This document shows positions 1 through 64,000 of a DNA stretch of 64,000 nt, one piece after another. The notes under the pieces were generated by a model. The model saw nothing but the letters and a program-made list of their open reading frames with translations. It did no database searches and was not told where the DNA came from. The stretch is from Bradyrhizobium valentinum (GTDB lineage: Bacteria; Pseudomonadota; Alphaproteobacteria; Rhizobiales; Xanthobacteraceae): NCBI RefSeq assembly GCF_001440405.1, contig NZ_LLXX01000120.1, positions 1 to 64,000 of the forward strand, given 5' to 3'. The number at the start of each line of letters is the position of its first letter. Position 1 is the first letter of the stretch. Position numbers and translations under genes: made by a program.

Positions 1-1
1 C

Positions 2-748
2 AAACCGAAGACCGGCCTGCCGGCCGCAGCGCGCGCGGCGCGCTATCGCCTGCTGGCGAAAGCCGCGCGGTCGACTGGCGCGACGCATATCCTGACCGCG
101 CATACCCGCGACGACCAGGCCGAGACGCTATTGATGCGGCTGCTGCGCGGCAGCGGTATCGCCGGTCTTGCGGCGATGGCGCGCGAGGCCGAGCGCGACG
201 GCGTGTGGCTGGTGCGGCCGTTGCTGGACATCCCGAAATCCCGGCTCGTTGCGACGCTGGGCAAGGCGAAGATCACCTTTGCCGACGATGCCACCAATCG
301 CGACATGAGCTTCACGCGGCCGCGGCTGCGCGCGTTGATGCCGGCTCTGGCCGGGGAGGGCGGCGACAGTCGGAACCTGGCGCGGCTGGCATCGAGGCTG
401 GCGCGGGCCAATGCCGCGATTGAAGTGCTGACCGACGGTGCCGAGCGCTACCTCGCCTTGAGAGATCGCAACGATGCCTCGCGCTTCGGGTTCGATGCAG
501 GGGCGTTTGCCGGTCTGCCCGAGGAAATCCGGCTTCGGCTGCTCAAGCGCGTGATCGACCGGGCCGGTCACGAAGGGCCGGCGGAACTCGGCAAGGTCGA
601 GGCGCTACTGGCGGTGCTTGACCGGGCCATTGCGAACGGTCAGAAACAGGCAAGGCTGAAGCAGACGCTTGCCGGGGCTGCGATCAGCTTGACGGGGGGG
701 CGAATTCATGTCGATCCAGCGCCGCCGCGGCGGGGTAGCCGTGCGTGA
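2..748 (+). CDS. tilS: tRNA(Ile)-lysidine synthase TilS, C-terminal part (5' truncated)
   Basis: The reading frame is open from the first bases of the window, so the N-terminal part with the PP-loop is outside it; 248 codons remain. The enzyme attaches lysine to C34 of tRNA-Ile(CAU) so that it reads AUA instead of AUG; it is cytoplasmic and essential in most bacteria. The recognisable part is the conserved stretch HTRDDQAETLLMRLLRGSG near residues 36-54 of the visible part, a TilS hallmark following the ATP-binding domain, then the helical and substrate-binding regions. A terminator follows at 804-834, so tilS and ftsH are probably separate transcription units although they lie on the same strand. 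The tilS-ftsH order is common in Rhizobiales. Confidence 0.93.
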   Translation, partial: KPKTGLPAAARAARYRLLAKAARSTGATHILTAHTRDDQAETLLMRLLRGSGIAGLAAMAREAERDGVWLVRPLLDIPKSRLVATLGKAKITFADDATNRDMSFTRPRLRALMPALAGEGGDSRNLARLASRLARANAAIEVLTDGAERYLALRDRNDASRFGFDAGAFAGLPEEIRLRLLKRVIDRAGHEGPAELGKVEALLAVLDRAIANGQKQARLKQTLAGAAISLTGGRIHVDPAPPRRGSRA

Positions 749-803
749 GAAGCGTCCCCATATCGCAATATCCGTGGTATTGGACGGAGAGCCTTAACCA
801 CCC

Positions 804-834
804 CGCAAAAGCCCCGGCTTTTGCGCCATTTTTT
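804..834 (+). terminator. Rho-independent terminator after tilS
   Basis: An 8-bp perfect stem (CGCAAAAG at 804-811, CTTTTGCG at 818-825) with a 6-nt loop is followed by six T at 829-834. It lies 56 bp after the tilS stop codon. Confidence 0.75.
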
Positions 835-881
835 GACCGGGAAATCGCGCTAAGATGCGTTAAATAGTCCCGTGTTGTTCC

Positions 882-910
882 CTTGGCATTGACCGGGGCG
901 CCACCTAGAT
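882..910 (+). promoter_or_regulatory. Possible heat-shock (RpoH-type) promoter of ftsH
   Basis: CTTG at 882-885 and CCTAGAT at 904-910 are separated by 18 nt. This resembles the alphaproteobacterial sigma-32 pattern (CTTG, about 17 nt, CYTATNT) with one mismatch in the -10 element. ftsH is heat-shock controlled in several bacteria, which makes the match plausible, but it rests on pattern matching only. Confidence 0.35.
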
Positions 911-1014
911 TGGGTGTAGTGGACCGGGGATTCTCGCCTCACTACCCAAGGAATACTCTAGGGTTACTGCCAAGGACATAAGGCCGCGATCCGCGCGACC
1001 ACGAAGGAAGATCA

Positions 1015-2937
<1,923 letters not shown>

Positions 2938-2960
2938 GCTGATTGCCATCTCGAACAAGA

Positions 2961-2987
2961 AACGCGGCGGAGACGCCGCGTTTTTTT
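2961..2987 (+). terminator. Rho-independent terminator after ftsH
   Basis: AACGCGGCG (2961-2969), loop GAGA, then CGCCGCG with a run of seven T (2981-2987). It begins 24 bp after the ftsH stop codon. Confidence 0.9.
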
Positions 2988-2996
2988 GCGCGCTGT

Positions 2997-3052
2997 CGTC
3001 ATTGCGGGCCAACGGGTCGCGCGAATGCGCGCCCCGTTCGCTCGCAATGACG
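2997..3052. repeat. Interspersed repeat with CGTCATTGCG ends
   Basis: A 10-bp perfect inverted repeat (CGTCATTGCG at 2997-3006, CGCAATGACG at 3043-3052) encloses a segment starting CCAACGGGTCGCGCGAA. That segment recurs at 63837 and, diverged, at 3348. This looks like one of the short mobile-like intergenic repeats of Bradyrhizobium genomes rather than a gene. Confidence 0.7.
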
Positions 3053-3073
3053 TGGTTGCCGCGACGAGGTGAG

Positions 3074-3271
3074 TTATGCTTTCGCCGGTGCGCCGAGATG
3101 CACGGCCAGGATATGCTCCGGCGTCTCTACCACTTCGATCGTCTCCCCGTCGCCACTGACAAAGGCAAGCACGGTGCGCTCGCCGTCGCGTGACATGCTG
3201 CCGACGAGCGCGATATTGATGTGGACGGGTTGCCCCGTCTCGAACCTCGTGCATTGAATCCAGAAGCGCAT
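3074..3271 (-). CDS. Small protein of unknown function (65 aa)
   Basis: I do not recognise a family. The 65-aa product is soluble, with no membrane segment and no cysteine cluster, and looks like a compact beta-rich domain. An AAGGAG ribosome-binding site lies 7 nt before the ATG, which strongly supports translation. It stands alone between ftsH and metE, flanked on both sides by repeats. Its composition is like normal coding sequence of this genome and unlike the neighbouring repeat DNA. It may be a genus-level conserved protein, but the sequence gives no clue to its role. Confidence 0.65.
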   Translation of the reverse strand: MRFWIQCTRFETGQPVHINIALVGSMSRDGERTVLAFVSGDGETIEVVETPEHILAVHLGAPAKA

Positions 3272-3329
3272 CGCAGTCTCCTTCGATCTCTCGCGGTGAT
3301 CATAAAGATAGTCGTAGCAGCTATTGAAC

Positions 3330-3490
3330 CCTCATGGTGAGGAGGCGCCAACGGGTCCGCGCATAGCGCGGCCCGATGACGGGCTCCGCGCCGTCTCCGG
3401 ACGATGCTTCGCATCGCCGGGAGAACCACGAGGCCCCGCTGGTGCCATTCATCCTTCGAGACGCGCGAAGACGCGCTCCTCAGGATGAGG
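3330..3490. repeat. Interspersed repeat mosaic (CCTCATGGTGAGGAG ends)
   Basis: The ends are related inverted sequences (CCTCATGGTGAGGAGGCGC at 3330 and GCGCTCCTCAGGATGAGG ending at 3490). The inside contains a diverged copy (3348-3390) of the CCAACGGGTC module also seen at 3009 and 63837. The stretch 3272-3663 holds no credible gene; its open frames lack ribosome-binding sites and follow the repeat. Confidence 0.65.
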
Positions 3491-3663
3491 TCTGCCGGCA
3501 GTGGGTAGGCAAAGCGACTTGTCCGCCGTGGCTCGAAGAGCGAAGGCGGAAGCGTGCCCACCATTCTCACTGACGATCTTGGAAAGATAGGTGGCACGGC
3601 GCGAAGTGCGCCTTTGCCCACCTACGCATCTGCGGCAAGACTAGAGAAGGGGTCGTTCTCGCG

Positions 3664-6048
3664 CTAGGCGGACGCCCGCAATTCGCGGGCCGCCGCCACC
3701 ATGTTGACGAGCGCGGGTCGCACCTCTTCCCATTTGCGGGTCTTCAATCCGCAATCCGGATTGATCCAGATCTGGGTATCGGTGAGGCGCATCCGTGCCA
3801 GCTTGAGCAGGGCAGTCATCTCTTCGATCTCCGGCACCCGCGGCGAATGAATGTCGTAGACACCGGGGCCGATTTCGTTCGGATAACGGTAGTTCCTGAA
3901 CGCATCGAGCAGCTCCATTTTCGAACGCGAGGTTTCGATCGAGATCACGTCGGCGTCCATCGCGCCGATCGCATCGATGATGTCGTTGAACTCCGAGTAG
4001 CACATGTGGGTGTGGATCTGCGTCTCGTCGCGCACGCCGGACGAGCAGAGACGGAAGGCGTCAACGGTCCAGTCCAGATACGCCTTCCATTCCGATTGGC
4101 GTAGCGGCAATCCCTCGCGCAGCGCCGCCTCGTCGATCTGGATCATCCCGGCGCCGGCAGCCTCGAGATCGGCGACCTCGTCGCGGATCGCGAGCGCGAT
4201 CTGACGGCAGGCCTCACTGCGCGCAATATCGTCGCGGACGAACGACCAGTTCAGGATGGTGACGGGACCGGTCAACATCGCCTTCATCGGCTTTTTCGTC
4301 AGCGACTGGGCGTATTGCCACCACTCGACCGTCATCGGCTTCGGGCGCGAGACGTCGCCGAACAGCACCGGCGGACGGACGTAGCGCGATCCGTAGGACT
4401 GCACCCAGCCGTGCGTGGTGAAGGCGAAGCCCGCGAGCTGTTCGCCGAAATACTGCACCATGTCGTTGCGCTCGAACTCGCCATGCACGAGCACGTCGAG
4501 ACCGATGGTTTCCTGCCACTGCACGGCGCGGGCCGTCTGGTCCTGCAGATAGATCTTGTAGACTTCGTCAGTCAGGGCACCGCTGGCGTGCGCGGCGCGC
4601 GCTTTCCTGACTTCGGCCGTCTGCGGGAACGAGCCGATGGTCGTGGTCGGAAAGGCGGGCAGGTTGAAGCGCTCGTGCTGAACGCCGGCGCGCTCGGCGA
4701 ATGCGTTGGCGCGGCGACGCATGGCGTCATCGATACCGGCAATGCGCGCCGCAACCTTTGCATCGTGAATCCGCGGCGACGCCTTGCGGGCGGCGGCCGC
4801 CTCGTCCGAGGTGCGCAGGCTGGCTTCCGCGGCGCCGCGCCCACCGGCGAGCGCCGTCCCGAGCGTCGACAGTTCCTCGAGCTTCTGCACCGAGAACGCC
4901 AGCCAGCTTTTGATTTCGGAATCGAGCCCCGTTTCCAGCGCCAGGTCGATCGGGACATGCAACAGTGAGCAGGAGGGTGCGATCTGCACTCGGTCCTTGC
5001 CGAGCTTCGCGATCACAGGCTCGAGCCGGTGGAGGATCCGGCTCAAATCCGCACGCCAGATGTTGCGGCCGTCGATGATGCCGAGCGACAGCACGCGGTC
5101 ATCAGAAAAATCGGCCAGGCCGTCGATCTGCTCAGGCGCGCGTACCAGATCGAGATGCAGGCCGGCGACGGGCAGCGCCAGCGCGGTATCGCGGTTGCCG
5201 CCCAGCCCGCCGAAATAGGTTGCCAGCATGATCTTGAGCTGCGGCACCGCACTCGCGATCTCCGTATAGGCGTAATGCAGCGCCTGCTGCCCGACGATAT
5301 CGAGGTCGAGCACAAGACATGGCTCGTCGATCTGCACCCATTCGGCGCCCCGGCAAGCCAGTTCGCGCAGGACGTCGATGTAAACCGGCAGCAACCGATC
5401 AAGCAGGGACAGCGGATTGAATCCGGCATCCTTGCTCTTGGCGAGTTTGAGAAACGTGACCGGGCCGACCAGCACCGGGCGGGTCTGATAGCCCAGCGCT
5501 TTCGCTTCCTCGTACTCTTCGATCGGCTTGCGCGAGGCGAGGGTGAATTTCTGGTCCCTTGCGAGTTCGGGCACCATGTAGTGGTAGTTGGTGTCGAACC
5601 ATTTTGTCATTTCCAGCGCCGGCATGCCTTGCGCGGCGTCGCGCCCGTGATTGATATGGCCGCAGCTCGCCTCTTGCGTTTTGCCTTGCGCACCGCGGGC
5701 CATCGCAAAATAGGTCGCAAGCGGGACCGGGCCGCCGTTCCAGCGATAGATTTCCGGAACAGCACCGACCATCACTGACGTGTCGAGCATCTGGTCGTAG
5801 AATGAGAAATCGTTCGATGGAATCACGCTGACGCCGAGTTTCTTCTGGCGCGCCCAGTTGGCGGCGCGAAGCCCGGCACCGGTTTCGATCAGCGCCCTCT
5901 CGTCGGTTGCGCCCGACCAGAAGCTTTCCAAGGCGAATTTCAGCTCGCGGCGCGGGCCGATACGTGGCGTGCCGAGGGAGGCAACGGCAAGCGAGGAAGT
6001 GGAGATTGTGGAAGTAGATGATGTAGAAGATGGCGATGTAGAAGACAT
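3664..6048 (-). CDS. metE: Cobalamin-independent methionine synthase MetE
   Basis: MetE transfers the methyl group of 5-methyltetrahydropteroyl-triglutamate to homocysteine, making methionine without B12. With start at 6048 the protein is 794 aa, close to the family norm. The C-terminal catalytic half carries the zinc site: H681 and C683 in HTHMCYSEF and C766 in NPDCGLK. The upstream in-frame extension to 6138 lies in the riboswitch leader and was rejected as start. The first 25 residues are an unusual Ser/Thr low-complexity run encoded by short repeats, before the normal MetE N-terminus (LGTPRIGPRRELK). Expression should be turned off by B12 through the leader riboswitch at 6173-6350. It is monocistronic as far as can be seen. 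Confidence 0.97.
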   Translation of the reverse strand: MSSTSPSSTSSTSTISTSSLAVASLGTPRIGPRRELKFALESFWSGATDERALIETGAGLRAANWARQKKLGVSVIPSNDFSFYDQMLDTSVMVGAVPEIYRWNGGPVPLATYFAMARGAQGKTQEASCGHINHGRDAAQGMPALEMTKWFDTNYHYMVPELARDQKFTLASRKPIEEYEEAKALGYQTRPVLVGPVTFLKLAKSKDAGFNPLSLLDRLLPVYIDVLRELACRGAEWVQIDEPCLVLDLDIVGQQALHYAYTEIASAVPQLKIMLATYFGGLGGNRDTALALPVAGLHLDLVRAPEQIDGLADFSDDRVLSLGIIDGRNIWRADLSRILHRLEPVIAKLGKDRVQIAPSCSLLHVPIDLALETGLDSEIKSWLAFSVQKLEELSTLGTALAGGRGAAEASLRTSDEAAAARKASPRIHDAKVAARIAGIDDAMRRRANAFAERAGVQHERFNLPAFPTTTIGSFPQTAEVRKARAAHASGALTDEVYKIYLQDQTARAVQWQETIGLDVLVHGEFERNDMVQYFGEQLAGFAFTTHGWVQSYGSRYVRPPVLFGDVSRPKPMTVEWWQYAQSLTKKPMKAMLTGPVTILNWSFVRDDIARSEACRQIALAIRDEVADLEAAGAGMIQIDEAALREGLPLRQSEWKAYLDWTVDAFRLCSSGVRDETQIHTHMCYSEFNDIIDAIGAMDADVISIETSRSKMELLDAFRNYRYPNEIGPGVYDIHSPRVPEIEEMTALLKLARMRLTDTQIWINPDCGLKTRKWEEVRPALVNMVAAARELRASA

Positions 6049-6056
6049 TGGCTTAA

Positions 6057-6071
6057 CCCCAAAAGTTGGGG
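6057..6071 (-). promoter_or_regulatory. Hairpin containing the presumed metE ribosome-binding site
   Basis: Read on the minus strand, CCCCAA and TTGGGG pair around a 3-nt loop. The GGGG arm ends 8 nt before the metE ATG and is the only purine-rich element in ribosome-binding position. Translation may therefore depend on opening this stem; it could be the terminal part of the riboswitch expression platform. Confidence 0.45.
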
Positions 6072-6133
6072 GCAAAGGCCGAAGTGACACGTCTGGATTC
6101 CGCGTGCGGCAGCGCGCGCGGAATCGCAACCGC

Positions 6134-6161
6134 ACCACCGGGACACCCCGCCCGAGGACGT
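6134..6161 (-). promoter_or_regulatory. Leader motif shared with the nrdA leader
   Basis: On the minus strand these 28 nt match 12486-12513 (+) at 26 of 28 positions. In both leaders the motif lies just 3' of the cobalamin aptamer (about 11-14 nt away) and contains GGGCGGGGTGTCCCGG. It is presumably the expression platform, which alternates pairing with the aptamer 3' end. Confidence 0.65.
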
Positions 6162-6172
6162 GTATGTTGTCG

Positions 6173-6350
6173 AGGCAGGTCTCCTGGCTCGCGGGTCAGT
6201 GCTGCTGTCCGGCCTTCCCGAAACCTTGAAAGGTCTCAGTGACTTTGTTGGACAGCGGCTCGCCGCTTACAGTTGCGGGGGCAGCTCCGGCTTTGGCTTT
6301 TCGGCCGCACCGGCTTCCCTCTTAGCTTCGGGCCGAACCAGCCCGAAGAA
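6173..6350 (-). ncRNA. Cobalamin riboswitch upstream of metE
   Basis: On the minus strand the leader shows the standard order of cobalamin-aptamer signatures: GGGAAGCCGGTG near 6320-6309, GCTGCCCCCGCAACTGTAAGC near 6285-6265, the B12-box-like GTCACTG at 6243-6237, and GAGCCAGGAGACCTGCC ending at about 6174. It reports adenosylcobalamin and is expected to shut off metE when B12 is available, so that a B12-dependent methionine synthase can be used. Confidence 0.93.
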
Positions 6351-6362
6351 CCACGACGGGTT

Positions 6363-6391
6363 CAGTTAAGATCAATGGCGGTCTCAGTCAA
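6363..6391 (-). promoter_or_regulatory. Probable metE promoter
   Basis: On the minus strand TTGACT (6391-6386) is followed after 17 nt by TAACTG (6368-6363), placing the start of transcription right at the 5' end of the riboswitch. The -10 element is weak. Confidence 0.4.
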
Positions 6392-6474
6392 CATGAGATC
6401 GGTCGTTCCCCCGCTGCGCTCTCTGCCATCGTTCGATGAACGCCGTTCCGATCGAAGCTGCGATAGCTACATAT

Positions 6475-7395
6475 TCACCTCTGCGGCATGCCTGTGGGAA
6501 CGACGGTTTTGACGATGGAGGCGTCGAGCGCCTCGTAGTCGTGCAGCCCGATCGTTGCGTAGAGTTCGGCGCGCGTCTGCATCTGGTCGAGCATCTTGCA
6601 GGTGCTGCCGTCGCGTTTGAGGGTCGTGAATAGAGTCTGCTGGGCCTTGTTGGCGACGCGGAGCGACGACACCGGCCAGATCATCATGCGATAGCCCATG
6701 GCCTCGAACTCGGATGCGGTGAAGAAGGGCGTCTTGCCAAACTCCGTCATGTTCGCGAGCAATGGAACGCCGGGAACGCGCCTTGCAAACTCCTCGAACA
6801 TCTCGCGCGAGATCATCGCTTCCGGGAAGATCGCGTCCGCTCCCGCTTCCAGATAAAGTTTGGCACGCGCCACCGCGCCGTCCATCCCTTCGCTCGCCGC
6901 GGCATCCGTCCTCGCGATCAGATAGAGATGCCGCCGCGCCTTTGCGGCGGCGGCGACCTTGGCGGCTATGTCGCGCGCATCCGCCAGCTTCTTGTCGTTG
7001 AGATGGCCGCACTTCTTCGGAAGAAGTTGGTCCTCGATATGAACGGCCGCTGCACCGGCATCCTCGAAGGTGCGCACCATGTTCATGACATTGAGCGCTT
7101 CGCCATAACCAGTGTCGCCATCGACCAGAACCGGCAGGCCGCCGGCGCGCGCCACCTGGCGGATGAAGAAGGCGACTTCCTCGATTGTGATAATGCCGAG
7201 ATCGGGCAGGCCCATCGAAGCCGTCATTGCCGCGCCTGACAGATAGAGCGCGGAAAAACCGGCGTCGCGGGCCTGCAGCGCGGCCATTCCGTTGTGCGCG
7301 CCCGGCATCTGAAGAATGCCTGGTCTGCCCAGGAGGTCGCGGAAGCGGGCCCCTGCGGGGTTGTCGGCGAGATCAGTACCCAGGAGATATACCAT
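6475..7395 (-). CDS. prpB: 2-methylisocitrate lyase PrpB
   Basis: PrpB cleaves 2-methylisocitrate to pyruvate and succinate, the last step of the methylcitrate cycle for propionyl-CoA. The 306-aa protein belongs to the isocitrate lyase/PEP mutase superfamily. It has the Mg-binding stretch VDGDTGYGE (residues 91-99) and the active-site loop KKCGH (127-131), where C129 is the catalytic cysteine. The start at 7395 was chosen over an upstream in-frame ATG because AAGGAAG lies 6 nt before it and it leaves only 10 nt to the prpC stop. It is the last gene of the thioesterase-prpD-prpC-prpB operon. Plain isocitrate lyase is unlikely, since that enzyme is much longer. Confidence 0.92.
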   Translation of the reverse strand: MVYLLGTDLADNPAGARFRDLLGRPGILQMPGAHNGMAALQARDAGFSALYLSGAAMTASMGLPDLGIITIEEVAFFIRQVARAGGLPVLVDGDTGYGEALNVMNMVRTFEDAGAAAVHIEDQLLPKKCGHLNDKKLADARDIAAKVAAAAKARRHLYLIARTDAAASEGMDGAVARAKLYLEAGADAIFPEAMISREMFEEFARRVPGVPLLANMTEFGKTPFFTASEFEAMGYRMMIWPVSSLRVANKAQQTLFTTLKRDGSTCKMLDQMQTRAELYATIGLHDYEALDASIVKTVVPTGMPQR

Positions 7396-7405
7396 CGTTG
7401 CTTCC

Positions 7406-8578
7406 TTACGCGGCGCGTGGGGCGATGGCGGCTTTGCCACGCTCATGCAGCGGCACGAACTTCAGATTCTCCGGGCCGACATAGTTTGCGGCCGGGCGGA
7501 TGATCTTGTTGTTGATGCGCTGTTCTATCACATGCGCCGCCCATCCGGACGTCCGTGAAATCACGAACAGCGGCGTGAACATCGCGGTCGGCACCCCCAT
7601 CGCGTGGTAGGAGACCGCGCTGAACCAGTCGAGATTGGCGAACATCTTCTTGGCGTCGGCCATCACAGCCTCGATCCGCTCCGCGATCTCGAACATCCGG
7701 GTGCTTTCGCCCTCGATGCTGAGGCGACGCGCGACTTCCTTGATCACCTTGTTGCGTGGATCGGCAATGGTGTAGACTGGATGACCGAAGCCGATGATGA
7801 CTTCCTTGGCCGCGACGCGCCGACGGATATCGGCCTCCGCCTCTTCCGTGTCGCCGTAGCGCTTCTGCACTTCGAAGGCGATTTCGTTGGCGCCGCCATG
7901 CTTTGGTCCGCGCAGCGCGCCGATCGCGCCTGTTATCGCGGAATAGAGGTCCGAGCCGGTTCCGGCGATCGAGCGCGCAGTGAACGTCGAGGCGTTGTAC
8001 TCGTGCTCCGCGTAGAGGATCAGCGAGGTATGCATCGCACGCTCGTGCGATGGTGGCGGCTTCCTGCCATGGAGCAGATGCAGGAAGTGCGAGCCGATCG
8101 AATCGTCGTCGGTTTCGACGTCGATCCGGCGGCCGTGGTGGGCGTAGTGGTGCCAGTAGAGCAGCATCGATCCGAGCGAGGCCATCAGCCGGTCGGCAAT
8201 ATCGCGCGCGCCGGGCTGATTGTGATCATGGGCTTCCGGCAGGATGCAGCCGAGCGCGGAGACGCCGCTTCTTAAGACGTCCATCGGATGTGCGGCGGCG
8301 GGCAGCAACTCCAGCGTCTGCAACACCGCGAGCGGCAACCCGCGCAGCGCCTTCAGCTTGGCCTTGTAGTTTCTGAGCTCGGGCAGCGTGGGCAGGCTGC
8401 CGTGAACGAGAAGATACGCGATCTCCTCGAATTCGCAGCTTTCCGCGACATCGAGAATGTCGTAGCCGCGATAATGCAGGTCGTTTCCGGTGCGGCCGAC
8501 CGTGCACAGCGCAGTGTCGCCGGCAATGACGCCGGAGAGCGCAACCGATTTTTTGGGGGCGGGCTTGATGTCCGTCAT
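7406..8578 (-). CDS. prpC: 2-methylcitrate synthase PrpC (citrate synthase family)
   Basis: PrpC condenses propionyl-CoA with oxaloacetate to 2-methylcitrate. The 390-aa length fits the short type II-like citrate synthases used for propionate. Catalytic residues are visible: H227 in [11 protein letters not shown]266 in GFGHPVY and D317 in NLDWFSA, plus R342 in SRTSGW. The assignment as methylcitrate rather than citrate synthase comes from its position between prpB and prpD. AGGGAG precedes the ATG and only 11 nt separate it from the prpD stop, so it is cotranscribed. Some activity with acetyl-CoA is usual in this family. Confidence 0.92.
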
Positions 8579-8589
8579 CTCAATCTCCC

Positions 8590-10143
8590 TTATCGATTGC
8601 CGGCAGCGCAGTGGACCGCAACCGCGGCGGCGTCATGCCAATCGAAGATGCCGTGCGTTGACGCCCTGCCGAGGAATTTTGGATCGACCGTGAAGGTGAG
8701 GTCGGTCAGCTCTCCTGCTTTGAGTGAGGCCAGCCTCTCGACCGTTGCGATGAAGCGATCCTGCTCAGCCGCGCTGATCACGCCTTCCGCCAGGTTGCGG
8801 AACTTCCGGATGTAGTCCGGCCGCTTGAACGGGCGGGTGCCCAGCGGATGCGCATCAGCCAGCGCAATTTCGTCGCTGAAGACGGAGCCGCCCTTCAGCT
8901 TCACGACGACGCGGCCGCCGAACGCCTTTTCCTTCGGATCGTGGCTGTGGTAGCGGCGGGTCCATGCGGGGTCTTCGACGGTCGAGATCTTGCGCCACAG
9001 CGCGACCGTCGTGTCGCGGCCCGCGCGCTCTGGGGCATAGGATCGTTCGTGATGCCAGCCGCCGTCTTCCAGCGCGACCGCGAAAATGTACATGATCGAA
9101 TGGTCGAGCGTTTCGCGGCTCGCCTTCGGGTCCATCTTCTGCGGGTCGTTGGCGCCGGTGCCGATGACGTAGTGGGTGTGATGGCTGGTGTGGATGACGA
9201 TGCTTTCGATCTTCGAGAGATCGCCGATCTTCGGTCCGAGCCGGCGCGCGAGGTCGATCAAGGCTTGGCTCTGATATTCGGCCGAGTGCTCCTTGGTGTA
9301 GGTGTCGAGAATGGCGCGCTTGGGCTCGCCCTTTTCCGGCAGCGGCACCGTGTATTCCGCGCTGGGCCCGCCGAGCAGCCAGGCGATGAAGCCGTCCTCG
9401 CCCTCATAGGCGGGTGACGGCGCGCCTTCGCCGCGCATCACGCGATCGACGGATTCGATCGCCATCTTGCCAGCGAAAGCCGGCGCATAGGCCTTCCAGC
9501 TCGATATCTCGCCCTTGCGCGACTGCCGCGTCGTCGTGGTGACGTGGAGCGCCTGCTGAACGGCCTGATAGATCGTCTCGGCATGCAATCCGAGCAGCGC
9601 GCCGATCCCGGCGGCGGCGGACGGCCCGAGATGGGCGATGTGATCGATCTTGTGCTCGTGCAGGCAGATGCCCTTCACGAGATCGATCTGAATCTCGTAG
9701 GCCGCAGCCAGCCCGCGAACGAGGTCCGCGCCCGCTAGCCCGCAGTGCTGGGCGACAGCCAGTACCGGCGGAATGTTGTCGCCGGGATGCGAATAGTCCG
9801 CCGCCAGGAACGTATCGTGGAAATCGAGTTCGCGGACGGCGACGCCGTTGGCCCACGCGGCCCATTCCGGCGAAATCCGCTGCGACCGCGTCAATCCGAA
9901 CACGGTGGCCCCCGGCTGAAATGGATGCGCCTCGGCTTGCGTTCGCGCGCTGACGACGGGACGCCGAGCGACCGAGGCTGCGGCAACGGCGGCGTTGTCG
10001 ATGATGCGGTTGCCCAGCATTTCCACCACATCGCTCTCGACCGCGACCGGGTCAGCGGCCACCTCGGCGATCTTCCAGGCCAGTTGGCTCGCGCGCGGGA
10101 GACGATCGGCCGATTTGAAAGTACGAACGCTATGCTGTTTCAA
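8590..10143 (-). CDS. prpD: 2-methylcitrate dehydratase PrpD (MmgE/PrpD family)
   Basis: PrpD dehydrates 2-methylcitrate to 2-methylaconitate. The 517-aa product has the MmgE/PrpD all-helical core (for example [18 protein letters not shown] near residue 125) and the smaller C-terminal lid domain. No acnD or prpF is present, so this is the cofactor-free PrpD route, with rehydration left to a general aconitase elsewhere. The start is a TTG at 10143 that overlaps the TGA of the upstream thioesterase gene (TTGA), with AAGGAAG 7 nt upstream; the longer open frame runs through the thioesterase gene in another frame and was rejected. It is translationally coupled to the thioesterase. Confidence 0.9.
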
Positions 10144-10571
10144 GACGCAGCTTCCTTCTGAATTGGATCGGTCATGGTTGGTCGCGTGATCGGGACCGGA
10201 CGGCCGAATTCGTCCACCGCGACCATCTCGAATGTCCCGCGCACCGCGGATTTCCGCCGGCCGCTGATCAGGTCTTCGCGGACCATGTCGACGGTAACCG
10301 TCATGGAGCTGCGGCCGACGCGTACGACCTGAGCAATGAGTTCGATGAGCTCGCCGACATGGATCGGCTCGTGAAATTCGATCTTGTCCGAGGTCGCCAT
10401 GACGACGCTCTGGCGGGCGCGCCGCGTGGCCGTGACGAATGCCGCCTTGCCCATCAGGCTCAGGGCATGGCCGCCGAACAGCGTGCCGTAGTGATTGGCC
10501 TGCTCCGGAAACACCATCTCCACGAACCGGGTTTCGTCGGGATGAAGGTTTGGCGACGCCGCTGCATGCAT
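10140..10571 (-). CDS. Hotdog-fold acyl-CoA thioesterase in the prp operon
   Basis: This 143-aa protein is a single hotdog domain of the YciA/cytosolic acyl-CoA hydrolase type, with the signature [20 protein letters not shown] near residues 26-45. It may release CoA from propionyl-CoA or other short acyl-CoAs when the cycle is overloaded. In YciA-type enzymes the residue after the conserved Met is a catalytic Asp; here it is Gly-Lys (MGKAAF), so the mechanism or activity may differ. It is the first gene of the prp operon and overlaps prpD by 4 nt. The regulator gene starts divergently 134 bp away. Confidence 0.8.
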
Positions 10572-10705
10572 TTTCCTGCTCCGGACGACTTGTCATTCCG
10601 TACCGACTTCGCAATATCTACAAGCGGGCCCCATCGAAATGGCTGAAAAAGCATAGTCTTGCGAAGAAACCCCAGCCAGCCTGCAAAGTTTGCGAAGGTG
10701 ATGTG

Positions 10706-12127
10706 ATGAAAAAGACCTTCATGGGCGTGCGGTTGAAAAGATTGCGCGAGGAGCAGCGCCTGACGCAGGCGGCGCTTGCCGGCAAACTCGGGATATCGCT
10801 GAGCTACCTCAACCAACTGGAAAACAATCAGCGTCCACTCACCGTGCCGGTGCTGCTGGCGCTCAATTCGGTGTTCGGCCTTGACGTGCAGTCGTTCGCC
10901 GAGGGCGACGAAGCCCGCTTGATCTCGGACTTGCGCGAAGCGCTTGCGGATCCTTCGTTGGGTGAGACAATCGCTGTCGCCGAACTTCGCGAACTCGCGC
11001 AGAGCATGCCCGCGGTCGGGCGCGCGCTGGTCAATCTGAACCGCAAATATCGCCATGCCGCCGAGCAATATGCGGCGCTTTCCGCGCGGCTCGGCGAGGA
11101 CCGTCAGGCAACGGCGGCGGTTCTGGCGTCCACGCCGTTCGAGGAAGTCCGCGACTTCTTTTATCTGCAGCACAACCACATTGCCGAGCTCGACGATGCG
11201 GCGGAAGCGATCGCGGGCCGGATGGAATTGCCGATCGGGCGGATGACGCCGGGCCTGGTGTCGTATCTCGAAAGCCGGCATGGCGTGACTGTCCTGATCG
11301 ACGCAAGCGACGAGCTGGGATCGGGAACGCAGCGCCTGTTCGATGGCCGCACACGAACGCTGCGGCTGTCGCCAAGCCTTGATCCGGGCCAGCAGGCATT
11401 CCAGCTCGCGACGCAGATCGCCATTCTGGAACTGGACGAGGCGATCCGTTCGATCGTCGACAAGGCAAAGTTCACCAGCGACGAAGCGCGCGGCCTGGCC
11501 CGCATCGGGCTTGCGAATTATTTCGCCGGCGCGCTGATTTTGCCATACGCTGTTTTCCTCAACGAGGCGGAGCGATGCCGTTACGATATCGAATTGCTCA
11601 GTCACCGGTTCGGCGTGGGCTTTGAAACGATCTGTCACCGGCTCAGCACCCTGCAGCGCCATAATGCGCGGGGCGTGCCGTTCTTCTTCATCCGCGTCGA
11701 TCGCGCCGGAAATATATCGAAGCGGCAATCGGCGACCGACTTCCATTTTTCGCGGGTCGGTGGCACCTGTCCGCTGTGGAACGTTTATGAGGCCTTCGCC
11801 AACCCGGGGCGTATTCTGACGCAATTGGCGCGGATGCCTGATGAGCGAACCTATCTCTGGGTTGCCCGGACGGTGTCGCACGGCAGCGGAGGCTACGGAG
11901 CGCCCGCCAAGACGTTTGCCGTTGCCCTGGGATGTGATGTTCGCCATGCCGAGCGAATCATCTATTCGCAGGGCCTCAAGATCGATCCATCGCTGGCGAC
12001 GCCGATCGGCATGGGCTGCAAGGTGTGCGAACGGCCCGCTTGTCCGCAGCGGGCGTTTCCACCTGTTGGCCGGGCCCTTCGAATCGACGAGACGCGATCG
12101 CGCTTCGCGCCCTATGCCACGTCATGA
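10706..12127 (+). CDS. prpR: PrpR/RamB-like short-chain fatty-acid regulator (XRE-ImmA/IrrE-like)
   Basis: This 473-aa protein has an N-terminal XRE helix-turn-helix (residues about 8-62), a central domain of the ImmA/IrrE type that has lost the HExxH zinc motif (QLATQIAILEL where it is expected), and a C-terminal Cys-rich region ending GCKVCERPACPQ. This is the architecture of actinobacterial PrpR/RamB, which control propionate and glyoxylate genes; mycobacterial PrpR binds acyl-CoA and an Fe-S cluster. The gene is divergent from the thioesterase-prpDCB operon, so it very likely controls that operon. GAAGGTG precedes the ATG at 10706; the longer open frame has no better start. Confidence 0.85.
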   Translation: MKKTFMGVRLKRLREEQRLTQAALAGKLGISLSYLNQLENNQRPLTVPVLLALNSVFGLDVQSFAEGDEARLISDLREALADPSLGETIAVAELRELAQSMPAVGRALVNLNRKYRHAAEQYAALSARLGEDRQATAAVLASTPFEEVRDFFYLQHNHIAELDDAAEAIAGRMELPIGRMTPGLVSYLESRHGVTVLIDASDELGSGTQRLFDGRTRTLRLSPSLDPGQQAFQLATQIAILELDEAIRSIVDKAKFTSDEARGLARIGLANYFAGALILPYAVFLNEAERCRYDIELLSHRFGVGFETICHRLSTLQRHNARGVPFFFIRVDRAGNISKRQSATDFHFSRVGGTCPLWNVYEAFANPGRILTQLARMPDERTYLWVARTVSHGSGGYGAPAKTFAVALGCDVRHAERIIYSQGLKIDPSLATPIGMGCKVCERPACPQRAFPPVGRALRIDETRSRFAPYATS

Positions 12128-12250
12128 TCTCACATAGCCGGGATATCGGGGAAAACGGCTTTCACGCGGAGAAAGAATCGGCTCTTTCGTGTTCCCCATC
12201 CCTCTTGCGGATTTTTTTGGAAATTGCGGGCATCGATTCCCCCGGCCCCA

Positions 12251-12280
12251 TTGACACTCCGCTGCGAATAATACCAGATA
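12251..12280 (+). promoter_or_regulatory. Probable nrdAB promoter
   Basis: A perfect TTGACA (12251-12256) with the weak -10 candidates CCAGAT or CAGATA 17-18 nt downstream puts transcription start at the 5' edge of the riboswitch. The stretch 12128-12250 before it contains no other recognisable signal. Confidence 0.45.
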
Positions 12281-12295
12281 TAGGCGTCACGGCCC

Positions 12296-12472
12296 GCCAG
12301 ATCGCAAGATTTGGTGGCTAAGAGGGAAGCCGGTGTATCGCATGTTTTGCGAGAGTCCGGCGCTGCCCCCGCAACTGTAAGCAGTGAGTTGCTCCCGATT
12401 TCACGTCACTGATGCGGCCACGCATTGGGAAGACCGGGTGCAACGCTGACCTGCGAGCCAGGAGACCTGCCG
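12296..12472 (+). ncRNA. Cobalamin riboswitch upstream of nrdA
   Basis: The leader carries the ordered signatures of the cobalamin aptamer: AAGAGGGAAGCCGGTG near 12320-12335, GCTGCCCCCGCAACTGTAAGC near 12362-12382, the B12-box-like GTCACTG at 12405-12411, and GAGCCAGGAGACCTGCC ending near 12471. B12 should repress the downstream oxygen-dependent, B12-independent ribonucleotide reductase. The aptamer ends about 135 nt before the nrdA start. Confidence 0.94.
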
Positions 12473-12473
12473 C

Positions 12474-12513
12474 GACACCGAAAAAACGTCCACGGGCGGG
12501 GTGTCCCGGCGGT
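12474..12513 (+). promoter_or_regulatory. nrdA riboswitch expression platform with motif shared with metE
   Basis: The 28 nt at 12486-12513 match the metE leader (6161-6134, minus strand) at 26 positions. GACACC (12474-12479), directly after the aptamer, can pair with GGTGTC (12500-12505) inside the motif, giving a possible alternative stem. No U-run follows, so control could be at translation or by Rho. Confidence 0.55.
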
Positions 12514-12607
12514 CGCTTGCAGATTCATGCCGGTACCTTGCGCCGGGCATCCTATGCAGCGTCGCCTCAAGACATCCAGAGCCTCAACAACACTACGGGG
12601 TCTGCCG

Positions 12608-15526
<2,919 letters not shown>

Positions 15527-15552
15527 GCAGACAAGAAAAGAAGGAAATGACA

Positions 15553-16683
15553 ATGCTCGACTGGTCCGAACCCGCTGCGCCCTCGCGCCAGATGCCGCCC
15601 ACCGTGGTGGCCCAAACCATCGTTGTGGCCGATCAAACCGGCCTCGGCACCATCGACCGAAGCGGCGGCAGGGTATCCGTCGACGACAAGCGGATGATCA
15701 ACTGCCGCGCCGACGTCAATCAATTGCTGCCGCTGAAATACAAATGGGCATGGGAGAAATATCTCGCCGGCTGCAACAATCACTGGATGCCGACCGAAGT
15801 CTCGATGCAGGCCGACATCGCACTGTGGAAGTCGCGCGACGGCCTTACCGAGGACGAGCGCCGCGCCATCAAGCGCAATCTCGGCTTTTTCGCGGCCTCC
15901 GAAAGCCTCGTCGCCAACAACATCGTGCTGGCGATCTACCGCCATCTGACCAATCCGGAATGCCGGCAGTATCTGCTGCGGCAGTCCTTCGAGGAGGCCG
16001 TTCACACCCACACCTTCCAGTACATCGTCGAAAGCCTCGGCCTCGACGAGGGCGAGCTGTTCAACATGTACCGCGAGGTGCCGTCGATCACCGACAAGGC
16101 GGCCTGGGCGCTGAAACATACCCAGCATCTCGACGATCCCGATTTCAGGACCGGGACGCCGGAGGCCGACCAGGCGTTCCTGCGCGACCTCGTTGCCTTC
16201 TACGTCATCTTCGAGGGCATGTGGTTCTATACCGGGTTCGCCCAGATCCTCTCGCTCGGCCGCCGCAACAAGATGGTCGGGATCGCGGAGCAGTACCAAT
16301 ACATCCTGCGCGATGAATCGATTCATCTGAACTTCGGCATCGACGTCATCAACCAGATCAAGATCGAGAATCCGCATCTGTGGACCAAGGCGTTTCAGGA
16401 CGAAGTCCGCGCCATGGTGCGCGAGGCGGCTGAGCTAGAGGCGGCCTATGGGCGGGACACCATGCCGCGCGGCTTTCTCGGCCTGAATGCGGCGCTGTGC
16501 GAGAGCTATATGCACTTCATCGCCAACCGCCGCTGCGCGCAACTTGGGCTGGCGCGGGTGTTTGATGAAGCCGAGAATCCGTTTCCCTGGATGTCGGAGG
16601 CGATGGACCTGAAGAAGGAGAAGAACTTCTTCGAGACACGGGTGATCGAGTATCAGAACGGCGGTGCGCTGAGCTGGGAGTAG
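15553..16683 (+). CDS. nrdB: Ribonucleotide reductase small (beta) subunit, class Ic-like with Phe at the radical site
   Basis: The small subunit houses the dinuclear metal cofactor that starts the radical chain. In the 376-aa product the metal ligands are E117, E148, H151, E221, E255 and H258. The position of the tyrosyl radical (Tyr four residues after the first ligand His) is F155 in EEAVHTHTF. The same Phe and a Glu as first ligand are found in the Chlamydia class Ic enzyme, which uses Mn(IV)/Fe(III) instead of a tyrosyl radical; I infer the same here. ATG 15553 was chosen because AAGGA lies 7 nt upstream; ATG 15547 is too close to it. Controlled with nrdA by the cobalamin riboswitch. Confidence 0.93.
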
Positions 16684-16706
16684 AGGGATTGCTGTATGCC
16701 CAAACG

Positions 16707-16825
16707 GTCGTCCCTGCGAACGCAGGGACCCATACCGCGTAATCCATCAATGAGGCACTGCGGGAGACGCCGACCTGAAGCAACCAGCATCGGTGGTTAT
16801 GGGTCCCTGCGTTCGCAGGGACGAC
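16707..16825. repeat. Interspersed repeat, GTCGTCCCTGCG family, copy 1
   Basis: The element begins GTCGTCCCTGCGAACGCAGG and ends with the near-perfect inverse (TATGGGTCCCTGCGTTCGC to GACGAC). A second copy lies at 61300-61420 with different middle sequence. It fills the gap between nrdB and the next gene. Confidence 0.8.
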
Positions 16826-16935
16826 GGGAAAAACCGCCGTTGCCGCGCTAAAACTTAAGATTTCCTCAATTCAGTCCGGCCTATTGCTTTGGGGTGTGCG
16901 CGTTCGAACAGGACGCGCCCAGGCAAGGACCGCGC

Positions 16936-18159
16936 ATGACCGCCTCTCTTTCCACTCTCAGGACCGCACGCGAGCCAGCCCCGATTCCCGAGTGGCTCGT
17001 GAAGGTGTGCTTTGCGCTGGCGCTGGCCAATTTGGCCCTTTGCCCGGTGGCCTATTTCTCGAGCTGGTGGATTTACGATCCGAAGGGCATCGGCATTCCG
17101 ACTGATTTCATCAACGTCTGGGCGGCCGGCCGCCTGGTGCTCGATGGCGTTCCCGCGCAGGCCTATGATTGGGATATCCAGAAGCAGATCGAGGTTGCCA
17201 AGCTCGGTCAGGATTTCGTTGGCTATTTTGCCTGGCACTATCCGCCGCCATTCCTGTTCGTCGCATCGCTGCTGGCGATGCTGCCCTTTTCGGTGGGCTA
17301 TGCCGGCTGGGTGTATGTCAGCCTGCTGCCCTATCTCGCCGTCATGCGCGCGATCGTCGGCCACAATTTCGGCCTTCTGCTCGCGCTCGCCATTCCGACT
17401 GTGATCGTCAATTCCTATGTCGGGCAGAACGGATTCCTCACCGCGGCGCTGATCGGCGGCACGCTCTATTTGATCCCGATACGGCCGGTCCTCGCCGGCA
17501 TCTGCTTGGGACTGCTGACCTACAAGCCGCAATACGGGTTGCTGTTTCCGGTCGTGCTGATCGCGGCCGGGCATTGGCGCGTGTTCATTAGCGCCGCCGT
17601 AACGGCGGTGGTGCTGGCCACAGCTTCCTGGCTCGCCTTCGGCATCGAAAGCTGGCTGGCGTTCTTCCACTGGATGCCGAGATTCTCGCAAGCCTTCCTG
17701 ACCGAGGGCAAGGCGACATGGTGGAAGCTGCAAAGCATCTTCTCGATGGTGCGTTACTTCGGCGGCAGCGAGCCGCTTGGCTGGGCATTCCAGTGGGTTC
17801 TCACTGCTTCCGTCGCCGTGGTGCTGGCGCTGATGTGGCGAAGCCGCGTGCCCTACACGATGAAAGCCGCGGCACTTGCCGCCGGTACGCTGCTGACCAC
17901 GCCCTATCTCTTCATGTACGACATGATGGTACTGGCGATCCCGATCGGCTTCCTGGTCCGCGCCGGACTGAAGACCGGTTTTCGCGCCTACGAGCTTCCG
18001 GCGCTGGGCACCGTCGTCGCCCTCATCGTCTGCTACATGTTCACGGGTATTCCGACGGGCCTCGGCGCCACGCTGGTGGTGGCCGCGCTGATCCTGCGCC
18101 GGGCGAGGTCGTGGTGGCGGCATGAGCCGGTGCCGAAGCTCGTCGCGGCAGGGGCCTGA
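16936..18159 (+). CDS. GT87 family membrane glycosyltransferase (DUF2029)
   Basis: The 407-aa polytopic protein has about nine to ten membrane helices and looks like the GT-C fold family GT87, polyprenyl-phosphate-dependent mannosyl or arabinofuranosyl transferases. The early periplasmic loop with FINVWAAGRLVLDG and later HYPPP (residues about 95-100) is typical of this family. The acceptor cannot be told from the sequence. AAGGA lies a few bases before the ATG at 16936, which was preferred over an upstream in-frame start. It stands alone, downstream of a repeat and convergent with the esterase gene, so the context gives no pathway. Confidence 0.75.
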   Translation: MTASLSTLRTAREPAPIPEWLVKVCFALALANLALCPVAYFSSWWIYDPKGIGIPTDFINVWAAGRLVLDGVPAQAYDWDIQKQIEVAKLGQDFVGYFAWHYPPPFLFVASLLAMLPFSVGYAGWVYVSLLPYLAVMRAIVGHNFGLLLALAIPTVIVNSYVGQNGFLTAALIGGTLYLIPIRPVLAGICLGLLTYKPQYGLLFPVVLIAAGHWRVFISAAVTAVVLATASWLAFGIESWLAFFHWMPRFSQAFLTEGKATWWKLQSIFSMVRYFGGSEPLGWAFQWVLTASVAVVLALMWRSRVPYTMKAAALAAGTLLTTPYLFMYDMMVLAIPIGFLVRAGLKTGFRAYELPALGTVVALIVCYMFTGIPTGLGATLVVAALILRRARSWWRHEPVPKLVAAGA

Positions 18160-18216
18160 ATCACGCGAGATGATGGCGGCGCGGTCGCACGCGGGTCGCT
18201 TGAAAACCACTGCTCG

Positions 18217-19071
18217 CTATTTGATGAACGCCGCCCACAGTGCAGCATTCGCAAGCGTGCCGGCCTCGTTCATGTGGCAGCCGTCAGGACTGCGGCCTTC
18301 ATTTCCGATCGTGTCGGTGTCGGGCCCCAGGCGGATGTTCAGTGCTTCATCGACGGCAGATAGTTGACCGGCACGTACCGCAGCCATGTTCTTCGGCGCG
18401 ACGTAATCGCATTTTGCGCTGCGTGACAGATAGAAGGGCGCATCGAAACCGGCCGCGCGAAATCGTTTCACAAGCTGACGCAACAGCGAAGCATATTGTT
18501 CGGCTGACGTCGTCGATGTCGCGTCCGTTTCCCCTTGCTGGAACAGAATATGTGTCGGCGTTAATCCGGCTGCCTTCAGCTTCGAGATGCCGTTGGTGGT
18601 CAGAACCGCTCCCTCGTTGTTCAGGAAGAAGAGCGAAGCGCCGCCCCTGGCGAGCGGCGCTAGGATCACGCGATCGTAGCGCCCGGATTGGATCAGGATG
18701 TCGCCGAGCCGCGTTGCAAAGCTCCCGCCCAAGCCGTCGGCGCCCAGCAGCGGATCGACTGCGGCGAAGCATTTGCCGGTCGCGGGATCGAAATTGTCGA
18801 CGGCTTCGCGCGCCGAGTGTCGGGCGCTTCCGAAGTTGGCCGCGTTGCTCTGGCCATGCACGACGATGATGGCCGTTCGCGCAGATGCGGCGGCGCACGG
18901 TCGCTCGTCTCGCGCTGGCAGCGCCGTTGCGGCCAAATCGACGTGGGGAGTGGCAGGGGTCAGGAGCTTGTAGCCGACAGCGCCGATCAGCACGCCACCA
19001 ATCAGGAACGTCACCTTACGCCGCAATGAATAGTCTCCGGATAGTTTGGTTCTCGTCGAAGCCCGGGGCAT
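18217..19071 (-). CDS. Membrane-anchored SGNH-type esterase (SASA/DUF303-like)
   Basis: The 284-aa product has one N-terminal membrane segment (residues about 20-38) and then an SGNH hydrolase domain facing the periplasm. The nucleophile block is VVHGQSNAANFG (about residues 70-81), a later block is QQGETDA, and the catalytic Asp-His pair is likely in DGCHMNEAG near the C-terminus. This is the pattern of sialate O-acetylesterase-like carbohydrate esterases, so it may deacetylate an extracellular polysaccharide. The neighbouring GT87 gene is convergent, not cotranscribed. No clear ribosome-binding site decides the start. Confidence 0.7.
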   Translation of the reverse strand: MPRASTRTKLSGDYSLRRKVTFLIGGVLIGAVGYKLLTPATPHVDLAATALPARDERPCAAASARTAIIVVHGQSNAANFGSARHSAREAVDNFDPATGKCFAAVDPLLGADGLGGSFATRLGDILIQSGRYDRVILAPLARGGASLFFLNNEGAVLTTNGISKLKAAGLTPTHILFQQGETDATSTTSAEQYASLLRQLVKRFRAAGFDAPFYLSRSAKCDYVAPKNMAAVRAGQLSAVDEALNIRLGPDTDTIGNEGRSPDGCHMNEAGTLANAALWAAFIK

Positions 19072-19312
19072 CCCGCGGTGGCCGCATGCAGGGCAGGGCG
19101 CACAATCGGAGGCTGCCCTCGATACAGGCTAGCGGATCGGCGTTGCGATCCTGTTAACGGTTCGGAAAGTCTTGAAACCGTCTTGTCATCAGTCGTGAAT
19201 AGTTGTTCACTTCTTCAAGGCGATGAGTGCGCTTATCGCTCAAGACATTGAAGGTGTGCGCGTTCTGGCAGGCTCCACGGGGCCCGAGGGCGCGCCGGGG
19301 ACGGAACGCGCC

Positions 19313-19987
19313 ATGGTGTATCGGCGAACCCATCAGGTCGTAAAGCGGCTGGCGGCGCGGCGTAGCGCGATTCTGGCGGCGGCAAGGGACGCTGCGGCCG
19401 AGGGCGGCATGGCGGCGGTGCAGATTGCCCCCGTTGCGGTCCGCGCCAATGTCGCGGCCGGCACCGTCTACCGTTACTTCCCCTCCAAGGCGGAGCTGAT
19501 TTCCGAACTGATCGCCGAGGTCTCGCGCGACGAACTGGCCGCGATCCGCCGTGCGGCGGATGCCGCTCCGGGGCCGTCCTCGGCGCTGGCCGCCGCCGTC
19601 ACCACGGTTGCCGTGCATGTGCTGTCGCAGCGCAAGCTCGCCTGGGGCATTCTGGCCGAACCTGTCGATGTCGACGTCTCGGTGTCGCGGCTCGCCAGCC
19701 GCCGCGAAATCTCCGGCGAGATTGCTGCCAGAATCGATGCCGCGGTGCGCGCCGGACATCTCCCCGCTCAGGACACGGCGCTCGCCGCCACCGCGCTGCT
19801 CGGCGCGCTGCATGAATCGCTGGTCGGTCCCCTGGCGCCCGAGAATCTGGATGACCCCGCGAGGCTGCGCGACGCCGTGCAAACCGTCACATTGTTGGCG
19901 CTGCGTGCCGTCGGCGTGATGGATGCCCGTGCCCGTGGCCTCGTGGTGCAGGCGGTGCTGCCGGCGAAGGCGCTGGTCGGGGCGTAG
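19313..19987 (+). CDS. TetR family transcriptional regulator
   Basis: The N-terminal helix-turn-helix is clear (AAVQIAPVAVRANVAAGTVYRYFPSK in two pieces, residues about 32-57), with the GTVYRYF recognition-helix end typical of TetR/AcrR proteins; the rest is the helical ligand-binding domain. With the start at 19313 the protein is 224 aa. A longer form from 19223 is possible, but GGA 7 nt before 19313 and the usual short tail before the TetR domain favour the downstream start. The next gene on the strand is an OsmC-like protein 93 bp away, possibly a target. The ligand is unknown. Confidence 0.85.
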   Translation: MVYRRTHQVVKRLAARRSAILAAARDAAAEGGMAAVQIAPVAVRANVAAGTVYRYFPSKAELISELIAEVSRDELAAIRRAADAAPGPSSALAAAVTTVAVHVLSQRKLAWGILAEPVDVDVSVSRLASRREISGEIAARIDAAVRAGHLPAQDTALAATALLGALHESLVGPLAPENLDDPARLRDAVQTVTLLALRAVGVMDARARGLVVQAVLPAKALVGA

Positions 19988-20080
19988 AAACTTCCATCCT
20001 GTTCGCGACACGACTTTGTCGCAACCATTTGCCACGCTGCGGCTTATCGACCGGTTCAACCCGTGATCAGGAGGCATGCG

Positions 20081-20506
20081 ATGACGACGACATCAGGATC
20101 GGCCAAATGGCAGGGCGGCATCAAGGACGGCAAGGGCGCGATCTCGACCCAAAGCGGCGCGCTGAAAGATTATCCTTACGGCTTTTCCAGCCGCTTCGAG
20201 GGTAAGCCCGGCTCCAACCCGGAAGAACTGATCGGCGCCGCGCACGCCGCCTGCTTCACCATGGCGCTGTCGTTGATTTTGGGAGAAGCCAAGCTCACCG
20301 CCGAACACATGGAAACCAAGGCCGACGTCACGCTGGAAAAACAGGGCGATGGCTTTGCCATCACCTCGGTTCATCTGACGTTGAATGCGAAGATCCCGGG
20401 CGCGGAGAAGGCGACGTTCGAGGAACTGGCTGATAAGGCCAAGGCCGGTTGCCCGGTGTCGAAACTGCTCAACACCAAGATCACGCTGGACGCGACGTTG
20501 CAGTAG
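20081..20506 (+). CDS. osmC: OsmC/Ohr-type peroxiredoxin-like protein
   Basis: The 141-aa protein has the OsmC fold with the two conserved active cysteines: C58 in HAACFTMALS and C124 in AGCPVSKLL. OsmC enzymes reduce organic and hydrogen peroxides through these thiols, in the cytoplasm and as dimers. AGGAGG 6 nt before ATG 20081 fixes the start. It follows the TetR gene on the same strand, and its 3' end faces pyk across a repeat that may serve as terminator for both. Confidence 0.9.
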   Translation: MTTTSGSAKWQGGIKDGKGAISTQSGALKDYPYGFSSRFEGKPGSNPEELIGAAHAACFTMALSLILGEAKLTAEHMETKADVTLEKQGDGFAITSVHLTLNAKIPGAEKATFEELADKAKAGCPVSKLLNTKITLDATLQ

Positions 20507-20510
20507 TTCA

Positions 20511-20554
20511 CCGTCATTCCGGGTTCGATGCTTCGCGCCGCCCCGGAATGACGG
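20511..20554. repeat. Interspersed repeat, CCGTCATTCCGGG family, copy 1
   Basis: A 13-bp perfect inverted repeat (20511-20523 and 20542-20554) sits between the convergent osmC and pyk stop codons. It probably folds as a bidirectional terminator-like hairpin. Copies 2 and 3 are at 23091-23175 and 59426-59532. Confidence 0.8.
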
Positions 20555-20560
20555 GGCCGG

Positions 20561-21997
20561 TCACTTCTCCGGCTTGCCTTCCCCACCGACAGTGGCGATA
20601 CGCACCATGTTGGTGGTGCCGGGGATGCGAAGCGGCACACCGGCGACGATGATCACGCGCTGGCCTGCGTTGGCGAAGCCGTCACGAAACGCGATCGAGC
20701 CGGCGCGGTCAACCATGTCGTCCTGGTCGTGCGCATCTTCCGCCACCACGCAATGCACGCCCCAGACGACCGACAATTTGCGGCCGGTCGCAAGGTTCGG
20801 CGTGATCGCCACCACCGGCAGCTTCGGCCGCTCGCGGGCCACGCGGATCGCCGTGGAGCCCGATGAGGTCCAGCAGATGATCGCCGATAATTCCAGCGTC
20901 TCGGCAATCTGCCGCGCGGCGTCCGCGATGGCGTCGCCGACCGTATTCTCCGGGTCGGGCCGCTGCGCCGACAGCACCGAGCGATAGGTTGGGTCGCGCT
21001 CTACTTCCTCGCCGATGCGGTTCATGGTCGAAACCGCTTCGACGGGAAATTTGCCGGCGGCAGACTCGGCCGACAGCATGATGGCATCGGCGCCTTCATA
21101 GACGGCGGTTGCGACGTCGGAGACTTCGGCGCGCGTCGGCACCGGCGCCTGGATCATCGATTCCAGCATCTGGGTAGCAATCACCACCGGCTTGCCGGCG
21201 CGGCGCGCCATCCGCGTCATTTGCTTCTGCAGGCTCGGCACGCGCTCCAGCGGCAACTCGACGCCGAGGTCGCCGCGCGCCACCATCAGCGCGTCGGAAG
21301 CGTCGATAATTTCGGCGAGCCGGTCGATCGCCTGCGGCTTCTCGATCTTGGCCATGACAGCGGCGCGGCCGCGGATCATCCGTTTGGCTTCGTTGACGTC
21401 CTCGGCGCGCTGCACGAAGGAGAGCGCGATCCAGTCGACCCCGGTCACCAGCGCCGCTTCCAGATCGGCGCGGTCCTTCGGCGTCATCGCCGATACCGGC
21501 AGATCCGTATCGGGCAGGCTGACGCCCTTGCGGTCTGACATCTTGCCGCCGATCACCACCCGCGTCACCGCGCGTTCGCTCGAAGTCTCTTCGGCGATCA
21601 GGCGCACCTTGCCGTCGTCGAGCAGCAGCGCATGGCCCGGCCGAAGCGCTGCGAGAATTTCCGGATGCGGCAACTGCACGCGGTTATTGTCGCCGGGTGT
21701 CTTGTCGGAATCGAGCACGAAGCTCTGGCCGTTCTTGAGCTGGGTCGAACCTTCGGCGAAGGCGCCGAGCCGCAGCTTCGGTCCCTGCAGGTCGACCAGG
21801 ATGCCGATCGGACGGCCGTAGCTACTCTCGACATTGCGGATAGTATTGACCAGCTCGCGCATCTTGTCGTGCGGGGTGTGGCTCATATTGATGCGGAACA
21901 CGTCCGCGCCGGCCTCGAACAGCTTCCGGATCATCGCGCTGTCTGACGATGCCGGTCCGAGGGTCGCGAGAATCTTGATACGACGGAGCCGTCTCAT
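20561..21997 (-). CDS. pyk: Pyruvate kinase
   Basis: Pyruvate kinase converts phosphoenolpyruvate and ADP to pyruvate and ATP. The 478-aa protein has FRINMSH (residues about 33-39), AKIEKPQAI with the catalytic Lys, and MVARGDLGVELP, the pyruvate kinase signature, in the barrel; the C-terminal allosteric domain is complete. The ATG at 21997 overlaps the TGA of the upstream DUF1036 gene (ATGA), indicating translational coupling. A longer open frame upstream lies in the DUF1036 gene and was rejected. Confidence 0.96.
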   Translation of the reverse strand: MRRLRRIKILATLGPASSDSAMIRKLFEAGADVFRINMSHTPHDKMRELVNTIRNVESSYGRPIGILVDLQGPKLRLGAFAEGSTQLKNGQSFVLDSDKTPGDNNRVQLPHPEILAALRPGHALLLDDGKVRLIAEETSSERAVTRVVIGGKMSDRKGVSLPDTDLPVSAMTPKDRADLEAALVTGVDWIALSFVQRAEDVNEAKRMIRGRAAVMAKIEKPQAIDRLAEIIDASDALMVARGDLGVELPLERVPSLQKQMTRMARRAGKPVVIATQMLESMIQAPVPTRAEVSDVATAVYEGADAIMLSAESAAGKFPVEAVSTMNRIGEEVERDPTYRSVLSAQRPDPENTVGDAIADAARQIAETLELSAIICWTSSGSTAIRVARERPKLPVVAITPNLATGRKLSVVWGVHCVVAEDAHDQDDMVDRAGSIAFRDGFANAGQRVIIVAGVPLRIPGTTNMVRIATVGGEGKPEK

Positions 21998-22575
21998 TGC
22001 TTGGGCGCCGGGGCTGGCGGCAGACCCGGTCCGCCCGGCGGATTGGACAGGCCGGGTACCCCGCCGGGTCCGCCCGGTCCCATTGTGCCCGGAATTCCCG
22101 GCACGCGCTGCGCGGGCTGCTCGTTGGCTTCGGTCAGTTGCACGGTCCACGCTCGCTGTTCGCCTGTGTCGACCTCGAAAAAGCCGGTGCGGTCGTAGCC
22201 CCGCGCCAGGCAATTCTCGGTTCCCTTGATGGTGAATTCCTTGTCGCGCGAACACATGAAGGCCTGCCCCGACCATTCGCCGCCGCGGTCATAGTCGAGC
22301 GCGTAGATGTAATAGTAACGTGCGACAAGAGTTCCCCGCAGCAGCGTCTCGCAACTACGCGATGATACATTCCACCAGCCTTCTGTAGTCCAGCCCTCGG
22401 CGTCCTTGTAACCCAGCGCGATGCCGACCCGGCTGGAAGTATTGTTGCAGAGCCGGAAATCGGCCGCCGCCGGACTGCTCCACAGACACGCTGCCGCCAA
22501 TGCAAGCACCGGCGCCAGGCCGGCGGTCATGCGATCGGAGAGGGAGGTCAGGCAGCGCGAATCTTTTGCAGTCAT
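21994..22575 (-). CDS. Exported DUF1036 protein with collagen-like tail
   Basis: The 193-aa protein begins with a signal peptide ending near AAADF (residues about 20-38), followed by a DUF1036 domain with several Cys and Tyr-rich segments (ARYYYIYALDYDRGG) and a C-terminal Gly-Pro-rich tail (from about residue 158) resembling collagen repeats. Its function is unknown. The gene overlaps pyk by 4 nt, an arrangement I recall as conserved in Rhizobiales, though no functional link to glycolysis is known to me. The start is not fixed: neither ATG 22575 nor ATG 22530 has a good ribosome-binding site. Confidence 0.82.
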   Translation of the reverse strand: MTAKDSRCLTSLSDRMTAGLAPVLALAAACLWSSPAAADFRLCNNTSSRVGIALGYKDAEGWTTEGWWNVSSRSCETLLRGTLVARYYYIYALDYDRGGEWSGQAFMCSRDKEFTIKGTENCLARGYDRTGFFEVDTGEQRAWTVQLTEANEQPAQRVPGIPGTMGPGGPGGVPGLSNPPGGPGLPPAPAPKQ

Positions 22576-22682
22576 GCAGCAAAGCTATATCAAATCATTG
22601 ACGATTTCGCGTGACCAGGCGGGCCTGTCAACGGAAGGGGAACGCCTTTCCCACGCTATGGGAAACCGGCTCCATGTGAAGG

Positions 22683-22712
22683 TTTGCCAATTTTGCGCGC
22701 AGATATGGCAAA
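22683..22712. repeat. Inverted repeat in the DUF1036-DUF1244 divergent region
   Basis: TTTGCCA (22683-22689) and TGGCAAA (22706-22712) are perfect inverted arms separated by 16 nt, between the divergent promoters. It may be an operator; nothing else supports that. Confidence 0.3.
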
Positions 22713-22775
22713 ATCTGTGACAATTCCCACCTGATATCAATATGCTCGGCACCATGTGACGCAGGACCCAAGGCC

Positions 22776-23078
22776 ATGACGATCGACGACAAAACCAGAA
22801 CGGAACTGGAAGCCGCCGTTTTCCGGCGTCTGGTCAGCCACCTGCGCACCCGTACCGATGTCCAGAACATCGATCTGATGAATCTGGCCGGCTTCTGCCG
22901 CAACTGCCTCTCCAACTGGATGAAGGAAGAGGCCGACGCCAAGGGGGTCGCCGTCAGCAAGGATGAGAGCCGCGAGGCGGTCTACGGCATGCCCTATGAG
23001 GAGTGGAAGGCGAAACATCAGGGCACGGCCACCCCGGAGCAGTTGGCCGAGATGAAGAAAATTCACCCCGGGCATTGA
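22776..23078 (+). CDS. DUF1244 family protein
   Basis: The 100-aa product matches the small DUF1244 family, widespread in alpha- and gammaproteobacteria and of unknown function. It is all-helical, with a conserved core NLAGFCRNCLSNWMKEEA (residues about 37-54) carrying two cysteines three apart, which might bind a metal or act as a redox pair, and a second conserved block YGMPYEEWKAKH. It precedes gapR on the same strand, with a repeat between them, so cotranscription is uncertain. Confidence 0.85.
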   Translation: MTIDDKTRTELEAAVFRRLVSHLRTRTDVQNIDLMNLAGFCRNCLSNWMKEEADAKGVAVSKDESREAVYGMPYEEWKAKHQGTATPEQLAEMKKIHPGH

Positions 23079-23090
23079 TCGCAAGTTGCT

Positions 23091-23175
23091 CCGTCATTCC
23101 GGGATGGTCCGAAGGGACCAGACCCGGAATCTCGAGATTCCGGGTTCGATGCTCCGCATCGCCCCGGAATGACGG
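23091..23175. repeat. Interspersed repeat, CCGTCATTCCGGG family, copy 2
   Basis: Same 13-bp ends as copy 1 (23091-23103, 23163-23175), enclosing a perfect 22-bp palindrome centred on CTCGAG at 23123-23144. It lies 12 bp after the DUF1244 stop codon and may end that transcript. Confidence 0.8.
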
Positions 23176-23263
23176 CTTTCCGCATCTCCTGTGGGCGCGC
23201 TGTGGATGAGCGCGATGTTTCCTTGACGCAGGGCCCCCCGATCTTGAGGGTCAATCCTGAAAA

Positions 23264-23293
23264 AAGCGCCGTGCGGTAACGCGTGCGGCGCTT
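23264..23293 (-). terminator. Terminator-like hairpin, minus strand, upstream of gapR
   Basis: AAGCGCCG and CGGCGCTT (23264-23271, 23286-23293) pair, and on the minus strand the stem runs into a T-tract (the A-run ending at 23265). It would stop transcription running leftwards from the DUF882 gene through gapR. Confidence 0.45.
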
Positions 23294-23335
23294 GATCTTT
23301 CAGCTTTACCGTCAGTTCCCATTCAGGAGTACCCG

Positions 23336-23608
23336 ATGGCCACTTCCGCCGCCGCCGTCCAGGACGAGCCCGCGACAAGATTCGCCAAAGACCAGCTCAA
23401 GGCCATCATCGAGCGCATCGAGCGTCTGGAAGAAGAAAAGAAGACGATCTCCGACGACATCCGCGACGTCTATGCCGAAGCCAAGGGCAACGGTTTCGAC
23501 GTCAAGGCGCTGCGCACCATCGTGCGGATGCGCAAGCAGGACGCCAACGAGCGCGCCGAGCAGGAAACCATTTTGGAAACCTACATGCAGGCGCTCGGGA
23601 TGCTGTGA
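23336..23608 (+). CDS. gapR: Nucleoid-associated protein GapR (DUF2312/UPF0335)
   Basis: The 90-aa protein is a full-length DUF2312 member: a Lys/Glu-rich coiled coil (residues about 15-50) then the helical part with [13 protein letters not shown]. In Caulobacter the family member GapR is an essential DNA-binding protein that recognises overtwisted DNA ahead of replication and transcription and assists topoisomerases. The same role is inferred here by family membership. The gene is preceded by a hairpin at 23264-23293 and converges with the DUF882 gene. Confidence 0.9.
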
Positions 23609-23643
23609 GGCACACGCTTCGCGTAGCCCGGAGACAGCGAACC

Positions 23644-25260
23644 CTAGCGCAGCGCGGCGGTACGCAGCACGAACGACTGCGTCGGCAGTTGCATGGTCGC
23701 CGATCCCGTGAAGCGGTCGCAGGTCATGCCCATCATCGGGTCTTCCGAGAAGGTCATGGCGATCGCGGCCTGCGGCTTGACGAAGTGGCTGCGCATCTGG
23801 GTCATCTCGGTATCACCGAGCACCGTCGTCGACATCGCGCTGCTTGCGCTCGGCGCCAGCATCACGACCCGCATCCAGACACTGTTGCCCTGGGTGGCGG
23901 CGAGACGGGTCGAGGTTGCGACCACGCTGTCCTGGCCCTGGGCTCCCTTGGCGACCACGGTATTGATTTCGGTCGCGGCTGCACCGGAATTGCGCGCCGG
24001 ACGGGCAGGACGCGGGATCGCCGCGGAGGCCGCGACGATGTTCGTGCGGTCGACCGGCGAAGAAGCGGCCGGCGCGTAGGCCATCGCCTTATTGAACGCT
24101 TCGGTGACGCTGGCGGTCGGCTGCGGATCAGTGGTGGCGGCGAGCATCTGGCGTGCCCGGAGGGCTGCGACCTGGGCGGGGGTAGCCTGATTCGCCGCGG
24201 ACGGCACGTCGTCCCAGAAGCCGCGGGAGTTGATGATATCTGCCGGCGTCTGCGGTTTCGGCTCGGCCTTGTCGGCGGAAGCCTGCGCAGCCGGTTTCGC
24301 CTCAGCCTTGGCTTTGGGCGCCGCTACGATCTGTGCGTCGGCCGAGGCTAGCTGAATGGTCGCGCCGACCGGCTTCGCGCGCGGTGTCGGCACCGGATCG
24401 GCGGATTTCGCAGCCGCCACGCTGGCCGGTGCGGGCTTCTCGTTCTTGAGCGGAGCGCTGGCGCCCTCGTCATCCTCTTCGGTCGACTTGCCGCCCCTGA
24501 ACAGCGCCGCGAACAGGTTCGGCATCTTGACAGTGGTGGCGTCGCTGCCGTTGCCGCGGCGGTCGATGTCGGCGCGGGCAAGCTCATAGCCCTTCAGCGG
24601 ACCGCCATTGGAGGGCAAATGCACCGTGCGTCCGTCCGGGAAAATCCTGGCGAGCTGATCGTGGGTCATGCGCGGCCAGTGTCGGACGCTGCCGGTATCG
24701 AGATGGACGAACGGCGAGCCTGAGGTCGGATAGAAGCCGACGCCGCCACGCTGCAACCGGAGCCCGGCGGCCCGGATCTGCTCGAGTGGCACGTCCGGAA
24801 TGTAGAAGTCCATGGCGTGGCCGAGCGTGTGCTGGCTGAAGCGCGCCACGCCGGAGGAGCGACGGCGGAGCATGGAGTTGGTGGCGGGGGAGCGGTAGGC
24901 GGAGATGATCTGGATCGGCTTCCTGCCGTCGACGTCGCGGTAAACTTCCCAGAGGATGTCGAACAGGTGACGATCCATCGTGGTCTGGTCCTGGCTGCGC
25001 CAGTCGCGGAGGAAATGATTGAGCTTCTTCAGCGCCTCTTCGTCATAGCGCCCGTCGCGCTTGAAGGTAACGGTGAGGTCTTCGCCGGAATGGGTGTGGT
25101 GGAAAGAAAGGGTGCGGGTTTCGTTCAGCGCTGTCGCATCATGTACCGTGCCGGCGCCTGCGAGCAGCAATAGCGAAGTTAGGCCGATCCGATATCCGGC
25201 CTTTGGCAGAGCAAGCGGATTGAATTGGCGCGCGAAACCAGCCAGCACGTATGAGCCCAC
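23644..25260 (-). CDS. DUF882/M15 peptidoglycan peptidase-like protein with long tail
   Basis: The N-terminal half (to about residue 235) is a DUF882 domain of the M15A/YcbK type, with a membrane or signal segment at about residues 24-44. Zinc-ligand candidates are His and Asp in SQHTLGHAMDF and His in FVHLDTG, so it probably cuts peptide bonds in periplasmic peptidoglycan. The remaining 300 residues are Ala/Pro/Lys-rich and probably disordered. Start GTG 25260 and an in-frame GTG at 25248 are both possible. It lies on the same strand as the L,D-transpeptidase gene, 241 bp away, so a shared cell-wall role is likely but not one tight operon. Confidence 0.82.
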   Translation of the reverse strand: MGSYVLAGFARQFNPLALPKAGYRIGLTSLLLLAGAGTVHDATALNETRTLSFHHTHSGEDLTVTFKRDGRYDEEALKKLNHFLRDWRSQDQTTMDRHLFDILWEVYRDVDGRKPIQIISAYRSPATNSMLRRRSSGVARFSQHTLGHAMDFYIPDVPLEQIRAAGLRLQRGGVGFYPTSGSPFVHLDTGSVRHWPRMTHDQLARIFPDGRTVHLPSNGGPLKGYELARADIDRRGNGSDATTVKMPNLFAALFRGGKSTEEDDEGASAPLKNEKPAPASVAAAKSADPVPTPRAKPVGATIQLASADAQIVAAPKAKAEAKPAAQASADKAEPKPQTPADIINSRGFWDDVPSAANQATPAQVAALRARQMLAATTDPQPTASVTEAFNKAMAYAPAASSPVDRTNIVAASAAIPRPARPARNSGAAATEINTVVAKGAQGQDSVVATSTRLAATQGNSVWMRVVMLAPSASSAMSTTVLGDTEMTQMRSHFVKPQAAIAMTFSEDPMMGMTCDRFTGSATMQLPTQSFVLRTAALR

Positions 25261-25501
25261 CCAGTCGACGAGCGTTCACGGTGTTCTTTTGCAGACCCCG
25301 GCAAAAGAGGGTGAACGCTTTCTTAAAGCGGGAGGGTTAACCGAAGTTTACCATCCCGCCCCCAAGCACGCCTTAACCTAACGCGTGGACTGTGGCGAAA
25401 AAGTGCCCGGTGCCGAATCCGGCATGGATAGTGGTTAACGTAAACGAACTCGCCCTAGAGACGAGATCGTTGATTTTGTGCGGAAATCGCGCTCGGCGCG
25501 G

Positions 25502-27649
25502 TTACCGGGTGAACCGCTGTTGCGGCCGGCGGCCAACCGGGGCCGGCGGCGTGACGGTCGACGGTCCCCCGAACAGGCGCTCAAAGAATGACGGACCGGA
25601 CGAGTAGGTGTTGTCGCTCGCAAAGTTGACGCCGGCCGGCAAACCGTCCTTCGGACGCGAATAGCTCGGCTGCGCATGGGCGACCATGGCCTCCAGGTCC
25701 CTGCTACGGCCGTTCTTGAGCAGGGCGATCATCGCGGCGTCGCGGCCATAGATGTCCTTGCGGATCTGCAGCTTGCCGGCGTCATCCACAAACGCGGTCT
25801 GGTAGGTGATGTTGACCGGGATCGGCGTCGGGAATTTCAAGTCGATCTCGCTGCGGCCGTACATGCTGCGGATCTTTTCCGGCGAGTAGCGCTCGTTCGG
25901 CATCACGATGTTGAGCAACGTCGATGCGTATTGATCCGGATTCTGCACCCGCATGCAGCCATGGCTGAACGCGCGTTCTTCTTTGGCGAACAGATGCTTG
26001 TCCGGCGTGTCGTGCTGATAGACCAGGAACTTGTTCGGGAAGTTGAAGCGGATGCGGCCGAGCGCGTTGGCCTCGCCGGGCGGCTGCGAAATGTGGATGC
26101 TGCCGTCTCGGCGACGCTCGAGCCTCAGACCCATGCGATCCAGCACGGTCGGGTCCTGCTGCAGGGCCGGCAGGTATTCGTTGTAGATGATTGACGGCGG
26201 TACGTTCCAGGTCGGATTGACGGTGATGAACTTCATCGTTTCCGTCAGCATCGGCGTCGCATGTTTTCCGGGCTTTCCGGTTACTACACGCGTTGTCCAG
26301 ACCGGCGCTCCGTTCTGCATCACCTTCAGCGTGAAGTCGGGAACGTTCAGAATGACATAGGCATTGCCGAGCGAGGCCGCGCCGAGCTGGCGCGGCAGCC
26401 AGCGCAAGCGCTCCATATTGACGAGGACGGTGTCGATGTGCCGGTCGCGCTTCGGGCTGTTGATGGCCTTGACCGTGCGATCGTCGAGCACGCCGGTCGG
26501 CTTGAGGTCGACGCTCTCCTGGAACTTGCGCACGGCGGCGGCAACCTTGGCGTCGTAGTGAGTACCGTCGGGATTCTCGGCGACGCCGAGCTTGGCGCGC
26601 AGTTGCGGCACGCGCGAGTCTTCCGGTGCAACTTCACCCTGCTTCTTGGTGGCGGCCTTGAACGCCAGCGCCGGCCCTTCGGCGATGTGGATCATCGGTC
26701 CGTCGCCCTGGCCGCGCAGCTCGGCGAGCTTGGCCTTCAGGTCCTTGTAGAGCTTGTGCGGCGGGTTGTAGCCGTCAAGCGCTGCGGAAGCGTCCTTGGC
26801 GGCAGAGATGTTGGCCAGCACTTCCGCGGGATCGGTCGGGTGCTCGGGATAGAGGATGTCGGCAGCGACCTGCGACCAGTGCATCCGGCCGCTCTGGGCC
26901 TGTCGCGCATAGTCCAGCATGCTCGCGGTCAATTTCAGTTCGGCTTCGGCGAGCTGGTCGGGCGAAGAAGCGGCGGCCGCAAAATCCGGCGCCGGATAGT
27001 CGGCCGGATTGAGGCCTTCGGCGGCGGCGTCCTTCAGGCGGGCGATCACGCCCTTGCCGCCGGCGGTCAATGCGCCGGCTTGGGTCCATAGCGGCGCGTA
27101 GTCGCGCGCCAAGTAGAACTTCTCGACGGCGGCGCGCTCGTTCTTGCGGTCGAAATAGCGCAGCGACTTGGCGCCGAGCATGTCGCGCAGCCTGTCGGCG
27201 ACCGGCTGGTCGGCCTGTGCGACGGTGCTTATCTTCACCGGTTCCTTGGCAGGTTCGGGAGCGGGTGCGGTGGCCGTCGCAGCCGGCGGCGCGGCGGTTG
27301 CGGCGTCGTTGGCGTTGGTCGCAGGCGCGGTGATTTCGGCCGGCTTGGATTCGGTTGCCTTTGCGGCCGGGCTGGGCTCGGCCGGCTTTTCGGATGCCTT
27401 GTCGATTGCCTTGGCTGGGTCAGGCACCGAGGCGGTGGAGTCCATTTTGAAGTCGCCGATGGTCGGAGGCGGGACGTTGGCGGGTTCGGGACGGGGAACT
27501 GCTGCGTCGATCGCGAGCTCGGCGGCGCTGGCGCGCGGCGTCGTCGACTGGGCCGCCAGTGCTGAGGTCGCGGACACCGTGAGGAAGGTTGCCGCGACTG
27601 CCATCAGCACGCGGTCAAATCCTGCACGATTCATCGAACAGTCACGCAT
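25502..27649 (-). CDS. YcbB-like L,D-transpeptidase
   Basis: The 715-aa exported protein (signal peptide to about residue 33, ending ALAAQ) has an Ala/Pro-rich linker, a scaffold domain, a peptidoglycan-binding domain (around residues 350-400, VAAAVRKFQESVDLKPTG) and a YkuD catalytic domain with SHGCMRVQ, where C565 is the nucleophile. YcbB (LdtD)-type enzymes form 3-3 cross-links in peptidoglycan, bypassing penicillin-binding proteins. AAGGGGG 7 nt before ATG 27649 sets the start. It is downstream of the sigma-54 regulator on the same strand, but 363 bp lie between. Confidence 0.92.
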   Translation of the reverse strand: MRDCSMNRAGFDRVLMAVAATFLTVSATSALAAQSTTPRASAAELAIDAAVPRPEPANVPPPTIGDFKMDSTASVPDPAKAIDKASEKPAEPSPAAKATESKPAEITAPATNANDAATAAPPAATATAPAPEPAKEPVKISTVAQADQPVADRLRDMLGAKSLRYFDRKNERAAVEKFYLARDYAPLWTQAGALTAGGKGVIARLKDAAAEGLNPADYPAPDFAAAASSPDQLAEAELKLTASMLDYARQAQSGRMHWSQVAADILYPEHPTDPAEVLANISAAKDASAALDGYNPPHKLYKDLKAKLAELRGQGDGPMIHIAEGPALAFKAATKKQGEVAPEDSRVPQLRAKLGVAENPDGTHYDAKVAAAVRKFQESVDLKPTGVLDDRTVKAINSPKRDRHIDTVLVNMERLRWLPRQLGAASLGNAYVILNVPDFTLKVMQNGAPVWTTRVVTGKPGKHATPMLTETMKFITVNPTWNVPPSIIYNEYLPALQQDPTVLDRMGLRLERRRDGSIHISQPPGEANALGRIRFNFPNKFLVYQHDTPDKHLFAKEERAFSHGCMRVQNPDQYASTLLNIVMPNERYSPEKIRSMYGRSEIDLKFPTPIPVNITYQTAFVDDAGKLQIRKDIYGRDAAMIALLKNGRSRDLEAMVAHAQPSYSRPKDGLPAGVNFASDNTYSSGPSFFERLFGGPSTVTPPAPVGRRPQQRFTR

Positions 27650-28012
27650 CGTCACACCCCCTTGGGCGAAACTGCTCCGGCATGGAACAGTCGTTGGTAT
27701 TGCTCGTCATAGCTTGCGCGGGAAAAGCGCCGGCCTCGATTGGTTCTCGTACGCCTGCACGCCACGATCAAACGCAGACGATACATGTGCCCCTTTCATG
27801 CAGCCAGCGCCATGCGGGACAACTCACGACAAACTGACCTCAAACTACCCGTTTGCACTCGGGTCACGCGTTTTTGCCACGACCCCTGCTATTTGTCTGT
27901 CACCGGCAAGCCACGGTTCAAAAGCTTCCGAATGGCTGATGTCGTTGGTTTGCCACGATCTTTGCCACGCGGACGCCATAATCGCCCGATGGCCGGCCGC
28001 TCAATTCGCGTC
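27650..28012. other. Intergenic region, no gene recognised
   Basis: No frame here has a ribosome-binding site and normal coding character. TTGCCACG recurs three times (near 27872, 27951 and 27962), but I see no complete promoter or terminator. It should hold the promoter of the L,D-transpeptidase gene. Confidence 0.6.
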
Positions 28013-29512
28013 TCAGTTCGCGTCCTGCGCGCCGCCTTCGGCCGGGTCGTTGGCCGCCGCCTCATCGAGCTTGCGGTAGAGCGTGGAACGGCCGATCTTG
28101 AGCCGTCGCGCGACCTCCGACATCTGACCGCGATAATGCGAGATCGCAAAGCGGATGATCTCGTTTTCCATGTCTTCGAGCGGCCGCACCTCGCCGGTCG
28201 GCGTCAGCATCACAAGACTGCCGGCATTGGCGAGCGGGGCTATCGGTATTTCACTACCCGAAACCATGGCGGGCGCTGTCGACGGCGCGACGACCAACGG
28301 TTCGCTGTGCGGGAGCTGGCCGTCCGGAACGGCCTGGCCAACGGTCTGCGGGAAATCCGACAGGCTGAGCTGGTCGCTCTCGCTCATGACGATGGCGCGA
28401 TACACCGTATTCTCGAGCTGGCGGATGTTGCCGGGCCAATCGAGCTGCGCGAGATGGGCCACGGCCTCTCCGCTGATGCCGGTGATGGTGCGGTTTTCCT
28501 CGGCGGCAATGCGCGCGAGGAAGTGGCGCAGCAGATGCGGAATGTCTTCGCGCCGCATCCGCAGCGGAGGAATCGTCAGCGGCAGCACGTGAAGCCGGTA
28601 GAACAGGTCCTCACGGAACGCGCCGCTCTTCACGAGGTTGAGCAGTTTGCGGTTGGTCGCGGAAATGATGCGGACGTCGACCTTGACCGGCTTGCGGCCG
28701 CCGACCGCCTCGACCGTGCCTTCCTGCAGCGCGCGCAGCAGCTTTACCTGCGCAGCCAGAGGCAACTCGCCGATCTCGTCGAGAAACAGCGTGCCGCCGG
28801 AAGCTTCGACGAACTTGCCCATATGGCGTTCAGTGGCGCCGGTAAAGGCGCCCTTCTCGTGACCGAACAGGATCGATTCAACGAGATTGTCTGGGATGGC
28901 GCCGCAATTGACCGCGACGAAGGGCTTGGACTTGCGGTCGCCGGAACCGTGGATGGCGCGGGCGAACAATTCCTTGCCGACGCCGGATTCTCCCTCGATC
29001 AGTACCGGAATGCTTGATGTGGCCGCCTTCTGCGCGGTGCGCAGTACGGCTGCCATGGTTTCGCTGCGCGTGATGATGTCGGCAAAGGTCAGCCGGCCTT
29101 CGCGGCTATGGCGGATGCGCTGCAGTTCGCCCTTCAGCGCTGAAGCGTTGAGCGCGTTGCGCAGCGACACCTGCAGCCGTTCCAAGCCGACCGGCTTGAC
29201 CACGAAATCCTGCGCGCCGGCGCGCATCGCCGAAACCACGTTGTCGATGCCGCCATGCGCGGTCTGCACGATGACGGGGATGCTCAGGCCGGCTTCACGC
29301 ATTTTTGCCAGCACGCCGAGCCCGTCGAGGCCGGGCATGACGAGGTCGAGCACGACCGCGTCGATCGCCTGCGCATCCGGGGCGGTCAGCAATGCCACGG
29401 CTGCATCGCCGCTATCGACGACGAGGGGCTCATAGCCGCACTTCTGCACCATGTTTTCAACCAAACGGCGCTGCACCGCGTCGTCATCGGCAATCAAAAT
29501 GGTGGCAGCCAT
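28013..29512 (-). CDS. Sigma-54-dependent response regulator (NtrC family)
   Basis: The 499-aa protein has an N-terminal receiver domain with phospho-acceptor D56 (VVLDLVMP) and K106, an AAA+ domain with Walker A GESGVGKE (174-181), the sigma-54 contact loop GAFTGA (221-226) and Walker B TLFLDEIGE (241-249), and a C-terminal Fis-type helix-turn-helix (SEVARRLKIGRSTLYRKLDE). It would activate sigma-54 promoters when phosphorylated. No partner histidine kinase is adjacent. Targets are unknown; the receiver and context resemble those of a cell-envelope regulator found in rhizobia, but this is a guess. Confidence 0.93.
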   Translation of the reverse strand: MAATILIADDDAVQRRLVENMVQKCGYEPLVVDSGDAAVALLTAPDAQAIDAVVLDLVMPGLDGLGVLAKMREAGLSIPVIVQTAHGGIDNVVSAMRAGAQDFVVKPVGLERLQVSLRNALNASALKGELQRIRHSREGRLTFADIITRSETMAAVLRTAQKAATSSIPVLIEGESGVGKELFARAIHGSGDRKSKPFVAVNCGAIPDNLVESILFGHEKGAFTGATERHMGKFVEASGGTLFLDEIGELPLAAQVKLLRALQEGTVEAVGGRKPVKVDVRIISATNRKLLNLVKSGAFREDLFYRLHVLPLTIPPLRMRREDIPHLLRHFLARIAAEENRTITGISGEAVAHLAQLDWPGNIRQLENTVYRAIVMSESDQLSLSDFPQTVGQAVPDGQLPHSEPLVVAPSTAPAMVSGSEIPIAPLANAGSLVMLTPTGEVRPLEDMENEIIRFAISHYRGQMSEVARRLKIGRSTLYRKLDEAAANDPAEGGAQDAN

Positions 29513-29613
29513 GGCTCTCCCCGCACGCTACTGAATTGTATCGAATCGGGGCACTTTCGCCGATGCCGATTAACGTACCCTTAATCGTTGAGAACGGCGA
29601 AGTTGAGGAGCAG

Positions 29614-30258
29614 CTAGACGTTGAGGTGGGGCCATACCTCCAGCGCGCCGCGATAGCACATGTCCAAGGCCACATAGAGGATGATCGCGAGGCCGACATA
29701 GGCGATCCAGCGGTGCTTCTCCAGGAGGCGCGCGATGAAGTTGGCGGCGAGCCCCATCAGTGCGATGGAAAGCGCCAAGCCGAATACCAGAATCATCGGA
29801 TGCTCGCGCGCAGCGCCCGCGACGGCGAGCACGTTGTCGAGCGACATCGACACGTCGGCGAGCGTGATCTGCCAGACGGCCTGGCCAAGTGTCTTTTTAT
29901 GGCCGGCCGGGGCGGAGCCTTCGATCGTGCTTGCGGCTGAGAGACTCTGCACTTTCGGTTCATGATGATGCGACGTACGCAACTCGCGCCACATCTTCCA
30001 GCACACCCAAAGCAGGAGAATGCCGCCGGCGAGCAACAGCCCGATGATCTGCAGCAACTGGACCGTCACGGAGGCGAAACCGATACGCAGCGCCGTGGCG
30101 GCCAATATGCCGATCACAATCGCCTTCCTGCGCTGACCCTCGGGGAGGCCTGCGGCTGCAAGCCCGATGACGATCGCATTGTCGCCGGCGAGCACCAGGT
30201 CGATCATGATGACCTGGAAAAGCGCTGTCAGGTGTTCTGAGGAGATTAGTTCCAGCAT
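29614..30258 (-). CDS. TerC/YjbE family integral membrane protein
   Basis: The 214-aa protein has about seven membrane helices in two homologous halves, each with the TerC signature of Asp in a helix: LVLAGDNAIVIG near residue 22 and MSLDNVLAVAGAA near residue 140. A His/charged loop (TSHHHEPK) separates them. Family members are linked to tellurite resistance and manganese export. Start ATG 30258 has GGAG 8 nt upstream and fits family N-termini; the longer form from 30291 has no ribosome-binding site. I searched its leader for a yybP-ykoY riboswitch and found none. Confidence 0.85.
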   Translation of the reverse strand: MLELISSEHLTALFQVIMIDLVLAGDNAIVIGLAAAGLPEGQRRKAIVIGILAATALRIGFASVTVQLLQIIGLLLAGGILLLWVCWKMWRELRTSHHHEPKVQSLSAASTIEGSAPAGHKKTLGQAVWQITLADVSMSLDNVLAVAGAAREHPMILVFGLALSIALMGLAANFIARLLEKHRWIAYVGLAIILYVALDMCYRGALEVWPHLNV

Positions 30259-30377
30259 GCGGGCCACTCCGTTGAAGGTCCAATCCGACATCGCAGTTCG
30301 CTTGAACTGCCAGAGGGGCCCGGGCTTGGACGTGCGTAGACAAAAGACGCAGTCAGACTGCGGAAATGTTGTTCCGG

Positions 30378-30719
30378 TTACTCAGCTTGGTTCGAGAGGG
30401 TGAAAAGCCTGACCATCTGGTCCGGCTCGATCAAAACGGAGAGGACGACGCCGATGAACGTCAGGCTTCCGGCGAGGTCGAACCACATGATGCGGAAGCG
30501 ATCGCGCCGGCAAAGCAGCGCGAAGCCCGCTGTCACAGCAGCAACAGCAAACAGCAGGGTGACGATCGCGGGCGCCAGAGCATCCGCCGGCACTACGTTT
30601 CGGATACCGAAGGTCGCGATCAGCGCCACGATCAGAATGCCGGCAAACAACTCCTTGCCGCGAGCCGCAGGTGCTCGGTCATTCGTTCGGGCAATCTGAC
30701 TGCGGTCCAAAAAAGCCAT
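30378..30719 (-). CDS. Small membrane protein of unknown function (113 aa)
   Basis: I do not recognise a family. The product has a charged N-terminus (about 22 residues) and three predicted membrane helices (about 24-42, 46-66 and 78-97) with a short basic cytoplasmic loop CRRDRFR between the second and third. It lies just upstream of the TerC gene on the same strand (119 bp), so it may be cotranscribed. The ribosome-binding site is weak, and I rate it as probable, not certain. Confidence 0.55.
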   Translation of the reverse strand: MAFLDRSQIARTNDRAPAARGKELFAGILIVALIATFGIRNVVPADALAPAIVTLLFAVAAVTAGFALLCRRDRFRIMWFDLAGSLTFIGVVLSVLIEPDQMVRLFTLSNQAE

Positions 30720-30797
30720 CGGAATCTTATTCGCGAGCTGAGATTGTGGTAGGGAACTTCACCGATCCCGGTATTCATTCTGACTAGTTTAGTAATC

Positions 30798-31130
30798 ATG
30801 AAACGAGCGAAACATCAAGGCGTTTTCACTGAACGGCTTCCGGGCAAGGCTGCGCCCGAAGCCAAGCAATTGCGGAAACTGGCTGGGGATTGGCTCAAGC
30901 AGCGTCGGGCGGATGCCGAATTGTCGCAGGCGGATCTCGCTGCACGCCTTGGCTTGAAGTATTACACTTTCATCTCACAGGTCGAGAACGGCTTCAGCCG
31001 AGTTCCAACTGAAATCATGGGGGCATGGGCCGACGAATTGGGTATTGAACAGGCAGCCTTCGCTAAGCATCTGTTAATATACTACGAGCCGGAATTGCAC
31101 CGGCTGCTGTTCGGAGCGGAAAACAAATGA
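30798..31130 (+). CDS. XRE family helix-turn-helix regulator
   Basis: The 110-aa protein contains a single HTH_3 domain at about residues 28-88 (LSQADLAARLGLKYYTFISQVENG), with a 27-residue basic N-terminal arm and a short C-terminal helix. Its stop codon overlaps the start of the next gene (ATGA), so the two are translated as a pair. No ribosome-binding site precedes the ATG at 30798. It probably regulates its own operon. Confidence 0.85.
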   Translation: MKRAKHQGVFTERLPGKAAPEAKQLRKLAGDWLKQRRADAELSQADLAARLGLKYYTFISQVENGFSRVPTEIMGAWADELGIEQAAFAKHLLIYYEPELHRLLFGAENK

Positions 31131-31570
31131 GCGTCGTGGCGTTCGAGCGCAAACAGAACACCGGCGAATGGAGTGAAAGGGAGCTGAGCACCATCTTGGC
31201 GGCGCTGAGCGCGGCGACTGCGCCGGGGACCGGACGCGAATGGGAAACCGGCGTGACGGAAAGGGGCGACGTCCAGTTCTATCTGCTGAGCCCGCTGCCG
31301 GATCAGGCCTGTGAGTTGTGCGTGTCCCGGATCGGGGGCCGTTACATCCTGGAAGACGGATCGGGCCGGCTGCTGTTCGAGCATCGCAACCTCGATCTCG
31401 TGGCGCTGCACGCGAAGGCCGCCGTCCCGTCGACGTCGTGGCTCATGGTCCGCGTGATCATGTTGTGGTGTGCGATTCGTAGTGCGACCGACGAAAAGCT
31501 CGATCTGATGCTCCTCGAGGGCGAAGAGCTGTTCGTCCAGTTCGTGCCGCAGCTCGCGGCTTTCGCCTGA
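31127..31570 (+). CDS. Unknown protein coupled to the XRE regulator (147 aa)
   Basis: I do not recognise this family. It is a soluble 147-aa protein with alternating beta-type segments (VQFYLLSPLPDQACELCVSR) and helices; two cysteines lie three apart (ACELC, residues about 61-65). The start overlaps the XRE gene by 4 nt. This arrangement, a small DNA-binding protein coupled to a partner, is shared by toxin-antitoxin pairs and by regulator-sensor pairs, but no toxin motif is visible. Confidence 0.7.
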   Translation: MSVVAFERKQNTGEWSERELSTILAALSAATAPGTGREWETGVTERGDVQFYLLSPLPDQACELCVSRIGGRYILEDGSGRLLFEHRNLDLVALHAKAAVPSTSWLMVRVIMLWCAIRSATDEKLDLMLLEGEELFVQFVPQLAAFA

Positions 31571-31616
31571 TCTCGCAAGCCGATTTCCTGATCACCTCCC
31601 AATTTTTGAAAGTGTC

Positions 31617-33479
31617 ATGCGCGCAAAATCTGCGACCTCCCGAGCCGGCAAATCGTCCCGCAAGCCCGCCACCAGCAGCAAGGTGACCGCAGCTAAATCC
31701 AAAACCGGCAAACTGCCGGAATGGAACCTCGCCGATCTCTATTCCGGTATCGCCGCATCTGAGATCGCCCGCGATCTGCAAAAGATGGATGCCGACTGCG
31801 TTGCGTTTGAGACGGACTACAAGGGCAAGTTGGCGGAAGGTCTCGCTGAGGACGATGGCGGCCGCTGGCTCGCCGAAGCCGTCAGGCGTTACGAGGCGAT
31901 CGACGATCTCGCCGGCCGGCTCGGCTCCTATGCCGGCCTCGTTCATGCCGGCGACAGCGTCGATCCCGCGATCTCCAAGTTTTATGGCGACGTCTCCGAG
32001 CGGCTGACGGCGGCCTCGCTGCATCTTCTGTTCTTCGCGCTCGAACTTAATCGCATCGACGATGCCGTCATCGAGCGCGCGATGCAGACGCCGGAGCTCG
32101 GGCATTACCGGCCGTGGATCGAGGATCTGCGCAAGGACAAGCCGTATCAGCTTGAGGATCGTGTCGAGCAGTTGTTTCACGAAAAGTCCCAGAGCGGTTA
32201 TGCCGCCTGGAATCGGCTGTTCGACCAGACCATCTCCGGCCTGCGTTTCAAGGTCGGCGCTAAGGAGCTCGCGATCGAGCCGACGCTCAATCTGCTGCAG
32301 GACCGCGCGCCGGAAAAGCGCAAGGCCGCCGGGCAAGCGCTGGCGAAGACGTTCAAGGACAATGAGCGGACGTTTGCGCTGATCACCAACACGCTCGCCA
32401 AGGACAAGGAGATTTCCGACCGCTGGCGCGGTTTCCAGGATGTCGCGGATTCGCGCCACCTGAACAACCGCGTCGAGCGCGAGGTCGTCGATGCTCTGGT
32501 CGGCTCGGTTCGCGCGGCCTATCCGCGGCTGTCGCACCGCTATTACAATCTGAAGGCCGGCTGGTTCAAAAAAAAGAAGCTCGCGCATTGGGACCGCAAT
32601 GCGCCGCTGCCGTTTGCTGCGACCGGCACGATCGCCTGGCCCGAGGCGCAGAAGATGGTGTTGACGGCGTATCGCGGCTTCTCCACCGAGATGGCCGCGA
32701 TCGCCGAGCGCTTCTTCACCGATCGCTGGATCGATGCGCCGGTGCGGCCGGGCAAGGCGCCGGGCGCGTTCTCGCACCCGACTACGCCGTCCGCGCATCC
32801 CTATGTGCTGATGAATTACCAGGGCAAGCCGCGCGACGTGATGACCCTGGCGCATGAACTCGGCCATGGCGTGCATCAGGTGCTGGCGGCGAAGAATGGC
32901 GCGCTGATGGCGCCGACGCCGCTGACGCTGGCGGAGACCGCGAGCGTGTTCGGCGAAATGCTCACCTTCAAGCGGCTATTGTCTCAGACCAAGAACGCCA
33001 AGCAGCGCCAGGCGCTGCTCGCCGGCAAGGTCGAGGACATGATCAACACCGTGGTGCGGCAGATCGCGTTCTATTCGTTCGAGCGCGCCATTCATACCGA
33101 ACGCAAGAACGGTGAATTGACGGCGGAGCGTATCGGCCAGATCTGGCTCAGCGTGCAGGGCGAAAGCCTTGGCCCGGCCATTGATATCCGGCCGGGCTAT
33201 GAGAATTTCTGGATGTACATTCCGCACTTCATCCATTCGCCGTTCTACGTTTACGCCTATGCGTTCGGCGACTGCCTGGTGAACTCGCTGTACGCGGTCT
33301 ACGAGAACGCCTCCGAAGGCTTTGCCGAGCGCTATCTCGCCATGCTCGCGGCCGGCGGCACGAAGCACTATTCCGAACTGCTGAAGCCGTTCGGGCTCGA
33401 TGCCAAGGACCCCAAGTTCTGGGACGGCGGGCTGTCGGTCATATCCGGCATGATCGACGAGTTGGAGACAATGGGCTGA
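31617..33479 (+). CDS. pepF: M3 family oligoendopeptidase F
   Basis: The 620-aa cytoplasmic metallopeptidase degrades short peptides. The zinc site HELGH spans residues 413-417, with the third ligand probably in LAETASVFGEM about 25 residues later; IHSPFYVYAYAFG near the C-terminus is the conserved substrate-contacting Tyr-rich stretch of PepF. A basic, low-complexity N-terminal 33 residues precede the domain. It follows the XRE pair by 46 bp but has its own GAAAG before the ATG. Confidence 0.93.
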   Translation: MRAKSATSRAGKSSRKPATSSKVTAAKSKTGKLPEWNLADLYSGIAASEIARDLQKMDADCVAFETDYKGKLAEGLAEDDGGRWLAEAVRRYEAIDDLAGRLGSYAGLVHAGDSVDPAISKFYGDVSERLTAASLHLLFFALELNRIDDAVIERAMQTPELGHYRPWIEDLRKDKPYQLEDRVEQLFHEKSQSGYAAWNRLFDQTISGLRFKVGAKELAIEPTLNLLQDRAPEKRKAAGQALAKTFKDNERTFALITNTLAKDKEISDRWRGFQDVADSRHLNNRVEREVVDALVGSVRAAYPRLSHRYYNLKAGWFKKKKLAHWDRNAPLPFAATGTIAWPEAQKMVLTAYRGFSTEMAAIAERFFTDRWIDAPVRPGKAPGAFSHPTTPSAHPYVLMNYQGKPRDVMTLAHELGHGVHQVLAAKNGALMAPTPLTLAETASVFGEMLTFKRLLSQTKNAKQRQALLAGKVEDMINTVVRQIAFYSFERAIHTERKNGELTAERIGQIWLSVQGESLGPAIDIRPGYENFWMYIPHFIHSPFYVYAYAFGDCLVNSLYAVYENASEGFAERYLAMLAAGGTKHYSELLKPFGLDAKDPKFWDGGLSVISGMIDELETMG

Positions 33480-33582
33480 CGGCGGCGCCCGCGGCCACGA
33501 AACGGAATTGTGATGGGCGCGGACACAATTTCAGCCGCCGTCGCCCTCCATGATGGCGGTGACGACAGAAGGGGAGTGCCCC

Positions 33583-34170
33583 ATGATCGACACCCCGACG
33601 CGGCGCGTTGTACTTGGAGCCGGAGTCTTCGCAGCCGGTTCGCTGCTCATGGCCGATGGCAGCTTGGCCCAGGCCCCGCTTGCCCTTACGCCCGAATGCC
33701 ATGACGGCGACGCCGCCACAGTGCCGCAAACCGAAGGGCCATTCTTCAAGCCGTCGTCGCCTGAGCGAACCGAGCTGTTCGAAGAGGGCATGGCAGGACA
33801 GCCGATCGAACTGGTTGGCTTCGTGCTCAGTCGCGCCTGCAAGCCGCTCGCCGGCGCCTTGCTGGATTTCTGGCAGGCCGACGACAAGGGCCGCTATGAC
33901 AATTCCGGTTTCCGCCTGCGCGGCCATCAATTCTCCGACGCGGAAGGGCGCTATCGATTGCGCAGCATCGTGCCCGGCATTTACGTTGGCCGGACGCGCC
34001 ACATCCATGTGAAGGTGCAGCCGCGCGGCGGCCGCGTGTTGACGACCCAGCTCTATTTCCCCGGCGAGGCACAAAACCGCTCCGACGGCCTCTTCCGCAA
34101 GGACTTGCAGATTCGCACGGCCAAGAACGCAGGATGGCTCGCCGGGCGTTTCGACTTCGTGCTCGGATAG
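33583..34170 (+). CDS. Exported intradiol ring-cleavage dioxygenase-like protein
   Basis: The 195-aa product begins with a twin-arginine type signal (TRRVVLGAGVFAAGSLLMA, residues 5-23) and continues with an intradiol dioxygenase fold. Iron-ligand candidates are Tyr in GRYDNSG, Tyr in GIYVG, and the two His of RTRHIHVKV, the usual 2-Tyr 2-His set for non-haem Fe(III). Cytoplasmic members open catechol rings; the exported ones act on unknown aromatic compounds in the periplasm. AGGGGAG before ATG 33583 decides against an upstream in-frame start. Confidence 0.85.
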   Translation: MIDTPTRRVVLGAGVFAAGSLLMADGSLAQAPLALTPECHDGDAATVPQTEGPFFKPSSPERTELFEEGMAGQPIELVGFVLSRACKPLAGALLDFWQADDKGRYDNSGFRLRGHQFSDAEGRYRLRSIVPGIYVGRTRHIHVKVQPRGGRVLTTQLYFPGEAQNRSDGLFRKDLQIRTAKNAGWLAGRFDFVLG

Positions 34171-34215
34171 GGCGTTTTCAAGCGAAGCCGGGAGTTTGCG
34201 GGCGTAAAACATTTG

Positions 34216-34255
34216 TTGAACGGATTGAGAAGGCCTGTTATACATATTGTATAAC
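34216..34255 (+). promoter_or_regulatory. Promoter and operator of the AbrB-Doc operon
   Basis: TTGAAC (34216-34221), 17 nt, then TATACA (34239-34244) form a good promoter. A perfect palindrome, GTTATACA-TAT-TGTATAAC (34237-34255), covers the -10 box and is the likely binding site of the antitoxin, giving autorepression. Confidence 0.75.
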
Positions 34256-34267
34256 GGAGCTGGTGCC

Positions 34268-34549
34268 ATGAACAAAACCCCTCGCGGCATGGAAGAGGCC
34301 TCTCGCGATTACAAGCTGGAGGACACCGCGCTTCAAATTCGGAAGATCGGCAATTCGGTTGGTGTGATCCTGCCGAAAGAGCTTCTTGCCCGGCTCAATC
34401 TCAAGGAGGGAGACAAGTTCTACCCGGTCGAGCAACCGGATGGCAGTCTGCGGCTTTCGCCATTCAACCCCAAGCACGCGCGGACCATGGAAATCGCTCG
34501 CCAGGTCATGCACGAATATCGCGATACGTTTGCAGCGCTTGCAAAATGA
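34268..34549 (+). CDS. AbrB/MazE-type antitoxin
   Basis: The 93-aa protein has a SpoVT/AbrB swapped-hairpin DNA-binding domain (residues about 23-65, ALQIRKIGNSVGVILPKELL) and a C-terminal helix suited to masking a toxin. GGAG lies 8 nt before ATG 34268. Its stop overlaps the start of the Doc gene (ATGA), as expected for a toxin-antitoxin pair. It probably binds the palindrome at 34237-34255. Confidence 0.88.
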   Translation: MNKTPRGMEEASRDYKLEDTALQIRKIGNSVGVILPKELLARLNLKEGDKFYPVEQPDGSLRLSPFNPKHARTMEIARQVMHEYRDTFAALAK

Positions 34550-34932
34550 GCGAGCCAATTTGGCTCGATGTCGATGAAGTCATCGACATGCATGCCGAGC
34601 AACTGGCGATATTTGGTGGACCGGAGGGCATTCGGGATCGCGGCCTTCTCGAGTCGGCGGTTTTGCGACCGGTCAACCAATGGAATTACGGTCAGACGGA
34701 TATGGCTGCACTCGCCGCGGCCTATGCCTTCGGTCTTGCTCGCAACCATGCATTTGTGGACGGCAACAAGCGTATCGCGTTCCACGCCATGATGGTCTTC
34801 TTGCGCATCAACGAGATACGTTTTGCGCCCGACCCGGCACACGCCACGGCCATTATCCTCTCCCTCGCCGCGGGCGAGGTCAGCGAGGAAAGCCTGACCC
34901 GCTGGATCCGGGATAATTGGCCTTCCGAATGA
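34546..34932 (+). CDS. doc: Doc (death-on-curing) family toxin, Fic fold
   Basis: The 128-aa protein carries the Doc motif HAFVDGNKR at residues 68-76 (H68, F70, D72, N74, K75, R76). Phage P1 Doc phosphorylates EF-Tu and stops translation; the same activity is inferred. The usual partner Phd is replaced by an AbrB-type antitoxin here, a known alternative pairing. The catalytic motif is intact, so the toxin is probably functional and held in check by the antitoxin. Confidence 0.88.
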   Translation: MSEPIWLDVDEVIDMHAEQLAIFGGPEGIRDRGLLESAVLRPVNQWNYGQTDMAALAAAYAFGLARNHAFVDGNKRIAFHAMMVFLRINEIRFAPDPAHATAIILSLAAGEVSEESLTRWIRDNWPSE

Positions 34933-35015
34933 CCCGATAGGCAGGGGGCCGTTGCCCTCCCAAACGCTTTGCGGTAATTGCACGCGAGAAACGCGGATTT
35001 TGACTGGGGATACCG

Positions 35016-35168
35016 ATGGCAGACCATAACGAAGTGGCCTACACGACCGCTGACGGCAACGACTACGAGGCCCATGAGCAGACCTATGAAGGTTTCATCA
35101 TGCTGGTCAAATACGGCACCGTCGCCGTCGTGATCATCGTCGCCCTGATGGGCTACTTCCTGACCTGA
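35016..35168 (+). CDS. aa3-type cytochrome c oxidase subunit IV (50 aa)
   Basis: This short gene encodes MADHNEVAYTTADGNDYEAH followed by an amphipathic stretch and one membrane helix (residues about 34-49). This is the pattern of bacterial aa3 oxidase subunit IV (COX4_pro_2), a single-helix accessory subunit packed against subunits I and III. GGGGA precedes the ATG. The placement next to the transhydrogenase genes is common in Rhizobiales, whereas the main oxidase genes are elsewhere. Confidence 0.85.
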   Translation: MADHNEVAYTTADGNDYEAHEQTYEGFIMLVKYGTVAVVIIVALMGYFLT

Positions 35169-35303
35169 CGCCTCACCGCCCGCACCGCCGATATCGGGCG
35201 GTGGCCGGAAATTGCACGCATGCCGGTTGCGAAACCGGTATCCAGCTAAGCGAAAAAGACGCTAGTTTGCTTGCGCGCGCCTGCCGCGCAGCGGGGAGGG
35301 CTT

Positions 35304-36431
35304 ATGAAGATTGCCGTTGCCAAGGAAATCGATCCGTCTGAATCGCGGGTCGCCGCTTCCCCCGATACCGTGAAGAAATATAGGGCGATCGGCGCCGAAG
35401 TCGCGATCGAGCCGGGTGCGGGCATCAAATCGGGCCTGCCGGATTCCGAATTCACCGCTGTTGGCGCCACCGTCAGCGCGGACGCGTTGAAGGATGCCGA
35501 CATCATCATCAAGGTGAAGCGGCCGGAGGCCAGCGAGCTTGCCAGGTACAAACGCGGCGCGCTCGTTATCGCGATCATGGACCCCTACGGCAATGAAGCG
35601 GCGCTGCAGACGATCGCGGATGCCGGCGTCTCGGCGTTTGCGATGGAATTGATGCCGCGCATTACGCGCGCACAGGTGATGGATGTGTTGTCCTCGCAGG
35701 CGAACCTCGCCGGCTATCGTGCGGTGATCGAGGCGGCCGAATCCTTTGGTCGTGCTTTCCCGATGATGATGACCGCGGCCGGCACAGTTCCGGCCGCGAA
35801 AGTGTTCGTGATGGGCGTCGGCGTCGCCGGCCTGCAGGCGATTGCGACCGCGCGCCGGCTCGGTGCCGTCGTCACCGCAACCGACGTGCGCCCGGCCACC
35901 AAAGAGCAGGTCGAATCCCTTGGCGCCAAATTCCTCGCGGTCGAGGACGAGGAATTCAAGAACGCGCAGACCGCCGGCGGCTACGCCAAGGAAATGTCGA
36001 AAGAGTATCAGGCCAAGCAGGCCGCACTCACCGCCGAGCATGTCAAGAAACAGGACATCGTCATCACCACGGCCCTGATCCCGGGCCGGCCGGCGCCGAT
36101 GCTCGTCAGCGCCGAGATGGTCAAGTCGATGAAGCCGGGCTCGGTGCTGGTCGACCTCGCCGTCGAGCGCGGCGGCAACGTCGAGGGCGCCAAGGCCGGT
36201 GAAGTCGTCGATGTCGATGGCATCAAGATCGTCGGCTACACCAACGTCGCCGGCCGCGTCGCGCAGTCGGCTTCCAGCCTTTACGCCCGCAACCTGTTCT
36301 CGTTCATCGAGACCATGGTCGACAAGACGAACAAGGCGCTCGCGGTCAACTGGGAGGACGAACTGGTGAAAGCCACTATGCTGACCAAGGACGGCGCCGT
36401 CATCCATCCGAACTTCCAGCCGAAAGCCTAA
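35304..36431 (+). CDS. pntAA: Proton-translocating NAD(P) transhydrogenase, alpha subunit part 1
   Basis: The 375-aa soluble NAD(H)-binding domain I begins [20 protein letters not shown], typical of PntAA and alanine dehydrogenase-like proteins. The Rossmann motif is [14 protein letters not shown] (residues about 168-181). GGGGAGGG before ATG 35304 sets the start. With PntAB and PntB it forms the inner-membrane enzyme that couples proton entry to hydride transfer from NADH to NADP+, a main NADPH source. Confidence 0.95.
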
Positions 36432-36442
36432 GGAGAGAAGCC

Positions 36443-36760
36443 ATGGAGCACATTGCGCAGGCCGTCGATCCCTTCGTATTCCGGCTGTCGATTTTCGTCC
36501 TCGCCGTCTTCGTCGGCTACTTCGTGGTCTGGTCGGTGACACCGGCGCTGCATACGCCGCTGATGTCGGTGACCAACGCGATCTCCTCGGTAATCGTGGT
36601 CGGCGCGTTGCTGGCGGTCGGCGTGCCGATGATCTCGAGCGGCAGCGGCTGGGCACGCGGCTTCGGCTTCATCGCGCTGATCTTTGCCTGTGTGAATATC
36701 TTCGGCGGCTTCCTTGTCACCCAGCGCATGCTGGCGATGTACAAGAAGAAGGCCAAGTGA
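36443..36760 (+). CDS. pntAB: NAD(P) transhydrogenase, alpha subunit part 2 (membrane)
   Basis: The 105-aa product has three membrane helices and ends with MYKKKAK; this is the split membrane domain II of the alpha subunit, separate from PntAA in alphaproteobacteria. AAGGAGAG precedes the ATG, 11 nt after the pntAA stop. It forms part of the proton channel. Confidence 0.94.
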
Positions 36761-36807
36761 AATGACGGCGTGCACCTCGCGGGTGACGAAGACAATGGGG
36801 ACCTGAG

Positions 36808-38205
36808 ATGAACGCCAATTTGGCTGCACTGCTGTATCTCGTGGCGGGCGTGCTCTTCATCCTGTCGCTGCGCGGACTGTCCAGCCCCGCGACGTCACGC
36901 CAGGGCAATCTGTTCGGCATGATCGGCATGGCGATCGCGATCGGCACGACGCTCGCGAGCCACCCGCCGGCTGACGGCGTGGCCTGGCTGCTGGTGGTGC
37001 TCGGCATCGCCATCGGCGGCAGCATCGGCGCCGTGATCGCGCGGCGGGTGCCGATGACGTCGATGCCGGAACTGGTCGCGGCCTTTCACTCGCTGGTCGG
37101 CATGGCCGCGGTGCTGGTCGCCGCCGGCGCGTTCTACGCGCCCGAAGCCTTCGATATCGGCAAGCCCGGCGCCATTCACGCATCCAGCCTGGTCGAAATG
37201 TCGCTCGGCGTTGCCATCGGCGCGCTGACCTTCACCGGCTCCGTGATCGCGTTCCTGAAGCTTTCCGCGCGCATGAGCGGCGCGCCGATCATCCTGCCCG
37301 GCCGGCACATCATCAACATCGCGCTGGCGCTGGCGCTGGTGTTCTTCATTTTCGGTCTGGTGCGCTCCGGTAGCGCGCTCGACTTCTGGCTGATCACCAT
37401 CATCGCCTTGGTGCTTGGCGTGCTCATGATCATCCCGATCGGCGGCGCCGACATGCCGGTCGTGATCTCGATGCTGAACTCCTATTCCGGCTGGGCCGCC
37501 GCCGGCATCGGTTTCACGCTCGGCAACTCCGCGCTGATCATCACCGGCGCGCTGGTCGGCTCCTCCGGCGCGATTCTGTCCTACATTATGTGCCACGCGA
37601 TGAACCGTTCCTTCATCTCGGTCATCCTCGGCGGCTTCGGCGGCGAGACAGCGGCTGCGGGCGGCGGCAGCGGCGAGCAGAAGCCTGCCAAACTCGGCTC
37701 GGCCGACGACGCGGCCTTCATCATGAAGAACGCGCAGAAGGTGATCATCGTGCCCGGCTACGGCATGGCGGTGGCGCAGGCCCAGCACGCGCTACGCGAA
37801 ATGGGCGACCTCCTGAAGAAGGAGGGCGTCGAGGTGAAGTACGCCATCCACCCGGTCGCCGGCCGCATGCCCGGCCACATGAACGTCCTGCTGGCGGAAG
37901 CCAACGTGCCCTATGACGAGGTGTTCGAGCTCGAGGACATCAACTCCGAATTCGCGCAGGCCGATATCGCCTTCGTGATCGGCGCCAACGACGTCACCAA
38001 CCCGGCCGCCGAGGAGGACAAGACCTCGCCGATCTACGGCATGCCGGTCTTGCAGGTCTGGAAGGCCGGCACCGTGATGTTCATCAAGCGCTCGCTGGCA
38101 TCAGGCTATGCCGGCATCGACAATCCGCTGTTCTATCGCGATAATACCATGATGCTGCTCGGCGACGCCAAGAAGGTCACCGAGAACATCGTCAAGGGGA
38201 TGTAA
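36808..38205 (+). CDS. pntB: NAD(P) transhydrogenase, beta subunit
   Basis: The 465-aa protein has eight to nine N-terminal membrane helices and a C-terminal soluble NADP(H)-binding domain III starting near residue 290 (VIIVPGYGMAVAQAQHALRE, with the GYGMAVAQAQ dinucleotide loop). Conserved HPVAGRMPGHMNVLLAEA and GANDVTNPAA complete domain III. GGGGA precedes the ATG. It is the third gene of the pnt operon. Confidence 0.96.
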   Translation: MNANLAALLYLVAGVLFILSLRGLSSPATSRQGNLFGMIGMAIAIGTTLASHPPADGVAWLLVVLGIAIGGSIGAVIARRVPMTSMPELVAAFHSLVGMAAVLVAAGAFYAPEAFDIGKPGAIHASSLVEMSLGVAIGALTFTGSVIAFLKLSARMSGAPIILPGRHIINIALALALVFFIFGLVRSGSALDFWLITIIALVLGVLMIIPIGGADMPVVISMLNSYSGWAAAGIGFTLGNSALIITGALVGSSGAILSYIMCHAMNRSFISVILGGFGGETAAAGGGSGEQKPAKLGSADDAAFIMKNAQKVIIVPGYGMAVAQAQHALREMGDLLKKEGVEVKYAIHPVAGRMPGHMNVLLAEANVPYDEVFELEDINSEFAQADIAFVIGANDVTNPAAEEDKTSPIYGMPVLQVWKAGTVMFIKRSLASGYAGIDNPLFYRDNTMMLLGDAKKVTENIVKGM

Positions 38206-38223
38206 CGCGCTCGCAGGAAATTC

Positions 38224-39030
38224 ATGACCGTACTGAAATGGCTGCTGATTGTCGTTTCGGCTGGTTATGTCTGTGGTCTGCTCGCACTGTTCTTCGCGCA
38301 GCGCGCCGTTCTGTTTCCGGCCCCGACGAGTGCGCGCACGGCGCCGCACGCGGCGGGCTTTCCGGAAGCGGAAGAGCATATCCTGACTACGGCTGACGGC
38401 GAGAAGGTCATCGTCTGGCACGTTCCGGCCAAGCCGGGCCGTCCGGTCGTTCTCTACTTTCACGGCAATGGCGATTATCTCGCCGGCTTCTTCGGCCGCT
38501 TTCGCAGCATCATCGCCGACGGGACCGGCGTCGTCGCCTTGTCTTATCGCGGCTATGCGGGCTCAACCGGGCGGCCGAGCGAGCACGGATTGTTGCAGGA
38601 CGCAGCGGCGGCCTACGCCTTTACAGTCGCACGCTATCGCGCGGACAACATCGTCGTCTGGGGCTTTTCGCTCGGCACCGGCGTTGCGGTGACGCTTGCA
38701 GCGGAGCAGCGGATCGGGAGGTTGATCCTGGAGGCTCCCTACACGTCGATCACCGATGTCGCCGCGTCGGCATACTGGTTCGCGCCGGTGCGTCTATTGA
38801 TGCGGGATCAGTTCCGTTCCGACGTGCAGATCGCGAGAGTCAAGGTCCCGCTGCTCGTGATGCATGGCGCGCTCGATCCCACGATACCTGTTACGTTCGG
38901 TGAACGGCTGTTTGCGCTGGCGAATGAGCCGAAACGGTTTGTCCGCCTTGCCCGAGGCGGTCATAACGATCTGGACAATTTCGGCGCGATTGAAATCGCA
39001 CGAAATTTCATCAACCTTGCAAGGGGGTGA
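38224..39030 (+). CDS. Alpha/beta hydrolase (ABHD13/Bem46-like)
   Basis: The 268-aa protein has an N-terminal membrane anchor (residues about 6-24) and an alpha/beta hydrolase domain with the oxyanion segment HGNGDY (80-85), nucleophile S149 in GFSLGTG, acid D218 in HGALDP and base H247 in GGHND. Bem46/ABHD13/17-like enzymes include protein depalmitoylases and lipases; the substrate is unknown here. It follows pntB by only 18 nt and may be read through from the pnt operon. Confidence 0.85.
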   Translation: MTVLKWLLIVVSAGYVCGLLALFFAQRAVLFPAPTSARTAPHAAGFPEAEEHILTTADGEKVIVWHVPAKPGRPVVLYFHGNGDYLAGFFGRFRSIIADGTGVVALSYRGYAGSTGRPSEHGLLQDAAAAYAFTVARYRADNIVVWGFSLGTGVAVTLAAEQRIGRLILEAPYTSITDVAASAYWFAPVRLLMRDQFRSDVQIARVKVPLLVMHGALDPTIPVTFGERLFALANEPKRFVRLARGGHNDLDNFGAIEIARNFINLARG

Positions 39031-39090
39031 TGGCCGCCCTCGCCCTCATGGACACATCTTGTGTCCACGACCCGTTGGGGAGTTGACCGC

Positions 39091-40188
39091 ATGAGCGCAC
39101 ACGGACCGATGCCGAAATCGGCCTGGATATTCCCGGCGCTGGCAATGCTGCTGTTTGCCGTGGCCACCGGCCTTGAGCTCAGCTTTACGCCGTCAGTTGG
39201 CGGGTTTTTGTTCGCGGCCACGCTGCTGGCGATCCTGTTCGGCACTGTATTCGCAGCGGTGCATCATGCCGAGGTGATCGCCGAGCGGATCGGCGAACCC
39301 TACGGCACGCTGGTACTGACGCTTGCGGTCACCATCATCGAGGTCGCGCTGATTGCCACCATCATGCTCGGCGAAAAGCCGCAGCCCGCCTTGGCGCGCG
39401 ATACGGTGTTTGCGGTGGTGATGATCGTGTGCAACGGCCTCGTGGGCCTGTGTATCTTCATCGGGGGCTTGCGCTACCGCGAGCAGGATTTCCAGGTCTC
39501 CGGCGCAAACCTTTATCTCAGCGTGCTGTTCGTGCTGGCGACCATTACGCTGATCATGCCCAATTATACGCTGACGGCGCCGGGGCCGATCTATTCGGCG
39601 GCGCAGCTTGGTTTCGTGGACCTGGTCACGCTCATGCTCTACGGCGTGTTCCTATATACCCAGACGATCCGGCACAGCGATTATTTCATCAAGGGAGGGG
39701 CCGATGCTGCCACCGAAACCTCATCACTGTCGAACCGGATGCTGGCGCTCAGCGTCGCGCTGCTGCTTATCTCCCTGCTTGCCGTGGTGCTTCTGGCGAA
39801 GAAATTTTCGCTCGTGGTCGATGTCGTAACCGCGATGATCGGCGCCCCACCGGCGTTCGCGGGCGTGCTCGTCGCGGTCCTCATCCTGCTTCCGGAGGGG
39901 GTCACCGCTATTGCAGCCGCGCGCAACAACGATCTTCAGAAGAGCATCAATCTCGCGCTCGGATCGTCGCTGGCGACCATCGGGCTGACTATTCCCGCGG
40001 TCGGCCTGGCCACCGCCGTGCTCGACAAGGAACTCGTGCTCGGGCTCAACGGTCAGGGCATGGTACTGCTGCTGCTCACGTTCTTCCTGAGCATGCTCAC
40101 CTTCGGCACCGGCCGCACCAACATCCTGTTCGGGCTGGTGCACATGGTGGTGTTTGCCGTGTTCGTGTTTATGGTGTTCGTGCCGTAA
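39091..40188 (+). CDS. Calcium/cation:proton antiporter (ChaA/CaxA, y4hA-like)
   Basis: The 365-aa inner-membrane protein has about eleven helices and two CaCA-family alpha repeats with conserved acidic residues: LTLAVTIIEVALIATIM (about 75-91) and LPEGVTAIAAARNNDLQ near residue 275. The family exchanges Ca2+ or Na+ (K+) for protons; it resembles the rhizobial y4hA ionic transporters. GGGGAG before ATG 39091 was preferred to an upstream in-frame ATG. The cupin gene follows after 15 nt and may be cotranscribed. Confidence 0.87.
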   Translation: MSAHGPMPKSAWIFPALAMLLFAVATGLELSFTPSVGGFLFAATLLAILFGTVFAAVHHAEVIAERIGEPYGTLVLTLAVTIIEVALIATIMLGEKPQPALARDTVFAVVMIVCNGLVGLCIFIGGLRYREQDFQVSGANLYLSVLFVLATITLIMPNYTLTAPGPIYSAAQLGFVDLVTLMLYGVFLYTQTIRHSDYFIKGGADAATETSSLSNRMLALSVALLLISLLAVVLLAKKFSLVVDVVTAMIGAPPAFAGVLVAVLILLPEGVTAIAAARNNDLQKSINLALGSSLATIGLTIPAVGLATAVLDKELVLGLNGQGMVLLLLTFFLSMLTFGTGRTNILFGLVHMVVFAVFVFMVFVP

Positions 40189-40203
40189 TCGGAGACGAAT
40201 GAA

Positions 40204-40497
40204 ATGCTTGCCGCCAAATCCGACGTTCAGGTCGATACCCCCGAAGTCCGCGTGACCGAATGGCGGCTGGCGCCGGGCAGCGCCACCGGCCATCACACCC
40301 ACGAGATGGACTACGTGATCGTGCCGGTGACCTCGGGCGAGATGACGATCGTGGCGCCGAGCGGCGAACGCACCAAGGCGCAGCTCGGGGCCGGCAAGTC
40401 CTATTTTCGGAAAGCGGGCGTCCAGCACGACGTGCTCAACGAGACGGCAAGCGAGATCGTGTTTCTGGAGGTCGAACTGAAGCCCCTGACCACCTAG
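40204..40497 (+). CDS. Small cupin domain protein
   Basis: The 97-aa single-domain cupin has motif 1 with HHTHEMDYVIVPVTSGE (His ligands around residues 30-33, Glu later) and motif 2 with AGVQHDVLNE. Such proteins bind a divalent metal; without other domains the substrate cannot be deduced. GGAGA lies 8 nt before the ATG. It may be cotranscribed with the antiporter. Confidence 0.85.
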   Translation: MLAAKSDVQVDTPEVRVTEWRLAPGSATGHHTHEMDYVIVPVTSGEMTIVAPSGERTKAQLGAGKSYFRKAGVQHDVLNETASEIVFLEVELKPLTT

Positions 40498-40682
40498 CCG
40501 CAGGTTCCAGGCTGTTTCCGGGCCTCGCCCTGTGACCCGGACTAGTTAGGCTATTCTAACCGACCCAAGCCGGTGTCGCCCGACCTGCACGGGAACTGCT
40601 GAATTGCCACCGATCCGTCGCAGTTGATCCCTCAATGTGCCTCAAAGTTCCAGCAATTATAGGGCCGCGGGGAGTGGCCGGA

Positions 40683-41768
40683 ATGCTGAATTACCTGAAG
40701 AAATTTGCGGTGGACATCTTCCCCTCGGTGGCCGCGACTGTCATCGGGGCGTACATCGTCAACCACTACATCGTGACCAAGCCCGGCGCGGACGCGCCCG
40801 CCGCCGCGGTGTCGGCAGCTAACCCCAAGGGGGAAGGCAAGGCTGAAGCCAAATCCGAAGCCAACGCGGCGCCGGACACCAAGTCGGGCGAAGCCACGGC
40901 CAATGTCAGCAATCTCCCGGCCGCCGGCGTCAAGGCGAGGGGAATCTCCGAGAAGGCCATCATGGACAAGACCGCTGCCGAACGGCCGGCGGCGGTTGAA
41001 AGGGCCCAGGAAAAAGCTGACGCGAAAACCGAAACGAAGGCTGATGCTAGGAAGGCTGACGCTAAAGAGAAGGCTGATGCCAAACCCGATACCAAATCCG
41101 CCGATACCAAGTCCGACGTGAGATCGGCCGAAAGCCCGGCCGAGGCCGCGAGCAATCCGGCCGACCAGCGCCGTCATGCCGCGGCGCCGCGCGAAAAGGA
41201 AAAGATCAGGGTCATACTGCCGTCGCCCGTGCAGCCCGTGGCGTCGTCCTCGGCGGCTCCGGTTGCGGCGGCAGCACCCGCCGCCCCGGTCGAGACTGCG
41301 GTTGCACCGGATGAACGCCGCGATGCCAACGATCTGGCGCGCGCTGCGATCGAGCGCCTGCGCGAAACCTCGCCGCGAGCCCCCGAGACCGCCCGCGCTC
41401 CTGAGGCGCCCAGGGTTGCGAATGCGCCCGCGGTAACGAATGCACCGGCGGTAGCGAATGCACCGGCGGTTGCCAATGCACCTGCCGCCGCGAATGCGCC
41501 CGCGCTTCGTCCGCTGCCGCCGCCGATCATGGTCTCGGGCTCGCCGGCCGGCGAACCCTTTGGTCAGGCTTCGTCGCGAGCGCGGCCGCCTTATGCCGAG
41601 GCCGTCGACCCGAACCGCCCAACCCCGCCTGCCGAGATTCCGGTATCGCGCCCGCTCGATCTGCGTGCCGAAGTTGCGGAGCCTTCCGTGCGCGAACGCG
41701 CAACGGCGGCTGCCGAGGACGCACTGTCGACCGCCAAGTCGATCTTCCACGCGGTGCTGCCGAAATAG
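40683..41768 (+). CDS. Membrane-anchored, mostly disordered protein with Ala/Pro repeats
   Basis: I do not recognise a family. Start ATG 40683 has GGGGAG before it. The 361-aa product has one N-terminal membrane helix (residues about 9-30, FPSVAATVIGAYIVNHYIV) and then a long periplasmic-type tail. First comes a Lys/Ala/Glu-rich region with KADAK-like repeats (about 110-160), then a run of five-residue NAPAV repeats (about 240-277) encoded by 15-bp tandem repeats at about 41402-41510. A short conserved-looking C-terminal helix follows. It may be a wall-spanning tether; its function is unknown. Confidence 0.7.
   Translation: MLNYLKKFAVDIFPSVAATVIGAYIVNHYIVTKPGADAPAAAVSAANPKGEGKAEAKSEANAAPDTKSGEATANVSNLPAAGVKARGISEKAIMDKTAAERPAAVERAQEKADAKTETKADARKADAKEKADAKPDTKSADTKSDVRSAESPAEAASNPADQRRHAAAPREKEKIRVILPSPVQPVASSSAAPVAAAAPAAPVETAVAPDERRDANDLARAAIERLRETSPRAPETARAPEAPRVANAPAVTNAPAVANAPAVANAPAAANAPALRPLPPPIMVSGSPAGEPFGQASSRARPPYAEAVDPNRPTPPAEIPVSRPLDLRAEVAEPSVRERATAAAEDALSTAKSIFHAVLPK
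41402..41510 (+). repeat. 15-bp tandem repeats (NAPAV-coding)
   Basis: About seven imperfect copies of a 15-bp unit of the type GCGAATGCGCCGGCG code for V/T-A/T-N-A-P steps inside the anchored protein gene. Confidence 0.8.
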
Positions 41769-41891
41769 TTGGTGGTTTCTTCGAGCGAAGCACGCTCCCG
41801 GACTTGATCCGGGGTGGCTTCCGTCTGGCGCGAAGACAGCGCGTCAAGCAAAGCTGGCGCTGGATTCTGATTCAATCAAACCGGCAAAGCT

Positions 41892-42536
41892 CTAGCCGCC
41901 GGTGCGCGCGAGGCCGCTTCGCGCAGTTTCGTCCTTGGGCCGGAGCGCAAGCGCACGGCCGTAGGACGTGAACGCCTTGGCCTTGTCGCCGAGCCGCTCA
42001 TAGGTGACGCCGCGAGCCGACCAGGCTGGCGCGCTGTTGGGATCGGCCTGCACCGCTTCGTCGAGATCGGACGCGGCTTCCTTCGCCTTGTCGATGGCGA
42101 GGTAGCTGGTTGCACGTGCCAGCAGCGGCTCGACCCGTTGCGGCGTCAGGCCGTTGGCTGCCGTGAAATCCGCGATAGCCTGCTCATGCTGCTTATCAGC
42201 TTGATAGATCAGCCCGCGGCCGTACAGGGCCGGCACATTGTAGGGATCGAGGGCGAGCGCGCGCTCGAATTCCGCGAGCGCTTCTTCGGTCTTGCCGGAT
42301 TTGGCGAGAGCCTGGCCGCGCGCAGCATTGCCCTGAGCGTCGTTGACGCTTTGTCCGCTGATCGTGCCGGTCGGCTTCTGCTCGACGGCCTGTGGCTTTT
42401 CCTTGTCCGATCCCCACGATCCCAGGTCGAACGAACAGCCGCCGAGAGGAACGGTGAGAACGATCGCGAGCACCGCGATGGGGACGGTCGTAAAGCGCGA
42501 AGCGCGGGGGAGGGCATTGCAATCCGTAACGGCCAT
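41892..42536 (-). CDS. TPR lipoprotein
   Basis: With start at 42536 the 214-aa protein has a signal peptide with lipobox LGGC (Cys about residue 33), then three to four tetratricopeptide repeats (residues about 70-205), for example GKTEEALAEFERALALDPYN. Such proteins are periplasmic scaffolds in envelope assembly or secretion. A longer form from 42596 would put 20 extra residues before the signal peptide and is less likely. Neither start has a clear ribosome-binding site. Confidence 0.85.
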   Translation of the reverse strand: MAVTDCNALPRASRFTTVPIAVLAIVLTVPLGGCSFDLGSWGSDKEKPQAVEQKPTGTISGQSVNDAQGNAARGQALAKSGKTEEALAEFERALALDPYNVPALYGRGLIYQADKQHEQAIADFTAANGLTPQRVEPLLARATSYLAIDKAKEAASDLDEAVQADPNSAPAWSARGVTYERLGDKAKAFTSYGRALALRPKDETARSGLARTGG

Positions 42537-42723
42537 GCAGCGGAATACTCTCGCGTTCAATGCGGCATAGGTAGCGCGACGGGCCGTAAAATGCATCGGT
42601 CAAAATGGCCGCAAGGCCGGCGAAGGAGGTGCAAGTGATGTGCACAAGTGATGTGCAAGTGATCGAGCACGCCGTGCGCCCCCGCCGATTATCAGATTCT
42701 ATCGGACCTGCGATGGCAGAAAC

Positions 42724-42753
42724 AAAAAAACGCGGACCCGAGGCCCGCGTTTT
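42724..42753 (-). terminator. Terminator of rpsU
   Basis: On the minus strand AACGCGG pairs with CCGCGTT around a 9-nt loop, followed by a T-run (the A-run at 42724-42730). It lies 26 bp after the rpsU stop. The + strand also ends in TTTT, so it may work both ways. Confidence 0.8.
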
Positions 42754-42778
42754 CAATTCAAATCTCTTAAGAATGCGC

Positions 42779-43081
42779 TCAGCGCGGTCCGCGCGGACCT
42801 GCGCCCGGGCCACGGCCGCCAGCGCCACCACGGTCGCCGCCAGGACCGGCGCCGAACACCGGCTTCGGCTTCATCGGCAGCAGGCCTTCGCGCTGCAGCT
42901 TCTTGCGGGCCAGCTTGCGCGCGCGGCGCACGGCTTCGGCCTTTTCACGGGCCTTCTTCTCGGACGGCTTTTCGTAGTGGCCGCGGAGCTTCATCTCGCG
43001 GAAGATACCCTCGCGCTGCATCTTCTTCTTCAGCGCCTTGAGGGCTTGGTCGACATTGTTATCGCGGACGAGAACCTGCAC
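42779..43081 (-). CDS. rpsU: 30S ribosomal protein S21
   Basis: S21 is a small-subunit protein that helps base-pair the mRNA leader with 16S rRNA. The first 70 residues ([20 protein letters not shown] onwards) are standard bS21. The C-terminal 28 residues ([20 protein letters not shown] and on) are a Gly/Arg/Pro-rich tail beyond the usual length, as in some other rhizobial S21 paralogs. It is monocistronic, with its own terminator. Confidence 0.95.
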
Positions 43082-43334
43082 GCGGCATCCTCTTTCAATT
43101 GATCGGATAGGAATTCTGGTGAAGTGAAGAGCCGACGAAAGGCCTGGCCCTTAACCCTGAGCGCGGGCATGTAGCAGACAAAACCGCTGATGTCCACCTG
43201 AGAAGGCGGTTTCCGGCCCGAAAAACCATGAAAATAGGCGGGATTCGGCCAACATGCCCCCGATTTCCGAAAATAACGGGCCCCTCACGGCGCTTCCCTA
43301 GCATCCGGCAACGCAAAACATGCGGGAGGCGCGT

Positions 43335-44057
43335 ATGAATACCAAAAAATATACGGCTGAAGCGATCGGTACGTTTTGGCTCACATTTGCGGGATGCGGC
43401 AGCGCGGTCATTGCCGCCGGCTTTCCGCAGGTCGGTATAGGCCTGGTCGGTGTATCCTTGGCGTTCGGCCTGAGCGTCGTGACCATGGCCTATGCGATCG
43501 GCCACATCTCCGGCTGCCATCTCAATCCCGCGGTCACGGTTGGTCTCGCCGCGGGCGGGCGTTTTCCGGCAGCGCAGATTTTGCCGTACGTGATCGCGCA
43601 GGTGATTGGCGCTGTGGCTGGCGCGGCGCTGCTCTATGTGATCGCAAGCGGCGCGCCCGGCTTCGATCTCGGCAAGGGTTTTGCCTCCAACGGCTATGAC
43701 GCGCATTCGCCCGGCCAGTACGGCATGGTGGCCTGCTTCATCACCGAGGTGGTGATGACCATGATGTTCCTGTTCATCATCATGGGCGCTACCCACGGCA
43801 AGGCGCCTGCGGGCTTTGCGCCGCTCGCCATCGGATTGGCGCTGGTGATGATCCATCTCGTCAGCATTCCCGTCACCAACACGTCGGTGAATCCTGCGCG
43901 CAGCACAGGGCCAGCGCTGTTCGTCGGCGGCTGGGCGCTGGCGCAGCTTTGGCTGTTCTGGGTTGCGCCCCTGATCGGCGGTGCGCTCGGCGGCGTGATC
44001 TATCGCTGGCTCAGCGAGGAGCCGGCTGGCGTTGTGGAGGGCCTGAAGACGGCCTGA
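43335..44057 (+). CDS. aqpZ: Aquaporin Z
   Basis: The 240-aa membrane channel has six helices and both NPA motifs: HLNPAVT at about residue 62 and NTSVNPARS at about residue 185. The Phe, His and Arg of the selectivity filter indicate a water-specific channel rather than a glycerol facilitator. GGGAGG precedes ATG 43335. It stands alone. Confidence 0.95.
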
Positions 44058-44125
44058 CCTGCGATTGCGCACAATGGCGGTACGGCTGTTCCTCGCCATT
44101 AGTCAGGGACGCACCGTCGGAAGGG

Positions 44126-44322
44126 TTCCCTCCCCCTTGCGGGGTCCGAGACGAGCGAAGCTCGCTCGTGGGTTAGGGAGAGGGGTGCCGCTTGCTCCGC
44201 TGCCAGACGAAGCGCGGCACGAGGTTGTCAGCTTGCGCGTAGCTCGCGATGGCTTGGTATAGGTAAGCCTGATCTCTTCGTTCGAGTGCGCGGTTACCCC
44301 TCCCCCGCAAGGGGGGAGGGAG
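44126..44322. repeat. Interspersed repeat, CTCCCCCTTGCGGGG type
   Basis: The ends are inverted: TTCCCTCCCCCTTGCGGGG (44126-44144) against CCCCGCAAGGGGGGAGGGAG (44303-44322). The inside has further short hairpins such as GAGCGAAGCTCGCTC. It fills most of the gap between the convergent aqpZ and purK, which holds no gene. Confidence 0.7.
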
Positions 44323-44379
44323 CCTGACGAGCGTGCTCACCTCACTTGCGTTACGGTCCGGGCGCGAGTGCGACGAGCC

Positions 44380-45483
44380 CTATTTCCTCTTCGCCGGGGC
44401 CACCTCGGTGACATGGCCCATCTTGCGGCCCGGCCGCGGCGCGCCCTTGCCGTAGAGGTGAACCGTGGCGCCGGGCACCGTCAGCCATTGCTCGTAGGTG
44501 AGGATATCGTCGCCGATCAGGTTGGTCATGGTGACCTGGCCGTGACGAATCGGCTTGCCGAGCGGCCAGCCGGCGATCGCCCGGATGTGCTGCTCGAATT
44601 GGGAGATCGAGGCGCCGTCCAGCGTCCAGTGCCCGGAGTTATGCACCCGCGGCGCGATCTCGTTGACCAGCACATGCGGCCCGCCGTTTCCCGCGACCAC
44701 GAACAATTCGACTGCGAGCACGCCGACATAGTCGAGCGCGTTCGCGATCTTCGCGGCGACGGCACGCGCGTCTGCAGCCAACGCATCGGAGATCGCGGCC
44801 GGCACGCGTGAGAATTTCAGAATGTGATCGCGGTGCTCGTTTTCGGTGACGTCGTAACATTGGACTTCACCGTCGGCCGAGCGCGCCGCGATCACGGAGA
44901 TCTCGCGCTCGAATGGCACGAAGGCTTCGAGGATTGCGGATTTGGTGCCGAGCTCTTCCCAGATTTGAGCGGGATCGTCGCCCTCGCGGATGATCGCCTG
45001 GCCCTTGCCGTCATAGCCGAAGCGGCGGGTCTTGATCACGGCGGGCAGACCGATGCGCGCGATGGCGCTCTGCAGCGTTTCCACCGACGACACGTCGGCA
45101 TAGTCGGCGGTGCCGATGCCGAGCCGCTTGATGAAGTCCTTTTCGATCAGCCGGTCCTGTGTGGTCTCGAGGATCTTCTGCGCCGGCAATACCGGACGCC
45201 GCGCGGCCAGCACCATGGCGGTAGCGGCCGGCACGTTCTCGAATTCATAGGTGATGACGTCGACATCGTTGGCGAACAGCTCGAGCGCTTCGACGTCGGC
45301 ATATTCGGCGCAGGTCGCGTTCAGCACCACGTCAAAGGCGGGCGAGTCCGGATCCGGCGAAAACACCTGGCATTTGAGGCCAAGGCGCGCTGCCGCCATG
45401 GCCAGCATCCGGCCCAATTGTCCGCCGCCGAGAATTCCGATGGTGTCGCCCGGCTTCAGCTTCACCGTGCCTGAAGCTGTCAC
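44380..45483 (-). CDS. purK: N5-carboxyaminoimidazole ribonucleotide synthase PurK
   Basis: PurK makes N5-CAIR from AIR, ATP and bicarbonate in purine synthesis. The 367-aa ATP-grasp enzyme starts with [18 protein letters not shown] and has the ATP-grasp segments ([14 protein letters not shown] near residue 150, [15 protein letters not shown] near residue 268). It starts with GTG at 45483, overlapping the purE TGA (GTGA), with GGAGG 7 nt upstream. Confidence 0.96.
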
Positions 45484-45968
45484 GTCGATTCCTCCGGGCG
45501 CTCCTTGATCGCGTCCGTCTGCTGCTTGCGCCAGGCGGCGAGCCGTGCGGCGAGCGGCGCGTCATTCAGCGCCAGCACGCTTGCCGCGAGCAGCGCCGCA
45601 TTGATGGCACCGGCCTTTCCGATCGCCAGCGTGCCGACGGGAACGCCGGCCGGCATCTGCACAATCGAGTACAGCGAATCGATCCCCGACAGCACCTTGG
45701 ATTCGACGGGAACCCCGAACACCGGGAGTTCCGTCAACGCGGCCGCCATCCCGGGCAGATGCGCGGCACCGCCGGCGCCGGCGATGATGACCTTGAAGCC
45801 TTGGGCCTTGGCACCCTTGGCGAAGGCAAACAGCCGGTCCGGGGTCCGGTGGGCCGAGACGATGCGCTTTTCGCAATCGATCCCGAGCGCTGCCAGCGTC
45901 TCGGCGGCGTGGCACATGGTCTCCCAGTCGGACTGGCTACCCATAATGATGGCGATCGGTGCGGTCAT
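45480..45968 (-). CDS. purE: N5-carboxyaminoimidazole ribonucleotide mutase PurE
   Basis: PurE (class I) converts N5-CAIR to CAIR. The 162-aa protein shows [10 protein letters not shown] (residues 9-18), SAHRTP with the catalytic His at about residue 44, and [12 protein letters not shown]. It is the first gene of purEK, translationally coupled to purK. Confidence 0.96.
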
Positions 45969-46120
45969 CTCGTCAATTCTGTTCGGGAATCCAGAAACAT
46001 AGGCCGGATTATAGGGTCGGCCAGGGGCTCATCCAAGGCGTGGCAAGGGATCAGGAATGGACTATCCTGTCTTGGTGAATCCCGGCAAGCCTTCATAAGC
46101 GAGCCTGCACAGGGAAGGCC

Positions 46121-46804
46121 ATGAAGAAGAAAACCAGGGCGACCGCCTCCAGGGCCGGAAAACGCCCCAAAAGCGCGGTTTCCGGGCGAAAAGTCGCACC
46201 TCGACGGTCGGCCGAACCGGGATCCCGGCCGTCCGCGGCATCCAACGGCACCAAGGCGACGATTCGCCGGCTGAAGGCGCAACTGGCCCAGACGCAGGCG
46301 CAGATCGAGGAACTTCAGGCCTCCGCCGATACCGACTTCCTGCTGGGCATCCCGAACCGGCGCGGCTTCGAGCGCGAGCTCAACCGTGCGATTGCCTACA
46401 TCAAGCGCTATCGCGCCTCCGGCGCCCTGGTCTTGCTCGACGTCGATCGCCTGAAGCCGATCAACGACGCCTTCGGGCACGCCGCAGGCGACCAGGTGCT
46501 CAAGGCCATCGTCGCGACACTCCTTGCACAAGTGCGATCTTCCGACGTGGTCGGCCGGCTTGGCGGCGACGAGTTCGCGCTGCTGTTATGGAATCTCAGC
46601 GAGACCGACGCCCGGGCCAAGGCGGCCGCGCTGGAGGAAGCGATCGATCGCCTCACCTTCATGTTCGATGGCCGCAGCATTACCGCTGGCGCCTCCGCTG
46701 GCGTCGCTGTTCTCGACACTCACTCCGAAGCCGGCCGTGCGCTGGAAGCGGCCGACAGCGCCATGTATGTGCGCAAGGCGCTGCGGCGGCATGAGGCGTC
46801 GTGA
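46121..46804 (+). CDS. Small diguanylate cyclase (GGDEF)
   Basis: The 227-aa protein has a basic, disordered N-terminus (about 45 residues), a short coiled coil (47-67) and a GGDEF domain with an intact active site GGDEF at 148-152 and an intact inhibitory site RSSD at 139-142. It should make c-di-GMP and be subject to product inhibition. It has no membrane helix or sensory domain, so it is cytoplasmic. GGGAAGG precedes the ATG. Confidence 0.93.
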   Translation: MKKKTRATASRAGKRPKSAVSGRKVAPRRSAEPGSRPSAASNGTKATIRRLKAQLAQTQAQIEELQASADTDFLLGIPNRRGFERELNRAIAYIKRYRASGALVLLDVDRLKPINDAFGHAAGDQVLKAIVATLLAQVRSSDVVGRLGGDEFALLLWNLSETDARAKAAALEEAIDRLTFMFDGRSITAGASAGVAVLDTHSEAGRALEAADSAMYVRKALRRHEAS

Positions 46805-46833
46805 GCTGATTAGTTCGCGGCGTTGTTGCGAGC

Positions 46834-47085
46834 TTACAGCCCGCTGAGATCGTCCGGCACGTTGCCGAATTTGCGCAGCAGTTTCGCATCACCGAACTCG
46901 CCGATCATGGGATCGCCGCTGCGGCTGAAGGCTATGGCGCCGATGCTGCCGGCCATCCGCGACATCGTCTCGGCGCGCCGCAACGCCGTTGTCGGGCTCT
47001 GGCATTCTTCCGCGGCGCCCGCCACCGGCGAGCCGCTATCGTCCTGCAGGAATGGCATTGCGACGTAATAAGTAACATCGGCCAT
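46834..47085 (-). CDS. Small protein of unknown function (83 aa)
   Basis: I do not recognise a family. The 83-aa soluble product starts MADVTYYVAMPFLQDDSGSP and has a regular coding composition. GGGAGCG is well placed before the ATG, so it is probably translated. It is one of a run of small genes with the 88-aa and DUF465 genes on the same strand. Confidence 0.65.
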   Translation of the reverse strand: MADVTYYVAMPFLQDDSGSPVAGAAEECQSPTTALRRAETMSRMAGSIGAIAFSRSGDPMIGEFGDAKLLRKFGNVPDDLSGL

Positions 47086-47114
47086 TGTATCGCTCCCGTG
47101 TGATCGATCCGGAT

Positions 47115-47381
47115 TCAGGCAGCGTTGCTACTTGCGTGCGGTCGTCGTTTCGACGCGTTCTCTTCACGCGAGCCGGCACCCGCTTCGCTTGAAAATGCTT
47201 GCGACGGTACGCAGCCGGCGGCGACCGCGGCCTGCAATTCCTCCAACTCGATTTCCAGATACTCGTTCGCCATGATCAGCGCCTTGATGGTCGAGCGCAG
47301 ATTGCCGTCGCACATCGCGATGGCCTGATCGCAGGCCTGCTCGTAGCGGCTGTTGTCGGACAGGGATGGCGTGGCAGACAT
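47115..47381 (-). CDS. Small helical protein of unknown function (88 aa)
   Basis: I do not recognise a family. The first 55 residues form helices with a leucine/glutamate-rich segment (NEYLEIELEELQAAVAAG); the tail is polar and probably disordered. GGGAG lies before the ATG. Its neighbours are likewise small helical proteins. Confidence 0.65.
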   Translation of the reverse strand: MSATPSLSDNSRYEQACDQAIAMCDGNLRSTIKALIMANEYLEIELEELQAAVAAGCVPSQAFSSEAGAGSREENASKRRPHASSNAA

Positions 47382-47594
47382 GGCGGAACTCCCGAGGCTG
47401 GCGGCAGGGAAGTATGTTCCTCTTTTGTTCTCTCTAAGTCAAGCCGCTTCCGCAAACCGGAAGCCTGTTTTCCAGCAGGGCCGCCGCGGCAAAGGCCGCC
47501 GCAACGTCGAGATGTGTGGATGTCGGGGAAAGAATCTGCCCGAAAGGCGCACGGTTTGGCGAACCGAGTTTGCCGAACGCAGCAGACTTGACGA

Positions 47595-47801
47595 TCAGGC
47601 GATGATGTCAGGCGTGATCTGGTCTTCGATGAAGGCGATGCGGTCGCGCAATTGCAGCTTGCGCTTCTTCAACCGCTGCAGCCGCAGCAAATCCGGCGCC
47701 GGCGACTGATGCAGCGCGTCGATCGCTGCATCGAGATCGCGATGTTCCTGCTGCAGGCGGGCGAGCTCGTTTTCAAGCTCGCGCTCATCATCGTCGGTCA
47801 T
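47595..47801 (-). CDS. DUF465 (YdcH) family protein
   Basis: The 68-aa product is a DUF465 helical hairpin: ELARLQQEHRDLDAAIDALH then LKKRKLQLRDRIAFIED. The family is common in alphaproteobacteria, small and acidic-basic, of unknown function. It is divergent from a second DUF465 gene at 48042. Confidence 0.88.
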   Translation of the reverse strand: MTDDDERELENELARLQQEHRDLDAAIDALHQSPAPDLLRLQRLKKRKLQLRDRIAFIEDQITPDIIA

Positions 47802-48041
47802 GGTGTACGTTAGCTGAAATCGCGATGAGGTTGTGAACGGATTTTCCTCCGGCTGGCGGTGAATATCGTCTCTGCAAGGCCGGTCCGCAAGCTGACCGGG
47901 TTCCCATACTCACGATTGGTTACAGATAAATTGGAAAATATGAGAGGCGCGATTCCGGATATCCATCGACAGATTCGTCGGCTGGTGTACACTCCCTCGC
48001 CCGGATCGAATCTGAGGTTTCACCCACCGAGGAGATTTCGT

Positions 48042-48227
48042 ATGGCACTACAGGCGCATCTTGTTGAACTTGAACGTAAACACAAGATTCTCGAGAATGA
48101 ATTGCACGAAGCGCTCGTGCACCTTTCCACAGACGATCTGCAAATTGTCGAGTTGAAGCGCCGCAAGTTGATGGTCAAGGATCAGATCGAGCGGTTGAAG
48201 CATACCGCCGAAGAAACCCTCCACTAA
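48042..48227 (+). CDS. DUF465 (YdcH) family protein, second copy
   Basis: The 61-aa product (MALQAHLVELERKHKILENE and on) has the same helical-hairpin pattern, ending ELKRRKLMVKDQIERLKH. GAGGAG precedes ATG 48042, ruling out the longer open frame. The two DUF465 genes share the 240-bp region between them. Confidence 0.88.
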   Translation: MALQAHLVELERKHKILENELHEALVHLSTDDLQIVELKRRKLMVKDQIERLKHTAEETLH

Positions 48228-48328
48228 CCAGTCCAGCAGAGTATCGAAATCCCCACGCGATCGGATGGGCGCCGATGCGCTCATCCGTCCGCAGGAAACG
48301 CTGCGGCCATCGAACGCTGCGGCCATCG

Positions 48329-49432
48329 TCAGAGCTCTGCCAGCGTGCCGACATGATCGGCGATCGCGAGCGACGATGTCAGTCCCGGCGATTCGATCCC
48401 GAACAGGTTGATCAGTCCGGCGATGCCGTGATCGGCGGGGCCCTGGATCAGAAAATCCTGCGTGGCGACGGCCGGCGGCACGATCTTCGGCCGGATTCCG
48501 GAATAGCTCGGCATCAGCGCGCCATCCGGCAACGTCGGCCAGTAGCGCCGGATCGCGGGATAGAAGCGCTCGGCACGGGCAGGATCCACCGCATAGTCGA
48601 TGCTCTCGACCCATTCGACATCGGGGCCGAACCGGGCCTGTCCCGCCATGTCGAGCGTCAGGTGCACGCCGAGCCCGCCGGGCTCCGGCACCGGATAGAT
48701 CAGGCGTGAAAACGGGGCCCGCGCGCTGCAGCTAAAATAATTGCCCTTGGCGAGATAAGCGCAGGGGATCATCCCGACCGGCAAACCCTCGATGCTGCGT
48801 GCCACCGTGGGCGCTCCCAGCCCCGCCGCGTTGACGAGCAGGTTGCATGCAAGTGTCATCGGCACGTCGCCGCCGGCCTCGATTTCGATCCGGCCGCCAT
48901 CGGCCCGGGCGCGCAAGAGCGGCGTATGAAATGCACAGGCTGCGCCGGCTTCCTCCGCATCGCCCCGCAGCGCCAGCATATAGGCGTGGCTGTCGATGAT
49001 GCCGGTGGATGGTGAGAGCAGGGCCGCATCGCAGTTGAGCGCCGGCTCCAGCGCCCGCGCCGCGTCGCCCGTCAGCAACTGCAGGTCGTCGACGCCATTG
49101 GCTTCGGCATGCGCGCGGATCGATTGCAGTTTTTCGGTTTCGCTTGGTGTCGTCGCCACGATCAGCTTGCCGCAATTGCGATGGGGGATGCCGTGGTCGA
49201 GGCAATATCGGTAAAGCGCGCGCTTGCCGTTGACGCACATCTGCGCCATCAGGCTGCCGGCGCGATAATAGATGCCGGCATGGATCACCTCGCTGTTGCG
49301 CGAGGAGGTGACGGTACCGATGCCCTCGGCGGCCTCGAGCACGATCACTTCGCGGCCCGCCTGGGCCAGCCGTCGTGCGATCGCGAGCCCGATCACCCCC
49401 GCTCCGACGACGACGCAATCGACCTTGTCCAT
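48329..49432 (-). CDS. FAD-dependent oxidoreductase, L-2-hydroxyglutarate oxidase-like
   Basis: The 367-aa protein starts with the dinucleotide motif [14 protein letters not shown] (residues 7-20) of the DAO family. The block [14 protein letters not shown] (about 43-56) is typical of LhgO/L2HGDH proteins, which oxidise L-2-hydroxyglutarate to 2-oxoglutarate and pass electrons to the membrane. The glycerol-3-phosphate dehydrogenase further right is a related family but lacks this block. No operon partner is visible, and the ribosome-binding site is weak. Confidence 0.82.
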
Positions 49433-49690
49433 GTCAGCTTCGGACCTGGGAATCTGGCGTGAAAATCAGCGTTTGCCGCGCTCGGTCATCAGCGTTTCGC
49501 TTGGCGCAGTATTCGAACAACCCGTTGGTTTGCCTCGAAATACGCCTCGAGCGCGGTCTTGTTAGTGAAGCATTAATCATGTCGGGCCAATTGCCGTAAT
49601 TTGGGTCACATTTTAGAATTGCACGGGTAGTCGTTTACCCGATCCAAACTCGTCAAGCCAGACACTCCGCCCGCAAACCTCGGGTGGGTA

Positions 49691-52393
49691 ATGGCTGACA
49701 GAAACTGGCAGGCAGGACGGAAGAATTCGATTCCGGCGCAGGCCCTCGTCTGTCTGCTCGCCAGTGCTGCGCCGTGCGGATTTGCGTGGGGAGCCGCGCC
49801 TTCCGGCTTTGCACCGGCGAGCCATATCGGCGAATTCGATTCCAATCTGGTCTGGGAATTCCTGATCTGGGGGATCGTCGTCGCCTCCTTCCTGGCTGCG
49901 ATCAGCATCTGGATAATGGCGGCGTTGCGCGGGGCCAAGAGCGCCCAATTGCAGCGCAGCGCATTCATCAGCTCGGCGCTCAACACGCTCAACCAGGGCG
50001 TGATGATGACCAACGCGCAGAACCGCGTGGTCTTCTGCAACGACCGCTTTCTCGAAATGTACGGGCTCAGCCGTGCCGAGATTTCGAGCACGATGACCGG
50101 CCGCGAACTGCTCGAACTGCGGCGCGCACGGGGACTGCTCAATCTCACCGTCGAAGAGTTCAGCAAGCTTGCCCGCCGCCCGGAAGGCGTCGTCACCGAA
50201 CTGCCGGGCGGACGATCGGTGCTTTCAAAGATCTTTCGCTTGCCCAATGGCGGGACGATCGGAACACACGAGGATTGCACCGAGCAGCGCAGACTGTCGC
50301 GCAAGCTGGCATCGACCACCAAATTTCTGGAATCGGTGCTCGACAACGTTCCGGTCTGCGTCGCCGCCAAGAACATCGAGGACGGCCGATATATTTTCGC
50401 CAACCGGGCGTTCGAGCGCTTCTCCCGCTTCTCTCGTGATCATATCATCGGCAAGCGTGCAGACGAGATCTTTCGGCTGGAAACCGCCAAAAGCATCGAG
50501 GCGGCGGATCACGCGGCGCTGACGGCGCTCGAAGGCTACCATCGCAACGAATACACCGTCGAACGGGGCGATGACCGGCGCGTTCTCTCCGCCAACCGCG
50601 TGGTCGCCCGCAACGAAAACGACGAGCCGGAATTCCTGATCACTCTGTTCGACGATGTCACCGATCGGCGGTCGCTGTCGCGCGAACTTGAAAACACCAA
50701 GAAGTTCCTCGAACTGGTTGTCGACAACATCCCGGTGTCGCTGATCGTGGAGCGGGTCAGCGACGGACGCTACCTGCTCGCCAACCGCAGCGCCGAGACC
50801 ATTCTCAATCGCCGCCGCGAGGATGCCACCGGCCTGACCGCCGCCGACATCTTCAATCCGCGCGAAGCCAAATTGATCATCGCGCGCGACGAGGCCGCGA
50901 TCAAGAAACGCGGCCTGCTCACCGAAGAGCACCCGATTTCCACCAAGGACGGGCTGCGGCTGTTCCTGACCCGCCGCATGACGGTGCTCGACGAGGCCGG
51001 CGAGCCGCAATATCTGATCAAGACCCACGAGGACGTCACCGATCGCCGCCAGACCGAATCGCGGATGGCGCACATGGCCTATCATGACGGCCTGACCGAT
51101 CTGCCGAACCGCGCCGCCTTCCTGCAGGCGCTGGCCCAGATGATCGAAGCCTGCGCCGGCACGGACGAGGAATTCGCGGTGCTCTGCGTCGACCTCGACG
51201 GGTTGAAGGAAATCAACGACGTGTTCGGCCACGCGATGGGCGACAAGCTCCTGATCGAGGTTGGCGGCCGCATCCAGTCCTGCGCCCGTGGCGGCGCGGT
51301 GGCCCGGCTCTCCGGTGACGAGTTCGGCCTGATCATCGACGGCAAGCAGCCGGATGCGGGCAAGGCGCTCGCCGAAAAACTCGCGCAAACGCTGTCGGAC
51401 GAGTTCGTGATCGACGGCAAGTCGGTGCGGACCGGGGTGACGACCGGCATCTCGGTATTTCCGCATAACGGTTCGGATGCCGCTTCGCTGCTTGCCAATT
51501 CCGGCGCGGCATTGTTCCGCGCCAAGCAGAAATCGCGCGGCTCGATCAGCATCTTCGAACCCGAGATGGATCAGCAGATCCGCGACCGCCGCGTGTTGCA
51601 TCAGGACCTTTCGATGGCGATCAGGAACGGCGAATTGTCGTTGCACTACCAGCCACAGGCCGCGGCGGGGCCTACCGTCGGCGCCAGCAGGGTCATCGGC
51701 TTCGAGGCGCTGGCGCGCTGGATACATCCGGTGCGCGGCTTCGTGTCGCCCGGCGAATTCATTCCGCTGGCGGAAGAAAGCGGCCTGATCGTCGAAATGG
51801 GCGTCTGGATCCTGCGCGAAGCCTGCCGGGAGGCCGCCTCCTGGCCGGTGCCGATGCAGATCGCCGTCAACCTGTCACCGGCGCAATTCATGCATGGCGA
51901 TTTGGTCAGCCTGGTGCACTCGATCCTGCTCGAGACAGGCCTCGCGCCCGACCGGCTCGAACTCGAAATCACCGAAGGCGTGCTGATCGAGGATTTTGAC
52001 CGCGGTCTCGCCCTGCTCCGGCGGCTGAAGTCACTCGGCGTGCGGATCTCGATGGACGATTTCGGTTCCGGTTATTCCTCGCTGAGCTATCTGCAGGCGT
52101 TCCCGTTCGACAAGATCAAGATCGACCGCGCCTTCGTCATGAATCTCGGACGCAATCCGCAGTCGGCGGCGATCGTTCGCGCCGTCATCGATCTCGGCCA
52201 CGGCCTCGAAATGTCGATTGTTGCCGAAGGAGTGGAGACCCAGGAGCAGCTCGGATTCCTCTCGGACGAGGGCTGCGACGCAGTGCAGGGCTATTTCCTC
52301 GGCAAGCCCCAGCCGATCGGACACTACGCCTCGCTGGTCGGCCGCAGCGCCGCAAACGACGTCGAGTCCGCGCGCAAGCTCGCCAGCGCCTGA
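49691..52393 (+). CDS. Membrane PAS-GGDEF-EAL c-di-GMP protein
   Basis: The 900-aa protein has an N-terminal hydrophobic segment (about 17-35) and a membrane helix (about 53-76), three PAS domains (about 85-200, 205-325, 330-450), a GGDEF domain and a C-terminal EAL domain. The GGDEF motif is SGDEF (541-545) with no RxxD site, so cyclase activity is doubtful. The EAL site is intact (EAL at 672-674, then DDFGSGYSSL and AEGVETQEQ), so it should hydrolyse c-di-GMP. PAS domains suggest redox or ligand control. Confidence 0.93.
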   Translation: MADRNWQAGRKNSIPAQALVCLLASAAPCGFAWGAAPSGFAPASHIGEFDSNLVWEFLIWGIVVASFLAAISIWIMAALRGAKSAQLQRSAFISSALNTLNQGVMMTNAQNRVVFCNDRFLEMYGLSRAEISSTMTGRELLELRRARGLLNLTVEEFSKLARRPEGVVTELPGGRSVLSKIFRLPNGGTIGTHEDCTEQRRLSRKLASTTKFLESVLDNVPVCVAAKNIEDGRYIFANRAFERFSRFSRDHIIGKRADEIFRLETAKSIEAADHAALTALEGYHRNEYTVERGDDRRVLSANRVVARNENDEPEFLITLFDDVTDRRSLSRELENTKKFLELVVDNIPVSLIVERVSDGRYLLANRSAETILNRRREDATGLTAADIFNPREAKLIIARDEAAIKKRGLLTEEHPISTKDGLRLFLTRRMTVLDEAGEPQYLIKTHEDVTDRRQTESRMAHMAYHDGLTDLPNRAAFLQALAQMIEACAGTDEEFAVLCVDLDGLKEINDVFGHAMGDKLLIEVGGRIQSCARGGAVARLSGDEFGLIIDGKQPDAGKALAEKLAQTLSDEFVIDGKSVRTGVTTGISVFPHNGSDAASLLANSGAALFRAKQKSRGSISIFEPEMDQQIRDRRVLHQDLSMAIRNGELSLHYQPQAAAGPTVGASRVIGFEALARWIHPVRGFVSPGEFIPLAEESGLIVEMGVWILREACREAASWPVPMQIAVNLSPAQFMHGDLVSLVHSILLETGLAPDRLELEITEGVLIEDFDRGLALLRRLKSLGVRISMDDFGSGYSSLSYLQAFPFDKIKIDRAFVMNLGRNPQSAAIVRAVIDLGHGLEMSIVAEGVETQEQLGFLSDEGCDAVQGYFLGKPQPIGHYASLVGRSAANDVESARKLASA

Positions 52394-52469
52394 TTCCAGA
52401 AGCGACATCCACTTTTGGCCATCATGACCTAGTGTAGTGAAGTCAGCTTCTCTACAGTAGCCCTTGCGT

Positions 52470-53935
52470 ATGGCGGACTACGATCTCGCGATCATTGGCG
52501 GCGGGTTGAACGGCGTCAGCATCGCGCGCGACGCCGCCGGACGCGGCCTGCGCGTCATCCTGCTGGAGCAGGGCGATCTCGGGGCAGGCGCCTCTTCGGC
52601 CTCGCCGCGGTTGATCCATGGCGATCTCGCTGATCTGGAGCGCCGGCATTTCCTTCGCGTCCGTTCAGCGCTCGCCGAGCGCGACATCTGGCTCAGGATC
52701 GCGCCGCATCTCGTGCGTCCGATGCGCTTTGCCATCCCCGCCCATTCGGACGAACGTCCTATCTGGCAGTTGCGCTCATGGCTCCTGCTGTACGACCGGC
52801 TGGCCTCGCGCAGCGGTCTGCCGCCCTCGGCCACCGTCGACGTCACGCATCATCCGGTCGGCAACGCGCTGAAGCGGCCGTTCGGTACCGCCTTCGAGTA
52901 CTCCGACTGCGTCGTGGACGATTCCCGGCTGGTGATCCTCACCGCCGTCGATGCCGCGGCGCACGGCGCCGTGATCCGCACCGGCGCGCGCTGCACCCGG
53001 GCCGAACGTGGCGGGGAGTGGCGGCTGGTGACGATCGATCGCGGCTATCGCCAGGTGATCACGGCAAGGGCGGTCGCCAACGCCACCGGCGCCTGGACGC
53101 CGTCCGTCGCCGAGACGGTGTTGCGTACATCGCCGCCGAAGGTGGCCGCCGTGCAGATGAGCCAGATCGTTGTCCGCCGCCTGTTCGACAGCGACAACAT
53201 CTATGTGTTCCAGAACAGCGACGGACGATTGATTTTCGCAAGCCCCTATGAGCGCGATTTTACCCTGATCGGCACCGCCAGCCATGCCTTCAAGGGCGAT
53301 CCCGCCATCATTGCGATGGCGGCTAGCGACGTCGCCTATCTCTGCGATGCGGCGAACCGCTATTTCCGCGAGCGGATCGAGACGGTCGACGTGGTGCGTA
53401 CGCTTTCCGGCGCCAACATGGTGCCGAGCCCCGCGGGCAGGCGATATCAGCGCGACGGCGCGATGACGCTCGATCACGGGCGCGGCAAGGCCCCGCTGAT
53501 CACGGTTTTCGGCGGCGACGTCACGACCTCGCGGCTGCGCGCGGAGCGGGCGGTCTCTAAGCTGACGCCGTTCTATCCGATGTCGGCACGCTGGACCGCG
53601 ATGGCACCGCTGCCCGGCGGCGATTTTGCATGGAGCCGTTTCGACGACGAGGTCGACGAAGTGCGCGAACGCTGGCGGTTTCTCGGCGAGGAAGAAGCAA
53701 AGCGCCTGGTCGCCGCCTATGGGTCGAACGTCAAGGAGATCCTTGGCGACGCCAGGGAGCGCAGTGATCTCGGCCCGGCCTTTGGAGCGGAACTGACGGG
53801 CGCCGAGCTGCGCTACCTCATGCAAAAGGAATGGGCGCGTTTTCCGGACGACATATTGTGGCGGCGTTCGAAGCTCGGCTTAACCATGGGGCCGGCGGAC
53901 CGCGAGGCGCTGGCCGCCTTCATGGCGGCATCAAG

Positions 53936-53939
<4 letters not shown>
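52470..53939 (+). CDS. glpD: Glycerol-3-phosphate dehydrogenase (aerobic, FAD)
   Basis: GlpD oxidises sn-glycerol-3-phosphate to dihydroxyacetone phosphate and feeds the quinone pool at the inner membrane. The 489-aa protein has the FAD motif [21 protein letters not shown] at residues 5-25, the [16 protein letters not shown] segment, and the C-terminal DAO domain. The start at 52470 follows family N-termini; the TTG six bases upstream was rejected. Its stop overlaps the ATG of the adenylate cyclase gene. No glycerol uptake or kinase genes are adjacent. Confidence 0.93.
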
Positions 53940-55018
<1,079 letters not shown>

Positions 55019-55048
55019 GCGACCGGCGCAAGTCGTGAACCATCGCTA

Positions 55049-56368
55049 TCAGTTTCTCTGGTTTCGCTCTGCCTGCCGCGACCAGGCCTCGTCGCGAGCG
55101 GAAGGCCTGCGGTCGAGCCGGGCCGAGATGCATCGGGCCGCCTTGTCGCCCTGACCGGCGCGCAGGTATGCAACGATCAGCGTATCCTCCCACAATTCGC
55201 GCTGGGCGTGGCTGCCGCCAATGCGCGCAAGGTCAGCAAGGGCAGGTTCGAGCAAGCGGATCGCGCCCGCATTGTCGCCTTCGGCAAATGCCCAAATGCC
55301 GCGGCAGAGGTCGATGGCGGCGCGGCCCGGCATCAGCTTGCCGTCGGCGTCGCGTGCTTCGAGTTGCGCCAGTCGAATATTCAGCGCATCGCTGCCGGTC
55401 ATTGCGGTCGCCAGTGCGAAATGAACGTCGGCAAAATGCGCTCCCGCTTGCGGAAAGTACTTTTCGCCGTAGGCGGCGACATCCCGCCAATGCGGCTCCA
55501 GGCCGGTCTGGCCGGCCAGCGAAAGCCGCCACAACAGCGAGGCGCCGTCGGTGAAGATGTTTAGCGGCGGGTAGGGGCGGCCTGCCGGCTTGATATGCTG
55601 CTCGTAGATCGCAAGCGCGCCGTCGAGATCGCCGGCGTCGAGCGCGGTCAGCGCGACATGCCAGGCGAGGTGCCCATGCAGAAAACTCTGGCGGTCATGC
55701 GCGGGCATCCACTGCGACAGGAAGCTGCGGCCGGCGTCCATATCGCCCTGTTCGAACATCGCATGCGAGAGGCCGTGCGCGGCATTGGCGTTGGCCGATC
55801 GCAACTCCATTGCACGTTCGGATAGCGCCCGGCCCGTGGAGAGATTTCCCGCCTCGGTGTGCGACCAGCCGAGGTAGCTGACAAACCACCAGTCGTCGCC
55901 ATAATGGCGTGCGTGCCGTTCGCAGATCGCGAGCTTGGCCGCATCGTGATCGGGACGGCCCGAGAACGCGTAGAGACCGAACGCGCCGAGCAGGATCGAC
56001 AGCACCTGCGCGTCGCGCGGATATTCGTCGAGATGCGCCTCGGCGGCGGTCACCGCGACCTTCGGCTTGCTCTCGATCACGGCGGCCATGATCTCCACAT
56101 GGCTTTTTTCGCGCGGCGTTGCGCCGGCGGCAAGCTCGCGGGCCTGTGCTGCCATGGCGCGCGCCTTGCCGCCTTCCATGTTGAGCTGATGCAGCCGCGC
56201 GCGCCCGATATGCGCCAGCGCAAAGCTCGGATCTTCCGCAATCGCCCTGTCGAAGGCGTCCTCGGCACCATGCCAGGCCGACAGCATGCAGTCGACGCCG
56301 TCGCGGTAATGCGCCGCGGCGCGGCCCGAGGTGGTTGTCAGCGGCAGGTCATATCTGTCCCGGTTCAT
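55049..56368 (-). CDS. TPR repeat protein (TTC38-like)
   Basis: The 439-aa soluble protein is built of helical repeats across its whole length, with order and features like the eukaryotic-type TTC38 family (HYGDDWWFVSYLGWSHTEAGN, GLSHAMFEQGDMDAGRSFL, HLAWHVALTALDAGDLDGAL). Its biochemical function is unknown. AAGGAC before ATG 56368 was preferred to the longer in-frame start at 56434. It is divergent from potA. Confidence 0.82.
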   Translation of the reverse strand: MNRDRYDLPLTTTSGRAAAHYRDGVDCMLSAWHGAEDAFDRAIAEDPSFALAHIGRARLHQLNMEGGKARAMAAQARELAAGATPREKSHVEIMAAVIESKPKVAVTAAEAHLDEYPRDAQVLSILLGAFGLYAFSGRPDHDAAKLAICERHARHYGDDWWFVSYLGWSHTEAGNLSTGRALSERAMELRSANANAAHGLSHAMFEQGDMDAGRSFLSQWMPAHDRQSFLHGHLAWHVALTALDAGDLDGALAIYEQHIKPAGRPYPPLNIFTDGASLLWRLSLAGQTGLEPHWRDVAAYGEKYFPQAGAHFADVHFALATAMTGSDALNIRLAQLEARDADGKLMPGRAAIDLCRGIWAFAEGDNAGAIRLLEPALADLARIGGSHAQRELWEDTLIVAYLRAGQGDKAARCISARLDRRPSARDEAWSRQAERNQRN

Positions 56369-56515
56369 TTTCTTGTCCTTGGGTGCTGTGGGATCGCGCA
56401 AGCCTAGCAGAGACGAGATGCGGGGCATCCACAATATTGTGGCTGCCTGTCTTCAGGCGGTTGAGCGGATGCCGATCCGCCGCTAGCGTGCGCTCGCGAC
56501 AGGTTGGCAGGTGAC

Positions 56516-57694
56516 ATGACCTTAGAATCGCCTGATATCGGCAGGCCGAATATCGATGTATCAGCGGGCCCTCCCGACGCGGCGGCCGCGGACATGCCGC
56601 TGCTCCGGGTCGAAGGGGTTTCCAAGAAATTCGGCAGTTTCCCCGCGGTGGACCACCTTTCGCTCGACATCAGGGCAGGCGAGTTCTTTGCGCTGCTCGG
56701 CCCGAGCGGCTGCGGCAAGACCACGCTGCTGAGAATGCTTGCCGGCTTCGAGACGCCCGACGAGGGCCGCATCCTGCTTGGCGGCCGCGACATCGCGCCG
56801 GTGCTGCCGCACGAACGGCCCGTCAACATGATGTTTCAGAACTACGCGCTGTTCCCGCATCTTTCGGTGCGGGACAATATCGCGTTCGGGCTGAAGCGCG
56901 CGGGGATGGCGCGCGCCGCCATCGACACCCGCGTCGCCGAGATGGTGGCGCTGGTCAAGCTGGAGGGCATGGAGAAGCGCAGGCCGGACCAGCTTTCCGG
57001 CGGCCAGCGGCAGCGCGTGGCGCTGGCGCGCTCGCTGGCGCGGCGGCCCAAGGTTCTGTTGCTCGACGAGCCGCTGGCCGCGCTCGACAAGAAGCTGCGT
57101 GAGAGCACGCAACAGGAATTGATGGAGCTGCAGCGCCGCCTCGGCATGACCTTCATCGTCGTCACCCACGACCAGGAAGAGGCGATGACGATGGCCAACA
57201 GAATCGGCGTTATGAACGCCGGCCGGCTCGAACAGGTCGCGCCCCCGCGCGATCTCTACGAGGCGCCGGCCTCGCGCTGGGTCGCCCAGTTCGTCGGTGA
57301 CGTCAACCTGTTCGACGGCGAAGTCACGTCGCACGAACATCATCGCCTGACCATTGCGACCCGGGACGGCGGAGCCATCGTGGTCGCGGTGCCGCGTCAG
57401 CCCGTCGCCAAGTCCCCGGTCTCGGTCGCGATCCGCCCCGAGAAGGTAAAGCTGTCGCGCCCCGGCGTGGCATCGGATGCGTCCAATTCGCAGCCGATCA
57501 ACCGGCTCGAAGGGGTCGTCACCGACGTCAGTTATCTCGGCGGCTCGACCGTCTACAAGGTCAAGCTCGATTCCGGCGCGATCCTGCGCTCGTCGGTGGC
57601 CAATACCGCGCGGCTGGACACCGATACTTATGATGTGAGCCAGCGCGTGGTGGCGTGGTTTACATCAGATGATTGCGTGGTGCTGGAACAATGA
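56516..57694 (+). CDS. potA: Polyamine-type ABC transporter ATPase PotA
   Basis: The 392-aa ATPase has Walker A GPSGCGKTT (about residues 62-70), signature LSGGQRQRVALARS (about 160-173), Walker B VLLLDEP and a C-terminal TOBE domain (about 300-390), as in PotA/PotG. It powers uptake with PotB and PotC. Its stop overlaps the potB start (ATGA). The start ATG 56516 was chosen because the longer frame begins with TTG. Confidence 0.92.
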   Translation: MTLESPDIGRPNIDVSAGPPDAAAADMPLLRVEGVSKKFGSFPAVDHLSLDIRAGEFFALLGPSGCGKTTLLRMLAGFETPDEGRILLGGRDIAPVLPHERPVNMMFQNYALFPHLSVRDNIAFGLKRAGMARAAIDTRVAEMVALVKLEGMEKRRPDQLSGGQRQRVALARSLARRPKVLLLDEPLAALDKKLRESTQQELMELQRRLGMTFIVVTHDQEEAMTMANRIGVMNAGRLEQVAPPRDLYEAPASRWVAQFVGDVNLFDGEVTSHEHHRLTIATRDGGAIVVAVPRQPVAKSPVSVAIRPEKVKLSRPGVASDASNSQPINRLEGVVTDVSYLGGSTVYKVKLDSGAILRSSVANTARLDTDTYDVSQRVVAWFTSDDCVVLEQ

Positions 57695-58605
57695 GCACGC
57701 GCCGCATCTTCGCCCAGCCGGCACGCTATGCCGCCATCGCACCATATTTGTGGATGGTGCTGTTCTTTCTGGTGCCGTTCGGATTCGTGCTGAAGATCAG
57801 CCTGTCGCAGACCGCGATCGCGCAGCCGCCCTATGTGCCCGTGTTCGATTTCACCGAAGGATGGGCGGCGATCAAGGCGGCCTTCGCGCAGCTCTCGCTG
57901 GATAATTTCAAGCTGCTGGTCTCGGACAATCTCTACCTCAGCTCCTACTTGCGCAGCCTCATCGTCGCGGTGACCTCGACATTGATCCTGCTGTTGATCG
58001 GCTACCCCATTGCCTATGGCATGGCGCGGCTGCCTCAACGCTGGCAGGCGATTGCGATGATGCTGGTGATCGTGCCCTTCTGGACCTCGTTCCTGATCCG
58101 CATCTATGCCTGGATCAACATTTTGCAGCATGACGGCCTGCTCAACACGGTGTTGCTCGCGCTGCATCTGGTCTCGTCGCCGGTGGTGTGGCTCTCGACC
58201 GACACCGCGATGTATATCGGCATCGTCTATTCCTATCTGCCGTTCATGATCCTGCCGCTCTACGCGACGCTCTCCAAGATGGATCCCGCGCTCCTGGAAG
58301 CCGCAAGCGATCTCGGCGCGTCGCCGCAGCAGGCGTTCTGGCTGGTGACGTTCCCGCTGTCCCTGCCGGGCGTCGGCGCCGGCGCGCTTTTGTGCTTCAT
58401 CCCGATCGTCGGCGAGTTCGTGATCCCCGATCTGTTGGCCGGCTCCAGCTCGATGATGATCGGCCAGACGCTGTGGCTGGAATTCTTCACCAACAAGGAC
58501 TGGCCGGTCGCTTCCGCTGCCGCCATCGCATTGCTGGCGCTGCTGGTGCCGCCGCTACTGCTCTACGACCGGCTGCAGCGCCGCACGCTGGAGGGCGGAC
58601 GCTGA
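57691..58605 (+). CDS. potB: Polyamine-type ABC transporter permease PotB
   Basis: The 304-aa inner-membrane protein has six helices and the EAA loop LLEAASDLGASPQQAFWLVTFP (near residue 205). It belongs to the PotB/PotH permeases. Both ends overlap neighbouring genes: ATG with the potA stop and TGA with the potC ATG (TGATG). Confidence 0.92.
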   Translation: MSTRRIFAQPARYAAIAPYLWMVLFFLVPFGFVLKISLSQTAIAQPPYVPVFDFTEGWAAIKAAFAQLSLDNFKLLVSDNLYLSSYLRSLIVAVTSTLILLLIGYPIAYGMARLPQRWQAIAMMLVIVPFWTSFLIRIYAWINILQHDGLLNTVLLALHLVSSPVVWLSTDTAMYIGIVYSYLPFMILPLYATLSKMDPALLEAASDLGASPQQAFWLVTFPLSLPGVGAGALLCFIPIVGEFVIPDLLAGSSSMMIGQTLWLEFFTNKDWPVASAAAIALLALLVPPLLLYDRLQRRTLEGGR

Positions 58606-59420
58606 TGGCCGGCAGGGTCAACAGGCTGTCGCCATTCAACGTCACCGCGCTCGCGCTCGGGATGGCGTTTCTGTACCTGCCGATCGTGATCCTCGTCATC
58701 TATTCCTTCAACGCCTCGCGGCTGGTGACGGTGTGGGGCGGCTGGTCGCTGCGTTGGTATCAAGAGTTCTTCAACGATCGCGCCATGCTGGACGCGGCCT
58801 GGATGAGCCTTCGTGTCGCCGCGGTGTCGGCCACGATCGCCACGCTGCTGGGCACGCTGGCGGCCGTCGGGCTGGTCCGCGGCGAGCGCTTCAAGGGCCG
58901 GTCGCTGTTTTCCGGCATGCTCTACGCGCCGCTGGTGATGCCGGAGGTGATCTCGGGGCTTTCTCTGCTGCTATTGTTCGTCGCGCTCAACGCCGAACGC
59001 GGCTTCTGGACGGTGACGATCGCCCACACCACGCTGACCATGTGCTTCGTTACGGTGGTAGTGCAGTCGCGCCTCGCCTCGCTCGACCGCAGCCTGGAAG
59101 AGGCGGCGATGGATCTCGGCTGCGATCCGGTGCAGGCGTTTCTCTCGGTGACCTTGCCGCTGATCATCCCGGCGATCGCCGCCGGCTGGATGCTGGCCTT
59201 CACGCTCTCGCTCGACGATGTCGTGATCGCAAGTTTCACGACCGGTCCCGGCTCGGCGACGCTGCCGATCCGGATCTATTCCGAAGTGCGGCTGGGCGTG
59301 AAGCCCGAGATCAACGCGATCTGCACCATGGTGATCGCGCTGATCGCGGTGGTGATCGTGATCGCTTCGCTCGCCTCGAAGCTGTCGAACTCGGAGGCTA
59401 AGAGCGCGGCGCCGTTATAG
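58605..59420 (+). CDS. potC: Polyamine-type ABC transporter permease PotC
   Basis: The 271-aa permease has six helices and the EAA loop LEEAAMDLGCDPVQAFLSVTLP (near residue 165), as in PotC/PotI. It is the last gene of potABC. No periplasmic PotD/PotF binding protein is encoded in this cluster, so one must be supplied from elsewhere or the cluster is incomplete. Substrate assignment (putrescine or spermidine) is by family only. Confidence 0.92.
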   Translation: MAGRVNRLSPFNVTALALGMAFLYLPIVILVIYSFNASRLVTVWGGWSLRWYQEFFNDRAMLDAAWMSLRVAAVSATIATLLGTLAAVGLVRGERFKGRSLFSGMLYAPLVMPEVISGLSLLLLFVALNAERGFWTVTIAHTTLTMCFVTVVVQSRLASLDRSLEEAAMDLGCDPVQAFLSVTLPLIIPAIAAGWMLAFTLSLDDVVIASFTTGPGSATLPIRIYSEVRLGVKPEINAICTMVIALIAVVIVIASLASKLSNSEAKSAAPL

Positions 59421-59425
59421 TAGCC

Positions 59426-59532
59426 CCGTCATTCCGGGGCGATGTGAAACATCGAACTATGGGGCGCCCTTGCGCCCCTGAGAATCTCGAGATTCCGGGG
59501 TCTGGTGCTAGCGCACCATCCCGGAATGACGG
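59426..59532. repeat. Interspersed repeat, CCGTCATTCCGGG family, copy 3
   Basis: Same 13-bp ends as at 20511 and 23091 (59426-59438, 59520-59532); inside are GGGGCGCCCTTGCGCCCC and CTCGAGATTCC. It lies between the convergent potC and sugar permease genes and may act as terminator for both. Confidence 0.8.
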
Positions 59533-59537
59533 CACAA

Positions 59538-60389
59538 TCACGACTTCACCGCGCCGGCTGTCAGCCCGCCCACCATATAGCGCTTGAACGCGTAATAGAT
59601 CGCGGCCGGCGGCAGCGCGTAGATGAAGCCGGTGGTCATCAAGAGTTCCCACGGCGAATCGTCCGCGGCCAGGAAGTTGCCGAGCGCCACGGGGAGCGTG
59701 ATCTCGGTGTCCTTCGAGAGCAGCAGGAAGGCATAGAGATATTCGTTCCAGGCGAGCAGGATTGCGTAGGTGCCGATCGCGACCAGCGAGGGCATCATCA
59801 GCGGCACATAGACCAGGCGGAACAACTGCAGCGTAGTGGCGCCGTCCATGGTGGCGGCCTCGTCGAGCTCGACCGGCAGCTTGTCGGAGGCCTGCTTCAA
59901 GACCCAGATCGCGTAAGGCGAGGCGATCGTTACCATCGCGAGAATCAGCGACCAGTGATTGTTCAAGAGGCCATAGTTGCCCATGGTCCGGTACATCGGC
60001 ACGGCGAGGAAGGCCGCCGGGATGAAGTAGGTGAACAGCGCCAGATTCATCACCCAGCGGCCGCCGGGCACGCGCAGCCGCGAGATCGAGAACGCCGCGG
60101 CGGTCGCGATCATCAATGTCAGTGCGCCCGCCGAAAGCGCGATCACCACCGAATTGAAGAACTGGATCCAGAAATCGCGCAGGAAGTAATGCTCCTGGTA
60201 GAACACGATCTTGAAATTGTTCAGCGTCGGATGCGTGGGCCAGAGTTTTCCCGAGAACGCGTCCTCCTTCGGCGAGATCGCGAACAGGAACATGTGGTAG
60301 ATCGGCACCAGCGTCCAGATGAGCACGGGGATGCCGATCAGCAGCAGCTTTGCTTCGGTGCCGATTTCGCGGAGTGTTGGCAGCTTCAT
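59538..60389 (-). CDS. Sugar-type ABC transporter permease (MalG-like)
   Basis: The 283-aa permease has six helices and the EAA loop ELDEAATMDGATTLQLFRLVYVP (near residue 178) of the carbohydrate CUT1 family, MalG type. Its ATG overlaps the TGA of the MalF-like gene (ATGA). It is the last gene of the operon SBP-permease-permease. No ATPase gene follows; the gene ends close to potC. Confidence 0.9.
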   Translation of the reverse strand: MKLPTLREIGTEAKLLLIGIPVLIWTLVPIYHMFLFAISPKEDAFSGKLWPTHPTLNNFKIVFYQEHYFLRDFWIQFFNSVVIALSAGALTLMIATAAAFSISRLRVPGGRWVMNLALFTYFIPAAFLAVPMYRTMGNYGLLNNHWSLILAMVTIASPYAIWVLKQASDKLPVELDEAATMDGATTLQLFRLVYVPLMMPSLVAIGTYAILLAWNEYLYAFLLLSKDTEITLPVALGNFLAADDSPWELLMTTGFIYALPPAAIYYAFKRYMVGGLTAGAVKS

Positions 60390-61258
60390 CGCGACAACCG
60401 TTTCATCATGAAATAGACCAGCGGCAGCACGAACGGCAGCGCGCAGACGATGGAGGCCATCGCGAGCGAGAGCTGGTCGAGCCGGAGATAGCGGATGCCG
60501 AGCGTTGCCAGTACGTGGGTGAGGTCGGCGGGGCCGCCGCCGGTGAGCAGATAGACGCTGTTGAAATCGCCGAGCGTCCAGATCATCGAGAGCAGGGTGC
60601 AGGTGACGTAGAGCGTCTGCATCGACGGCCAGGTGATGAAGCGGAATTTCTGCCACCAGGTGGCGCCGTCGACTTCGGCCGCTTCATAGAGGTCGTGCGA
60701 GATCGCAAGGCGCCCGGTCATCAGGATCAGCGTCCAGAACGGCAGCGATTTCCAGATGTGCACGCCGATAGCCATCGCGAGCGCCACCGTCGGATCGTTC
60801 AGCCAGTTCGGGCCGTCCTCGGCGGTGAACTTGAAGATCAACTGGTTGACCACGCCCCATTCCGGATTGAACATGAAGCGCACGGAGAGGATGGTCGGGA
60901 TCGACGGCACCGCCCAGGGCAGGATGAACAGCACCGACAGCCATTTGATCCAGGTACGCTGCTGCGCGAAGAAGCCGGACAAAAACAGCGCGATCGCCAT
61001 CTTGAGATTGATGCCGACGAGCAGGAAGATCAGCGTGTTGACGGCGGCGCGCGCGAAGATCGGATCGTGATAGAGCGCGACATAGCTCGCCGGATGCCGC
61101 GCCAGCCACAGCCCGTAGCCGACGGGATAGACCACGAAGGCCAGGAACACGAGGATGTAGGGCGCGAGCAGCACGATGCCCCAGACTTGCGGTGTAGTCA
61201 GCCGGGCTGAGAGCGGCGGGCTTGCTATTGCCGGATCGCCCGAAAGCGTGATTGCCAT
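60386..61258 (-). CDS. Sugar-type ABC transporter permease (MalF-like)
   Basis: The 290-aa permease has six helices and the EAA loop LYEAAEVDGATWWQKFRFITWP (near residue 190), MalF/UgpA type. It lies 186 bp after the binding-protein gene, with an interspersed repeat between, and overlaps the MalG-like gene. Substrate unknown; the family takes up sugars, polyols or glycerol phosphate. Confidence 0.9.
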   Translation of the reverse strand: MAITLSGDPAIASPPLSARLTTPQVWGIVLLAPYILVFLAFVVYPVGYGLWLARHPASYVALYHDPIFARAAVNTLIFLLVGINLKMAIALFLSGFFAQQRTWIKWLSVLFILPWAVPSIPTILSVRFMFNPEWGVVNQLIFKFTAEDGPNWLNDPTVALAMAIGVHIWKSLPFWTLILMTGRLAISHDLYEAAEVDGATWWQKFRFITWPSMQTLYVTCTLLSMIWTLGDFNSVYLLTGGGPADLTHVLATLGIRYLRLDQLSLAMASIVCALPFVLPLVYFMMKRLSR

Positions 61259-61299
61259 ACGTTTACTCTTGCAGTCTTAGAACGAGATGCGGCTACGCG

Positions 61300-61420
61300 G
61301 TCGTCCCTGCGAACGCAGGGACCCATAACCACAGGCGGTCGTTGTTGCGCAAAGCCGTTAACCAGCATCGTCCAAAAACGACCGCCGCGGAGTATGGGTC
61401 CCTGCTTTCGCAGGGACGAC
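61300..61420. repeat. Interspersed repeat, GTCGTCCCTGCG family, copy 2
   Basis: Same inverted ends as copy 1 at 16707-16825, with different middle sequence. It sits inside the ABC operon, between the binding-protein stop (61445) and the first permease start (61258), where a hairpin could lower downstream expression or protect the upstream message. Confidence 0.8.
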
Positions 61421-61444
61421 TCGCGGCGGCTGGCATCGTTTACG

Positions 61445-62830
61445 TCAACCCGCGACCTGCTTGATGCGGGCGATCAGTTCGTCGACGGCCTTGTCGACCG
61501 GAACCTTCTCGCTCACCACACGGTTCATCGCCTTGGCCCAGACGTTCTCGTTGTTCAGGATCGTGAACTTCCAGTTCTTGGTGAAGTCGAACGGCGTGGT
61601 GCCGCCGGTGAACTGATTGTACACGGCCTTGCGATGCCGGTCAGCCTGCCAGAACGGGCTCTGCTGGCTGGCTGATGTCACCGGGAACCAGCGGCCCAGC
61701 GCGCCCTCGATATAGGGCCGCACGTTCTCCTCCTGCAGCAGGAATTTGATGAATTCCTTGCCCTCAGCCTTGTTCTTGGCGACCGTGAACATCAACCCGG
61801 TCTTGACGTCCGATCGGTACTTGATCGGCGTGCCGTCCGGCTTGTTGGGGAACGAGGCGGTGATGATGGTCTCGTCATAGTTCTTCTTGCCGAGCGCGCG
61901 CTGTTCCGGCGTCAGCGCCGGGTTGTTGGCGTCGTCGAGCCATTTCGCCGCGATCGAGATCGTGAAGTTGTGCGTCATCACGATCGTCTTGTTGTGGAAA
62001 GCTACGTTGTTGTCCGGATCCTTCCAGGTGGTGGAGGAGGGCGGAGTGCAGCCCTTGATGTAGGTGTCGGTGTAATCCTTCATCGCCTTGATCAGGTTCT
62101 CGCGCACCTTGGGATCGTCGACCGTAAGCTTGCCGTCGTCATCGACCAGCTTGACATTGTAGGCGTCCATGAAGGTGTAGAACGACTGGAACGAGTCGGT
62201 GGATTCGACGCCCATCGGCTGGCCGACGGCGTAGACGCGCTGGCCGGTGGCCTTGCGGATCGCCGGCTGCACCTTGTTGCACCAGAACGACCAGTAGTCT
62301 TCCCATTTGGTCGGGATGTCGCTCTGCTTGAAGCCGGCCTGCTCCAGCATGTCCTGCCAGATCTGGACGTGCATGCTCTGCTGCTTCAGCGGAAAGCCGT
62401 AATAGGCCTTCTTCTTGGCGACGTCGTTATAGAGCAGCGCGGTTTCCAGCGTGTTCGGCGCGAACGCGGATTTCATCGGCAGCAGAATGTCGCCGAGATC
62501 CTCAAGCTTGCCCTCATAGGCCCATTTGCCCTGCGCCTGCACGTCATAGCTGTCGGAATAGGCGACGTCGGGCACGGTACCGGAATCCAGCGCCGCCACG
62601 GTCTTCGGGATCATGTCCTGAATGGCGTATTGCGACAGTTCGACCTTGATGCCGGTCTTGGCCTCGAATTTCTTGATCGCCTCCAAAAGTGCGTCGTCCT
62701 CGGACTTGTAAAAGCCCTTGCCGAACCAGACGGTGATGGTCTTTTGCTGGGCCAGTGCGGGTGCGGTGGCGTAAAACAGCCCGACCGCAGCGACCGCGAG
62801 TGAAAGCCCACCTAGTTTCTTGGATATCAC
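61445..62830 (-). CDS. Extracellular solute-binding protein, family 1
   Basis: The 461-aa exported protein has a signal peptide (to about residue 28, ALAQQ) and a two-lobed binding-protein fold of the family-1 sugar type, starting KTITVWFGKGFYKSEDDALL and continuing with the helical and sheet pattern of MalE/UgpB-like proteins. It delivers substrate to the two permeases encoded downstream on the same strand. The sugar cannot be named. It is the first gene of the operon; the 1.1 kb upstream holds no other gene of the system. Confidence 0.92.
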   Translation of the reverse strand: MISKKLGGLSLAVAAVGLFYATAPALAQQKTITVWFGKGFYKSEDDALLEAIKKFEAKTGIKVELSQYAIQDMIPKTVAALDSGTVPDVAYSDSYDVQAQGKWAYEGKLEDLGDILLPMKSAFAPNTLETALLYNDVAKKKAYYGFPLKQQSMHVQIWQDMLEQAGFKQSDIPTKWEDYWSFWCNKVQPAIRKATGQRVYAVGQPMGVESTDSFQSFYTFMDAYNVKLVDDDGKLTVDDPKVRENLIKAMKDYTDTYIKGCTPPSSTTWKDPDNNVAFHNKTIVMTHNFTISIAAKWLDDANNPALTPEQRALGKKNYDETIITASFPNKPDGTPIKYRSDVKTGLMFTVAKNKAEGKEFIKFLLQEENVRPYIEGALGRWFPVTSASQQSPFWQADRHRKAVYNQFTGGTTPFDFTKNWKFTILNNENVWAKAMNRVVSEKVPVDKAVDELIARIKQVAG

Positions 62831-63030
62831 GTTGTTCTCCCTGAAAACGCCGGCTTGTTAACCGGTTGGATAAAAGACTTAGCGCATGCGCGCGGCCTGA
62901 TCCAGATGCCAAATGCCAGACTTGCGTAGGGGGAGCGGATGTTTGTGGCGTCATTGCGGGCGAGGCAATTTGTTCGCCGAAGCTTTAGGGAAGGTGAAAG
63001 CAATCCATACCATCGCGCCACACAACGACT
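62831..63030. other. Upstream region of the ABC operon, nothing further recognised
   Basis: This stretch should hold the promoter of the binding-protein gene; I see no clear -35/-10 pair and no gene. Confidence 0.5.
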
Positions 63031-63130
63031 GTCATGCTCCGCGAAAGCGGGGCATCCAGTACGCCGCGGCCTATCGATCAAATTCTGCTGTCTCTGGAAT
63101 ACTGGATCGTCCGCCTTCGCGGACGATGAC
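63031..63130. repeat. Interspersed repeat with GTCATGCTCCGCG and GGACGATGAC ends
   Basis: GTCATGCTCCGCGAAAGCGG (63031 on) is matched in inverse by CCGCCTTCGCGGACGATGAC ending at 63130, with CCAGTA and TACTGG as internal inverse parts. It is an intergenic repeat of the same general kind as the others. Confidence 0.7.
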
Positions 63131-63144
63131 GACCGAATATGGGT

Positions 63145-63690
63145 TCACGATCTCGCGGCGCGATGCGCCCGAGGCTTGACCGAAGCTCTCGCCCAATGAG
63201 GGCGCAGGGAAGACCGGGTGCGCGCTGCACCGGCGGTCTCGTGTGCAATGTGCACAAAGAAGTGCGCACACGAGCATACAGGTCCAGCGGAGAGCATCCG
63301 GCCTTCCCTGCGCAATGGTTTGACGGCTTATGCCGTGCTCTCCCCGGAGACGAATTCCTCTTGCCTCCGTCATCGGCGAATTAGCGGCTGATCGAAGCCC
63401 GGTTGGGCTCGAACAACCTCCGCCGATTTGGCACCAGCCACGGGTGCCAGGACCACACGGTTTTGCCGTACGCAGCTTCCTTCACCAAACCATTCGACCG
63501 GCCGTGCGACCAACCGAAGTTTTGGCGGAGGCGTTTAAGCGCCGTTCGTCTACACGCTGTCGATCGCTCACGGAAAACCGCCCTGCGAACATGCCTGCGC
63601 GCCCAACGCTGCCGCGTCCACCGCATCCCATCCCAACGTTTCGTGACGATCGCGATACGCCCCTCGTTCAAGGGGATGAGGTGCGGGAGT
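63145..63690. repeat. Large interspersed repeat element (about 0.55 kb), noncoding
   Basis: From GGTTCACGATCTCGCGGCGC to GGGGATGAGGTGCGGG this is a sequence I recognise as multi-copy in Bradyrhizobium and related genomes, where it is often misannotated as small hypothetical proteins. It contains inverted parts, for example TCGTGTGC and GCACACGA (63237-63272). The open frames in it have no ribosome-binding sites and overlap on both strands. Confidence 0.6.
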
Positions 63691-63836
63691 TATGGGGGTG
63701 ATTTGGGGGAAACAGGAAGGGGAATATTTTTGGAGCGAGGGCTGGACGGGGCAAATCAGATTGATTGGTTTAAGGAAATTAGTGTTTTGGCGCAACGGGC
63801 CTGTGGTCGAAAACGCAGCAAGCGTAGCCCGCATGA

Positions 63837-63878
63837 CCAACGGGTCGCGCGAACGCGCGCCCGATGACAGGCTCCGCG
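63837..63878. repeat. CCAACGGGTCGCGCGAA module, third copy
   Basis: Matches the modules at 3009 and 3348; the preceding 63690-63830 is less GC-rich than the rest and holds no credible gene. Confidence 0.7.
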
Positions 63879-63948
63879 ATATGCGGGGAACTGGATAGCG
63901 AAGGCGCCAGATGTTGCCGCGGTCATCTGGTCCATGCTCGCTGATGTG

Positions 63949-64000
63949 TCAAGCCGCCGATAGCCGCACGCGGAATTTGCTGCCGGTTGCCTCGGCGTAG
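63949..64000 (-). CDS. Possible C-terminal end of a gene entering from the right
   Basis: On the minus strand the frame reads YAEATGSKFRVRLSAA and then stops at 63949. The pattern GSKFRVRL plus a short tail resembles the last residues of histidine-kinase ATPase domains (GTTFRVRLP), so a sensor kinase may lie beyond the window edge. Only 16 codons are visible, so this is tentative. Confidence 0.35.
   Translation of the reverse strand, partial: YAEATGSKFRVRLSAA

What the first reader, a model, noticed from the sequence alone, without database searches (positions are those of the whole stretch)
3664..16683. Three B12-independent pathways clustered in 13 kb, two under cobalamin riboswitches
Seen: metE and nrdAB each follow a cobalamin riboswitch; between them lies a complete methylcitrate operon (thioesterase-prpDCB) with its regulator. 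Known: MetE, class I ribonucleotide reductase and the methylcitrate cycle are each the B12-free alternative to a B12 enzyme (MetH, class II NrdJ, methylmalonyl-CoA mutase). Inference: the region is a B12-sparing island. The prp operon has no riboswitch of its own, so it would respond to propionyl-CoA accumulating when the mutase lacks B12, linking it indirectly to the same signal.
Basis: partly seen in the sequence, partly recalled or inferred. Interest (0 to 1): 0.75.

Follow-up and report, generated by a model that had tools for sequence, protein, structure and literature searches.

The report
Vitamin B12-independence gene island
Three ways of living without vitamin B12 sit side by side in this soil bacterium, two behind RNA sensors of B12 and one probably controlled by the metabolite that builds up when B12 runs out, and similar groupings recur in distant relatives with different enzymes in the same roles.

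Summary
In detail: metE and nrdAB each follow a strong cobalamin riboswitch, and between them lie a thioesterase, prpDCB and a PrpR/MccR-type regulator. The genome also encodes the three B12-dependent counterparts (MetH, NrdJ, methylmalonyl-CoA mutase), so the set is facultative. In Bradyrhizobium the complete island is rare (5 of 61 sampled genomes); metE and nrdAB also occur as a bare divergent pair (7 of 61), and prpB remnants upstream of other metE copies suggest repeated prp loss. Beyond the genus the association recurs: of 52 loci with prpDCB (actinobacterial and gammaproteobacterial loci set aside), 27 have a cobalamin riboswitch within about 10 kb (43 riboswitches; 0.63 expected). Of the 43, 34 precede B12-free enzymes (metE, two nrdA lineages, nrdD, nrdIEF, MesX); none was assigned to prp, which has a conserved PrpR-type operator instead. 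Best reading: a B12-independence island with two sensors, B12 read by riboswitches (metE, nrdAB) and propionyl-CoA read by MccR (prp). The island is well supported; induction of prp by B12 shortage is inference, and a published mutant result speaks against simple compensation. Extra lead: a GbcA-like Rieske oxygenase behind cobalamin riboswitches. My searches listed no paper describing the cluster, but key subscription papers were not held.

The parts
3664..6048 (-). metE, cobalamin-independent methionine synthase (794 aa from the chosen ATG)
   Evidence: NF003556 1136.8 bits, TIGR01371 1104.8 bits; both Meth_synt Pfam domains
6050..6080 (-). predicted hairpin that pairs the GGGG before the metE start codon with CCCC
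   Evidence: CCCC and GGGG arms recognisable in 19 of the 20 metE leaders aligned (not in L064); GGGG predicted fully paired in the window
6157..6370 (-). cobalamin riboswitch of metE
   Evidence: RF00174 124.7 bits, E 7e-31
6364..6391 (-). predicted metE promoter TTGACT-N16-TTAACT between prpB and the riboswitch
   Evidence: TTGAC kept upstream of 24 of the 27 metE riboswitches aligned, changed in L008, L050, L051; by eye only, not reported by the promoter scan
6475..7446 (-). prpB, methylisocitrate lyase
   Evidence: TIGR02317 423.5 bits, above cut-off
7406..8578 (-). prpC, 2-methylcitrate synthase
   Evidence: NF009006 691.3 bits, above cut-off
8590..10143 (-). prpD, 2-methylcitrate dehydratase; the TTG start overlapping the thioesterase stop is my choice
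   Evidence: NF042438 910.8 bits (cut-off 950), MmgE_PrpD domains; start from the sequence
10140..10571 (-). hotdog-fold acyl-CoA thioesterase, first gene of the prp operon
   Evidence: YciA E 1.7e-12 and hotdog domain E 1.1e-6, both below cut-off; same position in many prp loci
10608..10624 (.). possible second, weaker regulator-binding site
   Evidence: 4 mismatches to the pattern, a level also reached elsewhere in the window, so weak on its own; in many relatives a site lies 72-73 bp from the main one
10680..10696 (.). predicted MccR/PrpR operator, CCTGCAAAGTTTGCGAA
   Evidence: published M. tuberculosis PrpR motif TTTGCAAA-n-TTTGCgAA (PMC6765138); 2 mismatches to the pattern; a site with up to 3 mismatches in 54 of 62 regulator-prp intergenic regions, 0.85 expected
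10706..12127 (+). ScfR-family regulator of the MccR/PrpR type
   Evidence: PF09856; M. tuberculosis PrpR structure 6cz6, E 8.7e-123
12250..12256 (+). conserved ATTGACA element before the nrdAB riboswitch (-35-like; -10 not assigned)
   Evidence: TTGACA present in 22 of 22 nrdA leaders aligned; not reported by the promoter scan
12273..12488 (+). cobalamin riboswitch of nrdAB
   Evidence: RF00174 129.7 bits, E 2.6e-32
12608..15526 (+). nrdA, class I ribonucleotide reductase large subunit
   Evidence: NF005544 1718.9 bits; ATP-cone and barrel domains
15487..16683 (+). nrdB, class I ribonucleotide reductase small subunit
   Evidence: NF005550 683 bits

Best explanation
This is a facultative B12-independence island read by two sensors. 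(1) When cobalamin is plentiful it binds the two riboswitches, the GGGG before each start codon stays paired, and MetE and NrdAB are not made; MetH and NrdJ do the work. When cobalamin is short, both are translated from transcripts with their own promoters. (2) The methylcitrate operon has no riboswitch: MccR/PrpR, transcribed divergently, is expected to bind propionyl-CoA and activate prp at the operator at 10680-10696. If lack of B12 stalls methylmalonyl-CoA mutase, propionyl-CoA should rise and switch prp on. Selection keeps the three together as a gain-and-loss unit for B12- or cobalt-poor conditions. Shown by sequence: the genes, riboswitches, operator-like site, B12-dependent counterparts elsewhere in the genome, recurrence of the grouping. 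Inferred: the direction of the switches and their translational mode, propionyl-CoA as ligand, its rise under B12 limitation, and selection for linkage.
For: Riboswitches and gene identities. MetH, NrdJ and mutase in the genome. Enrichment: 43 riboswitches in 1.03 Mb around 52 prpDCB loci, 0.63 expected, in 27 of 52 loci. In a sample drawn by genome, 9 of 17 intact prpDCB loci found in 397 order-level genomes have one, 17 riboswitches in all against about 0.2 by the same density (my arithmetic). Non-homologous substitutes occupy the same neighbourhood: MetE or MesX; two NrdA lineages, NrdD, NrdIEF. No riboswitch was assigned to prp. Operator-like site in 54 of 62 regions, 0.85 expected. The regulator aligns with PrpR over residues 63-472 and keeps C-terminal cysteines and the Phe that I infer to be PrpR Phe155. 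The Caulobacter metE leader shows cobalamin-dependent translational shut-off (PMC6538847, passages).
Against: No expression data. Complete island in only 5 of 61 Bradyrhizobium. 25 of the 52 prpDCB loci have no riboswitch by pattern search, and 12 of these 25 none by Rfam. Of 24 loci with metE, 7 show no riboswitch before it. In Rhodobacter capsulatus the methylcitrate cycle did not replace the mutase route when pccR was deleted, and mccR deletion left growth on propionate unaffected (PMC10370305). nrdAB may be kept for oxygen or growth-rate reasons. Related loci are not independent. The negative control is weak: only about 0.07 riboswitches were expected there.
Confidence: 0.76

Rival explanations
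1. Neighbours by history: a metE-nrdAB riboswitch pair and a propionate catabolic operon happen to be adjacent in this lineage, and prp serves only the breakdown of valine, odd-chain fatty acids or propionate regardless of B12.
For: Bare pairs exist in 7 of 61 genomes; prpD of this type was found in only 5 of 61; prp has a carbon-source regulator.
Against: 43 riboswitches against 0.63 expected around prpDCB in many genera, with different B12-free enzymes filling the same place.
Confidence: 0.15
2. Read-through model: transcription from the central MccR-controlled promoters runs into the two riboswitches, so that metE and nrdAB need both propionyl-CoA and lack of B12.
For: prpDCB points at the metE riboswitch and mccR at the nrdAB riboswitch, gaps 104 and 145 bp; the terminator scan found 11 sites, 10.5 expected from shuffles.
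Against: A TTGAC-type element lies just before each riboswitch and is kept where prp is absent; bare pairs exist without prp; in several other loci distance or other genes separate prp from metE.
Confidence: 0.07
3. Mobile block: the whole island spreads between species by horizontal transfer as a unit, and linkage reflects transfer rather than joint regulation.
For: Patchy distribution; similar groupings in Erythrobacter, Stella, Tistrella and a gammaproteobacterial Porticoccus MAG; the island state needs at least 4 changes on the nrdA tree.
Against: Enzymes in the same place are often non-homologous, which one transferred block cannot explain; in Bradyrhizobium flanking genes are shared by several islands and prp-less pairs, and prpB remnants point to loss. 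prpD and metE trees were not built.
Confidence: 0.14

Closest known systems
Cobalamin riboswitch control of metE (e.g. Caulobacter crescentus, PMC6538847, passages)
   Same: Alphaproteobacterial riboswitch before metE; the genome also has MetH
   Different: There the only two genes with B12 riboswitches are metE and btuB; propionate and methylcitrate are not mentioned in the main text
ScfR family regulators MccR/PrpR (M. tuberculosis PrpR, PMC6765138; Paracoccus and Rhodobacter MccR, PMC10370305; passages)
   Same: Same family, next to prp, same type of 17-bp operator; Paracoccus also lists an acyl-CoA thioesterase with prpDCB
   Different: The passages read do not connect the operon with cobalamin riboswitches, metE or nrd genes
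B12-dependent versus B12-independent pathway pairs in mycobacteria (PMC4428469, passages)
   Same: The methylcitrate cycle as B12-free alternative to the methylmalonate pathway
   Different: In the passages read the B12-free genes are not described as one cluster
MesD/MesX methionine synthase (PMC7857596, passages)
   Same: Cobalamin-free methionine synthesis; MesX occurs near prp in 5 of the 52 loci, twice behind a riboswitch
   Different: Not in this window; the paper's main text mentions neither riboswitch nor methylcitrate

Membership tests
Cobalamin riboswitch (RF00174) | full-length aptamer above the gathering score | tested here: met
   129.7 and 124.7 bits, model 1-189 of 189, gathering 31.5
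Cobalamin riboswitch (RF00174) | ligand binding and repression by cobalamin | not testable with these tools
   needs an assay; only a paired ribosome site is predicted
MccR/PrpR (ScfR family) regulator | HTH, M78-like and ScfR C-terminal domains | tested here: met
   HTH_3, Peptidase_M78 and PF09856 in order
MccR/PrpR (ScfR family) regulator | similar to PrpR, linked to prp, PrpR-type operator between them | tested here: met
   only PrpR structures matched, best E 8.7e-123; operator-like site at 10680-10696. The other ScfR of the genome lies next to an isocitrate-lyase-family gene and is taken as RamB-like
MccR/PrpR (ScfR family) regulator | aromatic residue at PrpR position 155, linked in the paper to propionyl-CoA response | tested here: inconclusive
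   Phe at residue 145 of the window protein aligns with a chain Phe that becomes 155 only if the 23 extra residues of the crystal chain are N-terminal
Methylcitrate cycle operon | prpB, prpC, prpD together, intact | tested here: met
   prpB and prpC above cut-offs; prpD 910.8 against 950; no internal stops
MetE | N- and C-terminal Meth_synt domains, equivalog score | tested here: met
Class I ribonucleotide reductase NrdAB | NrdA with ATP-cone and barrel, adjacent NrdB | tested here: met
B12-independence island (as defined here) | B12-dependent counterparts present in the same genome | tested here: met
   MetH C21, NrdJ C79, mutase C206
B12-independence island (as defined here) | gene order conserved in the genus | tested here: not met
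   complete in 5 of 61 genomes
B12-independence island (as defined here) | recurrence beyond the genus above chance | tested here: met
   27 of 52 loci, 43 riboswitches against 0.63; 9 of 17 in the order sample; the two sets share at least five loci

The most novel reading that the evidence does not exclude
In Alphaproteobacteria the methylcitrate operon is a recurrent nucleus around which cobalamin-riboswitch-controlled, B12-free isoenzymes have collected more than once with non-homologous parts (MetE or MesD/MesX; class Ia, Ib or III ribonucleotide reductases; probably a GbcA-like betaine demethylase), giving a modular B12-independence system with two inputs, B12 and propionyl-CoA. Riboswitch linkage to prp could then be used to find further B12-free enzymes.
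Probability: 0.6. Interest if true: 0.74.

Novelty: new variant of a known kind. Interest (0 to 1): 0.6.

Why it matters
Each part is known, but I found no description of the linked set. If real it means that propionyl-CoA disposal, methionine synthesis and DNA precursor synthesis are selected together as one answer to B12 or cobalt shortage, and that genes behind cobalamin riboswitches near prp are good candidates for unrecognised B12-free enzymes, as the Rieske oxygenase suggests. Cobalt and B12 supply bears on rhizobial nitrogen fixation (general knowledge, not tested here), which gives the question a practical side.

Tried and rejected
Read-through from the central promoters into both riboswitches: considered and largely dropped because TTGAC-type elements lie just before the riboswitches and persist where prp is absent. 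Block transfer as sole cause: largely dropped because different loci carry non-homologous enzymes. The second ScfR of the genome as PccR: dropped, it lies next to an isocitrate-lyase-family gene, so RamB-like. Terminator and sigma-70 scans gave about as many sites as shuffles. The 7 kb between nrdA and metE in G137 is not prp: it holds a WD40/nSTAND gene. Structure prediction and fold search were not used.

How good the counts are. The riboswitch pattern search missed two riboswitches that Rfam found outside Alphaproteobacteria (L127, L129), so its counts are lower bounds. All 13 pattern hits in the seven pattern-positive prp loci given to Rfam were confirmed (L063, L073, L078, L085, L089, L095, L101); 12 of the 25 pattern-negative loci were given to Rfam and none had a cobalamin riboswitch. 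In the order sample, 6 of the 8 intact loci without riboswitch were given to Rfam, the other two (L149, L152) were seen by pattern only. My note gives 9/18 for the order sample; the right count is 9 of 17 (L154 lacks prpC).

Rows dropped before counts: from the 80 named loci I set aside 18 actinobacterial and 2 gammaproteobacterial loci, then 8 without both prpB and prpC matches, leaving 52; the 8 include two with a riboswitch on short contigs (L065, L110), and two of the 52 are unclassified proteobacterial MAGs (L102, L109). The named set is the best 80 of at least 586 loci, chosen by prpD similarity. Five loci of the order sample lie on contigs of the same length as named ones (L139/L052, L141/L066, L146/L092, L149/L103, L152/L105), so the two sets overlap; these five were left out of the operator count. 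The background density uses 46 of the 119 genomes, typed by hand from its table, all of one family and scored with stricter filters; even a tenfold higher density would give about 6 riboswitches, not 43.
Full report
What is there. The window lies in an 8.8 Mb genome whose nearest named relatives at this locus are Bradyrhizobium. Two cobalamin riboswitches, 124.7 and 129.7 bits, precede metE and nrdAB. Between them stand, leftward, a thioesterase and prpD, prpC, prpB, and rightward an ScfR-type regulator.

The B12-dependent counterparts exist. The genome has methylmalonyl-CoA mutase (two ORFs, contig C206), NrdJ (C79, 2360 bits against a cut-off of 1737) and MetH (C21). All three families are matched in 61 of 61 genus genomes sampled, NrdJ above its cut-off in 60. 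Behind the other four cobalamin riboswitches found in the genome the first sizeable ORFs are a TonB-dependent receptor, a tetrapyrrole methylase, a CobW protein and a second, broken metE. So the island adds B12-free routes to a cell that also has B12 routes and some cobalamin genes.

Conservation inside the genus. Among 61 genomes, nrdA of this type (75% identity or more, at least 800 residues matched) occurs in 17, in two of them in two pieces (G148, G157); metE in 33, broken in one of them (G156); prpD (85% or more) and the regulator (75% or more) in the same 5. In all 5, prp lies between metE and nrdAB. In 7 more, metE and nrdAB stand divergently 0.8 to 1.4 kb apart with no prp; in 1 (G137) a WD40/nSTAND gene lies between; in 4 nrdAB has no divergent metE beside it. 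A further genome (G152) has the pair with nrdAB in fragments. The pattern search finds a riboswitch before each of the 17 nrdA genes. Flanking genes (ftsH on one side, two genes on the other) are shared by several islands and bare pairs. On an nrdA tree of 27 sequences the island label needs at least 4 changes. Of 23 loci with other metE copies, 9 show a remnant of the 3' part of prpB just upstream of metE; eight of these have a riboswitch by pattern. One is the second metE of this genome, broken by frame changes and a stop, in which the TTGAC element is also changed. I read this as repeated loss of prp from an older prp-riboswitch-metE arrangement; repeated gain is not excluded.

Recurrence outside the genus. 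The named set is the 80 best prpD relatives. After setting aside 18 actinobacterial, 2 gammaproteobacterial and 8 incomplete loci, 52 with prpB, prpC and prpD remain; 27 of them have at least one cobalamin riboswitch within about 10 kb, 43 in all, against 0.63 expected from 0.61 per Mb. Four of the 27 are Bradyrhizobium. Genes assigned to the 43: metE 17, nrdA of the window type 8, nrdD 3, MesX 2, nrdI 2, a second nrdA lineage 2, Rieske oxygenase 2, TonB receptor 2, none of these 5; none was prp. Seven of the 24 loci with metE show no riboswitch before it (L063, L083, L085, L089, L094, L095, L101). Because this set is chosen by similarity, I also used a sample drawn by genome: 397 genomes of the order, 29 with prpD, 30 loci, 17 with intact prpDCB, 9 of these with a riboswitch (17 riboswitches; 4 of the 9 loci are Bradyrhizobium); 6 of the 8 without belong to one genus, Devosia by contig match. 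No riboswitch was seen by pattern in the other 13 loci. Examples with all three functions: Roseiarcaceae L063, Rhizobiales L068, Erythrobacter tepidarius L078, Stella L090 and Tistrella L095 (another nrdA lineage), Rhodomicrobium L092 (nrdD), Metarhizobium L073 (nrdI and a distant nrdA, metE and Rieske, four riboswitches) and the gammaproteobacterial Porticoccus MAG L129, where Rfam finds one before nrdA. Twelve loci around mutase, NrdJ and MetH genes and the second ScfR hold no cobalamin riboswitch, but only about 0.07 were expected there, so this control is weak.

Regulation. The regulator matches M. tuberculosis PrpR over residues 63-472 (E 8.7e-123) and keeps C-terminal cysteines. The published PrpR motif (PMC6765138, passages) is found at 10680-10696 with 2 mismatches to my degenerate form, with a weaker, on its own insignificant, site 72 bp away; a site occurs in 54 of 62 regulator-prp regions against 0.85 in shuffles, the Devosia regions being among those without. 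Before the riboswitches lie TTGAC-type elements, kept in 24 of 27 metE and 22 of 22 nrdA leaders aligned. After the aptamers come a GGGCGGGGTGTCCC element and, before the start codon, C-rich and GGGG arms predicted to pair. Translational shut-off by cobalamin has been measured for the Caulobacter metE leader (PMC6538847, passages); for this window it is inferred.

Limits. There are no expression data here. The Phe155 correspondence rests on an assumed tag position. Loci are phylogenetically related, the two samples overlap, and the background density comes from one family. In Rhodobacter capsulatus deletion of pccR impaired growth on propionate despite mccR and methylcitrate genes, and deletion of mccR left it unaffected (PMC10370305, passages), so the idea that prp simply takes over when the mutase route fails may not hold everywhere. 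Order and class names beyond the record titles are from recall.

Novelty. Ten searches of the held library listed no paper whose title or shown abstract describes this cluster; I saw passages of eight papers and none of those passages described it. Carter and Alber 2015 was not held, and Rodionov and co-workers 2003 was seen only as an entry in a reference list. I therefore call it a new variant of a known kind.

Noticed in passing
L073:14095-15339, L078:1485-2837, L147:2973-4220, and loci L173-L202: A Rieske oxygenase related to GbcA (520 bits, below the cut-off of 670) and to PDB 3vca and 4qup (3vca as stachydrine demethylase is recall) stands behind a cobalamin riboswitch. In 297 order-level genomes 36 have a match, 38 matches, 30 loci fetched; in 18 of the 30 Rfam finds a riboswitch just before the gene, 15 of 20 at 61% identity or more and 3 of 10 at 52-57% (L179 is the same gene as in L147). 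Possibly a B12-free replacement for corrinoid-dependent betaine demethylation. A reductase and an alcohol-dehydrogenase-like gene follow it in L073, a homocysteine S-methyltransferase lies further on in L147.
   Followed up: partly
L008 (own genome contig C187), about 6780-9825: A second metE, broken by frame changes and a stop, still behind a cobalamin riboswitch (120.4 bits) but with the TTGAC element changed, and with a prpB remnant upstream.
   Followed up: yes
window 30276-30331 (-): terC RNA motif, RF03067, 49.4 bits against gathering 39.9.
   Followed up: no
G167 contig C1, about 5871143-5871962 (inside L170): The MetH activation domain is split between two frames in an island-bearing genome; a sequencing error or early loss of metH.
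   Followed up: no
L016:7873-12090: In G137 a 1405-aa ORF with nSTAND1 and WD40 domains lies between nrdAB and metE where other genomes have prp or little.
   Followed up: no
G308 contig C22, about 186-211 kb (L141, L176): A prpDCB locus counted as lacking a riboswitch has two cobalamin riboswitches, one before the Rieske gene, about 22 kb away on the same contig.
   Followed up: no
L101:13486-14616, L102:3565-5433, L085:986-2707: Other ORFs after cobalamin riboswitches near prp: a BLUF-domain protein, a fatty acyl-AMP ligase and a FecCD-type transporter.
   Followed up: no
L084, L088: MesX lies near prp with no cobalamin riboswitch found by Rfam.
   Followed up: partly
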